Assembly: GCF_002804105.1 (NCBI RefSeq)
Contig: NZ_CP024964.1
Span: 248,001-312,000 of the forward strand
Direction: 5' to 3'
DNA from: Mesoplasma melaleucae
GTDB lineage: Bacteria > Bacillota_I > Bacilli_A > Mycoplasmatales > Mycoplasmataceae
DNA length: 64,000 nucleotides
In this document: positions 1 through 64,000 of the stretch, one piece after another
Position numbering within the stretch: the stretch's first letter is position 1
Layout: the number at the start of each line of letters is the position of its first letter
Position numbers and translations under genes: made by a program
The notes under the pieces: generated by a model
The model's database searches: none
Told to the model about the DNA's origin: nothing
What the model saw: only the letters and a program-made list of their open reading frames with translations

Positions 1-106
1 TAAAGTCTGGATTTGTTTTATCCTTTTTAAGTTGTTTTACTAAATTATCAATATGACTTATGTATTTTTCTTTAGATAAGACATACAGTGGTTTTATATT
101 TTCCAT
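1..106 (-). CDS. Hypothetical protein, 5' part only
   Basis: The first 35 codons of a minus-strand gene that runs off the left edge. It opens MENIKPLYVLSKEKYISHID and is rich in lysine, with no recognisable domain in what is visible. The ATG at 106 lies one base after the TAA of the preceding small gene (108-110), so the two are almost certainly co-transcribed and translated by coupling. It continues the accessory gene chain that contains the relaxase. No function can be assigned. Confidence 0.55.
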   Translation of the reverse strand, partial: MENIKPLYVLSKEKYISHIDNLVKQLKKDKTNPDF

Positions 107-107
107 T

Positions 108-296
108 TTATTTCACCATTAAAGTTATTTCAGCACTCTTATAAGATTTACAAGGAACTATTTTAATAACTTCTTTTTCTAATAATTTTTTATCTATTTT
201 ATTTGTATGATTTAAAATTGATTCTTGTTTTTTAACATCGAAAAAATCAATTTTTACATTATCTATTGTTTTATCTTTTTTGATTTCTTTTGACAT
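108..296 (-). CDS. Small hypothetical protein (62 aa)
   Basis: A 62-residue, highly charged protein opening MSKEIKKDKTIDNVKIDFFD, without membrane segments or signal peptide. The ATG at 296 is preceded by a good Shine-Dalgarno, AAAGGAGAAAG, seven bases upstream; a TTG one codon earlier is a less likely start. Its first 26 bases overlap the end of the HU-like gene (271-543) in another frame, and its stop almost touches the next ATG at 106. This makes a tight three-gene operon. I do not recognise a family. Confidence 0.6.
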   Translation of the reverse strand: MSKEIKKDKTIDNVKIDFFDVKKQESILNHTNKIDKKLLEKEVIKIVPCKSYKSAEITLMVK

Positions 297-543
297 CAAC
301 TTTCTCCTTTTGTTCGATCATTTTGATTTCTATTTTTGTAATGTTCTGATACGTTGAGCATTCTTCTTTTTTAACCACCATAGTTTTACCTAGTGGTGTA
401 AATACACAATCATATTCATTCATGGATTTTAATAAGTGTGCGTACACTGTATTTATTAAGCCTTTAGCTTTGCGTTGGCTTATATTGTGTTTAGTTGCAA
501 AGTCTTTTATATATTCTGTTTTGGTTAATTTTGTGATAAACAT
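271..543 (-). CDS. HU/IHF-like DNA-binding protein, divergent
   Basis: About 90 residues. The first 60 resemble the N-terminal half of HU: the start LTKTEYIKDFATKHNISQ corresponds to the helix 1-turn-helix 2 pattern of HU (TKKEL...A...GLS...), followed by a helix and then VFTPLGKTMVVKK, where HU has VxLPGFGTFxVxxR. The usual GFG motif is altered to LGK, and the DNA-binding arm region is replaced by a lysine-rich tail. An AGGAG lies directly before a tandem ATG-ATG (546/543), so the second ATG is the likelier start. Such proteins on mobile elements often help organise relaxation or replication complexes; that role is inference here. Confidence 0.6.
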   Translation of the reverse strand: MFITKLTKTEYIKDFATKHNISQRKAKGLINTVYAHLLKSMNEYDCVFTPLGKTMVVKKEECSTYQNITKIEIKMIEQKEKVDVKRNQKR

Positions 544-562
544 CATCTCCTATTTGTATTGG

Positions 563-568
563 TATAAT
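563..568 (+). promoter_or_regulatory. Extended -10 promoter for the plus-strand membrane gene
   Basis: TATAAT preceded by TGG (560-562), an extended -10, about 30 bases before the ATG at 593. It is the only gap between the divergent HU-like gene and the membrane protein gene. No clear -35 is visible. Confidence 0.55.
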
Positions 569-592
569 GATTATGGAAAGGAGAATATTATT

Positions 593-997
593 ATGTATTG
601 AATTTTTTTAGAGAAAATACTTTCAATGATGTACATACCAATTCTTATATCTATTGGTTTCATTATTTTAATAGGATTGATTTACTGGCTAAGTAATAAA
701 TATGATTGACCAATAGAGATCTGATCTTTGGAATTATTTAAAAAACAAATTATAGTATTTTTCACTGTTTGAGGAATAAATATTTTCATTATTTTAGCAA
801 TCGGTTTCTTAGGTTTATATACCCTTGCTTGAAATGATGATTTCCTTGTTAAGCTTTATAATTTTTCATTAAAACTTTTAACCGAAGTTATGACCACAAT
901 AATAATTGCAATTGGATATATTCAACTAACTGTTTTTGGTGGTTGAAATATGTATTTATCTTTCAAAATTAAATCTGAGTTAAAAAACCAATCATAA
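593..997 (+). CDS. Membrane protein, unknown function (134 aa)
   Basis: A gene of 135 codons on the plus strand with five in-frame TGA (Trp) codons, which hide it from a standard-code search. The product has three strongly hydrophobic stretches: residues about 12-33 (ILISIGFIILIGLIYWL), 53-77 (IIVFFTVWGINIFIILAIG) and 93-115. The tail is basic (KIKSELKNQS). The start is set by AAAGGAGAA before the ATG. Its last 29 bases overlap, tail to tail, the minus-strand membrane gene at 969-1235. It is the only plus-strand gene in the accessory region. No family recognised. Confidence 0.7.
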
Positions 998-1235
998 CTA
1001 AGACATTAACCAGAAGAACGTTTGCAGAAAATATAATTAAATATATTTCGAAGAGTTTTTTAAACTCTTTTTTATTTTTAGTTTTGATGTCATTCCTATC
1101 TGTTGAAAAATCTTTTTCTTTTGACTCTTTCTTAAAAAATCTATATTTATTGATAGCTAATATTCCAAGAATTATTGAAAACACAAACGAAAGAACAATT
1201 AAACAAATTATTGATATCGTCATTGATCCGCTCAT
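969..1235 (-). CDS. Two-TM membrane protein (88 aa)
   Basis: 88 residues with one membrane helix at about 6-28 (ISIICLIVLSFVFSIILGIL), a lysine-rich loop, and a second helix at about 66-86. A strong Shine-Dalgarno (AAAGGAGAAAAG) precedes the ATG. It follows the 1251-1664 gene after 15 bases, so it is the distal gene of the relaxase operon. The 3' end overlaps the convergent membrane gene (593-997) by 29 bases. A role at the envelope during transfer or in surface exclusion is possible but not shown by the sequence. Confidence 0.65.
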   Translation of the reverse strand: MSGSMTISIICLIVLSFVFSIILGILAINKYRFFKKESKEKDFSTDRNDIKTKNKKEFKKLFEIYLIIFSANVLLVNVLVMIGFLTQI

Positions 1236-1250
1236 TCTTTTCTCCTTTCA

Positions 1251-1664
1251 TTAATCATTTTTTATATAAAATTTTGACGTATAAATTTTTCTTTCTTGTT
1301 CTTGTTCAATAAAATATTTAATGATTGATTCGCCACTTAACTGATATATTTCCTTAACATCGCCTTGAATATTTTTATATACACTATATTTTTTAAGTGG
1401 ATCAATAGTTAATTTTCATGATTTATTATTTGTCTTAGCTTCTCATTCAAGTTCTTGCATTTGACAATAATACTCACTAACATTTATTCAACAAAAATTT
1501 TCAGACATGGGTATTAATGATGAAGGGATTTTAACTAAAAAAACTTTAATTTCTTTTTCCTTACCTGTTTCATTATCAAATGTTTTTGTAATTTTAAAAG
1601 TGTTTTTTAAATGCACTGTTTTGATGTTTAATATCACTTGACCGTTAGTTTTAATAAATGCCAT
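1251..1664 (-). CDS. Hypothetical protein (137 aa)
   Basis: 137 residues, opening MAFIKTNGQVILNIKTVHLK, with three in-frame TGA Trp codons. The composition suggests a soluble beta-rich N-terminal half and a charged C-terminal half. It starts eight bases after the relaxase stop codon; that stop (TAA) is itself the first part of this gene's ribosome site TTAAGGAG, so the two are tightly coupled. Its own stop lies 15 bases from the next gene. No motif recognised. As an accessory gene directly after a relaxase it may be a mobilization helper, but this is only inferred from position. Confidence 0.7.
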
Positions 1665-1672
1665 AGATCTCC

Positions 1673-3211
1673 TTAATTAAAAAGTTTGTTATTTGTTGAT
1701 TTATTGTAATCAATTGTTCTTTGTAATAAATTTGCGTTTCTTTTTGCCTGTAAATAATATTTATTAATCACATTATTAACTTGAAAATTTATTTTGTTTT
1801 GCTTTCACTTTTCCTCAGAATAATCTTTTTTAGTAAAATCAAGTTTATTTTTTTTATTATTGAAATTCCTTTGTTTTGCTTTTGCATTATCGTATTCTTT
1901 CAATTCTTGAATTAATATGTTTGCTAAATTAGGTATTATTCCTTGAAAATTATTATTTTCATCTTTGCTTAAAATATTTTTATTAAAAAACTGATTTTTT
2001 TTAAATTTTAAAAATTCCTTTTCGTCATCTAAATTGAAATTATAATCTCAACCTTTTTCTTCATTTGTTAAATCAAAATTCTTAATATTATCAATTTCAC
2101 TATACTCATTTTTATAAGTTTTCAAAAAACGCTTAAACTCTTGTTCAGCATAAACTGTATTTTCTTTTTGAAATTCATCAAACGATGATTTTAATTCTGG
2201 TACTGAATCAATAAATGTATAAGTTAAATTAACTATTTCTTTTCTTGTTTTATGACTAAGTTTTTTAGAACCAAAAGTTAAATTAAAATTCTCTGAAGAA
2301 ATTTTTTTAATTTTATTACTCAGTTTATTAATCACTTTATTAGGTAATTGAGTAGAATTTACTAAATCATCAAAAACTTTTTTGTAATCAAGTAAATTTA
2401 AATTATATTGTTCTCTGACATTGTCTTTACTTTTAAATAAATCATCAAATGTTTGTTTTCTTGTTTTTATAGAATGAGTTATATTTAGTTCTAAATCTCT
2501 TATTGAATTTTTGTCCAGTTTTCCCATTTTTCTAAATTCCTTTTTATTTCCATTTCATTTTGTTGGAACTTTTTCAAAGAAAGAAAAATGAAAATGTGTA
2601 TTGTCTGTATTTTTATGAAAAGCCAAAACAGTTTCCATTTGTTTAATGTTAAAATCATTAAATTTTAAAAATTCTTTTAAGTTATTTGAAACAATTTTAT
2701 GAAATTCATGTCCATTGTAAATTTGTTGCTTCTCCATAAAATCATTAGAAAAAGAAATAACACCTGATCAAACAATTTGATTTTCAGCGTCAATTTTTTT
2801 AAACGCCTGTTTTTTTCAATATAAAGCTTTCTTACTTATTTCACCATTTAGATCATAAAGACCAGTTTTATATTCCTTTTGTGCAGTAATTTCACTTAAT
2901 GCTAAATAATAATCTTTAAAACTTTTTTTCCTTGTTGTTTTAATTAAATCTTTTTTATCATCTAAATCTAGAGTACCCAATAAACTGTTTAATTCATTAA
3001 TTTGTTCTTTGAATTTAATTTCAGCTTGTTTCTTTTTTTCACTTAACAAAGCAATTTCTTCTTTTGTGAAATCAATTTTCATTACAGCTTCGTCTCTGGA
3101 AATATAATTTAAATATTCACCTGACTTATATCAATTTGCTTTTTTACTTATTTTTGGTATTCCATTTGAAACATATTTTATATCAACTAACGTAGGATAA
3201 TTTTTAATAAT
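1673..3211 (-). CDS. Relaxase-like protein, MobL/MobP2 type (512 aa)
   Basis: One continuous 513-codon frame with six in-frame TGA Trp codons (residues 27, 132, 148, 219, 388, 469), so a standard-code reading shows only fragments. The N-terminus contains NYISRDEAV with Tyr36, matching the conserved segment at the start of MobL-type relaxases. Residues 199-208 read HKNTDNTHFH, a typical HxxTDNxHxH of HUH relaxases that binds the metal, followed by FSFFEK. The C-terminal half is lysine/asparagine-rich and helical. Such enzymes nick the transfer origin and bind the 5' DNA end through tyrosine. The start is probably ATT at 3211: GAGGTGATC, near-perfectly matching the 16S 3' end, lies just before it, and the previous gene stops at 3204. 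No ATG occurs until residue 44, after the conserved segment. Confidence 0.75.
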
Positions 3212-3593
3212 GATCACCTCACGTGATTTGGGAAATATCCTTAATACCTTTAACTTTATATACAAACTTATTATTTTCTAATATATTTCCACTTGTTAAA
3301 TTTTTGTAAAATGTATTTGACTTGAAATAAATATGTTTAAAAGTTTTGGGAAAGAATAAATTTTTTGTAAATGAGCATTCAATAAATCTTATCTTTCTTC
3401 ATTCAGAATCAAACTCAAATATGCAACTTTGAAATTTACAATTTTTAAATTTGACTTTTGAAAATTCAGCAGAAAAAGTAATATTTCTAAATACACAATT
3501 TATAAAAATAGAATTATATATTTTCTTGTCGTGTAAATAAGCATTTTTAAATAGTTTATTTTTAACTATCAAATTGCCTTTTATTGATTTCAT
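3204..3593 (-). CDS. Pentapeptide-repeat-like protein (129 aa)
   Basis: A 129-residue protein with an irregular repeat of Phe/Leu every five residues and small polar residues between (FINCVFRNITFSAEF, VKFKNCKFQSCIFEF, IRFIECSF), like a pentapeptide-repeat right-handed helix of about 70 residues. Some pentapeptide proteins mimic DNA and protect gyrase; nothing here proves that. The ATG at 3593 has AAAGGAAAAG upstream. It begins inside the preceding gene (32-base overlap) and ends eight bases inside the relaxase, so the whole chain is translationally linked. Confidence 0.6.
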
Positions 3594-3897
3594 TACTTTT
3601 CCTTTCTTTAGTTTTGACATTTTTATTTTTAATATAACGAAGAACAAATTTAGTTTCATCGTTACCATTTGCAGAAATAATTTGTTTTAAAATTCAGTAG
3701 TGATCATGTTCAAGAACAGTTAAATTTTTTATGGGTTTTTCAATATTATATTTTTTATAGTAAATACTTGAACTAATAATTTCCTTATTCAATTGATCAC
3801 AAATTCTATAAATAGTTTCAAAAGTATATTTTCTAATTAAAGTTTCTAGGCTATGATAATCTTTTGTACTTAAAGGATATAAATATTTTTTACTCAT
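3562..3897 (-). CDS. Hypothetical protein (111 aa)
   Basis: 111 residues opening MSKKYLYPLSTKDYHSLETL, with one TGA Trp codon. It is predicted soluble, helical at the start and strongly basic in the last 30 residues. An ATG at 3903 is also possible, but AAAGG sits six bases before the ATG at 3897, which is preferred. It overlaps the upstream gene (3890-4210) by eight bases and the next gene by 32. The basic tail could bind nucleic acid; no family recognised. Confidence 0.6.
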
Positions 3898-4210
3898 CAG
3901 CATCCTTTATATCAACCAAGTAAAATTTATAGGATATATCCGATTCTTGTAAATATTTGTTTTTTTTATTTGGTCAAAAATTTATTGAAATAGATATATC
4001 ATCTCTTTTTCCATCATTTCATAGCTTTCAAGCCTTATCTATTGTTTCTTTATCTTTTGTAAAACTTCAGAAGTAGTCCATTTTTATATTTACTTCTTTC
4101 TTTCTAAATTTAATTTTTATTCACTTACTATTTTTATTAAATGTAGAATCTGAAAATATTATTTCTTCAATCTTAATATTTGTAAGAAATATTGTTGAAT
4201 CTATATTCAT
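3890..4210 (-). CDS. Hypothetical protein, first gene of relaxase operon (106 aa)
   Basis: 106 residues, opening MNIDSTIFLTNIKIEEIIFS, with five TGA Trp codons, no membrane segment and mostly acidic/basic alternation. It begins the run of overlapping minus-strand genes that leads to the relaxase. The ribosome site AAAGGA is about 14 bases before the ATG, rather far, so initiation may be weak. No family recognised. Confidence 0.55.
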
Positions 4211-4327
4211 AAATTATTTAAATATCCTTTCTTAAACTTAATTTAGTTAACATAGATAATAAATTTATATAAATATATAAGATATAGAGAGAGAGATATA
4301 TAGATATATAGATATATATAGTAAAAA

Positions 4328-4355
4328 CCTAATTTAACAGAAATATTAAATCAGG
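4328..4355. repeat. Inverted repeat upstream of relaxase operon
   Basis: CCTAATTTAA and TTAAATCAGG form a 10-base stem with one mismatch around an eight-base loop. It lies about 120 bases upstream of the first gene of the relaxase operon, next to a purine/AT repeat tract. Inverted repeats near a relaxase operon are where a transfer origin would be expected, but no nick site is recognised. Confidence 0.35.
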
Positions 4356-4422
4356 CTCTCAAGAGTATTTTGCATGTATACAAAAATAGAAAACACTAAT
4401 TATCTATGTCAATTAACAAATA

Positions 4423-4447
4423 AAAAAGTGGGGAATGCCCACTTTTT
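4423..4447. terminator. Bidirectional terminator-like hairpin
   Basis: AAAAAGTGGG and CCCACTTTTT form a perfect 10-base stem with a GAATG loop. It lies downstream of the permease gene, which ends at 4548, though 100 bases away. The A/T arms allow use in both directions. Confidence 0.6.
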
Positions 4448-4475
4448 ATAGACCCCCCAACTTTGTTTTACTCCC

Positions 4476-4501
4476 AAAAAAAAAAAAAAAAACTGTATAA
4501 T
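4476..4501. repeat. Run of 17 A followed by TATAAT
   Basis: Seventeen consecutive A (4476-4492), then CTG and TATAAT (4496-4501) on the plus strand. Length-variable A or T runs beside -10 boxes switch surface genes on and off in some mycoplasmas. Here no plus-strand gene follows; transcription would run antisense into the permease 3' end. Confidence 0.5.
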
Positions 4502-4547
4502 TATCTTCGAACTTTTTCAAAAATAATTAATAAGTTTTTTTAACGTT

Positions 4548-7500
4548 TTATTCGTTTGTTTCCATTAATAAACTAGCTGGATCACCTTTTCTTAATTTTT
4601 TAGAAATTAAGATTAAACTTCCAAAATAAGAAATAGCTACAACTGCTAAACTTGCTACAAACGGTCACCATGAAATTATAAATGGCACAGCCAATCCTGC
4701 AAATTTTAGTAATACAATTATCAATCCAAGAATACCACAAGCTAGTAGAGTCGCTAATATTCATCCTAGTACTGATAATATTGTTACAGTTCCAAATGAG
4801 TATTTTTGAACTTTTCAGTTTGAGTATCCAAATGATTTCATTAAAATCATAAATCTTTGATAATGGGTTATATAAATATCACCAATTAAAATAATCAATA
4901 ATGATGAGGTTATAATAACACTTACAATAATTAACATTGCAATTGAAATAGCTAATTGAGATATTTGTGCAATTAAGTCTTTTTCAATACTTAATAATTT
5001 TTGATTAGCTACTCCCATTACTATTTCATTAAATGATATATTACCAATTGGTTCATGTGCTAGAAGTAATAATCCATTATTTTCATATGTTGTTTGTAAG
5101 AATCCAGTTGTTAAATCAACAGGTTCACTAATATTTGAGAACTTCGCATTGTTTCACATCATTTGTGTGTAATTCAATGAATTAGCTCCGTTATTTAACA
5201 TTTTTGTATAATCAGAGACATATAAATCATTCTGATCATTATGCATTAGATATTTATCATAATTAGAGACAATTGAACCATTAGGAGTTTTAATTTTTTC
5301 TCCAGCTTTATATTCAACTTCTGGTTCAAAGAAATTATAGTTTACATCATATTTTTTAGCCACTGCATAATTAGCAATTAAGTTTGCTAATCCTTGATCA
5401 ACAAGAGTAGTAGTTCCATTGTATGAATCTAAGTTTCCAACTGCTTCTAAATTAATTTTTAAAACTCTGTTTGCATACTTAACTTGTGTTGTTTCTTGTT
5501 TTAATAATCCAGCTCTAACTGAGTCTAAATATCATGAGCCTGTTGAAGAATCAACAATATTTCCTAATCCATAATTTTTTGCTTGTTCTTTTGTAATACT
5601 GTACTCATATGAATAAGGTTTTATTCTGATATATCCACTTTCACTAACATTAGCACCGTACATTGTCTCTCATGCTTTTTTAGCTGTTTCAGGAATATCT
5701 GTAGCACTAACATTATTGTTATAATAACCATCAGGGTTTTTATTTTTATTATCTTTACTATAGTTTGCTCATTTATCATAACCATTAATTTGATCTTGAC
5801 TTAATAAAGCTTTTGGTAAATATAATTCAATATTTGAGTATTGATAGTATGGTCTAATATATGAAGAACCCTGATTATCTTTTACTGCAAAATCATTAAA
5901 TAAATATGCATCATTAACAAGTGAATTGTCATCATTGTAAAGGTATTTGTAAGTGAATTTGTTATTGTCTAAATTATATAAGTTTAAATAATTTGAATCT
6001 GTATTATAAATTCCTGTTCGAGATTCTTTAATTTGATTTTTTTGTTGTTGATCTTTTCATGAATTAGCAAAGTAATCAGAATTTATAAAATCATTATCAT
6101 TATAAACTCAAGCATCTTTTGGTAAAACATCATAACTTGTTTGGCCTTTTTGTTTCGCCTCAAACAATAGTTGTTGTTGAGCTGTTGTTATATCTGAAAT
6201 TGTTTTTTCTTTACTTAATTTATATGTGTTTAATGATTGTTTATTAGGTAAGATCGGCACATTTAAAGTATTTGTTGCTTTATCATAATATTTAAAATCA
6301 TTATATTCAATATCATGGTCAATTTCTTGACCATTAAATACCTTGTTTATTTCTTCTAATAAATCACTTGAAACAAACAATTTATCAGATATTTTATCTT
6401 CTAGATTAAATGCTTTTTGATTTTGTTGTAAACCAGTTAACTTAATTTTGTATTTATCATTTGAAACTGCGATATTAGTTGCAAAAGTTTCACTGTCTTT
6501 AAAGATTTTTTTAACTCCAAATCCAAATGAATATTGTTGAATTCTTGAAGGGTCTTGAATATAACTTTGAACAAATGCAGGAGCTGAGTTAACAATAACA
6601 GATAGTATCTGTGCTTTTCAATCTCCATTACTTGAACCGCTTGAACCTAAAATACTTGATAAAATTAATGGAATTGCTTGAGTAAGGTTTTTAGTAATAA
6701 CATCATATTTTTGTTGTGATTGTGCATCAGTTAAATATGTTTTAGACATTTCTCCTGTTAAAGGATCTAAACTAGTTGCATCATATAAAGAGTTTGAGAT
6801 TAAACCAAGAACTTGTTCAATTGTTCCAATTGAAAATTGAGATCCAATTCCGTTAGCAAAGTTATTACCAAATTGTTCTACAATTAATTGGAATAGTCCA
6901 GTTTTGCCTTCTTCACTTCCTAATGAACTTTTATTGTTAGCAGAATCTGATACAAGATATTTAAATGTGTTTGTGTAAAGTGGTTTATCATCTCTAATAC
7001 CTTTATAAATGTATTTTGAAATCGGTGATGTATCATAAGTTGATTCAAAATAATTTGAAGCATTTGAATATGAAAGTGTATTACCATGCAATACATAATC
7101 TTTATCAATTTCACTTGGGCTTTTTGAATAACTAATTGCACCTTTTGATAATGGTGAGTTTGAAACAGGTTCTAAATAATTATAACTATTTGAATAATCG
7201 ACATTTTTATAATATGCATTTCCACCTGTTCTTACAATTGCTGGAATTGAGAATCCAATTGAAACTAAGAATGAAGTTATGAAAATAATAACAGTCATTA
7301 AATAAATATTTCTTCTGTTAGCAGAAGCTAAAGTAATACTGAATTTTAATGTAAATTTAGATTTATTAAATACTGTGTTTTTAAGTTTATTTAATAATCA
7401 AGAATGTTTTTTTCTTGATTCTTCAACTCATAAAATTTCCATTACAGGTTTGTTAGTTAATCTTCAAGCTGTAAAGAATGAAATTAAGATTGATAAAACT

Positions 7501-9653
7501 CCAAACAATACAAATCCTAAAATTAATGGTAAGACAGAAACTTGAATTTGATATAGTTGAATACTGAAATAAGGAATAAATAAGTGAATAAATCCTGATT
7601 GAACCAATAGTCCAATAAATCAACTTAAAGGAATAATAAATATAGCAATAATAACTGATTGTGCTATATATGAAAGAGCAATATTATGAGGTTCTACTCC
7701 TAATGCTTTTAAAATCCCAATTTGTTTTGTGTTCGCTTTAATTGATTTTTTCAATGAAATAATTAATCCAACCAGTGCAATAATACCTATGATCATTGAC
7801 ACAATAATAGTAAATAAACTATAAACTAATACAACTTGTGGTTGTAAGATTCATGAATATCTATAAACTGACTCATCAAAACCTTTAGCTTTTTGTGATG
7901 GTGTAAATAATATATTAAATTTATCAAAATTTGAATCTTTATTTAGTCAAATGAATCTTCTTGAAAAAGTTTTTGTAATTGATCCAGCTTGTCCAGATGG
8001 TGCGTTATCTTTTATAACACTTAAACTATCTCTAGAACCATAAACAATCACTGAGTTTTTTGGTTGTGGTACAGGAAGATCATCATTAACTACTGGATAA
8101 TATGAAAATGTATCTGTTGCATAACCTGTTACAATAAAGTTTTGTGATTTAATCTTGATTTCAGAAAATAATTTAATGTTTCTTGCTCTTGCAAATTGTT
8201 CAGAAATTAAAACTTCTCCTTTATTTAAAGGTAATCTTCCTCCTTTATCAGGATTTAGAATTTTTAAATTAGATTGTTTCATATCATCTAGCATTACTAA
8301 TTTATATTCAATTTGTGAAACATTATCAAAAACTGAAAGATCTTTTCTTAACTCATATTTAACATTAGATGCACTGGCAGCTATTTCTAATTGCATTTGA
8401 TATGAAAATATTAAAACTTGAGATATTCTGACGTATTCATCCCAATAAGCTGAATGATTTTTCCCTTCTAAAATTCAATTTAATGAAGAATTATTATAAA
8501 TATTGTCAAAATCTCAAGAAGGCATGCTTGGATTATCAAATACTGTCATTCTTGAAGATCAATCATCATTTGTAGCATTTGATTCTAAACTAAAATTTGA
8601 AATGCTAATCATTTTATTAGATAAAGTATCTATATCTTTTATTTTAAAAGTAGGTGTGGAAATCCCTTTTAGACCATTTTCTTTAATTGCTGCAATAATA
8701 CTATTTGCATCACTTGAAGGAATTTCAATAATATTGTTTGGTTCATTACTAATAACATTTAATGAGTATTTATTTTTTTCATTAACGATATATTTACCTT
8801 CATTTGTAGATTGGTGGCCTTGTTGGTTTCCTGTTATAATTTCATATAACTCTGGGGTAACTGCACTTTTAATAGCAGTTTCAGTAATAGATGAGTTTTC
8901 ATTTTGTGCTTGGTTAAGTAGAATGTTTACATTAGCAATATAAGCTACTACCCCTGTAAATGCTGTATAACTAAAAGTAAATAAGTTTTTACTATTTATT
9001 TTTGTGATATCCAGACCTTTATCAATAGTTGTTGATTCAGCTTGAATATACTCATTATCTTTAAATATTTCTTCAGTATTTAAAGTTTTAGCATATGCAT
9101 AAATTGGAGTATTTAATAAATTCTTAATTGATTCTGAATTAGTATCTTCACCTTTTAGTGCTTTTATTAATGCTTCATAAAAGTGTCCCATCAATATGTT
9201 TCTAACATTGATTGTGAATTCTTTAGATTGAGGTTCAACGTTTGAATCAGCTTTAAATAAATCTTTGATTCTTTGATCTTCAAATGCTTTTGTAATAAAT
9301 GTTTCTCCACTATAAACTTTATTAAAAGCTAAGTTAAATCTTTGTTCTTTATTGTTAATCAATGAGTAAGAATTATCATTTGTATACATCAACATTAAAT
9401 TTTGTGATACTTTATTAGCATTTGATTCTGGGTTATTAGTAAAAAGTTCATCATCATACTGATAATCAAATTTATCTACATTTTTAACAACCTGATTATA
9501 TGTATTATTCAGTCTGTCTCTTAAAGAAATAGATGTAGTTAAAATAAAAATTGATAAAAAAGAAAGTATTAAAATAATGATAAACTGAATTTTAAATTTA
9601 AAGATACCTTTTAAACCTTGTTTAAAAAGCAATCAATTGCTTGGTTTTTTCAT
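4548..9653 (-). CDS. Giant FtsX-type ABC transporter permease (1701 aa)
   Basis: A single open frame of 1702 codons with many TGA Trp codons. Residues about 20-40 form an N-terminal membrane helix, followed by some 380 residues of extracellular-type sequence. A first FtsX domain of about three helices contains KQIGILKALG near residue 645. Another helix near 790 precedes a second external domain of about 750 residues. A C-terminal FtsX domain carries HYQRFMILMKSFG near 1600, then two more helices. This is the MacB/LolC-like permease architecture, enlarged as is common in mollicutes; substrate unknown. GGAGGGAATT precedes the ATG, 18 bases after the upstream lipoprotein gene, so the pair forms an operon. 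No ATPase gene is adjacent. I sampled several stretches and found no TAA or TAG. Confidence 0.85.
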
Positions 9654-9671
9654 AATTCCCTCCTTCTATTT

Positions 9672-12149
9672 TTATTTTCTGATTATACTTGAAACAGCAA
9701 AATATTTGTTTCCTAGTCATTCGTTTTCTGGTGTTTTTTCTCTAATTAAAGTTACTTGATATACTTCTTTAATTTTGTATTTTTTATTTTGATAAATTAA
9801 ATTATATTTAATATTTGCTTCTTCATGAATTTTATCAAAATTGGTATAACTTAAAATATTTGATGTTCAATTATTTTGATCCACAAAATGCCCAAATTGA
9901 TCGTCATAATATTTTTTTTCTGATACGTTTGTCATTCATAAAATTCCTTTAAACAACAATGATATTAATCTAATTGTATTTTCACCTTTTTCAGGCATTT
10001 CAACTCTTGTTTCATTTTTTTCAGCATCTTTAAGAATAACACCATGACCATATGCCTGTGCAATTGCATCAAAAATACTTCCATCAATAAATTTACTTGA
10101 GTTTTTAGGATCTAGTCCTAAAACATTAACTATTGACTTTGAATCTTTAACTTCAACATCATTAAATTTAACAGTTTTATTACGCACTGCTGCAGCGACA
10201 ACTTTTAACGTTGCAAATAAGTTATTAGGTTCTTCTAAAACTTCTTCTTTATTTTCTTCATCAATAATAGTTATTTGTTCAAAACTTTTATTTAATAGCG
10301 ATAATAAAATTGTTCTAACTGCTCCTAAATCAAAGAAGTATTCATTACTTTCATATTTGGCTTCATTAAATTGATTTCCAATTGCTTTAAAAATACTTGC
10401 AATTGTTCAATCTTTTAATCCATATAAGAATTGTAAGTTATTATCATAATCAACATTTAACATTTGTGTAAATATAATATCCATTTTAGTATTAAATATT
10501 GAGCTTAAATCTTTAAAGTTTTGAATTACAGCTTCTCCAATAATGTCTTTTTTTGTAAAGTAATTAACTGATTGGAATATACTTTTTAATAATCCACCAT
10601 TATTTAACGCCCCAAAAGGATTTGGAACTGATGCTATACTTCCAATTAATTTAAATGGTTCAGCATCAATCACTACTTTCCCAGCTTTTTTATTGATTGA
10701 ATCAGCTACAAAATATAAAACATCTCCAATTAATAAAATTGATTTGCCATCTTCTGTTAATGGTTTAAACAATACTTCATTTAATAATACTTTAAGTATT
10801 GTATAAATACTTTTATCTTCATCTGCTAGTATTTCTTTTAAAACATCAATTAATCTATAAATTTCTTTAATGACTTCTTTTGGTAATGTGTTATTTGAAT
10901 TTATTAAGCCCATTAAGAATTTAATGATTTGTTCAATATTAAGACCAAAAATGTTAGTTGATCTTGAACTTGCCGATAATGTGTTTCCTGTAGTTTCTTT
11001 GCCAGCTAAAACATTAAATAATGAATCAAAAATAATGTTAGTTTTTGGTTTAAAATCTCCTCTTTCAGCAGGAATTCCTAAAAGAATAATAACAAAGTTT
11101 TTAGCTTTTTGAATATCTCTTCCTGGATCTAAGAAGTTGTTTAAAACTTTAAATAACTTATTAATATTAATTTGATCATAATTTTTAACATCATCTGTTG
11201 TTACTTTTTCTGTTAATACATCTGTTAAATCTTCACTTGTTATTGTTTTATCAGTTAAATCAGCAAATTCTTGTACATATCACACAAGTGTAAATACATA
11301 TTGAAGCGCAGAACCTACTGTTGAAATAGTTTTACCTACTTCACCGTCTGCTTTAGTTTCAGTTCCATTTTTGTTTAAAATAGCTTTTCAGAATGTATCA
11401 CTAATCTTAGTAAATGCTTCATAACGTGTGCTTCCAACATATGCATTTAATGGATTAACTAAAACACGACTTAAATCAGGTAAAGTTTTAATTTTATCAG
11501 CAATACCATCAATAGTTGTAGCAATACTTTCTTTTGTTGCATCTGGAACTTGGTTTAATAATGTAGCAATATTATCATTTAAGAATCCAGCTTCAGCAGT
11601 ACTAAAGTCACTACCAAAAACCATTCCTAATAATGACGAAGCTATACCAGCTGTTTTAGTTATACTACTTGAACCTGTTTTAGTTCCTTTATAAATTTCA
11701 TCATTTTTAATAGCTGAAGAAGTTATGTTGTTAACTCAATTTTTTCCATAATTTTTAAATAAGTAACGATCCATTTTAACATTATCATCAATACCTTCAT
11801 TTACTGTTGAGTTGACTAAATCACTTTTTGGTAAAAATGCACTAGCTTTTAAACCACTAAAATTATTGATTAAATAAGAATAATCTACATTTGCATTTGA
11901 TGAAGAATATTCAACACCATTAATTTTTCTACTATTATTTTTGTAGTCTTGAACAACTATTTTATCTTGTTCTGCTTTATTACTAGAAGTTAATATTTGA
12001 GCTTCTGCTGAAACATTAGCAACATTAATAATTTTTTGAATACTTTTAGCAAATTCACTTCTTGCTTTTGCAGTATATGTACATCCTAGTGTTACAGTTG
12101 TTGAAGCAATCATACTAACTGCAGTAAGACTTAAAAGCATTTTTTTCAT
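9672..12149 (-). CDS. Large probable lipoprotein (825 aa)
   Basis: 825 residues. The N-terminus is MKKMLLSLTAVSMIASTTVT followed by LGC, a signal peptide with Cys23 as likely lipidation site, although TLGC is a loose lipobox. The remainder is hydrophilic, mature and surface-exposed in type, with many Asn, Lys and Ser and several TGA Trp codons, but no catalytic motif I recognise. It is co-transcribed with the giant permease, which starts 18 bases after its stop. It may be the extracellular partner or substrate-recruiting part of that transporter; this is inferred from position. Confidence 0.75.
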
Positions 12150-12200
12150 ATTAACTCCCTTTCCGTTTATTGATTTAATATAATTAAAAATATTTATTTA

Positions 12201-12206
12201 ATTATA
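12201..12206 (-). promoter_or_regulatory. Extended -10 of lipoprotein-permease operon
   Basis: On the minus strand TGGTATAAT, an extended -10, lies about 52 bases before the lipoprotein ATG. The -35 region is poor (TTGAAA is only 12 bases away). Confidence 0.55.
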
Positions 12207-12265
12207 CCATTTTTAGAGTTTCAAAATTAAAAATTAAGAAAAAATAATTGTTTTAAAAATAAAAA

Positions 12266-12287
12266 ATAAGGGCTAATAAAACCTTAT
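12266..12287 (-). terminator. Terminator after gapN
   Basis: ATAAGG and CCTTAT form a short stem with a 10-base loop just after the gapN stop, and the minus strand then runs into a T-rich tract. Confidence 0.5.
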
Positions 12288-12293
12288 AGTTTG

Positions 12294-13712
12294 TTATTTT
12301 TTAATTATGATTCCACGATATCTTGTTGTTGATAAAATAGTTTCTTTAATTCCTTGAACTCCAAATCCAGAATCCTTAACTCCTAAAAATGGTAAGACAT
12401 CAGGACCTCTTTGAGTACGACGGTTAATATTAACTGTTCCTACTTCAAGTTGTTCAGCAATTTTATAAGCTAAATCAACATCTTTTGAATAAATTGATGT
12501 TTGCAATCCAAAATTAGATTTGTTTGCTACTCTAATCATTTCATCGATTTCTTCAATTCTAATAATTGGTAAAACAGGTCCAAATGGTTCTTCTCAAGCT
12601 ACATTCATATCAACTGTTACATAATCTAGTAAAGTTGGTTCTAATAAGTTTTGTTTTCTTGTACCACCATGTAACACTTTAGCACCTTTACTTGTTGCAT
12701 CATTAATTAAATCCATTACAAAATCAGCACTTTTTATATCAATCATTGGTGTAATAACTGGATTATCAATTGGTAAACCAACAGATAATTTAATTACTTC
12801 ATTTTTAATTAATCCAACAATTTTATCAGCGATTGCATTTTTTGTAATAACTCTTTTAATTGCAGTACATCTTTGTCCAGAATAACTATAAGCTCCAGCA
12901 ACAATATCTTTTGCAATATGCTCTAAGTTATGATCATCTAACAAGATAGCAGCATCTTTCCCACCAAGTTCTAATACTAAATCTTTTGAACTTGAAATTT
13001 GCATTAATCTTTTTCCAACTTGCACACTTCCTGTAAATGAAATGAAATTGATTAATGGGTTAGTCACAATCACATCTCCAATATCTCTTCCACGTCCAGT
13101 TACTACGTTTAAAACACCAGCTGGTATTCCTGCTTTAACTGCTAATTGAATGATTTTTATTCCCACAACACTACCTTGAGTAGCTGGTTTATAAACAAAT
13201 GTATTTCCAGTTAATAATCCTGGTGCTAATTTTGAAACACTTAAATTAATAGGGTAGTTAAATGGTGAAATAGCGACACCAACACCTTTTGCAATACGTT
13301 TGTATTTAGCAATAATATCTTCTGTAATTCCTTTTGAATCTTTATTGTAAGTTAAAACATCCATATCTTTGTATTCTGAAATTGTTAAATAAATGTATTC
13401 AGCAGTTCTGCGAACTTCAGTTAAACAATCATTATAAGATTTTGCAATTTCATGCATCATTGTTGTAGCTAAATCTTGTTCATTAGCTAATAACAATTCT
13501 TTTCATTTTATTAAAAATTCAATTCTTTTTTCTACACCTAATGCTTCTCATTTTTTTTGAGCTGCTTTAGCTGCTTTGAAAGCCTCATCAATTTCTTCTG
13601 CTACTAAAGCGCTTACTTGAGCATAAACTTCTCCAGTTGCTGGATCCATAATGTCTAAATAAGTTTTTGTTTCGATTTCTTTGTTATTAATTATTGCTTT
13701 AAATTTTTTCAT
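12294..13712 (-). CDS. gapN: NADP-dependent glyceraldehyde-3-phosphate dehydrogenase (GapN-type aldehyde dehydrogenase)
   Basis: 472 residues, the usual length for GapN. It oxidises glyceraldehyde-3-phosphate directly to 3-phosphoglycerate in the cytosol, making NADPH and bypassing the ATP-forming step. Landmarks of the aldehyde dehydrogenase fold are visible: SPFNYPINL, ISFTGSVQVGKR (cofactor loop), LELGGKDAAI with Glu248, SGQRCTAIKRV with catalytic Cys282, and EEPFGPVLP near the C-terminus. The GQRCTAIKR form of the cysteine motif is typical of GapN rather than general aldehyde dehydrogenases. CCAAAGGAGG before the ATG fixes the start. It stands alone with its own terminator. Confidence 0.85.
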
Positions 13713-13792
13713 ATTGTCCTCCTTTGGACTTAATTAAATTGTAAAACATTAAACCTACTATAAAGCAACATAAAAATTAAATTCATTTAATT

Positions 13793-14542
13793 TTAGATAT
13801 TATACATAATAATAGAACCAGCAATTGCTGCGTTTAATGATTTAACATCATTATTCATTTCAATGTTTAAATTAATATCAATTAGGTCATGTAACTCAAG
13901 ACTAATTCCATTTGCTTCGTTTCCTATTATTAATGCATATTTTTGTTTTTTATCAAAAGTTATGCTACTTAATGATTTACAATTTGTGTTTAAAACAGTC
14001 CCAATGATTATGTAATCATTTTCTTTTAGTTCATTAATTGTTGTTAATAAATCAGCATTGACTAAGTTAACTGAAAATAAATTTCCTTGTGTTGATCTTA
14101 ATACTTTAGGATTATAAAAACTTACTGAATGGTTAGATGCAACCACTGTTTGAAAGTTAAATGAAGCTGCACTTCTAATTAATGTTCCCATATTACCAGG
14201 ATCTTGTATTTGATCAAGTAATAAAATATTTTGATCTAAATTAAGCTTTTGTGTTGCTAATTCACAAACTGCAAAAATTCCTTGGTTTGTTTTTGTTGAA
14301 GCAATTTTATTAGATACATTATCTGTGATTAACACGCATTCATAATTCATTGATGCATCAATCTTATCTAACATTCTTTCTTCTAAAAAGATGCTTCTAA
14401 CAAGGTTTCTTTTAATTGCTTCATCAACCATATGAAGTCCTTCAATAAAAAATGCTTGTTCTTCAATTTGAAATTTCTTTTCATCTCTTAACTTAACAAT
14501 ATCTTTAATTCTATTATTTGTTACTGATGTTATCTTTTCCAT
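13793..14542 (-). CDS. SpoU/TrmH-family RNA 2'-O-methyltransferase
   Basis: 249 residues. It transfers a methyl group from S-adenosylmethionine to a ribose in rRNA or tRNA. The three SPOUT motifs are present: LLDQIQDPGNMGTLIRSA, ALIIGNEANGIS and LNAAIAGSIIMY, which form the knotted SAM site. The N-terminal 100 residues match the substrate-binding domain of RlmB/TsnR-like members (ITSVTNNRIKDIVKLRD...FFIEGLHMV). I start at ATG 14542, one base after the dUTPase stop; an in-frame ATG at 14581 would overlap that gene and is less likely. The exact target nucleotide cannot be told. Confidence 0.85.
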   Translation of the reverse strand: MEKITSVTNNRIKDIVKLRDEKKFQIEEQAFFIEGLHMVDEAIKRNLVRSIFLEERMLDKIDASMNYECVLITDNVSNKIASTKTNQGIFAVCELATQKLNLDQNILLLDQIQDPGNMGTLIRSAASFNFQTVVASNHSVSFYNPKVLRSTQGNLFSVNLVNADLLTTINELKENDYIIIGTVLNTNCKSLSSITFDKKQKYALIIGNEANGISLELHDLIDINLNIEMNNDVKSLNAAIAGSIIMYNI

Positions 14543-14543
14543 A

Positions 14544-15047
14544 TTAGTAATTATCCACTTGTCTTTGTTGATTCTTTTCATGCTTTGCTTTGTATGTTTC
14601 GATTAGCTCAGCTTCTGAGTAATTTTGCACTTTAGCAATTTGTAAAAATGCATTGAACACATTTGCAAATGTTTGATTATTTGGTGTATTAACTAAACTT
14701 GTTAAATCTTTAATCAATTCAAAGTAACAATGAATATTATTTTTGTAACCTAAATCATTAAAATCAAATTGCTCAAAATCGAAGTTAATTTGATTACCAA
14801 TACTAATAATAAAATGTAACCCATCAATATATTCTTCTAATTGAACATTGCGAGCACCAGGCGCACCTTGTTTTCAATATTTAAAACTTTTTTCTTCATT
14901 GGCATATTCACCTAATTCAACTCAGAACGCAATTATCTTTTTTCTAAACATATCATGGTCTAATGCTAACTTATGCTTTTCTAATATTTTATTATCTAAA
15001 AACTCTTGTTGCTCGCTTAATCACTTAAGTGTTGCTTTTTTAATCAT
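14544..15047 (-). CDS. dut: Dimeric (all-alpha) dUTP diphosphatase
   Basis: 167 residues. It hydrolyses dUTP to dUMP and so keeps uracil out of DNA. The all-alpha NTP-hydrolase metal motifs are seen: ILEKHKLALDHDMFRKKI, AFWVELGEYANEEKSFKYWK with its ExxxE pair, and LEEYIDGLHFIIS giving the ExxD. Three TGA Trp codons break it in the standard code. It overlaps nothing; the methylase ATG follows one base after the stop, so both are one transcript. A uracil-DNA glycosylase gene is also present (25489-26139), giving both arms of uracil control. Confidence 0.8.
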
Positions 15048-15140
15048 AATGACTCCTTTAACCTTTTTAATATTCTATATTACTGATTTTAACTTAATAT
15101 TTTTTTTAATTTTAAAATAAAGTATTGAAAATAAAAAAAA

Positions 15141-15175
15141 ACAGAGTTTAAATTATTGACTAATTTAACTTCTGT
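15141..15175 (-). terminator. Terminator after pgi
   Basis: ACAGAGTTTAAATTA and TAATTTAACTTCTGT form a 15-base stem with two imperfect pairs and a TTGAC loop, with a T run following on the minus strand. Confidence 0.7.
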
Positions 15176-15187
15176 ATAGTTTTTTTA

Positions 15188-16468
15188 TTATTTAACTCCT
15201 GGTTTACCAAGTAATTTAAACATATTGTATTTATAAACTTCAACTCCTGGTTGATCAAATGGATTAACTTCTAATAAGTATCCACTCATTGCAACTGCAA
15301 TTTCAAAGAAGTAAACTAAGTAACCAAATTGAATATCATCCATTTTATCAAATTCCAATACAATGTTTGGCATTTTACCTGTGTTAACGTGTGCATCAAT
15401 TACACCTTCAATAGCAGTTGAATTAATTTCATGGAATGTTTTTCCTGCTAAGTAGTTTAACCCATCATAGTTATCAGCATTAGCTTCAACTAACATGTTT
15501 GCAACTGGTTCTTTAATTTTAATAATTGTTTCAAATAAAACATTTTTTGCACCTTCTTGAACTCATTGTCCTAATGAGTGTAAGTCAGTTGAGAAGATCA
15601 TTGAAGTTGGATACAAACCTTTATTATCTTTTCCTTCTGATTCTCCAAATAATTGTTTTCATCATTCTGCTGTATATTGCATTTGTAATTCATAAGCAAC
15701 TAAAGCTTCTGCTTTGTATCCTTGATTGTACAATGCATTACGTGCTGCAGCATATTTATATGCTTCGTTTGTTAAATCGCCTTGAATTAATTCATCCATT
15801 GCTTTATTTGCACCAGCAAAAATATTATCTGTATTTATTCCAGCAACTAATAATGGGAAGATTCCTACAGGTGTTAAAACTGAGAAACGTCCACCAATGT
15901 CATCTGGAATTACAAATGTAGGATAACCTTTGTTATTAGCAAGAGTTTTTAATGCTCCTTTTGCTTTGTCAGTTACAGCAACAATTAATTCTTTTGAAGC
16001 TTCAACCCCAACTTGTTCAATTAATTGTTTTTCTAATGTTCTAAATGCAATTCCTGGTTCTGTTGTTGTTCCTGATTTAGAAATAACACAAATTCCAAAT
16101 TTTTTACCTTTTAAGTATTCTGATAATTGAGCAACATATGTTGAACTCATTGTGTGTCCTGCATAAATTACTTGAACTTTATCTGAATGATTAATTCCTC
16201 TAATCATTTCATCAGCAGCTCTAATTCCTAAATATGAACCACCAATTCCAACAGTTACTAAAACATCAATTTTATTTCTTAACGAAGCAGCAATTTTTTT
16301 CATTTCTTCATATTCTTTTTTGTCAAATGTTTTTGGTCATTCAATTCAACCTAAAAAATCATTACCTTTTCCAGATTTATTAACGATCATCTCATGAACT
16401 TTTTTAACTTTTGCTTCATTTAAATTAGCAACGTTTAGTCCTGAATGTTGTAAATCAACTTTAATCAT
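15188..16468 (-). CDS. pgi: Glucose-6-phosphate isomerase
   Basis: 426 residues, the length of the bacterial Gram-positive form. It interconverts glucose-6-phosphate and fructose-6-phosphate, directly after uptake by the PTS permease at 56115-58217. Motifs seen: [33 protein letters not shown] (phosphate-binding SGTTTE), [16 protein letters not shown] and, near the end, [13 protein letters not shown]. The only useful start is ATG 16468 with AAGGAGAAAATGT upstream. It has its own promoter and terminator. Confidence 0.95.
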
Positions 16469-16504
16469 ACATTTTCTCCTTAAATTTTTTACTTTACAAA
16501 ACTA

Positions 16505-16510
16505 ATTATA
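16505..16510 (-). promoter_or_regulatory. -10 box of pgi
   Basis: TATAAT on the minus strand about 36 bases before the pgi start, within an AT-rich leader. No good -35. Confidence 0.5.
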
Positions 16511-16560
16511 CTCTTATGAATATAAAAAAATAGCAATTTGATCGGCAAAGAAAAATAAAA

Positions 16561-16580
16561 AAATAGGCTTAAACCCATTT
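16561..16580 (-). terminator. Weak terminator after formyl-THF cyclo-ligase
   Basis: AAATAGG and CCCATTT form a 7-base stem with one mismatch; on the minus strand it is followed by a T-rich run. It lies beyond the second in-frame stop at 16582, not directly after the first stop at 16645. Confidence 0.45.
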
Positions 16581-16644
16581 ATTACCCAACTATTGTTTTG
16601 TCATTAAATACTGAGTATGTTACATCATAATCAAAGTCTTTGTC

Positions 16645-17229
16645 TTATTCAAAAAATGGTACATATATTTCTTTTTCAGTAATAACATTATCTAATCTAA
16701 CATCAAATTCTTCAGCATCAATTGTTTCATTTGATAATTGCGAAGATGCTGATAATCCAATTTTATATCCTAAATAATCATTTTCATTTATTCAACGATC
16801 ATAAAAACCTCTACCCATACCAATTCTGTTTAATCTTAGATCAAAAGCCACTAATGGAATAAACATTGTATTAATGTAGTTATTTTCTGGTAATAATTCA
16901 CAAGTTTTTTTAGGTTGTAAAATATTTAATATTTTATTTTTTTCTAAATCAGTTTCTAAATTAGTAATTCTTCTGAATTCCATTGTATTATTTTCAAGAA
17001 TTAAAGGAACATAAACTTCAATACCCTTTTTTAAACTTGTTTGAATAATGTTTAGAGTGTTTGGTTCGTTTTCTGTTGCAAGATAAATAGCTATTTTATT
17101 TAAATTATATCTTTCAATATAATGATTAACTTTTCGTTCAATTATTTTATTAACTTCTTCTTTGTATGCTTTTGATAAAAAAGATCTAGTTTTTAAAAAT
17201 TTGTCTCTGATTTGACTCTTGTTACTCAT
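16645..17229 (-). CDS. 5-formyltetrahydrofolate cyclo-ligase
   Basis: 194 residues. It converts 5-formyl-THF to 5,10-methenyl-THF with ATP in one-carbon metabolism. The N-terminus KSQIRDKFLKTR and the conserved MFIPLVAFDLRLNRIGMGRGFYDRW (start of the GxGxGFYDR signature at its end) identify the family. The ATG at 17229 is preceded by AAAGGAAAA. The reading frame stops at TAA 16645 but then stays open for 20 further codons, DKDFDYDVTYSVFNDKTIVG, to the next TAA at 16582. This suggests the gene was once longer and has gained a nonsense mutation near the end; the catalytic part is complete. Confidence 0.85.
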
Positions 17230-17283
17230 AGTTTTTTCCTTTCAAATAATTATTTATTGCATATATAATTATAAATAAACAAA

Positions 17284-17712
17284 TTATTCAATAATCTCAT
17301 TTATAACATCAATAGCTAAATTGGCGCATAATATACGATTTTTTTGCTTATTTATGTTTTTAAATACAACTAAATCGCCTAAAATTGCCAAATTATTTGA
17401 GATTCCTGTATTTAAAAACGCTTGATATTCACTAATTATTGTTTTTATTTCGTCTAGTTTTTTATCTTTAATTAAATTAAAGAATATATCAGCACTTGAG
17501 GTTGCTACAGAACATGCTGTTCCTTCAAAATTAATTGCTTTAAAAGTCTGATTTTCAATTAAAATTTCAATTTGCATTTCATCAGCACAAGTTTGTGATT
17601 TTGCATCTTTTAAAATAGCATTTTCAAGCTGTTTAATTCCTTTATTATCAGGGTTTGTAAAATGTTCCATTAATATTTTTCTTAATAAAATATCATCATT
17701 TATATCTATCAT
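17284..17712 (-). CDS. sufU: Iron-sulfur cluster scaffold/sulfur transfer protein SufU
   Basis: 142 residues of the IscU/SufU family. Three conserved cysteines are seen, Cys42 (TCADEM), Cys67 (GTACSV) and Cys129 (ILCANL), plus Asp44, the set that binds zinc or a nascent cluster and accepts sulfur from SufS. It begins nine bases after the sufS stop with a strong AAGGAG, so both are one operon. No sufB, sufC or sufD is nearby, as in other mollicutes, so this pair may be the whole system. The family is sure; whether it acts as scaffold or only sulfur acceptor is not. Confidence 0.85.
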   Translation of the reverse strand: MIDINDDILLRKILMEHFTNPDNKGIKQLENAILKDAKSQTCADEMQIEILIENQTFKAINFEGTACSVATSSADIFFNLIKDKKLDEIKTIISEYQAFLNTGISNNLAILGDLVVFKNINKQKNRILCANLAIDVINEIIE

Positions 17713-17721
17713 TTTATCTCC

Positions 17722-18948
17722 TTAAAATAAGACATCTAAAAAATTATTTACAGTCTTTAATGCTTCAACTAATTTGTCTATTTCTACTTTATTATTATGA
17801 ATTCCAAAACTTGCTCTAACTGCAATTTTTGTATTAATTACACCTTCAATTCTTCTAGCACAACTTGCTCCACCACGTACTGAAATATTGAATTTATCAT
17901 CTAAGTAATTAGTAATATCTTGTGGATTTACACCATTAACATTAAATAAAATAATTGGTGATTTAACGTCTAAATTATAAAAAGTTATAAAGTCTTCGAG
18001 ATTAGTTTCTTTAACTCTTTTTACAAAGTATTCTTTTAGTTCTAATTCATGTTTTTCAATTTCATGTAAATCAATTTTATTAATAAAATTTAACGCTGCT
18101 ATGTAACCAACAATTCCACTAATATTTGGTGTACCAGCTTCTAATTTTTCAGGTATACTTGCAAGTGTATAATCAACTAAGTTTTCTTCAATTTTTAAAC
18201 TCATTCTACCACCATAAAAGATTGGTTCTAGAGTATTAAGTAAGTCATATTTTCCATATAAACACCCAACCCCAAATGGGCCATACATTTTATGTGCTGA
18301 TCATGACATAAAATCAATGTTTCAAGCTTGAACATCTGTTTTAATATGGCCAATTGCTTGAGCAGCATCTACATGAACAATAATATCATTATTAAACTCT
18401 TTAATTACTTCAGTAATTAATTTAATATCATTTAATGCTCCAATAGTGTTAGAAACACTAGCAAAGGTTACAATTTTTGTTTTATTGTTTAACATTTGTT
18501 TTAATGATTCAATATTAATTGTGAAATCATGATTTAATGCTATTTTTTTAATTTTAGCTCCCGTTTTATTAGCTATTGCAATTCATGGTAATAAGTTAGC
18601 TGAATGTTCTAATTCAGTTAATAATATTTCATCATTTTTTTTAAGATTATTTCTTAATCCGTTTGCTAATAAATTAATTGAATGTGTCGCACCACTAGTA
18701 AATACAATTTCTTCGATTTTATTTGCGTTAATAAATGTTTTTGATAAGCTTCTTGCTTGTTTGATTAATTCAAATGCTTCAAAACCTTTTTTATAGTCAA
18801 TGGCATATGGATTTGATCCATTTTCGCTTAAAAATTTCATTTCAGCATCAATAACTTCTTGAACTTTAAGACTAGTTGCTGAACTGTCAAAATATATTAA
18901 ATTACTTGCTTTATTACTAAATGGAAAAAAATGCTTTAAGTCCTTCAT
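17722..18948 (-). CDS. sufS: Cysteine desulfurase (class V aminotransferase), SufS-like
   Basis: 408 residues. It removes sulfur from cysteine as an enzyme persulfide, using pyridoxal phosphate, and passes it to SufU. Seen are IYFDSSATSLKVQEVIDA at the N-terminus, VDAAQAIGHI, the cofactor lysine in SAHKMYG (Lys220), FGVGCLYG, and RGGASCARR with the persulfide cysteine (Cys363). The N-terminal TGA Trp codons split it under the standard code. The ribosome site is weak (GTAGG). It is the first gene of the sufS-sufU operon, divergent from the lipoprotein operon. Confidence 0.9.
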
Positions 18949-18976
18949 TTCACAAACCTACGTTTCTATCTAAATA

Positions 18977-18982
18977 ATTATA
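18977..18982 (-). promoter_or_regulatory. -10 box of sufS-sufU
   Basis: TATAAT on the minus strand about 28 bases before the sufS start, in the divergent gap with the plus-strand lipoprotein operon. Confidence 0.5.
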
Positions 18983-19001
18983 CTATTTAAGAAACAAAAG
19001 T

Positions 19002-19032
19002 TTGGCAATTTTAATGCCTTTTGGGTTATAAT
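19002..19032 (+). promoter_or_regulatory. Promoter of lipoprotein-HIT operon
   Basis: TTGGCA (19002-19007) and TATAAT (19027-19032) with a 19-base spacer, slightly long. The start codon follows 72 bases later, with AGGAGGAAAG just before it. Confidence 0.55.
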
Positions 19033-19104
19033 ATTACCAATGCTTATATAAAAATATAAATAATAAGTGTTAAATAAACAATTTTTAAACAGGAGGAAAG
19101 AAAA

Positions 19105-21945
19105 ATGAAGAAACTACTATCACTAATTGGTGCTCTTTCATTAACAGCAAGTGCAACAAGTGTTTTAATATCTTGTTCAAACAATAATGATGATAAATAT
19201 GGAGATACGTTTATTAATGATAGCGGTGGTTTAACAATCACCACTAAAGACTTATTGAATTGATACAACGATACTTATGGACGTTTAGGTAAGGATCCAC
19301 ACAAGACCTTAGTTGAATTCTATAATATTTTTGCTGTGGCAATTTATGAAGAAGCAAGCAAGGACAACAACATATTTAAAGGTATCGCAGCAGATTCAAG
19401 TGAATATTTAAATGAAAGTGGAGAAAAACTAGCTGAAACTCTTAAAACAGATTATGGGAAAGATTCAAAAGCACCTAACACAATTTATGGACGTGCAAAT
19501 AATGCAATGATCAGTGCTAGAAAAACTTATTTAGATGGTAAAAAACAAAGCACAAAAGCTTGAATTAAATATTTAAGAGGGCAATATCCTTGAGTTAATA
19601 ATGATCAAAAATTATTAGAAAATGCTTGAATTTCAAACTACATCTTAACTAATTCATCTAATTCAGCATATGCAAACCTTTCAAAAACACTTGGTTTTGG
19701 TACAACAGATTCAACTTGAGCAAAAGGTTATTTATCAATAAAAGTTAATGATACTGAAATCTCAAGATTACTATCAGAATTCTTAACAGCTAATGCTGAT
19801 ACAGTAATAAATGGAAAATTAGATGAAAAAGTTACAGCGCAAGCAACAGTAGATAATAAAAAAATTACTTCAATCATTAATTTAATAAATGCACTAGGTG
19901 GTAAAAATGCTTTTGGTCAAACTACAAGTAAATTTACAATCGAATTTATTGAAAATACAAATGATGCTTTTTTAGATACTTTAACTTGAAGAACTTTCTT
20001 ATCAGGAATTAGTGCAACTTTTGCTAATAACCCAGAATCAAATGCAGCTAAAGGGACAGTTTCACAAATTAGTGTAGCTAATAACAACATTTTTAAAATT
20101 ACTGATGTTCAAGGTATTAAATTATCAAGTGAAATATACAAAGACTTTTATAACTATAATGCTAGACCAGCAAGTGAATTAAATAAAACACAACTTGTTT
20201 CTATTGCTCCAACTTTAAATGAAAACAAAGAAACTCAAAAAACTAATATTCTTTCAAATTATCAAAGATTTTTAGTTGATAAATACTTTGATACTAAAAA
20301 ACCAGTTGCTACTTCTGAAATTGTTTTAGAGTTTTCAAAAATTAATGCAAATGCAACTCCTGATATTAATAAAGAAATAAGTCCTGCACAATTTGTAGAT
20401 ACTTCTAAAGTTACAAATGATCTAATTAGATATTTTGAAGGTTTCTCACAATTCTATAATTTATACGTATTAAATAACGATAATGCGAGTGGTGGAGGAA
20501 GTACAAAAGCTAAAGCTGAAACAAGTACTACAACTGGACTTACTGATTTTGAAACTTTTTATCGTGGATCAAATGCTCCAAATGGAACAAATGGAATTTC
20601 ATCTGATGGAAGACTATGAAAAATGGGAGCAAACTCAAGTTATATTACTCCTTACTTAACAGCTAAAAAGAATGATAAATTATTGACATTAGATTATGAC
20701 ACAGCAAGTGGAACATATTCAAACTTAGCTAAATACTCAGTTTATGACTTTTTAACAACAACTCCTGAAGAATATAAACCTTCAACAGAATCAACTTGAA
20801 CTTCAGAAAACACAAACATTGTTTCTGGATGACATAACTTTGATCAAACAGTTCAAAGATTCACTGTTGAAGCTAAAATAGGTATGAATGAATTATTTAA
20901 CCTTGTAACTGATTTAGGAAGACTTGCAGAAGCAGAACAAAAAAATGGAGAAGCTGCTGCAGTTAAAAAACCTTATAAAGTATTAAACGCTAAAGATGGA
21001 ATTATTGCTTTCATTGATACTGATGGTTTACACTTTATGAAAATTGATGGATACAGTTTATTACAAAGTCAATCAACTGAAAAAGCAACAGTTCAAACAG
21101 CTGAACAAGATAAACAACAATCAATTGCTTATGATCTACTTTCAAATACTAATAAAGAATTAATTCCTTATTTATTAAATCCTAAACTTACAGTTGAAAG
21201 TGGTGGAAAAACAAGTAATTATTTAGCAGAAGGAGAAAGTACTCCATCAACACCAGAAGAATCAATTAATAATGATATTTCTAAATCAAATATTATTAAT
21301 AATCTTGGAACAACATTTGGAAACGATTACAGTAAAATATTAAACTACTCAGTTACAAATGATTATGAAAGATTTTTAGTTAACAATACAATTGCTAAAG
21401 GATTATTAACATCTGATACAGATAAATCTTACTTATTCTATAACTATGATATTTTAGCTGACGCTAAAGCTGCTGTTTCAACAACTGAAAGCTTTGGAAT
21501 GTTAGGACAATGATTATGAACTTACCTAGATGAAATTTTTGGTACAAATGGTAACTACACTCAACTATTTGAAAAATTCTTTGCAACAGATAATTCAGTA
21601 GATGCTAAAGCAACAGCTGAATTAATAAGTGTTATTAAAAACCAACAACAAAAAATTACTGACCTTAGAACTAACTATGAAATCAAAAACAATGATTGAG
21701 TTACTTCAACTGAACGTAATTATAAAAAACAAATGAAAGATCTTGAAAAAACACCAAATGCGCAAAAATTCATTCCAAATTATGCTTTAAAAGCTGACAT
21801 TGACAGTTTAGACAAAAGTGCAATTTGAAAAACATTAGTTTCTAAAGCTAAAGAAACAATATTTGTTTACAACCTGCCAAGTTCATATTTAACTTATGAA
21901 ATCATCGTTAACAACTTAAATAAACATGAAGGAGGAGTAAAATAA
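19105..21945 (+). CDS. Large lipoprotein, P80-like position (946 aa)
   Basis: 946 residues on the plus strand. The signal peptide is MKKLLSLIGALSLTASATSV, then LISC with the lipidated cysteine at 24. The mature part is hydrophilic, rich in Asn, Ser and Thr, without recognised enzyme motifs. It is followed with a one-base overlap (TAATG) by a second lipoprotein and then by a HIT protein. In Mycoplasma hominis the membrane proteins P80 and P60 are encoded together with, and bind, the HIT protein HinT; this three-gene layout is the same. The name is by synteny, since I cannot compare sequences. Confidence 0.75.
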
Positions 21946-24002
21946 TGAAAAAAATATTAGCTATATTAGCTGCTGTTGGTTTAACAGCTACAACTTCTTC
22001 TTTAGTAGTTTCTTGTTCAAAACCTGTTGACAGATTTAACAAATTAAACTTTAAAGATAAAGCAGTATATGAAACATTTATTATAAAAATGAAAGATCAA
22101 GGCTTAATTAGTGTTTCAGAAGCAGAAAAATTCTTAAGAATTAGTGATACAGAAATTATTGCTGATGTACTTAAAATTTTAGATAAAAGAATATCAGAAG
22201 AAGAATATAAAGCAACTAATGCTTCACTTGCTTCAACACTTAAACTAAAAGAAAAATCATCTGATGAAAATATTACTTCTAACTTATTAGATAGTTTAGC
22301 AACTAATAAATTCTATAGTGAATATACATCAAAAATTATTACAAATAATGGTATTGTTAATGATTGAGATTACATGAACGAACATTCATTAAATGCATTT
22401 AACTTATTTGAAGATGATGCAAAAGTTAATTATTCAATTTATTATAAAGCTGATGGTTCAGATACATTAACTAGATGACAAGCTAGAAATGAATTTAATC
22501 AAACTATTAGAAATACACCAACTTTAGAAATATTAAATAGTAATACTAATAATTTCTTCTTAGTAGGTGCATTCAATGATACAGCAGTAACTGCATTACC
22601 AACAACAACTAAAATTATTAATAAAGATACATCTATTGGTGGCATAAGTGCTCCATTCTTAATTAAAAAATCTGAAACTGTTGAAGGATTCAATGGAAAT
22701 GAAATCATGAAATATAGATTCCAAAGTTATATTAATGCTAAAATTATTCCTGATTTATACACACAATTAATCAGTTTAGCTTACTTAGATAGTAATTTAT
22801 ATTCAACAAACTATACTTCAAAAAATTATACAAATGCGTTTGCTAGATTAAATACTTCAAACAAATTAGTATCTTCATTCCAAAACTCATTAATCTCAGA
22901 TACAAAAACTTCAAATGTAAAATTAATTTGATCATTTAAATCAGATGTATCAACAGACACTACTGAATGAGTTAAAGCATATAAAAAAGCTTTAGGAATT
23001 CCTGATGCTAGTGGTAACATTATTTTAAACTCAGGAAACATTGCAACTTTAATTGAAAAATTTAAAGAAGGCAGTGTTGATAAATTAGAAAATGTTACAA
23101 AACTAGGAACAGACCCATTCTTAGGATTAATTGGATACAATGGTATTGTTAAAAATAGTGAAAGTGGTATTGAAGCAATCAGTGGATCATTAAGTATTTC
23201 AACTGATGCACAAACAGCCGCTAAAGCAATTAATGCTCCAACTATATTAACTGGTGCTAATGACCAAGGATTCTCAGTTGGTGATGCTGGTGAACATGAA
23301 ATAGTACTTGTTTTACCATTATACTTAAATGATATTTTTGATAGTTCAAATGTAACATTATTATCAAGCAATGGACAAGCAGAATTTACTATTCCTGAAA
23401 ATACTTGAATTCCACTTGGAGATAAATATAGTCCTTACATTGACAATGTAAATGCATATAAAGATGAAACAGGATTAGATGTTATTAAAGACAAAACAAG
23501 AAACATTTACATTAAAGCACAAAGCGATGCTGGTGGATCAATTACTTTAGGTGATACTTCTACATTAAAAGTAACTGTTAAAGTTGAAAAAGAAACTTCA
23601 ACAATGTTAGGTATTCATGAAGTAATTAACAAAGAAGATTCTACTTTTAAAAATGCATTTAGCGCTGATGATCAAGCTAAAGTTAAAGATACTGATAAAA
23701 TCTTACACTCAGTATTATTATCAAGAAACGCTGATCCAAAAGGTGTTTATGAATTAACTCAAAGATGAGAAATGTCTTCTCAAACTAGTCAAGATGTTAA
23801 AAACTTGAGTTCAACTAAAAAAGAATTATTATTATCTGAAATCGAAAATGGTTTAGTAACAGGTGATACTGACTATACTACAGAAGCTAAAGAAGAACTT
23901 TATACTAAATACATTATGGATGGAGATAATGTTCTATACCAAGCATTATACGATGAGATTTCTAAATATATTAAAGAAGACGATTCAGGAAGTTCAGATT
24001 AA
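21945..24002 (+). CDS. Lipoprotein, P60-like position (685 aa)
   Basis: 685 residues. The signal peptide MKKILAILAAVGLTATTSSL is followed by VVSC, with the lipidation cysteine at 24. GGAGGAG at the end of the preceding gene serves as ribosome site. The mature region has many short hydrophilic repeats of Thr, Asn and Lys and ends in an acidic tail, YIKEDDSGSSD. Its stop overlaps the ATG of the HIT gene by one base (TAATG), so all three proteins are probably made in fixed proportion. No enzyme motif recognised. Confidence 0.75.
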
Positions 24003-24409
24003 TGCAAGATTGTTTATTTTGTAAAATCATCAAACAAGAAATCCCTTCATATAAAATATATGAAAATGAATATGTATATGCTTTCTTAGATATTCACCCT
24101 GTTACTGATGGACATGCTTTAGTAATTCCAAAAGTACATGCTGAAAATCTTACTAAAACTCCAGATATCTATTTAGCTGAAGTAGGTAAAGCAAAAAAAA
24201 TAGTTGCTGAAATACTACAAGAAAAGTTAGACGGTGTTAAAGGATTTAACTATGTGTCTAATCAAGAAGCAATTGCCAGACAAGTAGTTTTTCATTATCA
24301 TGAACACATCTTACCTAAATTTAAAGAAGATGAAGGATTCTTACATGCTAAAAATGTTAATCTAAAATATGCAAGTTTAGAAGATGTATTTAATGAAATA
24401 TCAAAATAA
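24002..24409 (+). CDS. hinT: HIT-family nucleotide-binding hydrolase (HinT)
   Basis: 135 residues. HIT proteins hydrolyse nucleoside phosphoramidates and similar AMP conjugates. CLFCKIIKQEIPSYKIYE is the usual HinT start, with the CxxC zinc pair; FLDIHPVTDGHALVIPK is the nucleotide-binding strand, and HYHEHILPK is the catalytic HxHxH triad. The second spacer residue is Glu where a hydrophobic residue is usual. It is the last gene of the lipoprotein operon, and a strong terminator overlaps its stop codon. Confidence 0.9.
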   Translation: MQDCLFCKIIKQEIPSYKIYENEYVYAFLDIHPVTDGHALVIPKVHAENLTKTPDIYLAEVGKAKKIVAEILQEKLDGVKGFNYVSNQEAIARQVVFHYHEHILPKFKEDEGFLHAKNVNLKYASLEDVFNEISK

Positions 24410-24431
24410 AAGATGACATATGTCATCTTTT
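24408..24431 (+). terminator. Perfect palindromic terminator after hinT
   Basis: AAAAGATGACAT and ATGTCATCTTTT form a perfect 24-base palindrome that begins inside the hinT stop codon. The right-hand T run fits plus-strand termination. Confidence 0.8.
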
Positions 24432-24457
24432 ATTTATTATTAATTTAAATATAAAAA

Positions 24458-24477
24458 AATGTAACCTAAGTTACATT
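24458..24477 (-). terminator. Terminator after yhaM
   Basis: AATGTAAC and GTTACATT form a perfect 8-base stem with a CTAA/TTAG loop, followed on the minus strand by seven T. Confidence 0.75.
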
Positions 24478-24480
24478 ACA

Positions 24481-25461
24481 TTACTTTTTATGTTTATAAA
24501 ACATTTTTCCATCAACACTAATAATTCTTGGTGTTCATGATTTATGTTCAACTTTATTTAGTTCATGATTGATTTTAAATACTTTTGCATCTAAGTCATC
24601 AAAGATTGATAACATAATTGCTTCGATAATTACAGGCTCTGTTGGTGAACCATATTCTTTTTTACCATGACTAGCAATAATCATATGTTGTAATAAAGTT
24701 AATGATTCATTAATATTTCCTTGATCATCTTTGTAGATATTTAATTCTTCAGCTAATTTATTTAGTTCTGTGTTTCCAATACTAATGTGCCCAATAATTT
24801 TACCTTGTAAACTATAATCAGTTCCTGTTGGACCAATAATTTCAATTACTTTTCCAATATCGTGTAGAATCGCTCCACAAATTAATAGTTCTCAATCAAT
24901 TGATGCATATGCATAACTTGGTTTTAATGCTAATGCGTTTTTAACTAATGTAAAACTATGTCAGAATAAACCACCTTTAACATTATGATGAATTGTCATT
25001 GCAGCTGGATATGATAAAAATTCTTTTTCATATTTTTTAATCAATCCAATTGTTAATGTTCGATAAGTGTCATTTGTGACACCTTCAAGAATACTCATTA
25101 ATTTTGCATAATTCTTTTCAACGTTAATTGGTGCTTCAATAATAAAGTCTTTTGCTTCTAATCCAAGGTTATTTAATTCAGTTTCGCTAAGAATACTATA
25201 ATCATTAACTTTAAGCTGTAATACACCTCTAAATTCGTTTACAGCAGCATTCTTAAATAAAACAAAACTATTTGGTTGTAACATTTGTTTATCTTCTTCA
25301 GTTACTGTTCATTTTCTAGCTTCAACTCTACCAGTTTTATCTGATAAATTTAAAATTAAATATGATGAACCATTTGTTGCTGTTGAAACAATCACTTTTT
25401 CAAGTCTAACCACTAAATCAGTTGATGAAAATGTGCTATTTAATTCATTAATTTTTTTCAT
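24481..25461 (-). CDS. yhaM: 3'-5' exoribonuclease YhaM family (OB fold + HD domain)
   Basis: 326 residues. YhaM trims RNA and single-stranded DNA from the 3' end. Residues about 10-100 form an OB-fold nucleic-acid-binding domain (DLVVRLEKVIVSTATNGSSY...LSDKTGRVEARKW), followed by an HD phosphohydrolase domain with AMTIHHNVKGGLFWHS, ICGAILHDIGKVIEI (metal-binding HD) and HMIIASHGKKEYGSP. The start is set by AAGGAG. It follows ung after 27 bases and is the last gene of the trmFO-ung-yhaM operon. Confidence 0.85.
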
Positions 25462-25488
25462 TTGTAACTCCTTATTTAATATTTTACA

Positions 25489-26139
25489 TTATTTAGACCA
25501 ATCAATTGGTGATAATTTATTATTAAGCAAAATTGCATTTATTTTTGAAAAAGGTTTTGTATCTTTAAAACTTTTTAAATAGCTAAAAGGTGATGGATGA
25601 GCTGAACTAATTACATTATTAGTTTTATACTCTAAGTTTTCATAAATACCTTTTGCATAGTTTCCTCATAAACAGTAAACAATATTTGGATTAGATTTAT
25701 TTAAAGTATTTAGAATGTCACTCACAATTGCTTGTCATCCTAATTTGGCATGACTACCTGGGTTGTTTTCAATTACTGTTCAACAAGTATTGATTAATAG
25801 TACACCTTGTTTTACTCAACCACTTAAATCATTATTTTGATAATGATTAATATTTAAATCACTATCTAATTCTTTAAAAATATTAATTAAGCTTTTAGGT
25901 GTTTTAATTTCATTACTTGCACTAAATGCAATTCCATTTGCTTGTTTTGGATTATGATAAGGATCTTGACCAATAATAACTACTTTTACATCCTGTGGAT
26001 TAATCAAATCAAATAAACGCAAACAATCTTCTTTTTTTGGATATACTACATCAGTTTGTGTATAAGCTAAATTAATTGTTTGATCAATTTTTTCGTTTAA
26101 AGCGTTATTGCTTAAAAATTCTTTTCATTGTTTATTCAT
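25489..26139 (-). CDS. ung: Uracil-DNA glycosylase
   Basis: 216 residues. It removes uracil from DNA, the first step of base-excision repair. Motif GQDPYH (57-62, catalytic Asp59) with [11 protein letters not shown] and the C-terminal [11 protein letters not shown], the leucine-loop motif with its catalytic His, identify family 1; in the usual form the last motif reads HPSPLS. It starts eight bases inside the end of trmFO, with AGGTGAAATT as ribosome site. Five TGA Trp codons are present. Confidence 0.92.
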
Positions 26140-27460
26140 TAATTTCACCTAATTTCACAAAGTTATTAATTCTTTTAATAAATGCTTGCATTTCTTTTGC
26201 TGATTCTTCAAATGAATAAAATTCAGATTTAGCATTTTTATTTTGTTGATCTAAAATTCCTAAATTGCATTTCATTGGTTTTAATGTTTCATGTTTGGGA
26301 TTTGTTATATAAAAGTTTAAAGCTCCTAACATTGTTTTTCTTGATGGTTGTTCTATTTTTATATTATTTAAATAAGCCAAAAGATTTATCCCTGCCAGAA
26401 TTCCACTACTTGCTGATTCAATATATCCTTCAACACCAGTGATTTGACCTGCAAAAAAGATATTTTTATTTCTCTTTACTTGCTGTGCTCTATTTAATAA
26501 TTTTGGTGAATTAATATAATAGTTTTTATGCATAACTCCATATCTAACAATATTTAAATTTACTAAACCTGGTAAAGTTTGTAGAATTCTTTTTTGTTCT
26601 GGTCATTTAATATTTGTTTGAAAACCAACAAAATTATAAAGTGAATCAATTGCATCATCTTGGCGTAGTTGCACCACAGCATATGGTGTTTGATTATTTT
26701 CATTGATTAAATTATTTGGTGATAACGGACCATTTAGTAAAACCTTTTTACTTGTTTTAGCAATTTGTTCGATTGGTTGGCAACCTCTAAAATAAATTTC
26801 CTTTTCAAATGATTTTAATTTAACAGTTTCTGCATTTCTTAATTCTTCAACAAATGTATTAAATTGCTCTTCATTAAGCGGAATGCAAATATATTTACCA
26901 TCTTTACCATCATTATGTCTACTTGCTCAATAAACATGCTTAAAATCAATACTATCCTTAGTAATTATTGGGGCAGATGCATCTAAAAAGAATAATTTTT
27001 CATTTCCTGTAATATATTCAATGTTTTGTCCAAGCTTTTCGGTTGTTAAAGGACCAGAAGCTATGATTGTAACTTTTGTGTAATCAATTTCTGTTACTTC
27101 TTTATCAACCAAAGTAATGTTTTTATGTTGTTTAATTTTTTCAGTAATAGATTTACTAAATCCAAAGCGATCAACACTTAATGCATCATCTCCTGGAATT
27201 TGATTTTCATATGCTGCTTGAATGACTAATGAATTCAACATTTGCATTTCATTTTTTAAAATACCAGCGGCATTCTTTTTTGATTTACTTCTTAATGTAT
27301 TTGAACAAACTAATTCAGCTAAATCGTTTGTTTTTTGAATATCGTTTTTAATTAAACTTTTAACTTCATATAAATTAACTTTTACTCCATTGTTTGCTAA
27401 TAAATAAGCTGCTTCACATCCAGCAAGTCCAGCTCCAATAATATTTACTTCTTTTTGCAT
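26132..27460 (-). CDS. trmFO: Methylenetetrahydrofolate-tRNA (uracil-54-C5) methyltransferase
   Basis: 442 residues. It makes ribothymidine at position 54 of tRNA using methylene-THF and FAD. The N-terminus [19 protein letters not shown] is the FAD Rossmann motif; [20 protein letters not shown] and the C-terminal [14 protein letters not shown] and [19 protein letters not shown] are family hallmarks. It is sometimes named gid. The ribosome site AAAAGGTGAGAAC precedes ATG 27460. It heads an operon with ung and yhaM and lies downstream of its own -10 box. Confidence 0.92.
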
Positions 27461-27486
27461 GTTCTCACCTTTTACTACTATATAAA

Positions 27487-27492
27487 ATTATA
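27487..27492 (-). promoter_or_regulatory. -10 box of trmFO-ung-yhaM
   Basis: TATAAT on the minus strand about 26 bases before the trmFO start and directly after the pepO terminator, which supports a new transcript starting here. Confidence 0.5.
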
Positions 27493-27509
27493 AGTTAAAA
27501 CAATAAAAA

Positions 27510-27529
27510 AACCATCTTTAAGGATGGTT
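27510..27529 (-). terminator. Terminator after pepO
   Basis: AACCATC and GATGGTT form a perfect 7-base stem with a 6-base loop; seven T follow on the minus strand. Confidence 0.75.
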
Positions 27530-27540
27530 TAAGTAATTTA

Positions 27541-29439
27541 TTATCAAACTTTAGTTCTTTCTTCTTTTGGTTTATACATTCCATCACCAGGTTTAGTTTC
27601 ATAAACTTCATGGAATTCATTTATGTTAACTAAAACTCCATTACATCTAAATTCTTCAGGTGAATGTGGATCAATTAATAATCTTGTATTTTTTTGTTCA
27701 TCAGTTGCTTTTCTTCTTCAAACTAAAGCATAGTTAGTAAAGAAGTCTTTTAATCCTTCAGGGCTTTGTGCTTTACATATATCTAATGCAGCAGCAACTC
27801 CACTTAAGTCTCCAATGTTTTCTCCAAGTGTTAATTTACCATTAACATGTGAACCATTAATTTGATATTCATTATATTGATCAACAACTTTTTGAGTTCT
27901 TAGTTTATATTGTTCATTATCTTTTTCAGTTCATCAATTTTCAAAGTTTCCGTTTTTATCAAACTTACTTCCTTCATCATCAAACCCGTGACTTACTTCA
28001 TGACCAATAACAGCTCCAATTCCACCAAGGTTTGCAGCATGTGATTGATTTACATCATAGAATGGTTTTTGTAAAATCCCTGCAGGGAAACAAATTTCAT
28101 TTGATGTTGGATTATAATATGCATTAACTGTTTGCGCATCCATGTATCATTTTGATTTATCAACTGGTAAGTTAATTTCTTTTAATTCTTTATTAATGTA
28201 GTGTTTTGATAAACTTAACATATTATCAAATAGACTTCCGTCTTCTTCATAACTTAAGATTTCAACATCATCTAAATTTTCTCATTTATCTGGATAACCA
28301 ATTTTGATTGTAAATGAATTTAATTTTTCAATTGCTTTTGTTTTAGTTGTTTCTGACATTCAATCTAATGCTTTAATTCTTGTTTCATAAACTTTTAATA
28401 AATCATGCACCATTTTAAGTACATCTTCTTTTGCATTAGGTGAGAAATGACGTTTAACATACTCTTTTGAAATTAGTTCACCAAGTGTTCCATCAACAAA
28501 TTCAACAACTCTATCTTCGATAGGTTTCATTTTTTTAACACCGCTAAATACTGATGCGTATTTAAATCCATTTTCATATAAAGAAATTGAAAGAATTTTT
28601 GAATAAGAACTTGCAACCTTAAATAACATAATGTCTTTTAAGTCTTCAAGACTAATTTCATTAAGCATTTCATTTAATTTTTCAAAGAATTTTGGTTCAG
28701 TTAAAATAATTTTAGCTGCTTTATCATAACCAGTTTTGTTTAAATATATTTTTCAATCAATGATTGGGCAAATTTTATTTAATTCTTCAATTGTTACAAT
28801 GTTGTAAATGTTTTCTGGTTCACGTAATTCTTCTTTTTTTAACATTGATTTTGAAATCTTTTCTTCAAAATCATAAATTAAGGCAAATACTTCACTTGTT
28901 GATAATGCTAATTCTGAAAGTTTAATAACATTTTCAATATATTCTTTATATGCTTTTTTGATTTCTTCATGTCTTGGATGAGATGTTTCATAAAAATCTC
29001 TATCTGACATTCCTAAACTCATTGAATCAATCACCAATGCTCTTAAATTACTCTCTTTAAAATCTGAATCAACACCTTTTGAGTGGAAGAATGAAATACC
29101 TCATTCTTTGTATAATTCAACAAATAAGTTTGTTAAGTCTGCTTTACTGTTTAAGCCTTTGATTTTAGCTAAAATTGGTAAGATTGGTTTAATACCTTGT
29201 TCATTTCTTGCATTGTCATTTAAATAGTTTGCACGTAAGTTAACAATCATTTTACTATATTTATCTAAATCACTTGATGCAACAACATCATTAATAATTG
29301 CTTTAATATCATCTGTTGATTTTTTTTGTAGCATTTCAAAATTGCCTCATGATGCATATCCATCAGGCAATTCATTTGTGTTTATTCATTCTTTATTAAC
29401 TGATTCATAGAAATTATCTTGTGGTTTAATTTTTGTCAT
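27541..29439 (-). CDS. pepO: M13-family zinc metallopeptidase (PepO)
   Basis: 632 residues, the usual length for bacterial PepO. It cleaves oligopeptides up to about 35 residues. The zinc motif HEVSH lies at 480-484, followed by [23 protein letters not shown] provides the third zinc ligand and [19 protein letters not shown] the substrate-binding strand. There is no signal peptide or membrane helix, so it should act in the cytoplasm on peptides taken up by transporters. The last two codons are TGA (Trp) then TAA, the family's C-terminal Trp being at the end. The RBS AAGGAGAAATACT fixes the start. Confidence 0.92.
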
Positions 29440-29484
29440 AGTATTTCTCCTTTTTAAATTATTAGTTATTATTTTACAATAAAA

Positions 29485-29506
29485 AAACACTTCAATGAAA
29501 GTGTTT
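29485..29506 (-). terminator. Terminator after metK
   Basis: AAACACTT and AAGTGTTT form a perfect 8-base stem with a 6-base loop and a T tract on the minus strand. Confidence 0.75.
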
Positions 29507-29510
29507 GATT

Positions 29511-30644
29511 TTATTTTTTAATTATTTCAGCTTTGTCTAATTGTTCTCAAGTGAATTCATCTTTTCCAAAGTGTCCATAAGTTGCTGTTTTTAAAAAGAC
29601 TGGTTTTCTTAAATCTAGTTTTTTAATGATTTTATTTACTGAGAAATCAAAATTATCATTTAAAGCTTTTTCAATAACTTGTTTATCAACTTTTTCAGTT
29701 CCAAATGTTTCAATAAATATTGAAACTGGTTCTGGTTTAGCTATGGCATATGATACTTGAATTTCAATTTTATCAGCTAAACCAGCTGCTACTAAATTTT
29801 TAGCAGCATATCTAGCCATGTAAGCAGCACTTCGATCAACTTTTGTTGCATCTTTACCTGAAAAGGCTCCTCCACCATGACGTGAGTATCCTCCATATGT
29901 ATCAACAATAATTTTTCTTCCTGTTAATCCAGTATCACCTTGTGGTCCACCAATAACAAATCTGCCTGTTGGATTAATTAATACTTTGAAATCAGTATTA
30001 AGTCCAAACTCTTTAGCTACAACATCCATAATTTCAATTTTAATGAATTTTTTAAATTCTGCTTCAACCATTTCATCATCGTGTTGAATTGACATCAATA
30101 TTGTGTCAATTTTTGGATTAGCTTCATCTGTGTAATCAATTGTTACTTGAGATTTCATATCAGGTCTTGCTCATTTGAATTTTCCTTCTTTTTTTAACTT
30201 TGAAGCTAAATAAACTAATTCATGTGAAACAGTAATAGCTAAAGGCAAGAAAGTTTTTGATTCGTTTGTAGCATAACCAAACATAATTCCTTGATCACCA
30301 GCACCAATTACTTCAGTATCTAAATCAATTCCTAAAGCAATATCAGCTGATTGTTGTTCAATTTTAATATCAATTTGACATGTATCAGCATTGATACCAT
30401 ATGCATCATTGTTATATCCAATTTTTCTTAATATATCACGTGCAATTTTTTCATAATCAACAGTAGCAGTTGTAGTTATCTGCCCTCCGATTAGCAAATA
30501 GTTTGTGGTAACAAATGTTTCGCAGGCTACCTTAGCGTTTGAGTCTTGTTTCAAAACTTCATCCAATATCGCATCAGATATCTGATCACATATTTTGTCT
30601 GGATGACCTTCTGAAACACTTTCGCTAGTAAATAATTTTCTCAT
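29511..30644 (-). CDS. metK: S-adenosylmethionine synthetase
   Basis: 377 residues. It makes S-adenosylmethionine from methionine and ATP, supplying the methylases in this window (TrmB, SPOUT). Motifs: FTSESVSEGHPDKICDQISD (ATP binding), GAGDQGIMFGYATNE, GGPQGDTGLTGRKIIVDTYG, GGGAFSGKDATKVDRSAAY. Strongly conserved throughout. The RBS AGAAGGAG precedes ATG 30644. Two TGA Trp codons lie near residues 159 and 367. No SAM riboswitch is seen in the short leader. Confidence 0.96.
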
Positions 30645-30677
30645 TTTTGTATTTCTCCTTCTGCTATATCAATATAA

Positions 30678-30683
30678 ATTATA
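30678..30683 (-). promoter_or_regulatory. -10 box of metK
   Basis: TATAAT on the minus strand, about 33 bases before the metK start, in the gap after ymdB. Confidence 0.5.
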
Positions 30684-30729
30684 CAAAATCTATTGTGAAA
30701 TCTGAATTAAAAAAACAAATAATTTGCTT

Positions 30730-31494
30730 TTAAATACTTATTCTTTTAATGCTTATTGCTTTATTAGTTTTTTCATCAATTTCAATAATAACAGCGTTTA
30801 ATTGCGCTTTACCAGTTGCTGGTTGAAAACGTCTTACTAATCCTGTTTTTTGTTTATAAATTGCATCTGCTGGTTCAATTCCAATTACAGAACTAATTAC
30901 TCCAGTCATACCTAAATCAGTGATAAATGCTGTCCCATTAGGTAAAAGTCTTTCATCAGCTGTTGGTACATGAGTATGAGTTCCAACAAAACCTGTAATG
31001 ATTCCATCGTAGTTTAAAGCAAATGCTATTTTTTCAGCTGTTGTTTCAGCATGAAAATCAATTAATAGAATGTCATATTTCAGTTTTAATGATAAAAAAT
31101 CATCCATTGTTTCATAAACACTATTTGATGGATCCATAAAAGTATTTCCGATCAAGTTTAAAACACATATTTTTTTATTATTCTTTTCAGTAATTACATA
31201 TCCATTTCCAGGTGACTTGTACATATTTAAAGGTTTTAACAAATCAGGTGTTTTATCAATATATTGAAGTACTTCAGGATTTTTAAAAATATGATTACCA
31301 CTAGTAATTACATCAACATAATTATCTTTATAAAAATCATAATGATCTTTTGAAATAGATTTTCCATGTGTTGTATTTTCACCATTAACCACAACAAAAT
31401 CAATTTCATTATCTTTAATTAAATATTCAATATTTTTTTTAAATATTTCTCTACCTGGTTTGGCAAAGATATCACCAATCATAAGTACTTTCAT
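30730..31494 (-). CDS. ymdB: YmdB-type metallophosphoesterase
   Basis: 254 residues. YmdB proteins hydrolyse 2',3'-cyclic nucleotides and in Bacillus affect biofilm and motility choices, partly through RNase Y. The di-metal motifs are seen: MIGDIFAKPGR, VVNGENTTHGKS, TSGNHIFKN, LIDFHAE and GFVGTHTHVPTADERLLP. The ATG overlaps the ylxM stop by one base in TAATG. The operon is ftsY-ylxM-ymdB. RNase Y is encoded at the right end of the window. Confidence 0.9.
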   Translation of the reverse strand: MKVLMIGDIFAKPGREIFKKNIEYLIKDNEIDFVVVNGENTTHGKSISKDHYDFYKDNYVDVITSGNHIFKNPEVLQYIDKTPDLLKPLNMYKSPGNGYVITEKNNKKICVLNLIGNTFMDPSNSVYETMDDFLSLKLKYDILLIDFHAETTAEKIAFALNYDGIITGFVGTHTHVPTADERLLPNGTAFITDLGMTGVISSVIGIEPADAIYKQKTGLVRRFQPATGKAQLNAVIIEIDEKTNKAISIKRISI

Positions 31495-31820
31495 TAGATA
31501 ACCTCTTTCAATTGTTCTATAAGTTCTAAAACCTCTTCATTTTTTGAGTCAGCATGTGATTCCACAACTTTTGTTATTTGTGCTTTATGTTTATTCAAAC
31601 CTAATTTTTCTTCTAAATGATTTAATAATTTAATAATTTTATTAATTGCATCATGCGCAGCAGCTTTTGAAATTTCTAATTGATCAGCAATTTCTTGAAA
31701 GCTTAAATCTTCTTCAAAATATAATTCAAAATATTCTACTTGTTTTTGTGTTAATAAATTTTTGTATAAATAAAATAATGAAGATAATTCTAATGTTTTT
31801 TCTAATGTTATTTTACTCAT
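31494..31820 (-). CDS. ylxM: YlxM/p13-like DNA-binding helix-turn-helix protein, SRP-associated
   Basis: 108 residues. LEKTLELSSLFYLYKNLLTQ and the sigma-like helix-turn-helix QKQVEYFELYFEEDLSFQEIA...ISKAAAHDAINK are typical of the UPF0122/YlxM family. In Gram-positives ylxM is encoded beside ffh or ftsY and helps assemble or control the signal recognition particle. The ATG at 31820 overlaps the end of ftsY by eight bases; an upstream in-frame TTG at 31853 is improbable. The adjacency to ftsY supports the role. Confidence 0.85.
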   Translation of the reverse strand: MSKITLEKTLELSSLFYLYKNLLTQKQVEYFELYFEEDLSFQEIADQLEISKAAAHDAINKIIKLLNHLEEKLGLNKHKAQITKVVESHADSKNEEVLELIEQLKEVI

Positions 31821-32916
31821 TATCTTGATCCTGATCTTCCATGAAACCAACAACTAAACTATAAACATATTGATCAACATCAAATTTTTCAATGTCATCA
31901 ACCTTTTCTCCAACCCCAACTAATTTAACAGGGATATTTAATTGATCTTTAATTGATAAAGCAATTCCACCTTTGCTAGTTCCATCCATTTTAGTTAAAA
32001 CAATTCCAGTTACATTTGCTACTTCATTAAATTCTTGCGCTTGCATAACTCCATTTTGACCAGTTGTTGCATCAATAACTAATAAAAGTTCATGTGGTGC
32101 TTTTTTATCAAATTTATGAACTATTTGATGCATTTTTTCTAACTCTTTCATTAAGTTAACTTTATTTTGAAGTCTTCCTGCTGTATCAATTAATAATAAA
32201 TCATAGTTTTCTGCTTTTGCTTTTTCTAAAGCATCAAAAACAACACTTGCAGGATCTTGATTTTGTTTTTTACCTTTAACTAAATCAACTTTGTTATCAA
32301 GTCTTTTATCAACCCATTCTTCTAATTGTTCAATTGCTCCTGCTCTAAAAGTATCAGCTGCTGCAATTAAAACTTTTTTATTTTGTTCAGCATAGTAATT
32401 TGCTATTTTTGATAAAGATGTCGTTTTACCAGTTCCATTAACACCAATAACCATAAAAACGTTTAATCTTCCATCTTCAAAATTTAATTCTTCAACTTTT
32501 TTAGAACCATCTGTGTAGATGTCATAAATTTCTTCTGCAAGAATTTCTCTAAATTCAGTAGCGTCAGTAGTATTTTTAACTTTTCTTCTAATGTTATTTG
32601 AAATTTTTAAAACCATTTTCATTCCCATGTCAGTTTTAATTAATACTTCTTCTAATTCATCAAAAAAGTCATCATCCATTTTTTTATATTTTTTTGAAAG
32701 TTTTTTAATATCTTTTGAAAAATCTAAAGCTGATTTAGCAATTGCTTTTTCAGCTTTTTCTTTTTTAACTTTTTGCTTTTGTTTTTTAGCAATTTCTTTA
32801 TCAGATAATTGTTTTTTTTCTTGAACAGCTTCTGATTTAATATCTTGTTGTACATTTGTTTCTTTTACTCATGTATTTCCTGATATTTTTTCTTTTAACT
32901 TATTTCAAAAACCCAT
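31813..32916 (-). CDS. ftsY: Signal recognition particle receptor FtsY
   Basis: 367 residues. FtsY binds the SRP-ribosome complex at the membrane and delivers proteins to the translocon. A charged, lysine-rich N-terminal region (residues 1-80) precedes the N domain and the GTPase G domain: G1 at 158-165 (GVNGTGKT), AADTFRAGAIEQLEEW, LIDTAGRLQNKVNLM, and TKMDGTSKGGIAL. The RBS AAGAGG precedes ATG 32916. It heads the ftsY-ylxM-ymdB operon. Confidence 0.95.
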
Positions 32917-32951
32917 GATGTACCTCTTATCTACAATTATTATTTTATCAA

Positions 32952-32957
32952 ATTATA
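32952..32957 (-). promoter_or_regulatory. -10 box of ftsY operon
   Basis: TATAAT on the minus strand between the phoU terminator and ftsY, 36 bases before the start codon. Confidence 0.55.
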
Positions 32958-32966
32958 CAAATAAAA

Positions 32967-32988
32967 AAATTCCGCATGAGCAGAATTT
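32967..32988 (-). terminator. Terminator of pst-phoU operon
   Basis: AAATTCTGC and GCGGAATTT (minus strand) form a 9-base stem with one U-G pair and a 4-base loop, followed by T-rich sequence. Confidence 0.75.
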
Positions 32989-32994
32989 AATTTA

Positions 32995-33681
32995 TTACAT
33001 TAATGTTTTTAAATTTTCGTAAATTTCAGAAGTTTCTTCAAATCTACCAGTTCTAATAAATGAAACAATTTCTTGAACTGTTAATAAATGATCTCCAGCT
33101 CTTTCAAGATTTTTTGCTTGTTTCATTGCTTCTGATATTTCTATCATTTCTTCATTTGTTTCAGACTTTTTTAATGCTTTAACTAAGTATGCATATAAAT
33201 CTTCAAATTCTTTATTAATTTGTGATTCAAGTTCTATAACTTTAACTACTAAGTTAGTATCAAAGTTTAAGAATAATTCTGAGAAACTATCTAACATATC
33301 AATTACTAATTGAAATAAATTTAAGATTGATGTTGTATATTTTTTTGTTGGTTTAAACTTTGAGAAAAAGATACATAATCTTTTAGAATAATCAGCAATA
33401 ATCTCAATTTCTCTTGCTAACAAGATTCCACCAACAGCAAGTCTTAAATCGCGTGACACTAATTGTTGTTTTGCAATTTTTCAGAGTGCTGTTGAGGTAA
33501 ATTCATTTAACTTATCGTTAATGATTTTGTCATGTTCAACAATCATTGCTGCACCTTCAACATTATTATTAGTAATAACTTCAAATGCTTCAGCAAATTG
33601 AACTTTGGTTTCAGAAATCATATTTTCAAGCATGTTTCTTAGCTGTCTAATATCGTTATCTAAAATTTTATTTACTGCCAT
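32995..33681 (-). CDS. phoU: Phosphate transport regulator PhoU
   Basis: 228 residues of two PhoU three-helix repeats. PhoU senses phosphate uptake by interacting with PstB and limits transport. The repeats are visible as ILDNDIRQLRNMLENM...FAEAFEVITNN and DLVVKVIELESQINKEFEDL...EAMKQAKNLERAGDHLLTV, the latter ending with the ERxxDH metal motif. It begins three bases after pstB and closes the pst operon; no PhoR/PhoB two-component system is seen nearby. Confidence 0.9.
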
Positions 33682-33684
33682 ATT

Positions 33685-34545
33685 CTAATCACCATACCTT
33701 CCTGAAATGTAATCCTCTGTTCTTGAATCTTTTGGATTAATAAATATTTTCTTAGTTGTATTATACTCTATTAATTCACCTTTTAAAAAATAAGCAGTCA
33801 TATCACTAATTCTTGTTGCTTGTTGTAGTGAATGAGTAACCATAATAATTGTATATTCTTTTTTAAGTTCTAAAACTAATTCTTCAACTTTTAATGTAGC
33901 AATTGGGTCTAATGCAGATGTTGGTTCATCCATCAATAAAATTTTTGGATGCATTGCAATTGCTCTTGCGATACATAATCTTTGTTGTTGACCACCAGAA
34001 AGCCCAAGTGCTGCAGTTTCTAATTTGTCTTTAACTTCATCTCATAATGCAGCTTTTCTTAATGAATCCTCACAAATTTGATTTAAGATTTTTTTATTTC
34101 TGACACCTTGAGTTTTTGGACCATATACAACATTATCATAAATTGATAATGGGAATGGGTTAGCTTTTTGGAATACCATTCCAACTTCTGTTCTTAATTT
34201 TGAAACATCTGTTCCTGACTTGTATATCTCTTCATCAAATACTTTAATTGATCCTTCAATACTTGAACCACTAATTAAATCATTCATTCTATTAATTGAT
34301 TTCAATAATGTTGATTTACCACAACCTGATGGTCCAATAAATGTTGTAATAGAATTTTCTTTAATATCTATGTTGATATCAAATAATACTTGTTTTTTGC
34401 CTTTATAAAAGAAGTTAAAATCAGATATTTTAATTACATCAGCTCTTTTTGATAACGCTGGTAATTTATTTGGTTTATCTTCTTTAATATTTTTATTTAA
34501 ATCTAAACCTTTAATGGTTTCATCTTTTTTGATTGTGTTACTCAT
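33685..34545 (-). CDS. pstB: Phosphate ABC transporter ATPase PstB
   Basis: 286 residues. It powers phosphate import through PstC-PstA. ATPase landmarks: Walker [11 protein letters not shown] loop [17 protein letters not shown] (typical of PstB), signature [14 protein letters not shown], Walker [14 protein letters not shown], switch His in [14 protein letters not shown]. An N-terminal extension of about 35 hydrophilic residues precedes the core. Its ATG overlaps the end of the fused permease gene by eight bases. Confidence 0.95.
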
Positions 34546-36691
34546 GATCTACCACTCCTTTTTTTAACTTTCTATATTCTTTTTTACGTTTTTTTCAAGC
34601 TACATAAGATACTTTTGTATTTTTAAAATAAGTTATTTCATTATTTCTCATTTTACTCTTTAATTTCATAATTCTAAATCTAAATGAAGGTTTAAGTTTT
34701 TTAACTCTCGCTTTATATTTTTCTTTTGCTGTTTTAGCTTTAAATTTTGTTCTTGCTTTAATTTCTTTTGCTTTTGTTACCAATAATGAAGATATGGTAC
34801 CTGATGTGAAGTTCAACACAATAATTAAAATAATAGTAATTAAAGCCATTAAATATATTGTATTTTCACCAAGACCAGGAATTCCTTCAGCAACCATCAT
34901 ATAAATTCCTGTTGTTAATGTTGTTCCTTGTGATAGGAATATTTGACTTGGCATTTGAATATCAGTTCCTAATGTTAAGTAGATTGGGGCTGATTCTCCA
35001 ATAATTTTTGCCATGGCTAAGATTACTCCAGTAATAATTCCTTCCATTGCGTTTGGTAAAATGATTTTAAATAAAGTTTGAATTTTTGATAAACCTAAAC
35101 CTGATCCAGCTTCTCGGTATTGATGAGGCACTTGTTGTAACGCGTCTTCAAAGTTTGTGATTAACATTGGTAAGACAACCACAGTCATCGTTAATGCGGC
35201 TGCAAGAATACTAAATGGTAATCCTAGTAAAACAATAAATATTGATAAACCAAAGATTCCAAATACAATTGATGGAGTTGAAGCAAGTAAACTGATTCCA
35301 AATCTAAATGATTTAGTAAAAATTGAATTTGGATTTGCATATTCATTTAAATAAACTGCTGCTGCAAGTGCAAATGGAATTGCAAAGATTAATGTACATA
35401 TAACTAATAATATGGTTGTAAGTAAGGCAGCAAATATTCCTCCACCAGTTTTATTTTCAGTGTCAATATGAATAAAGGCAATCGGATCAGCTAAACCAAT
35501 TAATCCTCTAATTACAACATCACCTAAAATTCAAAATGTAAATGAAATTACAATTGCTGTTGATAATCACATTAAAACTAACATCATTCATGAATAAAGT
35601 TTTTTAAATAACTTATTTTCTGTTCTATTATGAACCATCATTCCTAATACATTATTATCATATACATACTTAGAAACATTATTTTTTTGTTCTATATTAC
35701 TATGTTTATTTCTTTTTTCTTCTCTTTTGATTCGTCTTGAGTATTTTATGTTGTCAACCTTAGACATGAATAAAATTATAATATTAATGATAAATACTAA
35801 CATGAATAAAATTAAACCAATAGCGAAAAGTGCTGATTGATGAGTTGAACCACTATTTTCAGTCATTTCAAGACCAATTGTAGCTGCTAATGTTCTGATT
35901 GATGAGAATAAGATACCACTGATCCCACTATTTTTTATAAAACCACCAGTCGAGTTCCCAGCAATCATCATAATTGCCATTGTTTCTCCAATAACTCTAG
36001 CCATACCTAGAATAACAGCTGAAATAATTTTAGCATTTGCAGATTTTCTAATAATTTTAAATGTTGTTTGTTCTTTTGAAATTCCTAAACCTAAACTTCC
36101 CAGTCTATAACTGTCAGGAACTGATTGAACAGCATTATAACTTAAAATTATCATTGTTGGTGCAGCCATAAAAGTCATAGTTATTGCTGCAACCATTAGG
36201 TTATCATTATTTGGCGCTCCCATTAACTGAAATAAGGCTCCTATTTGATCTCTTGCAAATAAACCAAACACAACAGAAGGAACACTGGCTAAAAGTTTAA
36301 AAACAGTTAAGACTTTTTTTTGCATACTTACTGAAAGATATTCTGATATAAATAAAGTTGAAAAGATAGTTAATGGAATTGCAAATAACATAGCAATTGC
36401 TAATAATACGATTGTCATTATAATGATTAATCCAATTCCATAATGAGCTGTTTCAGCACCATTTTTCCCTGGTTTTCAACTAGTTCCTGTTAAGAAGCTT
36501 CAAAATCCCACCTCTTTAAAAACACGATTTGATTTTAAAATAACAAAAGCTACCAAGATTACTAAAATAGCTAAAACAGCCAAAGTTAATGAATAAACAA
36601 TTGATTTAAATAATTTTGCATTGAAGTTTTGCTTGGGTTTAAAAGTTTTTGTTTTAAATGAACTTTCATTATTACTTTTTCTAAGAAACAT
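34538..36691 (-). CDS. pstA: Fused phosphate permease PstC-PstA
   Basis: 717 residues holding both permease subunits in one chain. Residues 1 to about 380 are PstC-like: a membrane helix near 25-55, then [32 protein letters not shown], and the loop [20 protein letters not shown] that binds the ATPase. The second half, from about residue 395, is PstA-like with [34 protein letters not shown] and the loop [19 protein letters not shown]. It ends in about 80 basic residues. In most bacteria these are two genes; the fusion occurs in mollicutes. RBS AAAGGGG. Starts 42 bases after pstS. Confidence 0.92.
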
Positions 36692-36733
36692 AACTATGCC
36701 CCTTTCTAACTTATATAGAGATTAAGTTTGGAT

Positions 36734-37861
36734 TTATTTTATTTCATTTACAACATATTGGGTTAGTCCAACAGATTTATAAAAATCTTTGACATCTTCA
36801 CTTGTTGCCATTCAAAATAAAAAGTTAGCTATTTGGTGCATTAATTTTTCATTAGCACTGCTATATTTGTAAATTCCTATAAATGGTCTTGTTAAAGGAT
36901 ATGTACTTAAATTTGAACTACCACTACTTGGATCTCAAATTACTTTATCTTGTTCTATTTTTACAGATTTGACTGTTTTAGACTCAGCTGAACCATATAA
37001 CATTGAAACAAAACCTATAGAACCTGGTGATTTTTCAATTTGACCATAAATTGTTCCATTTGCTCCGTATTCTTTAACAGCGCTTCCTGGCTCAATACCT
37101 GTTAAATTGAAAAATGATGATCTAGTACCTGATCCACTTGTTGATGAGTAAGGTGTAATTTTAGTTTTACTTGAAACTAATTGATTAGCTAATTTTATAT
37201 TAGCTTCTTTTTGTTGATCATTATCTGAATAATTTTCTGCAAGCATAATAGCCAATTTATTTCATGATATTAAATTATTTTGAGAATCTGGTGAATATAT
37301 TGCGTTAAGAATCTTATAACTTGTTTGATCTTTAACAAATTTTCCATTATCAATTTCAAATTTGAATGTTAAATTTGATTGTTCTAAGAATTGATCAAAT
37401 CCTGTGCCTTTATCATTGTATACAAATACAATTGAATCCTTTGCAAACTCTATGTATCTATATGTATCCTCAATTGCACCATTTTGATTAGTTTCTTTTA
37501 GCTGATTTCAATATCATTCTGAATTCTTGATGTCTTCAGTTTTTAAATTATTAAATATAGTTGTGTTTTCTTTTATTAGATTTGATTTTCAATCAGACGG
37601 TTTAACATCTTTTGATATAAAACCTATTTCGTATACACCTTCTTGAACGTTAGTTATTCCAGCTCCAGAACCTGTTGCAGAATAAACAAATTTTTTACCA
37701 TCCTCAGTTTTGTACTTATCAGTAAGTTTTTTTAATAATGGTTGAACACTGGCGCTACCACCAATACTTATAGAATTGTTTGGTGCAACTAAAGTTCATG
37801 ATCATAAACCGATAATAGCACCAACGACTATAACCATTACTAAAAAGAATTTCTTGCTCAT
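36734..37861 (-). CDS. pstS: Phosphate-binding protein PstS
   Basis: 375 residues. It captures phosphate outside the cell for the Pst transporter. The N-terminus MSKKFFLVMVIVVGAIIGLW is one hydrophobic helix and lacks a lipobox cysteine, so the protein seems anchored by an uncleaved helix rather than by lipid. Phosphate-binding motifs are ISIGGSASVQPLL, YSATGSGAGITNV, TPYSSTSGSGTRSSFF and SPGSIGFVSMLYGS. RBS TAGGAGAAAAACC. First gene of pstS-pstCA-pstB-phoU. Confidence 0.9.
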
Positions 37862-37894
37862 GGTTTTTCTCCTATTTTAGAAATAATTAATATT

Positions 37895-37903
37895 ATTATA
37901 ACA
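37895..37903 (-). promoter_or_regulatory. Extended -10 of pst operon
   Basis: TGTTATAAT on the minus strand, an extended -10, 34 bases before the pstS start. I see no Pho-box-like repeat. Confidence 0.6.
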
Positions 37904-37933
37904 ACATTAGCATTATTTTTAAAAAAATAAAAA

Positions 37934-37954
37934 AAACCATGATTTACATGACTT
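37934..37954 (-). terminator. Terminator after smc
   Basis: AAGTCATG and CATGGTTT (minus strand) form an 8-base stem with two wobble pairs, followed by a long T tract. Confidence 0.55.
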
Positions 37955-37960
37955 TTTTAC

Positions 37961-40948
37961 TTATTTTTTATTTTTGTTGATTAATTTCTTGATTTTATCA
38001 ATATCTAAAGCTAATTGAACAATTTTTGTAATTCCTTTTGTTTCCATAGTTACACCATATAAGATGTCACAGTTTTCCATTGTTCCTTCACGGTGAGTAA
38101 CAATAATGAATTGTGTGTTTTCAACAAAGTCTCTTACATAACGAGCAAATCTTGTAACGTTTGCTGGATCTAATGGCGCTTCTGCTTCATCAAGAATAAC
38201 TAGTGGTAATGGTCTCACTTTTAAGATTGAGAATAGTACTGATAATGCAACCAATGATTTTTCTCCCCCACTCAATAGGTTCAAGTTAGTAATTTTCTTA
38301 CCTGGTGGATTAACTTCAATATCAATTCCAGTTTCTAAAATATCATCTGGGTTTGTGTAAATTAAACGAGCTGTACCACCATTGAATAATTTTTGGAACG
38401 CTTCTGGTAATGCAGCATTTACATCATCAACAATACGTTTGAATTGAGTTTTCATTTCAATATCAATATTTAAAATGATTTCATTCAATTTATCTGCTGA
38501 TTCTTGAACTTCGTTTAAGTTAGTAACATAGTAATCGAATTCTTTTTTAGTTTCTTCATATTCTTGAATTGCATCCATAGAAACTTCACCAATTGATTTT
38601 AATTCAATTGTTAATTCTTGAATTCTTGTTCTTGTTTCTTCTGGGTTTTCAATTTCATCAAAATGTATTTCTCTAATTGAATCTAATGATAAGTTGTAGC
38701 CTTCAGATAATCTTTTTAGAATTTGAATGTTTGTTGATTCTAAAATATTTAAATCTGATTTAACGTTTGCTAATTCATCTTTTCAATTATTTAGAATTTC
38801 ACGTTTTTCTTTATTTTCTTTATTTAACTCATGTTGACGATCAGTTGTTTTAGTTTTTGATTCTGATAAACCGTTAACTTTAATTGAAATTTCATTTCTT
38901 TCAGTTTCAAGTTTAGCAATTTCTCTTGCTAATCTAATTGATTCTGATTCATCAAATGATGAAGATGCTTGATTATTTAATAGATCTTTACCAGTAATAA
39001 TTTTATAGTTATCTGATAAATCTATTAATGATGAATCAAGAATGTTAATTGAGTTTTTACTAATTCTAATATTTGAAGCTATTTGGTTAATATCATCAAT
39101 TAATTTTTCTCTTACTTCTTTTAAATCATTAAATGTTTTTTGTTTTTCAACAAAGATTTTATCCAAAGTAGTAATTTTTGTTTTAATTGCTTCTGAGTCA
39201 AATGATTCATCAACTTTTTTAGCAGCAAAAATATTTGATGCTTTGTTTACAGAACCCCCACTCATAGCTCCTCTTGGAAGAACTCTTTGTCCATCCAATG
39301 AAACTATTCCATAACGGAAGTTAATACTTTTTCCAAGTCTAGTTGCATCATCAAAGTTTCTAGTTATAATTGTTGTTCCATAAATGTAATCTAGAACTAC
39401 TTGACAATTTTCTTCAATTTCAACTAATTCATTTGCAAATCCAACGAACCCTGGCGCTCTTTTAATTAAGTCTCTTTGTGATCCAGCAATTGGTGAAGGA
39501 TTTAATGTATCAATTGGTAAAGCATTTACTCTACCTAATCTTTGATTTTTTAAGAATTCAATTCCTTTTTTAGCATCTTCACTTGTTTTGAAAACAACTG
39601 ATTGTAAATGATTTCCGGTAATTAATGAAATCGCAATTTGGTGCTCTTCTTTTACATCAATTAATGATCCAACAGTACCAACAATTCCTGATAATCTTTT
39701 TTCATTATCAATAATTGCTTTAGCACCAGACATTGGGTTTAAGTTATTAGTATTTTGTTTATGTTCAAGTTCTTCTAAGCGATATTGTAATTTATTTTTT
39801 TCTGATTCAATTTCTTGTGATTGCATATGGAAAGTTTTAAATTGGTCATTAACTTCGTCATATCTTCTTTTTAAATCAATTTCTTGTCTTTCAAAACTTG
39901 ATACTAAATCCTTTTCACTATTTAATGAAATTGATTTTTCATCAAATTCCTTTTTAATAGCTCTTGCTTTAATATCATCAACATTCTCATTAACGTTTTG
40001 TGAGTTTTCTCTTGCTTCAACTTGTTGTTTTTGAGCTTTTAAGTTTGCAATTCTTTCAACAATTTTTTGGAAGTTTAAGTTCAATTGAGTTATTTCTTTA
40101 TCAGCATCACCAGTTTTAAATAAAATTACATCAAGTTCATCTTGTGATAAGTTAATGTCATTTGCTAATTTTTGTACTTCAATATCTAATTGACGTCTTT
40201 TATCTCTTAATGATGATAATTCTGTTTCAAATCTTAAAGCATCACTTGCTAAAATTGTTAACTCAATTTTTTGTAGTTCTTCAATCTTATCTTTGTACTT
40301 AGCAGCTTTTTCAGCTTTTTCTTTTTCTCTTGGTAGTCTTTTTTCTAGTGTTGTTTTAATATCACTAATTCTTGTTAAGTTTTCAGTTGTTTTTGCCAAT
40401 TGTTTTAAAGCTTCTAATTTTCTTTTTTTGTATTTAGCTAATCCTGCTGCTTCATCAAATATTTCTCTTCTTGCATCTGGTTTAGCTTCTGCAAATGTTG
40501 AAATAGTTCCTTGAGAAATAATCGCAATACTTGATTTAGTTAATCCTGTTTCTAAAGCAACATCTTGAATATCTCTTAATTTACATTTTTCACCGTTAAT
40601 AAAGAAATCACTATTACGAGTTTTTTTATTAAATCTTCTTGTAATTTCAACAATATCTGTTTTGATTGTTGAAAAAATATCTCTTTGGTTATCAAAAACT
40701 AAAGTAACTTCTGCAAAATCAGCTGCTGGTTTATCTACACTTCCTGAAAAAACAATATCATCCATATTTGAACCACGTAATGATTTAGTTGATTGTTCTC
40801 CTAAAGCTCATCTGATTGAATCTGTAATGTTTGATTTACCTGATCCATTAGGTCCAACAACTCCAATCATTTCTTTTGTAAAGTTTAAAGTTGTAGGTTC
40901 TGCAAATGATTTAAATCCAACGGCTCTAATTTGTCTTAAAAATAACAT
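37961..40948 (-). CDS. smc: Chromosome partition protein SMC
   Basis: 995 residues, short as usual for mollicutes (about 1180 in Bacillus). SMC dimers compact and segregate the chromosome. Walker A GPNGSGKS at 32-39; Q-loop region LRGSNMDDIVFSGS; long coiled coils about 165-330 and 500-760; the hinge between (SGIVGTVGSLIDVKEEH...GRVNALPIDTLN); C-terminal signature LSGGEKS near 892 and Walker B LPLVILDEAEAPLDPANV. The 5' end has AAAGGAG before ATG 40948. Downstream of rnc, as in Bacillus, but with its own promoter. Confidence 0.96.
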
Positions 40949-40987
40949 AGATTAATGGCTCCTTTATAAAATATAATAACTAATAAT

Positions 40988-40996
40988 ATTATATCA
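40988..40996 (-). promoter_or_regulatory. Extended -10 of smc
   Basis: TGATATAAT on the minus strand, an extended -10, 40 bases before the smc start. Confidence 0.55.
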
Positions 40997-41065
40997 AAAA
41001 TCAACCTAAATTGTTTATTTTTAAACCATTTTATACTATGTATAATGGATTAGATTTTGGTATTA

Positions 41066-41092
41066 AAAAAGCAGACTTTTAGGTTGCTTTTT
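41066..41092 (-). terminator. Terminator after rnc
   Basis: AAAAAGCA and TGCTTTTT (41066-41073 and 41085-41092) form an 8-base stem with an 11-base loop; T-rich on the minus strand. It begins two bases after the rnc stop. Confidence 0.7.
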
Positions 41093-41093
41093 C

Positions 41094-41804
41094 TTAGTTT
41101 ACTTTAGTTGGTTTTTTTAATTTATTTAAACAATCTTTAGCTGCATTTTGAGATGCTTCTTGTTTTGAATATCCTTTACCAACTCCATATTTTTTTCCGT
41201 CTAAATTAACACTAACAGTGTATTTAATTTTATTTTCTTTTTCGATATGAATTTGGCTTTCAACTTTATATTCTAAATCACTTCTTACTTCTGCTTGAAT
41301 AATTTCTTGTAATTCTGATTTAAAATCATGATTTAATTCTTTATAGTCATTTTTATCAAGGTATTTAAGAATTGTTGCTTTAATTCACTCAATTAAAACT
41401 TCTTCTGTTTGGTCTAAATAAATTGCTGCAGTTACTGCTTCATACACATCAGATAAAATTGAAGGTTTTTCATAACCTTTTGATTTAATTTCGCCTTCCC
41501 CCAGTCTTATTATTGGTCCTAAATTAATCATTTTAGCAACTTCACTTAATGTTTCTTGGCGAACAACATCAGATCTTGTTTTAGTTAATTTACCTTCGTT
41601 TGCTTTTGTAAAGTTTAGATAAAGAAATTTAGAAACATACATTTGTAAAACAGCATCACCTAAGAACTCTAATCTTTGATATGTTTCATTTATCTTATTT
41701 TCATTTGCATATGAATTATGAGTTACGGCTATATCAAAAATTTTTGAATCATTAATTTTAATTCCAAATTGTTTAAAAAACTCATGCATTGTCATATTTG
41801 TCAT
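41094..41804 (-). CDS. rnc: Ribonuclease III
   Basis: 236 residues. It cuts double-stranded RNA, including rRNA precursors. The catalytic signature [17 protein letters not shown] is present, with [15 protein letters not shown] as the second acidic motif; the C-terminal double-stranded-RNA-binding domain has [13 protein letters not shown]...[21 protein letters not shown]. Start at ATG 41804 with AAGGAATTAATTAA upstream; two further in-frame ATGs follow within six codons. Two bases downstream of plsX. Confidence 0.95.
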
Positions 41805-41806
41805 AT

Positions 41807-42802
41807 TTAATTAATTCCTTTTTTAATTTTGTTTAATACATCGTTTTCAATTGCATTACAAGTCATTCTTAATGTTGCTTCAAATGATTTAACATCACTA
41901 GATCCGTGTGCTTTAAATGCAATACCATCTACACCTAAAAGAATTGCTCCTGAATGATTTTTGTAATCAAATTTTTTTGAAACATTATTAAATGATTTTT
42001 TTAGTGTTAAAGCTTTAAGTTTTGTAAAAATTGTTTTATACAATTGTGCTTTAATTTCATTCATTAAGATTTTTGAAGCACCTTCAAATGCTTTTAAAGA
42101 CATGTTACCTGTATAACCATCAGTTACGATGATATCAACCTTACCTGCTAAGATATCTCTTGCTTCAAGGTTTCCAAAGAAGTTGATTTCTTCATTTGCT
42201 TCTAATTCTTTGTAAATTTCTTTTTGTAATAATGTTCCTTTAGATTTTTCTTCTCCAATGTTTAATTGTGCAATAACTGGATTTTTAACTTTTAAAACAC
42301 TTTTTGAGTATATATTAGCCATTTTTGCATAACCAATGATATCTTCAATATCAGCTTCTAAATTTGCTCCTACATCAAGTAATAAAGTTAATTTATTATC
42401 TACAGCTGTTGGAAGTGTTGGCATAAATCCAGGTCTTGCTATACCTGGCAACTCACCTAAAATAAAGTGTGAACCTGCAATAAAGGCAGCAGAGTTACCA
42501 CCAGTTATCATTGCATCAACTTTTTTGTCTTTTAATAATTCTAAAGATCTTACCATTGAAGAATCTCTTTTTCTTCTAATGTCCATGATTGAACCATTCA
42601 TATCAATAAACTCAGATGTTTCTAAAATTTCATATCTTGACTCATCAATTGAAAATTTTTTTAGGCCTGATTCAATTTCATTTTTGTTACCAACAAAAAC
42701 AAGATATAAATCTTTTCTTGTTTTAATGAATTTGCTTGCTGCTTCTACTGCAACTAAACTTCCATTGTCAGCTCCCATTACATCAAACGCTACTTTATAC
42801 AT
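41807..42802 (-). CDS. plsX: Phosphate acyltransferase PlsX
   Basis: 331 residues. It exchanges acyl groups to make acyl-phosphate for phospholipid synthesis, here probably from fatty acids phosphorylated by FakA. Motifs: [90 protein letters not shown]. Acyl carriers are not in the window. Follows fakA after a terminator, so it may have its own promoter; rnc follows after two bases. Confidence 0.95.
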
Positions 42803-42838
42803 TTCTAAATACCTACCTTGTTTTAATTTTATAAAATT

Positions 42839-42859
42839 AAAACACCAAAATGGTGTTTT
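42839..42859 (-). terminator. Terminator between fakA and plsX
   Basis: AAAACACCA and TGGTGTTTT form a perfect 9-base stem with a 3-base loop, followed by T-rich sequence on the minus strand. Confidence 0.75.
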
Positions 42860-42865
42860 AACAAA

Positions 42866-44512
42866 TTATTCTACTGCAATTATGAAACTGTAAACTTTTT
42901 GCCCACCTTCAATAATTTCATATTCAACGTCAAAATTTTCGTCTAAAAACTTTCTTAATTGACTAACACTTTTTGCTGATGCATCTTGCCCAATGAAAAT
43001 AGTGATAATTTCTGTTTTATTTGTAATAAATCTTGATAATTGTTTTTCAAATAAAATACCTATATCATTTGCTGTTCCAACAATTTTTCCATCAACAATA
43101 GCCATTTGTTGGTCTTTTTTAATTTTAATTTGATTAACAACAGAATCTTTTGCAGCTTGTGAAACTTGGAATGAAACCACGTTTTTAATAGCTGATGTAA
43201 TTGCTTTTGTATTTTTTACTGTTGTTGCAGATGGATCAAAAGATAATGCTGCGGTCATACCTTGTTGAATTGTTTTTGTTGGTATTACAATAATTTTTGA
43301 TTTAGTTTCTTCTTTTTCAGCTTGTTTAGCTGCCAATAGCACGTTTCCATTGTTTGGCATTAAGTAAACTGTTTTAGCATCAACATCTTCGATTGCTTTT
43401 AAGAAATCATTTGTTGATGGGTTCATTTTTGAACCTCCATCAATTGCAATATCAATTCCAAGTTCTTTTTCAAAGTATTTTTTCATTTCAGGTGAAGAAA
43501 CAACTGCAATAGTTGCATATTCATTATTAAGTCTTCTTTCAAGTTTAATAGTTGTTGTTTCTTGTCATGATGAACCTTCAGTTCCTTTAACTTGTTTATC
43601 AGCTTGTAAATTCATGTTATCAACTTTAATAGTTTTAAAATCACCATATTGTTGTAAGAACATTAAAACTTGTCCTGGACTTAAAGCATGAGTATGAACT
43701 TTTAAAATATCTTCATCAATAACAACAACGATTGAAGTATTACCATAAATTTGTAATTGATCTTTAATCGCACTAGTTTGTAATTTATCAATTCATTCTT
43801 GATTTAACATTACAATTCCTTCAGTACAGTAACCAAATTCAGCCTCAATTTCCATTTCTATGTTTCCACCTTCGTTAATTTCAAGCTTATCTGTTTTTGC
43901 AATAATTTCGTTTAATTGTATTACTGAGTTCATTCCTTCTAGGAATTTAACTAGTCCATATGCTCCTGAGTCAACAACCCCTACATCTTTTAAGGCTTGT
44001 AGCAAGTTAGGAGTATTTTCAAGTGTTTGATTAGCAATAGAAATTATCTTATTTCAAAATTCTTTAATATCCATATCATCAGGTAATAAATCAGATTGCT
44101 CTGCTACTTCTCTGATCACTGTTAAAATAGTTCCTTCAACAGGTTTCATAACAGCTCTATATGCAATAATTTTAGATTCTGCAAATCCTTTTTTTCATTC
44201 TGCTGCACTTAATTCAGTTGCATCATTCATTCCTTTTGCTAAACCTTTAACAATTTGAGAAAAAATAACACCAGAGTTACCTCTAGCTCCCATGATTAAA
44301 CCTCTAGCAAATACATTTAAAAATTCACCTATAGTTTTAAATTCTATATCTTTAACATCGTTATATCCATTTGTTGCAGTTAAGTTCATGTTTGTACCTG
44401 TGTCACCATCTGGAACAGGAAAAACGTTTAGCTTATCAATATGTGGATAATTGTTGTATAAATTGTTTACTGCACTCGTCATTGCATCTTTAATTAATAT
44501 TAATTTTTCCAT
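42866..44512 (-). CDS. fakA: Fatty acid kinase subunit FakA (DAK2/DegV-associated)
   Basis: 548 residues. FakA phosphorylates fatty acids held by a FakB/DegV protein, giving acyl-phosphate for PlsX. The N-terminal DAK2 kinase domain has LNVFPVPDGDTGTNMNLT (ATP and metal binding), ARGNSGVIFSQIVKG and LKDVGVVDSGAYGLVKF; the middle and C-terminal parts (DAK1-like) include EFGYCTEGIVML and VVIDEDILKVHTHALSPG. Its neighbours asp23 (upstream) and plsX (downstream) are typical. No fakB is in the window. RBS AGGTGAAGGA. Confidence 0.92.
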
Positions 44513-44545
44513 TGTATTCCTTCACCTATTACTTTATTTACTTTA

Positions 44546-44857
44546 TTAAGCTAAATCGTCAACTACGACATCTACCATATATTTCATTGTAAATTTTGAA
44601 ATTTTTTCTAGCTCATATTTTACTCTAATTTGAATTTCTTTAATAACATCTTTAATGTTAACACCAGATAAGATTATAACATGTATTCTAAAACGAGTAA
44701 TGTTATCAGTGTTTGTAAATTCAATAGCATTATTGATATCACTTGTTGCAATTTCATCAGCAGAATCTGCATTGAAATTAGAGAATGAAACTACACCAGG
44801 AACAGTTACTATAGCGTCCTTAATAACTTTAATAACAGATTTGTCTATTGTATTCAC
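44546..44857 (-). CDS. Asp23/Gls24 (DUF322) family protein
   Basis: 103 residues of the alkaline-shock Asp23/YloU family, which in Firmicutes is encoded just before fakA. Seen are IDKSVIKVIKDAIVTVPGVV at the start and FRIHVIILSGVNIKDVIKEI, the core strand and helix. The N-terminus lacks signal or membrane features. ATG 44857 is preceded by AAGGTGATTTTGTG. Its biochemical role is unclear even in model species. It begins the asp23-fakA-plsX-rnc cluster. Confidence 0.85.
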   Translation of the reverse strand: MNTIDKSVIKVIKDAIVTVPGVVSFSNFNADSADEIATSDINNAIEFTNTDNITRFRIHVIILSGVNIKDVIKEIQIRVKYELEKISKFTMKYMVDVVVDDLA

Positions 44858-44894
44858 AAAATCACCTTACTTTCACTTATATTATTTTAACAAT

Positions 44895-44900
44895 ATTATA
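44895..44900 (-). promoter_or_regulatory. -10 box of asp23-fakA
   Basis: TATAAT on the minus strand, 38 bases before the asp23 start codon, in the divergent gap with rpmB. Confidence 0.5.
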
Positions 44901-44939
44901 TAAAAGTTGGGTAAAAAAGCAAAACTTTCTTTATATATG

Positions 44940-44968
44940 TTGTAATATCTTTTAAATTTTAGTATTAT
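44940..44968 (+). promoter_or_regulatory. Promoter of rpmB
   Basis: TTGTAA (44940-44945), a 17-base spacer and TATTAT (44963-44968), about 45 bases before rpmB. One of the best-spaced -35/-10 pairs in the window. Confidence 0.55.
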
Positions 44969-45013
44969 TTTTTTAGTGTTATTAATCTTAACTATAGACA
45001 GAGGTGAAATGAG

Positions 45014-45214
45014 ATGGCAAGAAAAGATATGTTAACTGGTAAAAGTGCGTTATCTGGAAATTCAAGATCACATGCTTTAAATGCAACAAAAAGAAAATGA
45101 AATCTAAACTTACAAAAAGTTAAAGTTATGGACGAAAACGGTAATGTATTTACTATCAAAGTTTCAGCTAGAACTTTAAGAACATTAAAAAAACAAAACG
45201 TTGTTGTAGCTTAA
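45014..45214 (+). CDS. rpmB: 50S ribosomal protein L28
   Basis: 66 residues, opening [20 protein letters not shown], followed by [19 protein letters not shown] and a C-terminus with [16 protein letters not shown]. It is a basic large-subunit protein near the tRNA exit site. One TGA Trp codon falls at the conserved Trp of NATKRKW, so it is missed in the standard code. AGAGGTGAAATG before ATG 45014 is the ribosome site. It stands alone with promoter and terminator and is divergent from asp23-fakA, the arrangement also found in Bacillus. Confidence 0.93.
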
Positions 45215-45220
45215 TAAATA

Positions 45221-45249
45221 AAAACACATGCTGATATCGCATGTGTTTT
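45221..45249 (+). terminator. Terminator after rpmB
   Basis: AAAACACATGC and GCATGTGTTTT form a perfect 11-base stem with a 7-base loop, then T on the plus strand. The T tract runs into the stop codon of the convergent membrane gene at 45252. Confidence 0.85.
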
Positions 45250-45251
45250 TT

Positions 45252-45998
45252 TTAAAAATCTTTTCTATTTTCTTTAAAAGTTGTAATTATTTGATCAATG
45301 TCATTTTGATTCAATATTTCTTTAATTTCTTCTTTATTTCAATTAAATGCTTTAAGCTCATTAATTAATTTTGTTTGCTTTAAATATTTTTCTAAATATT
45401 CAGCAGACTTTAAAAATTCAACAGTTAAAGTAATTAATTTAAATGTATTTTTTTCATTTGAATTATTAATAAGTATATTTCCATATACAAATTTCGAATA
45501 ACTTTTATATATTTCTCTTTTTCTTTCTTCATTCTTTTGTTGAACTTCTTTTTTAGTTAATCTTTTGGGTGAATCTTCAACTTTTAATTTTGATAATTTT
45601 TTATTTAGCTTTTCTTTTTCTAATTCAATTTCTCAACTTGCCATTAAATTAGTTTTTTCAACAATTGCTTTATCTATTTCTTTGTCTTTTTTTAACATAT
45701 CTAATGTTTGTTTTTCAGTAATTAATTTAAAAGATACTAATAATGAAAAGATATTTAAAGAACACATGAATAATAGTAAGTTTGTAATACCCATTTTTTC
45801 TTTTTTGTACGAGATTAAATAAAACACTATTAATGAAACTATTGATAGAATTGGAAGCAATGCTAACACTGCTACAAAAGTTTGTTTTAATGAAATACAT
45901 ACATACATTATGATTGCTACTATCGCTAAACTAAATACTATAGTAAAAATAATATTTAGTATGTTTAATAACAAAATTCTATTAGCTTGTTTTTTCAT
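45252..45998 (-). CDS. Membrane protein with coiled-coil tail, unknown function (248 aa)
   Basis: 248 residues. Three to four hydrophobic helices lie in the first 110 residues (ILLLNILNIIFTIVFSLAIV, AVLALLPILSIVSLIVFYL, ITNLLLFMCSLNIFSLLV). They are followed by a charged helical region of about 100 residues (EKEKLNKKLSKLKVEDSPKR) that should lie in the cytoplasm. GACGGAGGTAAT before ATG 45998 is a very strong ribosome site. It converges on rpmB and diverges from tRNA-Leu. I do not recognise the family. Confidence 0.75.
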
Positions 45999-46038
45999 AT
46001 TACCTCCGTCATTAAAAATATTTTACCAAAAAAAGTAT

Positions 46039-46044
46039 TATAAT
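46039..46044 (+). promoter_or_regulatory. -10 box of tRNA-Leu
   Basis: TATAAT ends nine bases before the first base of tRNA-Leu, the right distance for transcription to start at or just before the tRNA. Confidence 0.65.
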
Positions 46045-46052
46045 TGTTATAT

Positions 46053-46137
46053 GCCTCCTTGGCGGAATTGGCAGACGCATCAGACTCAAAATCTGACGAG
46101 GAAACTCGTATCGGTTCGACCCCGATAGGAGGCACCA
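46053..46137 (+). tRNA. tRNA-Leu (anticodon CAA)
   Basis: An 85-base cloverleaf. The acceptor stem GCCTCCT pairs with AGGAGGC (46127-46133), and CCA is encoded at 46135-46137. The anticodon stem TCAGA/TCTGA (46080-46096) holds the loop CTCAAAA with anticodon CAA at 46087-46089, reading UUG. A long variable arm with a GACGAG-type stem fits the leucine class II form, and the T loop GGTTCGACCCC is normal. It is a lone tRNA gene in this window. Confidence 0.95.
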
Positions 46138-46149
46138 AAATAAATAAGC

Positions 46150-46171
46150 AAAGGACTTAGTGTCTTTTTTT
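46150..46171 (+). terminator. Weak terminator after tRNA-Leu
   Basis: AAAGGAC and GTCTTT can pair with one bulged G around TTAGT, followed by seven T. Confidence 0.45.
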
Positions 46172-46214
46172 ATTTAGCTTTAAATTATAAATTGTTTTTA
46201 TATTAAGTACTTAA

Positions 46215-46220
46215 TATAAT
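46215..46220 (+). promoter_or_regulatory. -10 box of coiled-coil gene
   Basis: TATAAT 24 bases before the ATG at 46245, with AATAGGTG between as ribosome site. Confidence 0.5.
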
Positions 46221-46244
46221 TAATGTAAGAAATAGGTGAATATT

Positions 46245-46682
46245 ATGCCATGAAAAATAGTTAAAAATGAAAAAGAAGTTATAGTTTCTCAAGATGAATT
46301 AGGTTCTTTTAAAGAAAAAGAAGAAGCAATTATTGAAGCAAAAAAATTAGCAAGAGAACATAAATTAGTTGCTAAAATTTATGATAAAAATGAAAATACT
46401 CATTCAACAGATGAAATGACAATTGATTATACAAGTTTTTTCAGCTCACATGAAATTCACGAAAGATCACTTAGTGAATTAAAACTAGCTAAAGCAGAAG
46501 TTAACGTTGCTAAATTAGAACTTGAGCAACGAAAAAAAGAATTAAGAAATAATAAAAACGATTATGAAAGAATAACTTTTAAAACAAAAGTTAGAAATGC
46601 AAAAATTAGATTAAAGAAAGCAAAATTGAATTTAAAAGCTGCAGAAAAACGAATTAAATTACAAGAAAAAAAGGAAGTTTAA
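46245..46682 (+). CDS. Hypothetical protein with charged coiled coil (145 aa)
   Basis: 145 residues. The first 60 form a compact charged domain (MPWKIVKNEKEVIVSQDELG). From about residue 75 to the end is a lysine/glutamate-rich helix with heptad character (ELKLAKAEVNVAKLELEQRK). One TGA codon gives Trp3. No signal or membrane segment. The 3' end is inside the hairpin of a terminator shared with the convergent thiN gene. I do not know the family; similar charged proteins are found in mollicutes. Confidence 0.65.
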
Positions 46683-46695
46683 CCTTCCTTTTTTT
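46666..46695. terminator. Shared convergent terminator
   Basis: GGAAG and CTTCC flanked by seven A on the left and seven T on the right form a 12-base stem with a TTTAAC loop. It serves both the plus-strand coiled-coil gene and the minus-strand thiN operon, and overlaps the end of the former and the stop of the latter. Confidence 0.75.
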
Positions 46696-47318
46696 TATTT
46701 TGTTGCAATACATATGATTTCTTTGTTATTTTTAATTAACGGGTTTTTGTTTAAAATAAGTGAATTTGAAATGCATGTATTTTCTCATGGTTTTAATAAC
46801 AAGTTTTTACATTCATATTTAAGATTTTCTAAAGATATATTTGTTTGTTCTTTTGAGAAAAAGCTTAAATATGTGTAAACTTGAAAATTACTGAAATATA
46901 ATTCAGTTTCACCTGGTTCAAGTTTAAAAATAACAGTATCATCATTAATCATTTTTATTCCATATTTAAACACTAGATTAATAATTGATAAGTTCATATC
47001 GTTTCTTCTTGTAGGATTTGCAATAAATAAAATATTAGCTGTTTTAGAAATCTTTTTAGCTTCTATAATTGCCATTTCACCATCTAAATAATCTTTTTCA
47101 GACGATAGTTTTTTAATTGTCTTTGCCTTTGATTCAATAAGTGCTAACTCTTCTTGTAAAACATGATCAAAATCTGAGATAGCAAGATCTATTTTTATAT
47201 TCTTTTCAATTAAATCTAAACAACCTCTTTCAACACCAATAATAAAGTTTTGGTCATTATTAAAGACATTTAAATCAATATTGCTTTTTGAAGTTACTAT
47301 TAAAATGTTCTTAACCAT
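46695..47318 (-). CDS. thiN: Thiamine pyrophosphokinase
   Basis: 207 residues. It makes thiamine diphosphate from thiamine and ATP. Seen are FIIGVERGCLDLIEKNI, LAISDFDHVLQEE (DxDS-like metal site, here SDFD) and KLSSEKDYLDGEMAI, the three family motifs, followed by a beta-rich C-terminal thiamine-binding domain. It begins eight bases inside the end of rpe. It is the last gene of prpC-prkC-rsgA-rpe-thiN, a gene order kept in Gram-positives and mollicutes. Confidence 0.85.
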
Positions 47319-47982
47319 GTTTTAATGTCTCAACCTTTTTAGTGAAATTATCGCTTTCGAATAAGTAACTTCCTGCAACCATCATTTCAACACCAGCTTT
47401 TAATGCTTGTTTGCTTGTTTCTCCATTGATCCCACCATCAATTTCAATCATGAATTTATAATGATTATTTTTTCTTTTTTCAACTAAGTATTCAACTTTA
47501 GTTAAAACCTCTGGTATAAATGATTGGCCTCCAAATCCGGGCTCAACACTCATTATTAAGATGTTGTCTAATTTGTCTAATCAAGTATCTAGTACTTTGA
47601 CTTCTGTTTTTGGTGATACTGCTAAACTAAATTCAATATTGTTTTGTTTACATAACTCATAAAATTTATTTGATTCATCGGTACTCATTGATTCTATATG
47701 CATTGTCATCATTGCTGGATTACATTTTATGTAATCAGTAAAGAAATCTTCAAAGCTTTGAGTTTTAACTTTAACCATAAAGTGAATATCAATTTTAAAA
47801 TTACTTGAATTGGCAATATCTTTTAAAATTTTTGAACCAAAAGTTAAATTTGGGACAAAATCATAATCCATTACATCATAATGAATTCATTCAATTTTAG
47901 CCTCCTCACATCTTTTAATTTCAGATTTCAAATCTGCAAAGTTGGCTGATAAAAAACTAGGTGCAATAATTATATTTTTCAT
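47311..47982 (-). CDS. rpe: Ribulose-phosphate 3-epimerase
   Basis: 223 residues. It interconverts ribulose-5-phosphate and xylulose-5-phosphate in the pentose phosphate route. Motifs: IIIAPSFLSANFADLKSEIK, WIHYDVMDYDFVPNLTFG (metal His and Asp), IDIHFMVKVKTQ, MSVEPGFGGQSFIPEVL and FMIEIDGGINGETS. The ATG overlaps the stop of rsgA by one base in TAATG, and the stop overlaps thiN by eight bases. Confidence 0.93.
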
Positions 47983-48878
47983 TAGTACTTAACCTTTCTG
48001 CTAGCAATCTCGTCATAGATTTTTTTATAATCTTCATAAATAAAAGCAGGTAATTGATTGTTTTCAACAGCATTTTTTACACCACATTTATTTTCATGTA
48101 TATGAATACAATCAATAAATTTACAATCAGAATTAAATTTATTTAAAATTTTTGATGATCTTAAAATATCTTCAATTTCAAGATTCACTAGTTCGAAACT
48201 TGAAAATCCTGGTGTATCAGCAATCAATATATTTTCTGGTAAGTTATATATTTTTACATTTGTTGTTGTATGTTTACCTCTATTTAATTTAAGAGATATT
48301 TCGTTTGTTCTAATTTGATGGTCTACTAAATAATTATTAAGTGTTGTTGATTTACCAGCACCTGTTTGTCCTGTAAAAAAAGAAACCTTACTAATCAACT
48401 TTAATTTTAACTCATTTATTTCATTTTGATAATTCTCATTTTCAATATTATCTAAGATAACAATTTCATAACCTAAATCTTTATACGCATTTACTTTCTC
48501 TGTTACTTCTTGAAAATGTTTTGTTTTAACAAGTAATTCATTTTTTGTGAAAAGTAATATTGGTTTAATTTTTTTTGTTTCAATCATGAAAATATACTTA
48601 TTTAAAATATATGAAGCAAATAATGGTTCGTTTAATGAAGTTACTATAACTACTTGATCGACATTAGCAATTTTGGGTCTGTATATTTCGTTTTTTCTTT
48701 CTTCAATTTTTGTGATGTTCCCTTTTAAGTTTTCAATCAATTCAAATTCCACATTATCACCAACTAATGGTTTTATTTGTTTTTTTACATTGCCTTTGAT
48801 GAAAACTTCATAAATTTCTTGTTCTTTAGTTAAAACATAGCTAACATTGCTATCAATTTGAATTATTTTACCATTCAT
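47982..48878 (-). CDS. rsgA: Ribosome small-subunit GTPase RsgA
   Basis: 298 residues. It is a circularly permuted GTPase that checks maturation of the 30S subunit. An N-terminal OB fold (KIIQIDSNVSYVLTKEQEIY) precedes the GTPase with motifs in the order G4 (FTKNELL), G1 (GQTGAGKSTTLN), G2/T loop and G3 (ADTPGFSSFEL). The C-terminal zinc knuckle is DCKFIDCIHIHENKCGVK (CxxxC..H..C). Between prkC and rpe, as usual. Confidence 0.93.
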   Translation of the reverse strand: MNGKIIQIDSNVSYVLTKEQEIYEVFIKGNVKKQIKPLVGDNVEFELIENLKGNITKIEERKNEIYRPKIANVDQVVIVTSLNEPLFASYILNKYIFMIETKKIKPILLFTKNELLVKTKHFQEVTEKVNAYKDLGYEIVILDNIENENYQNEINELKLKLISKVSFFTGQTGAGKSTTLNNYLVDHQIRTNEISLKLNRGKHTTTNVKIYNLPENILIADTPGFSSFELVNLEIEDILRSSKILNKFNSDCKFIDCIHIHENKCGVKNAVENNQLPAFIYEDYKKIYDEIASRKVKY

Positions 48879-48892
48879 TTAATATTGACCCC

Positions 48893-50056
48893 TTACCATA
48901 ATAATACGAACATCAACATAACAATAATTACAAAAATGGCTACTATAATTGGAACAACTTTTTTGTTAAGAAAATTTTTAAGAAATGCAGTGTATTTTTT
49001 GTCATCATTTTCAATTTTCTTTATGTTGTCATTTTTATAAGGTTGATTTTTAATTTTCTTAATTGTATATTTTCCACCACTACCAATTGTTTTAAGAATT
49101 TCAGCAACTTCATTAGCTGTCTTATATCTATCAGCAGCATTTTTTTCTAAACATTTCATTATTATATTTTCTAAATTCTTATCAATGGTTGGATTTAATG
49201 TACTTGGTTTAATAATTTCTGAAACAAGTGTTTGATTTAATAAATATGCATTACGATCTTTGCGATCTTTATCGTCAGATGGTTCAAATAATTTAGGATC
49301 ATTAATTTTTATTACTTGTGAGCCTGTAGTGGCCTCATATAGCATAACACCTAACGAATAGATATCTGATTGAAATGAAATTTTATCTTCGTTTGAATTT
49401 TCTGATTCAATATATTGCTCAGGTGAAGCAAATCTAGGTGTTCCTGGTGATGTAGGTCTTCTTGTTCTTTGTGCACTACCACCTTCATAAACAAATCCCT
49501 TGATGTGTGATATTCCAAAATCTGTGATTTTTATTTTTTTATCTTGAGTTAATAAAATATTTCCTGGTTTAATATCACGATGCACCATGTTCATATCGTG
49601 CACTCCTTGTAAACCTAAGGCTATTTCACTAAAATAATAAATAATTTCTTCAAATGTTAAAATACCATCTTTTCCATTTAATAATGATTGAAGTGATTGC
49701 CCATCAACATATTCCATTACAATTAGTAAAAAATTATCTCATTGTAAATAATCTTGAATCTTAACAACTCTTGGATTAAAGATTTGAGTTGAATATTTTT
49801 TAATTTCATCTTTTATTTCTTGTTCACGAAGTTTATCACTTTCACTTTTGACGTTTGGGACAATCATCATTTTGATTGCATAAAAGTTATCTTTTCCTGA
49901 TAATGGATTATTTATATCTTTTGCTTTATAAACAAGCCCAAAAGTTCCTCTTCCAATTTGTTCAATTAATAAGTAGTTTCCATTAATTTTTTGATTTGCA
50001 AAATAATTATCTGGGATATCATCAATTCTTGAATATTTTTTTGTACTTTCAGTCAT
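48893..50056 (-). CDS. prkC: Serine/threonine protein kinase with C-terminal membrane anchor
   Basis: 387 residues. A Hanks-type kinase: glycine loop IGRGTFGLVYKAK, catalytic lysine in FYAIKMMIV, MVHRDIKPGNILL (catalytic Asp), ITDFGISHIKG (DFG), PGTPRFASPEQYI and SDIYSLGVMLYEATTG. A linker of about 40 residues leads to a single helix near the end (VVPIIVAIFVIIVMLMFVLL). The extracellular PASTA repeats of Bacillus PrkC are absent, so outside sensing is not by peptidoglycan, as expected in a wall-less cell. Two bases after the prpC stop. Confidence 0.92.
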
Positions 50057-50058
50057 AT

Positions 50059-50823
50059 TTATTCCCCCATCATATCAACTATTATTAACGATAAGTTATC
50101 AGTTGAAAAATTATTTAATGCGAATTCAATTATTTCTTTAGCTTTTGCTTTTAATCGTTTTTTAGAAGCTAATATTTCAGTAAATGTTTCAGAGTCAATA
50201 TAATCATGAACACCGTCTGTTGTTAAAGCAAAAGTTCCTACGTTGTCATTGATTAAATATATATCAATTTTAGTATTTTTGTTTGGACCTAAAGCACTTG
50301 TTAAAACTTTTCAATATGTCATCTCATTAAATCTAGGTCCTAAAAAGTTTTTAATTTCTTCTTTTCTTTTCTCCCTATTTTCTTTATCATTTCATAAGTT
50401 CTGATCAACTGTTACTTGATAAAGTTTTTTGTCTTTCATTTGATATGTTCTTGAATCACCAATGTTAACAACAAAAGCCTTTTTACCAACAAATAAAACA
50501 GCTGTTAATGTTGTTCCCATATCATGTGTTTCATAAAATACTTCAACATGATCTTTCATTTGTTGAATAATAGCTTTAATTGAATCTCTTAACCATTGAT
50601 TAATTTTTGCATCTGATTTATTTAAGAATAATTCTTTTTCAAATAGTTTAATGAATGTATCAACAGCAAGTTTAGACGCTAATTCACCATGAGCATGACC
50701 ACCCATACCATCACAAATAATAGCAAAAAGACAACCTTCGTTGTTTTCAGCATATCCTAAAGAATCTTGATTTGATTTTCTAATCCTACCAATGTCTGTT
50801 AATGATTGAATTTTATATCTCAT
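50059..50823 (-). CDS. prpC: PP2C-family protein phosphatase
   Basis: 254 residues. It removes phosphate from Ser/Thr residues and opposes PrkC. The metal motifs are seen: GRIRKSNQDSLGY, AIICDGMGGHAHGELAS, MGTTLTAVLFVGKKAFVVNIGDSRTYQM (in part), LTSALGPN, ALTTDGVHDYID and STDNLSLIIVD. Start at ATG 50823 with TTGAGGA upstream; the preceding region is a decayed gene whose last bases overlap the leader. First gene of prpC-prkC-rsgA-rpe-thiN. Confidence 0.92.
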
Positions 50824-50852
50824 AAAACTACACGTCCTCAACTTTTTTCTTT

Positions 50853-52216
50853 TTATATTTTATCATTTTTTCTATATTTCTTTTTTAGTTTTCTTAATAA
50901 TTCAGGTAACAAAATCAAACTAAAGCATAATATACTTACAGAAAATAAAATTATAGATTTTAAATACTTATTACTACTCTTTTTATTTACCTTAGCATCT
51001 CCATTATCTTTTTCACCTTCTATGTTTATAACATAATCATCTTTAGTCGCGTCATCATTACTTTCTTTTAATTATCTTTTATTATAAAAATATTGTTTTT
51101 ATAATTCCTGAAATATTTCTTTGATGCTTTTCATTAATAAATACTGTTCATTGAGTTTCGGTGTCTTTTTTAAGATCTAAAATAGTATTAAATAAAAATG
51201 AATACCATTAAATCGGTTTATAATATATCTTTTATCAACTAATTATAAATCAATAGTATAAATATTTGTTTTCAAGCCTAAATTATTTAGCTTAAATTTT
51301 TGAACAAATTTAATTTTAATTGATGGAGTTAACATATTTTTCAAAAAAAGCATCATTTTTAATAACATATGACTTACCACAAGAAACATTCATTTTATAT
51401 TCTAAATTAAGATTAATTGAAGATAAATCTGAAATATCTTCTTGTAAAAAGTTTATTCCATCAAATAAATAAAAGAAGATATTTGAATTGATACCTTTTA
51501 TGTCTATTATTTGAACTAGTTGTTCATTAACTATTTTATTTATTTCTTCTAATTGTATACCTGTTCTAGTTGACTCATGCTCTAAAGCTATAGTATCATC
51601 TTTCAAAATATCATAATTAATTTTTGGAATTATTGAAATTTTAATTTTATTAATACTTACTGGTCTTTTTTTAAAATACTTTTTATTCATTAAAGTTTTA
51701 TCTTGTGCTTTGCTATTAGACAATTCTACTGAAAAAATATAATCATCAATTTTGTCTAATCTTGCTGTAACTAACGATTGGCATTTTATAACTTCATTTG
51801 AATTTAACTCTTGTATTGATTGTTCATTAATAATTGTTTTAGCGGTCATTTTAAAGTCATAATCAAATTTTAAAGTCATAATCAAGTTGAATTTAGTTTT
51901 TATTAGTTATAGCTATATCATTTTTATCAATAATTTGTTCAAGCAATTCAAATTCAATTTTAAAACTAAAATAATAAAAAGAATAATTATTAAAATCTTT
52001 TAAATTTATTGAAAAATTATAATTGTAATTGCCTTTTCACAAGTGCACTTGGTTATTTATGTTTTGACTATTTGAAATGTTTACTGAGTACTCCTTGTTA
52101 GGGTATTCTACACTCTTATTTTCAATCACTGAATTAAACTGGGAATTTAAATGATTATTTTCAAAAAAGAAAGCGTTAGTAAAAAGTGAAAATATCATAA
52201 TAATTATTTTAAACAT
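50853..52216 (-). pseudogene. Decayed secreted protein with C-terminal membrane anchor
   Basis: A run of coding fragments in one direction. 51893-52216 gives 107 residues with a signal-like start (MFKIIIMIFSLFTNAFFF). 51316-51879 gives 187 residues (from TAKTIINEQSIQEL) without a good start. A fragment from about 51310, in another frame, reads IKFVQKFKLNNLGLKTNIYT. A fragment near 51140-51180 reads DTETQWTVFINEKHQRN. Codons 51071-50853 read NKYLKSIILFSVSILCFSL, a membrane helix, then a basic tail LRKLKKKYRKN. A stop, a 19-base tandem duplication and frameshifts separate them. An intact ancestor of about 440 residues with signal, beta-rich body and C-terminal anchor is likely. The first two pieces may still be expressed. 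Confidence 0.6.
51849..51885. repeat. 19-base tandem duplication inside decayed gene
   Basis: TTTTAAAGTCATAATCAA occurs at 51849-51866 and again at 51868-51885, a period of 19. As 19 is not a multiple of three, the duplication shifts the reading frame; with a single copy the second fragment is in frame with the first. Confidence 0.75.
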
Positions 52217-52247
52217 GTAATCACCTCAAGTAATTATTAATAAAAAA

Positions 52248-52267
52248 AACTTGGATTTTTCCAAGTT
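52248..52267 (-). terminator. Terminator after trmB
   Basis: AACTTGG and CCAAGTT form a perfect 7-base stem with a 6-base loop and eight T on the minus strand. Confidence 0.75.
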
Positions 52268-52269
52268 AA

Positions 52270-52941
52270 TTAAAAAGTTTTTTTAATTATTAGTTTATTT
52301 ATGTTTTTTCCTAAATTATGAAACTTAGTTTCATACTCTGTTTGAATATTATTTTTTAAAGCTTCTGCATCTGCATATAAGTCTGTAGTTTGATAAATTA
52401 ATTCTCAATTTTTATTATCAGCAATCTCTTCTAATGAAAAGGCAAATAAACCATCGTTATCAGTTTTAAACTCTAACAAACCATGTGATTTAATAATATT
52501 TGCATAAATATCTAAGAAAGTTCTATATGTTAAACGTTTCTTAGTGTGGCTAGCTTTTGGTCATGGATCTGAAAAGTTTAAATAAGTCTTATCGATTGAT
52601 TCTTTTGTAAAAATATCAGATAAATCTTCTGCAAAATCATTAAAGTATTTTAAGTTTGATATTTCACGATTTTGTTGTTGAAATTCAGTAATAGTTTTTT
52701 TCAATGCGACACCAACAACTGTTTCTTCTTTTTCCATTCCAATGAAATTTATATTGTGTTCTTGCAGCGCATGTTTAGTAATAAAATTACCTTTACCACA
52801 TCCAATTTCAAGATGCACTGGTTGATTTTTATTTTCAAATAAATCACCTAAATTAATTTTTGAGGTTTTATCTCATTTAATTAAATACTTTTCATTATTT
52901 GCTAAATATTCCTTTACTCAAGGTTTATTTCTTAGTCTCAT
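52270..52941 (-). CDS. trmB: tRNA (guanine-46-N7) methyltransferase
   Basis: 223 residues. It makes 7-methylguanosine at position 46 of tRNA. The N-terminus [16 protein letters not shown], the SAM motif [33 protein letters not shown] and [19 protein letters not shown] (PWPK substrate motif) identify it. TGA Trp codons occur in WVKEYL and DPWP. RBS TAGGAGAATAT. It starts eight bases after mgtE. Confidence 0.95.
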
Positions 52942-52949
52942 ATATTCTC

Positions 52950-54356
52950 CTAAACTATAATTAATGCAAATCCAATAAATACTAATACACACATGATATC
53001 AACAAGACTTGTAATTAATGGTGATGATGCAATAGTTGGGTCCTTTTTAAGTTTTTTTAATACTAATGGCAATAGAATTCCTAATAAGTTTGCTAATATA
53101 GCAACAACAAGAATTCCTAGTGTTGAAAATAAAATGATCATTCATGATGTTGAACTAATTGACCCATTATCTTGAACAGCGTAGATGATTAAAAGTCTTA
53201 TAACATTAATAAATGCTAGTGTAATACCTAATAAAGCTCCAACAACAAGTTCTTTTCCTAAAATATTTTTGATTTCTTTTTTATGAACTTGGTTTAAAGC
53301 AAGTGATCTAATCATCATTAATGATGATTGGTTTGCAATGTTTCCAGAAATCCCTGCTACCACAATTAAAATTGGTAACATCATGATAATTTCTTTTCCT
53401 TTTTCTAAATCATTTAGTCCTGGCACTAAGTTGAACATTAAAATCATGATTACATGAGTGATAATTCCAATTAATAATAAAATTGATAATCAAATAACTC
53501 TTGATTTATACATTTTGTAAATATTAGTTTCAAAATAATCTGAATCAACATCATCTGCATCAATTCCTGCAAAATTTTGAATATCTTCTGTTGATTCTTC
53601 AACTAAAACGTCAATCACATCATCAACTGTAATGATTCCTACTAATTCTTGATTTTTATTTACTACTGGTAAAGTGTTGATATCATATCGTTTAAAGTAG
53701 TTTGCTACTTCTTCTTGATCCATTTCAACATTAACATTAATTAACTTAGTATTCATAATATCACCAAGTTTAGTTGATTGTTCATTGATTAGCAATTGTT
53801 TTAATTCAATTCACCCTAACAATTTGTTTTGTTCATCAATAATAAATAAGTCATCAATCTCATCATATTCATCATGACGACGTTTAATAGCTTTAATTGC
53901 CATTTCTACGGTGTTATCTGCTTTTAATTCAGTAAAATTGATACTCATTATGGCACCAGCTGTATGTTCTTTATATTTAAGAATATTGTTTAATTCTTTA
54001 CGCACATCTTTTGTAGTTGCTTTTAAAATCTTTTTAACAACTTCAATTCGCATTTCATCAATTAAATCAATAATGTCATCAGTATAAAGTTCATCTAAGA
54101 TTTCTTGAATTTCAGTATTAGTAAAAGCTTCAATAATATATTCTTGATCTTCTGAATTTAAATATGTGAAAATTTCAGCTGCTTCTTCAATTTCAAGCAG
54201 TCTAAAAATTTTTAACACTTTTTTACTTTCAAATTGTTCCATTGCTTCAGCAAAGTCAACAAATTGAGTTTCCTTCGAAATATTTCTTAGTTTTTTTACA
54301 TCTTTTTCAGCTAATGCATTTTCTATCTGTTCTTCAATATGGTCTAGTTTTATCAT
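52950..54356 (-). CDS. mgtE: Magnesium transporter MgtE
   Basis: 468 residues. MgtE is a magnesium channel gated by cytosolic magnesium. An N domain of superhelix type (1-130), two CBS domains (about 135-260, e.g. NVNVEMDQEEVANYFKRYDI and LVGIITVDDVIDVL) and five membrane helices (about 285-468) are in the expected order. The channel segment holds VVAGISGNIANQSSLM, corresponding to the GxxGNxGxQ motif, and PLITSLVDIMCVLVFIG at the end has the conserved PxxxTxxDxxG-like region. No M-box riboswitch is seen in the short leader. Confidence 0.93.
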
Positions 54357-54392
54357 AAAATCCTTTCATGAACTTATTTTATTAATATATTG

Positions 54393-54398
54393 TATAAT
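54393..54398 (+). promoter_or_regulatory. -10 box of tmRNA
   Basis: TATAAT eight bases before the first base of tmRNA (54407). No consensus -35. Confidence 0.65.
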
Positions 54399-54406
54399 AA
54401 ATTTAT

Positions 54407-54816
54407 GGGGATGTCTTGGTTTCGACAGGATACTCTGGTCATATAATAGCAGTGGTGTGGTAGACCATAAGACTTCTAGGTTTGATAAAATGCAAACAAA
54501 AACGAAGAAAACACAAACGAAGTTCCAGCATTTATTTTAGCAGGACAAGCAAATTACGCTTTTGCTTAATTTGACTTTAAATATAAAAATATAAACGTTT
54601 GGCAATTTTTAGTAGTCTTGGAATCTATTAATTATTGTGTATACCAATTCCAATAGAAGTTATGATCGTAATAAATAATTTTGAAACTCAATTACGGATG
54701 TTATATTAGTCTTTTGATAATTTTATTTAGTATAGCAAATTAGAAAATTATCTAAACTGTAGAAATTATATGATTATGTATTTTGGACGTGGGTTCGATT
54801 CCCACCATCTCCACCA
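54407..54816 (+). ncRNA. ssrA: Transfer-messenger RNA (tmRNA)
   Basis: 410 bases. The 5' end GGGGATG pairs with CATCTCC, followed by encoded ACCA at 54813-54816; the T arm GTGGGTTCGATTCCCAC is clear. The tag reading frame is 54492-54569, starting GCA AAC AAA and ending GCT TAA. It encodes ANKNEENTNEVP followed by AFIL and AGQANYAFA, 25 residues plus the carried alanine. tmRNA rescues stalled ribosomes and marks the unfinished protein for degradation. SmpB and RNase R, its partners, are encoded at 59081-61665. Confidence 0.97.
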
Positions 54817-54833
54817 TTATTAAATAAAAAAAC

Positions 54834-54856
54834 AGCCTAGTTAAAATAACTAGGCT
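54834..54856. terminator. Bidirectional terminator between tmRNA and serine hydrolase
   Basis: AGCCTAGTTA and TAACTAGGCT form a perfect 10-base stem with an AAA loop, with A before and T after, so it can end both tmRNA and the convergent hydrolase transcript (stop at 54858). Confidence 0.85.
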
Positions 54857-54857
54857 T

Positions 54858-55976
54858 TTAATTTATTATTTTTAATTCTCTTAAATCTTTGTATACTGCA
54901 TCAAATAGTTCAGTTTGCACTATTTTATTATTACCAGGATAACTTGAACTTAAAAATGTCATAGTAATTTTATTTTTAGGATCAACAAGCCCTGCACTAC
55001 CTAAGGCTCCATCTCAACCAAACTCTCCGATTTCAGTTAATGGTGTATGTTCATTTTTTAATCTTACTCTAACACCATAACCATATGAATAGTCTTTATT
55101 AAAAGTTCATCTAAAAGTTGCTTTTTTATCATTTAATTGATCTTTTCTCATTTCATTTAGTAATTCTTCTTCAATAAATTGAATATCACTAATCTTACCA
55201 TCAATTAAAAAGTTTAAAAATCTTGTATAGTCATTAGCTGTTGAAAACAAACCACTTCCGCCAAGACAAGCATGCGGTTCTTTGTTAGTAAAAGGCATTA
55301 AAAAGTGAAAATTTTTATTTAAAGTTAATTTATTTCCTTGCATAGTTTTAGCAAATTCATAGACTTCTGTTTTACGAGTTAAATCTTTTACATAAAAACC
55401 TGTATCTTTCATATTAAGCGGTTCAAAGATATTATCTTGTAGAAATTCACTAAAATTTTGCTTTGCAACCTTTTCAATAATTCCACTAATAACGTCTAAT
55501 GAAATACCATAATGTCATTCTTCTCCAGGTTTTGAAATTACCTCAGCATTACTTACTATTTCACAAAAGTCTTGTAATGAAATGTTTTCATTTTCAACTT
55601 TATCAAAAGCATGTTTTATTTCTTTTCCACTTTCTGAGTTATTTCAAAAGTATGTTAAACCAGAAGTCATATTTAATAAGTGTTTAATTTTAATTTCTTG
55701 ATTAAAATTAGGATAAAACTTATTAATTTGATCTTCAAGACTTAATAAACCTCTTTGAATTAATAACAAACAAGCAGCAGCAGTAATAGGCTTTGTCATT
55801 GAATAAAGCGCAAAGATATTATCCTTTTTGAGCTTTAATTTTTTTTCAATATTTGAATATCCAAAATTATTAAAATAAATTTCTTGGTTATCTTTTGTTA
55901 TTTTTATTACCATTCCATTGAATAATTTATTATTTATAAAATCTTTAATTTTTAATTCTGTGTTCTTTCAATTCAT
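54858..55976 (-). CDS. Serine hydrolase of the beta-lactamase / class C esterase family
   Basis: 372 residues. SMTKPITAAACLLLIQRGL has the catalytic SxxK (Ser59, Lys62); YSYGYG is the likely Tyr motif, and EFGWDGALGSAG near the end replaces the KTG-like motif. The fold is shared by beta-lactamases, DD-peptidases and EstB-type esterases. With no cell wall, an esterase or peptidase role is likelier than a penicillin-binding role. There is no signal peptide, so it is cytoplasmic. RBS AGGACAAAATT. Lies alone between tmRNA and the PTS gene. Confidence 0.8.
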
Positions 55977-56000
55977 AATTTTGTCCTATACTATGTTTTT

Positions 56001-56006
56001 ATTATA
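56001..56006 (-). promoter_or_regulatory. -10 box of serine hydrolase
   Basis: TATAAT on the minus strand 25 bases before the hydrolase start codon. Confidence 0.5.
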
Positions 56007-56056
56007 TGCTTTATAAAAATAAAAAATACTTCATTTTAAATATTAAAATAAATATT

Positions 56057-56090
56057 AAAAAGTGCAATCTATGATAGATAGCACTTTTTT
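56057..56090 (-). terminator. Terminator after PTS gene
   Basis: AAAAAGTGCAATCT and AGATAGCACTTTTT form a long stem with one mismatch and an ATGAT loop, T-rich on the minus strand. Confidence 0.7.
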
Positions 56091-56114
56091 ATTGAACTTT
56101 AATTATATTAATAA

Positions 56115-58217
56115 TTATTTTTTAACTTTTCTTTGTTCATCTAAGATTTTAATCATACGAGGTTTAATAGCTTCTTGTTCTCCACCATAAACAACTTGTA
56201 CGTTTGTTCCTCTAATTAGAGCTCCTGTAGCTCCTCCTAAAGAAATAATTCCATCTTTATCAACTAAAGAACCGTCTTTAACAGTTAAACGTAAACGACT
56301 AGCACATGCATCAACGTCAACAATGTTAGATTCTCCTCCTAAGAATTCAATAATTTTTGTAGCTTTTTGAACTCTTGCTTCTTCAGCTGCATCAGCTTTG
56401 TTTGCAGTTGATTTGCTTCCTTCAATTTTGCTTCCATCAACATTTAATCCTTTTGATGCTTTATAATCAGCTTTTGTTGCTAATGCAACGCTTGCACTAC
56501 CATCACGCCCTGGTACCATAACTTTTCCATATTTTACTGCGAAGTAGAATGAGAAGAAGTATGCTGGTGCCATTGCGGCTGAAACCCCTAAAATTGCGAA
56601 TGCTGATTTAGCAGTCATAGCTTTTGATCCGAAGAATGGAATTACTCCGAATACGATGTAATCGATAAATCCTCCAGATACTGTCATTGATACGTGAGTT
56701 TTGAATAACCCAGCAAATAAGAATGAGATAGCTGCTAATGGCATATGTACACCATAGAATAATCATGGTGCTAAGAATAAGAATGTATATTCGATTGGTT
56801 CTGTAATTCCTGTTAAGAAACAAGTAAAGGCTGCTGAGAAGTAAATTCCCATAACTTCTTTTCTGTTTTCTTTAGGTACATTTAATCACATAGCTAATCC
56901 AGCCATTGGTAATCCTAATAACATAAATCCGAATTTACCTGATTGGAATCTACCAATATTTAATCCTAAGTGTTCTAAGTCAGTAAAGTTTAATACTTTA
57001 ATATTAGCAATAACTTTATATGCCATAGTTTGGTCACCCATTGATTGTCATAAATCAGTGTATTGTGTTGAAATATTTGTTTTAATGATGTTAAATGCTG
57101 CTTCTGTAGCTTCAGTAATTCCTCAAGCTTGTGCTATATCAACATGATTTTTCATTCAAATTTCAACGAATGCTTTTTGTGCTTCAGGAGTTGTTGTTGA
57201 ATTAAATGCTTCAGCAATTGATCCTCCAGCATTTGTTCATCATAATGGTGCGTAGAATACGTGGTGTAATCCAAATGGAACTAATGAACGTTCTGCAACT
57301 TCATAAATGAATGAATCTAATCCACCAGGTAATTTACCTGATGCTTGTCCAAATGCTGCTAATCCCATACCAACGTATGGTCAAATAAACATAAAGATAA
57401 ACGATAAAGGTATAACAGCAACGAAAGTTACGATTGGAACTAATTTTGTTCCACTAAAGAAACTAATTGCTGAAGGTAATTGTGTTTGGTGGAATTTATT
57501 GTAACATTTAGCTGCAATAGCACCAACGAAAATACCAGCAAATACTCCTGTGTTTAATGAAGTAACACCAATGTTTGATGTAATTAATCCATTAGGAATT
57601 TTATTAATTCATAATAATGAGTAATAAACTGATCCTGCTCCATCAATCAATTCACGGTTAGCATTAACAACTAATCCTTTTCCTGATTCTGCTACTTCTA
57701 AGCTTGAAGCAGATACGTATGAAATAACATCTTGCATGTTAATTCCTGAAGCAGCTCAATCAACTCCTCCATTTGCATAAACTAATTGATGTCATCCATC
57801 TTTTGTTTTTGCGAAAATAGTTGCTGTATCCATTACTTGTGTGTGTAATAGAGCTGCTTGCATACCATTCATAACTAGGAATCCTACAACAGCTGTAATA
57901 GCTGCAATTCCTGAGTCTTTAGTATATGCAAGTGCAACTGAGATACAGAATAACACTGGTAAGTTTCCAAAACATACATCACCCATTTTGTTTAGTAATG
58001 TACCAAAGAAATATCCAAAGCTATCTGCACCTGAATTTGAAGATATAGCCGCTCCTACTCCTAAGAAAACTCCTGCGATTGGAAGTAATGCAATAGGAAG
58101 AAGGAAGGCTTTACTTAATTTTGAAAGTGTAGGCATAATATTTCCACAACCATTTTTGAACATGTCTCAAGAGCGTTTAGCACTACCTTTTCATTCAATA
58201 GAAGAAAAACTTTTCAT
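56115..58217 (-). CDS. ptsG: Glucose-type PTS permease, EIICB
   Basis: 700 residues. It imports and phosphorylates a hexose. Residues about 30-590 are the EIIC domain ([51 protein letters not shown]; the latter contains the sugar-binding Glu). A linker of about 30 charged residues precedes EIIB with the phosphorylated cysteine in [11 protein letters not shown] (Cys638) and [19 protein letters not shown]. No EIIA is fused. A long loop in EIIC (roughly 160-230) is unusual. Glucose is the likely substrate by similarity and because pgi follows in glycolysis, but other sugars of the family are possible. RBS AAAGGA. Confidence 0.88.
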
Positions 58218-58260
58218 CTTTTTTTCCTTTCATAATTTAATTTTTTAATCAGTATAAAAC

Positions 58261-58494
58261 TTAGACTAACATCATTAGTCCTGAAAACGCAATTACAAAT
58301 CCGAATAGAGCTAGAAAAATAGGAAAATTCTTTTTGGTAAATTCTCAAATTGTCTGACTCTCTTTATTGTGTCTATAAAAGTCATCGTGTATCTTTGATC
58401 TGTTCTTAACCCAAAAAGCTAACACACCAAAAATCACCATAACTAGTAGACCAATAATCATTATAATTAACCCAATTACTTGTTCTGTTTTCAT
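58261..58494 (-). CDS. Small two-TM membrane protein upstream of PTS gene (77 aa)
   Basis: 77 residues with a TGA Trp codon at residue 50. Two hydrophobic helices, about 6-28 (VIGLIIMIIGLLVMVIFGVL) and 57-77 (FPIFLALFGFVIAFSGLM), flank a basic loop WVKNRSKIHDDFYRHNKESQ. CTTGAGGTATAAAA before ATG 58494 is a good ribosome site. It ends 43 bases before ptsG and is likely in its transcript. No known PTS partner has this form; function unknown. Confidence 0.7.
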
Positions 58495-58538
58495 TTTTAT
58501 ACCTCAAGTATAAGTTTACTTGAAAATTACAAAAAAAA

Positions 58539-58571
58539 GGTTTTATTTGGGAAAAAATTCCAAATAAAACC
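58539..58571 (-). terminator. Terminator after the 165-aa membrane protein gene
   Basis: GGTTTTATTTGG and CCAAATAAAACC form a perfect 12-base stem with a 9-base loop and eight T on the minus strand. Confidence 0.85.
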
Positions 58572-58574
58572 ACT

Positions 58575-59072
58575 TTAAGTGTTAAATCCTCTACTTTTGC
58601 TATTTATTAATTTAATTCATTCCTCTTTTTTATCATCTGTTGGATCATTTTCTAATAGAACAAAGAACATATCATTTATTGTTTTACTATTTTCACTCAT
58701 ATACTCATTAATAATTTCAAATTTACCTTCAACTATTTTTAAAATAATTTCATTACTATCTTTTTCAAAATCTTCTGATTTAAAAATATAAATTGGTAAG
58801 AAAAAATCTTTTTTATCAACATTAGCAAATGTTAATGCAAATACACCTTTATTTGTTTCAAACTTTTGACCTGCTTTAACAGCTTTCTTATCTTTAAATA
58901 ACTTATTTCATACAACAAATGATGAAGTAGTGTTATCTTTTCTTTTAAGTTTAAAACCAGATAGAAATCCTCAACAACCAATAATTAAACCAACAATAAA
59001 TAGAATTATTAATATAGCAATTGCTCAAGAAGGGAAGTTTTGAGCAATACCACTATTTGTATTATTACTCAT
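58575..59072 (-). CDS. Membrane-anchored hypothetical protein (165 aa)
   Basis: 165 residues. One N-terminal helix at about 17-36 (AIAILIILFIVGLIIGCWGF) is followed by a basic stop-transfer (KLKRK) and a 125-residue hydrophilic, mixed alpha/beta domain (KFETNKGVFALTFANVDKKD), presumably cytoplasmic. Four TGA Trp codons hide it from a standard-code search. AGGGGG precedes the ATG. It starts eight bases after the smpB stop, so it belongs to the rnr-smpB transcript region, ending at a strong terminator. Family not recognised. Confidence 0.7.
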
Positions 59073-59080
59073 AAAACCCC

Positions 59081-59530
59081 CTAATATTTAAACTTGCGTA
59101 GTTCTTTTCTTTCAGTATCTCTTTTTTTAATAGTTTCTCTTTTATCATGTAGTTTTTTACCACGGCCAAGTCCTATTTCAAGCTTAGCGTAGTTACCTTT
59201 TAAATAAAGTTTTAAAGGAACTATTGTTAATTTTTCAAGCATTACTCTTTTTAAAATTTTATTAATTTCTTTTTTATTTAATAGTAGTTTTCTAGTTCTT
59301 AAAGGATCAATTCCTTTAACAAAATTTGCATAATCATATTTTTTAATATTTGCATTAATTAAAAAAGCTTCTTTTTTTCTAATTAATATAAAAGCTTCTG
59401 AAATATTAGCTTCATGATTTCTGATTGCTTTAATTTCAGGTCCATACAACTCGATTCCTGCTTCTCAAGTTTCAAGTATTTCGTAATTAAATCTGGCTTT
59501 TTTGTTTAATGCTATAACATGCTCACCCAT
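59081..59530 (-). CDS. smpB: tmRNA-binding protein SmpB
   Basis: 149 residues. SmpB carries tmRNA to stalled ribosomes. [39 protein letters not shown] (usually ExKSLR..), [15 protein letters not shown] and [19 protein letters not shown] are the family blocks, with a lysine/arginine-rich tail. Start at ATG 59530 with AAGGAGG upstream; a Trp TGA lies in LETWEAG. 20 bases after rnr. Its RNA partner is at 54407-54816. Confidence 0.95.
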
Positions 59531-59550
59531 AAACAAGAACCTCCTTACTT

Positions 59551-61665
59551 TTATTTAACTAAAATAAAATCAATTTTTCTTTTTCTAATATCAGCACTTA
59601 TTACTTTAATTTTAACTTTTTGTCCCATTCTATAAAATGTATTGTCATGTTTAATTAAAATTTTATTTGTTTCATCATAAACAATATTTGGTTCAAGATT
59701 TGAAATATGAACTAGTCCTTCAACCATATTATCTAACTGAACAAAAATTCCGAATTTTAAAGCAACTGAAATTGTTCCTTCATATATATTACCAATTTTA
59801 TCACTCATATATTCAACTGTACAAGCCTTAACAACTTCACGTTCACAATCAACACTTGCAGTTTCAGTTTCATTAATTATAACTGATGCCTTTTTAACAA
59901 ATGCTTCATTTAATTCTAGTGTCTTTTCATCATAGTTCTTATTAATAACATATTGTTTTAAAAATCTATGCACAATTAAGTCACTGTATCTTCGGATTGG
60001 AGAAGTAAAGTGGGTATAACATGGACTTGATAATCCAAAGTGTCCAATATTTTCTAATTCATATTTTGCTTTTGCCATATATCTTAAAAGTGATAAGTTT
60101 AACAGCTCTTCTTCAATTGGATCTTTTGTTTGCTGACTAATTTGTTTTAATGTTTTATTAATGTTTAAAGGATCAATCATTTCAGCTGGTGTTAATTTAG
60201 GATCAATTCCAAATGATTTTAAAGATTGGTATCAAGTTATCAAATCTTCTTCATCAGGTTTATCGTGATTTCTATAAATAAATGGTAGTTCCATTTCATT
60301 AACTATTTCAGCAATAGCTTCATTAGCACTAATCATGAACTGTTCAATTAATTTTTCTGATTCACCAGTTTGTCTTGCTTTAATTTCAATAACATTACTG
60401 TTTTCGTCCATTACAACTTTTGGTTCACGAACGTCAAAAGTAATTGTTCCACGCTTAATTTTTACTTGCTCAATTAATTTAAATAATTCAATTGCTTGAT
60501 CAATCATATTTTTAGATTCATCACAATGATTTCATATTTTGTTTTCAATGTATTTATTAACTTCAGTATAGTTTAATCTCACTTTTGAAATCATAATTGT
60601 TTCATAAACTTTTTTGCTTAACATTTTTCCAGTTTTATCAAACTTCATTTCACATGCTAAAGCAAATTTTTTAGTGTTTGGATTTAATGAACATAAATCA
60701 TCACTTAAAATTTTTGGTAACATTGGTAAAACTCTATTTGCTAAGTAAGTTGAATTTCCTCTAGTTAATGCTTCATTATCTAATGGTGTTTTAGGTTTAA
60801 CATAATGACTAACATCAGCAATTGCTACATATAATTTAAATTCACCGTTCGCTTGTTTTTCAACACAAATTGCATCATCTAAATCTTTTGAATCAATTCC
60901 ATCAATTGTCACAACCATTTTATCTAATAAAGGGTTATTCATTCTTTTATTAATTTCATCAGTTTCATTATCAACTGGAATATTAACTTTTTCAGCTTCT
61001 TTCAAAGTTGCTTTTTCAAATTCTGTTCTAATTTCAAATTCCTCTGCAATTGATAAAATTCGATCACTAGCTTTTCTTGGATCACCAATAACTTTTTTTA
61101 ATCTAACAAACATTAAGCGATCTTTAATTGAAACAATTTTTGCTTTAACAATTTGATATTCTTGAATTGGGAATTCTTGTTTATTTAAGATTCTTATTCT
61201 AAAACCTGTAAAAGATTGATCGCTTGGAATGAAGTCTAAAAACTTACCATCAAAACTTCTGACAATTTCACCAATTAAAAATTCTTTTACTCTTAAAGCT
61301 AACTCAACTATTTCAGCTCTTGTTTTGTCTTCTTCTTTTACAACTTTATAAACAACTTCATCACTATCAAAACAACCATTTAAATTAGTTGGGGCCACAA
61401 AGTATGATTCTTCTTCAGGGTGTAAAACATTATTAACAAATCCAAAACCCTTTGGGTTCAACCTTAAACTACCTTTTTTGTATTGGTTATCTATTAAATA
61501 AATATTTTTTTCAGTAGTAAATGCAATATCATTTTCTTCGTTTAGTTCATTTAATATTTTTTCTAATTCAGGTAAATCAAAATAGTTTAGTTTTGATGCT
61601 AAACTGTTTATTGATATTTTTTCATTATTATTTCTAATTTTTTGTATTATTATTTCTTTATTCAT
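59551..61665 (-). CDS. rnr: Ribonuclease R
   Basis: 704 residues. It degrades structured RNA 3' to 5' and cleans up mRNAs released by tmRNA. An N-terminal helix-turn-helix/CSD region (1-200, with KGFGFVNNVLHPEEESYFVA) precedes the RNB catalytic domain with DGIDSKDLDDAICV and GNSTYLANRVLPMLPKILSD, then YTHFTSPIRRYSDLIVHRFL, and a C-terminal S1 domain (GTISVALKFGIFVQLDNMVE). No ribosome site precedes ATG 61665; instead TATAAT lies eight bases upstream, suggesting a leaderless mRNA. Followed by smpB. Confidence 0.93.
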
Positions 61666-61672
61666 ATTAATA

Positions 61673-61678
61673 ATTATA
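61673..61678 (-). promoter_or_regulatory. -10 box placed for leaderless rnr mRNA
   Basis: TATAAT on the minus strand, separated from the rnr ATG by seven bases, so transcription should begin at or next to the start codon. No Shine-Dalgarno is present between. Confidence 0.6.
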
Positions 61679-61720
61679 AAGGATTATGACTGATTTACTT
61701 ATTTCTTTTTACATTTATTT

Positions 61721-62683
61721 CTAGTTGTTATTTTCAATTATGCCAAGAACTCTTATTGTTTCGATTGTAATATCTAATCATTCATTCATTTTTACAAAGT
61801 CTTTGTTTTTAATTAAACTTATAAAGTCATTAAGTTGATATCACATTGCGTTTTTCTTTTTGTTTTTGATTACAAGTGGTGCAACCCTTAAAATTGAGTT
61901 GTTAATTGCAAACTCATCAATTGATGTAATGTTTTTAATTTCAATATTTTTATCTTCAGCAAATATTTGTGAGTTAATTGTTTGATAATTATTTTTAGAA
62001 CATGTAATAGAGGTCACTATATTATTTTCATGCACTAAAATTGAATAATTTAATATTGCAACTTTATTTTCTAATCTAACATTAGCAGCTTTTACTTCTT
62101 TAACTTTCCCAAATAATTTAACTGCTAGTTCAACAGGGTAAACATTTAAATCAAAAGATGACCCTTTTCCCAATTCGAAATCAAAAACTGAATTATAAAT
62201 TCCTTGTTTAACATTAGGCATTCTGATTGAATATTGGTTTAAATTAAATACGGCTGAATTAACATTTTCTTGTTTGATAAAATCTTCAATAATTTTTAAT
62301 TCTTCAACATGAATTGATTTAGTTGCTTCTAATAAAATAACTTTATTTTGATTTGCAAGATTTTTAAGTTCTATAATTTCTTCTACTTTAAAAGTTGCTG
62401 GCTTTTCTAAAATAACATTTTTAGAATTTTCTAATAATAATTTTGCATGTTGATAATGTAAGCCATTTGGTGAAGCTACATAAATAAAATCACAATCAGA
62501 TTTTGCTAATTGTTCTAAATCTGTTATTACTGCTGTTTCAACATTATTCAATTCGTTTAAAAATTTTTGTGCTGTTTCTGTTTTTCTACTATAACAAACA
62601 CTATATTCAAGTTCTTTAAAATTTTTTGCAGCATCTAAGAATTTTTTTACTATTCATCCTGTCCCAATTGTTCCAAATTTCAT
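61721..62683 (-). CDS. Gfo/Idh/MocA-type oxidoreductase
   Basis: 320 residues. The N-terminus MKFGTIGTGWIVKKFLDAAK is a nucleotide-binding Rossmann motif, followed by DFIYVASPNGLHYQHAKLLL and NVILEKPATFKVEEI, where EKP is the family's signature lysine-proline. The C-terminal half is the typical beta-sheet substrate domain (GKGSSFDLNVYPVELAVKLF). Members oxidise or reduce sugars and derivatives with NAD(P). Substrate unknown. RBS AAAGGTAAATATT. Ends with TAG just before the rnr promoter region. Confidence 0.85.
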
Positions 62684-62737
62684 AATATTTACCTTTTGTT
62701 CCTATTTAATTTAAAATTAAACTTTTAAGCAAACAAA

Positions 62738-62759
62738 AAAAAGGTTATTAAACCTTTTT
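62738..62759 (-). terminator. Terminator after rny
   Basis: AAAAAGGTT and AACCTTTTT form a perfect 9-base stem with an ATTA loop and overlap the rny stop codon; a T run follows on the minus strand. Confidence 0.8.
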
Positions 62760-64000
62760 AATTAAATACTAAGATTTCTCTTTTTTCTCTTATTGCTGTA
62801 ATTGTTATTTCACCTGGAATAATAACACTATTTTTTAAGTCATTTTTTAGAGTTTCTAATATTCTAACTAAATCATTGTCATCAGTTGTTACTGGATCAA
62901 CAATAACTCTGATTTGTCTTCCTGCTTGGAATGCATAAGTTTTAGCTATACCTGGTATATTATTTCCAATTTTTTCAATTTCTTTCATTCTGACAATGAA
63001 ATCTTCAATTGAATTATTTCTAGCACCTGGTTTTGAAGCACTAATACCATCTGCTATTGCGACAATAACTGCTATTTCACTTTTTTTTGCTACATCTTCA
63101 TGATGGGCTTCAATAGAATTTATGATTACTTCGTCTTCACCATATTTTCTAGCAGCCTCAACTCCCAAGAAAACGTGACTACCAGTTTTTTCAAAATCAA
63201 GCGCTTTACCAATATCATGTAATAGACCAGCACGTAAAGCTTGTTTATCATTTAAACCAAGTTCTGATGCAATAGTTGAAGCAATTTTTGCGACTTCAAC
63301 AGAATGTAATAATACATTTTGACCATAACTTGTTCTGTATTTTAGTTTTCCAACTAATTTAACTAGTTCTTTATCCATATCATGAATTGCTAATTCATCC
63401 ATTACTTGATAACCAATTTCTAATATTGTTTCTTCAATTAAAGCTTCTTGATTCTTTAATTCTTTTTCAATTTTAATTGGTTGAATTCTTTTGTCAATCA
63501 AAAGTTTTTCTAAAGTTTTTGTAGCAATTTCTCTTCTAATTGGATTAAAAGATGAAATTGTAACAATTTCAGGCGTGTCATCAATAATTATTTCAACTCC
63601 AGCTAACTGTTCAAAAGTTTTAAGGTTTCTACCATCTTTACCAATAATTCAACCTTTAATTTCATCATTTGGAAGTTTAACAATATTAGTTGTTTTTTCA
63701 TTAACTATATCAGTTTTAAATCTTTCCATTGCAGATAAAATAATTGCATTTGATATTTCCTTTGCTCTTGAATGTGCTAGGTTTTCTGCTTGTTTAATTT
63801 GACTAACAATTTCATATTGAATTTTTGATTCAACATTTTTCATTAGTTCAGCTTTTGCTTCAAAACTTGTCATATTACTAATAACTTCTAATCGTTTAAT
63901 TAACTCTTCTCTTTTATTAGAATAAGCGCTAATTCTTTTATCTAAATCATTATTTTTAACATCAAGTGTTTCTTGTTGTTTTTGGATGATCATTTTTTCT
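62758..64000 (-). CDS. rny: Ribonuclease Y (5' end outside window)
   Basis: 413 codons, without the N-terminal membrane helix that should lie beyond the right edge. RNase Y starts mRNA decay. Visible are part of the coiled coil (QETLDVKNNDLDKRISAYSN), the KH domain (WIIGKDGRNLKTFEQLAG) and the HD domain with LLHSVEVAKIASTIA, AGLLHDIGKALDFE (metal HD), IEAHHEDV and IVAIADGISASKPGARN, followed by the family C-terminal domain (AFQAGRQIRVIVDP). TGA Trp occurs in IKGWIIGKDG. Confidence 0.94.

Follow-up and report, generated by a model that had tools for sequence, protein, structure and literature searches.

We analysed a 64,000-nucleotide stretch (the window) of the Mesoplasma melaleucae genome, a single contig of 845,295 bases, of which the window covers positions 248001–312000. 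Near its left end, minus-strand genes around a gene for a MobL-family relaxase lie next to a terminal inverted repeat. In window coordinates, the features are:

108..299, minus strand: 63-aa protein (list of open reading frames); the next gene, for a DnaI/IstB-like ATPase, extends beyond the window
271..546, minus strand: 91-aa protein, weakly HU-like (PF00216, E=0.0099, under the cut-off)
969..1235, minus strand: 88-aa membrane-like protein (list of open reading frames, Pfam scan)
1251..1664, minus strand: 137-aa protein just downstream of the relaxase, with nothing over the cut-off in Pfam
1673..3211, minus strand: MobL-family relaxase gene, 512 aa in code 4 (PF18555, alignments, fold)
2588..2617, minus strand: HKNTDNTHFH, residues 199–208, predicted three-histidine metal site (H199, H206 and H208 invariant, 34/34)
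3104..3106, minus strand: codon of Tyr36 (YISR), predicted catalytic tyrosine (invariant, 34/34; matches the Y26 region of RelLS20)
3204..3668, minus strand: 154-aa pentapeptide-repeat-like protein immediately upstream of the relaxase (PF13599, E=7.8e-6, under the cut-off)
3212..3220, minus strand: Shine-Dalgarno-like GAGGTGATC, directly before the ATT at 3211
3562..3903, minus strand: 113-aa protein (list of open reading frames)
3890..4210, minus strand: 106-aa protein (list of open reading frames), the gene nearest the right end of the element
4423..4447, no strand: perfect 10-bp hairpin AAAAAGTGGG-N5-CCCACTTTTT beside the element end, also present in the second copy
4451..4478, no strand: right terminal inverted repeat GACCCCCCAACTTTGTTTTACTCCCAAA, with its left partner at genome position 220267

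Elsewhere in the window, positions 56001–58000 have a G+C content of 0.33 versus 0.26 in the surrounding sequence, and gave no RNA family match.

The relaxase frame is read on the minus strand from window position 3211 to 1673 and comprises 512 sense codons followed by TAA, while the plus-strand translation of the same interval is full of stops. The original prediction had described a single frame here with six TGA and no other stop, without giving the strand, and this frame is indeed present. At the base composition of the window, the chance of 513 codons without TAA or TAG is about 2e-14. The six in-frame TGA (residues 27, 132, 148, 219, 388 and 469) are all the Trp codons of the frame, which has no TGG, and in a single-sequence alignment W148 falls on a Trp of the solved relaxase 9qq7. 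Since the 31 window ORFs of at least 250 aa contain 142 TGA versus 11 TGG, code 4 is the code of this genome. Table 11 splits the frame into seven pieces of 44, 104, 15, 70, 168, 80 and 43 codons (numbering from a TTG at 3265), and as foreseen the standard code gives only fragments, of 15–168 codons. The ATT at 3211 is the likely start codon, because GAGGTGATC lies just before it and the homologue in G058, a genome of another genus of the same family, has an aligned ATG start. Both relaxase copies in the M. melaleucae genome have ATT at this place (window 3209–3220, minus strand). ATT is a rare start codon, and expression of the relaxase may therefore be weak.

The predicted protein matches the Pfam family MobL (PF18555) with E=4.3e-13 and 49.5 bits, over the cut-off of 28.5. 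NCBIfam MobP2 and MobP3 (NF041498 and NF041499) match the whole nuclease domain with E of about 1e-11, but their 45.3 and 46.3 bits are far under the curated cut-offs of 200 and 150. Of the proposed MobL/MobP2 affiliation, the MobL part is thus borne out by the profiles, whereas membership in MobP2 or MobP3 is not. The segments YISRDEAV, starting at Tyr36, and HKNTDNTHFH are located where they had been reported. An alignment of 34 mollicute relatives, with 16–44% identity to the window protein, shows only five invariant residues besides the start Met, namely Tyr36, His199, His206, His208 and Glu213, and the tyrosine/HxH arrangement is accordingly conserved in the homologues. RelLS20 has its catalytic tyrosine, Y26, in the corresponding N-terminal motif, and its metal is bound by the three histidines (PMC5313138). 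The five invariant residues are the catalytic set expected of a relaxase, and together with the fold they predict the corresponding mechanism.

Comparison of the relaxase profile with PDB proteins gave one notable match, the relaxase 9qq7 (E=1e-21). The AlphaFold model (AF2) had a pLDDT of 82. A plain Foldseek search with this model yielded no significant match; in VIA-align alignments of the Foldseek candidates, the top eight chains were all conjugative relaxases (Z 8.4–10.3, residues about 5–257). The best structural alignment was with 2ns6, MobA of R1162 (Z 10.3), while unrelated helical matches ranged from Z 6.6 downward. Profile, alignment and fold strongly support a MobL/MobP2-like HUH relaxase as originally predicted, and judged from sequence and model the window gene is a genuine MobL-family relaxase, a further member of a known family.

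The gene is located within a 32.2-kb element (genome 220267–252475), of which the window contains the right 4.5 kb. The left and right terminal repeats, 32.2 kb apart, are inverted and identical at 19 of 25 positions. Minus-strand genes between them encode a UPF0236 transposase, an Mbov_0396-type membrane protein, VirD4, VirB4, methyltransferase-like proteins, the DnaI/IstB-like ATPase and the relaxase. The UPF0236/Mbov_0401 DDE transposase, encoded 184 nt from the left repeat, matches NF046004 (E=3.6e-73, 247 bits versus 162), the Mbov_0397-type VirB4 matches NF045975 (E=1.5e-258, 860 bits versus 590), and VirD4, as a 694-residue fragment, is over the cut-off of NF045973 (253 bits versus 250). 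A mobilizable element, as originally proposed, does not fit this gene content: the element itself encodes VirB4, VirD4, channel proteins and a DDE transposase, all flanked by terminal inverted repeats, and is thus built as a self-transmissible ICE. Going by gene content and predicted fold, the gene very probably encodes the relaxase of this 32.2-kb mollicute ICE (MICE). Mycoplasma ICEs typically have an 8-bp target duplication; none was seen by eye at the ends of this element, the right flank of which is a poly-A run. A search for an oriT yielded nothing beyond AT-rich repeats and a single terminator-like hairpin (4423–4447), a candidate for a terminator or an oriT, and the published NCR1/A hairpin TGGCTCAT-N5-ATGAGCCA had no match in the loci searched for it.

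Further genes were observed in and around the element. Inside the ICE, an AAA/OLD-like ATPase (locus L009, 14677–16110, minus strand) has a weak likeness to anti-phage MAD3 (NF047739, E=5e-13, far under the cut-off). Three consecutive methyltransferase-like genes (locus L006, 6044–9808, minus strand) were classified by eye as HsdM-like, 169-aa and Dam-like, and no restriction or specificity partner was noticed. Just outside the left end, genome positions 216095–219768 hold genes for RecT, a possible single-strand-binding protein and nuclease-like proteins, perhaps part of another mobile element.

A second, decayed copy of the element lies inverted at genome 341.8–350.5 kb, 92 kb from the intact one. 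Over the shared 4.5 kb the DNA is about 99% identical, and the copy retains the relaxase end without VirB4, its relaxase being broken into pieces. The end common to both copies is at window position 4478, at TTTGGGAGTAAAACAAAGTTGGGGGGTC (read inward). Both copies border an FtsX-like permease gene, of which only a C-terminal fragment is present at the second copy.

MobL relatives were found in 14 of 60 genomes of the family and in 57 of 320 genomes of the order. The original statement that chromosomal relaxases are seldom described therefore holds for naming, since they are unnamed in the MICE papers that we found, but MobL-like genes themselves are common. The same cluster occurs in G058, with the same set of channel, VirD4 and VirB4 genes and, immediately before VirB4, a relaxase of 43% identity; the 38 kb read there did not contain a second copy of the terminal repeat of the element. 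Linkage of MobL to VirB4 recurs in other families. Among the matches listed for the order, we compared 82 places matching the MobL profile with 148 MICE VirB4 places. For 53 MobL places a VirB4 lay within 40 kb; the two shared a strand in 50 cases, and MobL was mostly some 10 kb upstream of VirB4. When MobL places on first contigs also holding VirB4 were counted, 40 of 53 had VirB4 within 25 kb, compared to 3.8 expected from random placement (2000 trials, largest value 11, contigs taken as 1 Mb). Many genomes of the Hominis and Spiroplasma groups have a relative with intact motifs next to a MICE VirB4. Several Hominis-group MICEs, among them those of M. spumans, M. anseris and G492 (probably M. 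bovis PG45), have a MobL gene that adjoins VirD4 or overlaps it.

About a third of the MICE VirB4 places among the matches listed are accompanied by a MobL relative. The remaining 95 of those listed, some on short contigs, have no MobL nearby, and as this applies to two thirds of the places, MobL is not obligatory for MICEs. For 20 MobL-less MICEs (L182–L201), the 20 kb upstream of VirB4 contained neither a profile match (best E 0.034) nor a convincing H-x-H protein. PF03432 gave nothing over the cut-off in 35 MobL-less genomes. Because MobL is linked in many MICEs and absent upstream in the 20 checked, it marks one MICE class, of which it is likely the relaxase. Our data somewhat favour the broader view that MobL is the hitherto unnamed relaxase of a large MICE class, to which the ICE of a Mycoplasma bovis genome belongs, and that MobL-less MICEs form a second class with an unrecognised nicking enzyme or another transfer route.

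The decayed copy, which has the relaxase end without VirB4, could suggest that the relaxase gene comes from a mobilizable element distinct from the ICE, or from a remnant, that happens to sit within the ICE or next to it. This copy is, however, a remnant of the same element by its DNA identity, and in the intact element the inverted repeats enclose the relaxase gene, which is read in the same direction as VirB4 and VirD4. As the linkage to these genes also recurs in G058 and other families, we consider chance nesting very unlikely. The relaxase fold might instead be used for rolling-circle replication of the excised circle or for plasmid-like maintenance, with conjugation carried out by another enzyme. 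HUH enzymes also act in replication, and many MICEs without MobL are nevertheless presumed mobile, but assignment of the window protein to the MobL family and the position of MobL next to the coupling-protein gene in several MICEs, as is often seen for relaxase genes, make such a use very unlikely. The lack of a detected target duplication, the ATT start and the broken second copy would be compatible with a fossil element, with an ICE and a relaxase that have lost their function. The intact frames for the relaxase, VirB4, VirD4 and the transposase, together with the preserved catalytic residues of the relaxase, render this rather unlikely.

For a MobL relaxase acting in transfer of this ICE, the following cycle can be proposed. 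The UPF0236/DDE transposase would excise and circularise the element at the terminal inverted repeats, and the relaxase would nick one strand at an oriT by means of Tyr36 and a metal bound by His199/206/208, remaining attached to the 5′ end. VirD4 would then pass the nucleoprotein to VirB4 and the membrane channel. After entry of the strand into the recipient, the relaxase would recircularise it and the transposase would reintegrate the element. Of this picture, nicking, an oriT, transfer and the order of steps are inferred, and what the analysis shows directly is the sequence family with its catalytic residues and fold, the gene neighbourhood, the ends of the element and the recurrent relaxase–MICE linkage.

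In the ICEA study, CDS1, CDSA, CDSC and CDS30 are essential without predicted function, and the model draws an unnamed relaxase (PMC6030558). The word relaxase is absent from a 2020 review of mycoplasma genomic islands (PMC7466169). In a table from 2019, the MobM relaxase domain is given as a Phyre2 hit for ICEHo CDS3 (97.6%), a result taken no further there (PMC6813540), and the M. anseris ICE is reported to contain CDS3 and CDS5 (PMC7648426). Since this ICE is reported to have CDS3 and its MobL gene overlaps VirD4, and in view of the Phyre2 match, we regard the MobL relaxase as the most likely identity of CDS3. In the M. bovis-like locus L113, MobL follows a 280-aa ORF and stands just before VirD4, which is the place of CDS3 in ICEHo and ICEF. 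Identity of the Hominis-group MobL with ICEA CDS1 was considered and rejected: published CDS1 has about 263 aa, and the 280-aa ORF of L113 is separate from MobL. The relaxase idea has a published seed, and our comparison supports it across genomes. No relaxase is named for ICEA in the open-access MICE literature that we found, and earlier naming elsewhere is possible.

Mycoplasma ICEs are drivers of gene exchange on a large scale, and a relaxase figures in the ICEA model without being named. A candidate with predicted catalytic residues opens this step to point mutation. The MobL profile may help to find ICEs of this kind that escape standard ICE finders, and the presence or absence of MobL splits MICEs into two groups.

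Compared to RelLS20 of Bacillus subtilis pLS20, the MOBL prototype (PMC5313138), the window protein is alike in its N-terminal catalytic Tyr, its three-histidine motif, a Pfam MobL match over the cut-off and a nuclease domain of about 230 aa. It is distant in sequence, the non-mollicute plasmid relatives found being 24–29% identical, has a longer C-terminal helical part and UGA-Trp codons, and is carried by an ICE with a DDE transposase and not by a conjugative plasmid. By tblastn, annotated MobL relaxases with 27–28% identity were also found on plasmids of 15–29 kb in Spiroplasma corruscae and Mesomycoplasma neurolyticum. ICEHo CDS3 of Mycoplasma hominis was modelled to MobM and its probable counterpart in M. 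anseris, a MobL relative, overlaps VirD4; it was not discussed there as the ICE relaxase (PMC6813540), and CDS3 was reported absent from ICEA 5632. In contrast to the mycoplasma ICEs, the element described here has an identified MobL and extra methyltransferase-like genes. With ICEA, ICEB, ICEF and ICEHo it shares the Mbov_0397 VirB4, VirD4, the Mbov_0396-type protein, inverted repeats, a size of about 32 kb and the Mbov_0401/UPF0236 transposase at one end.
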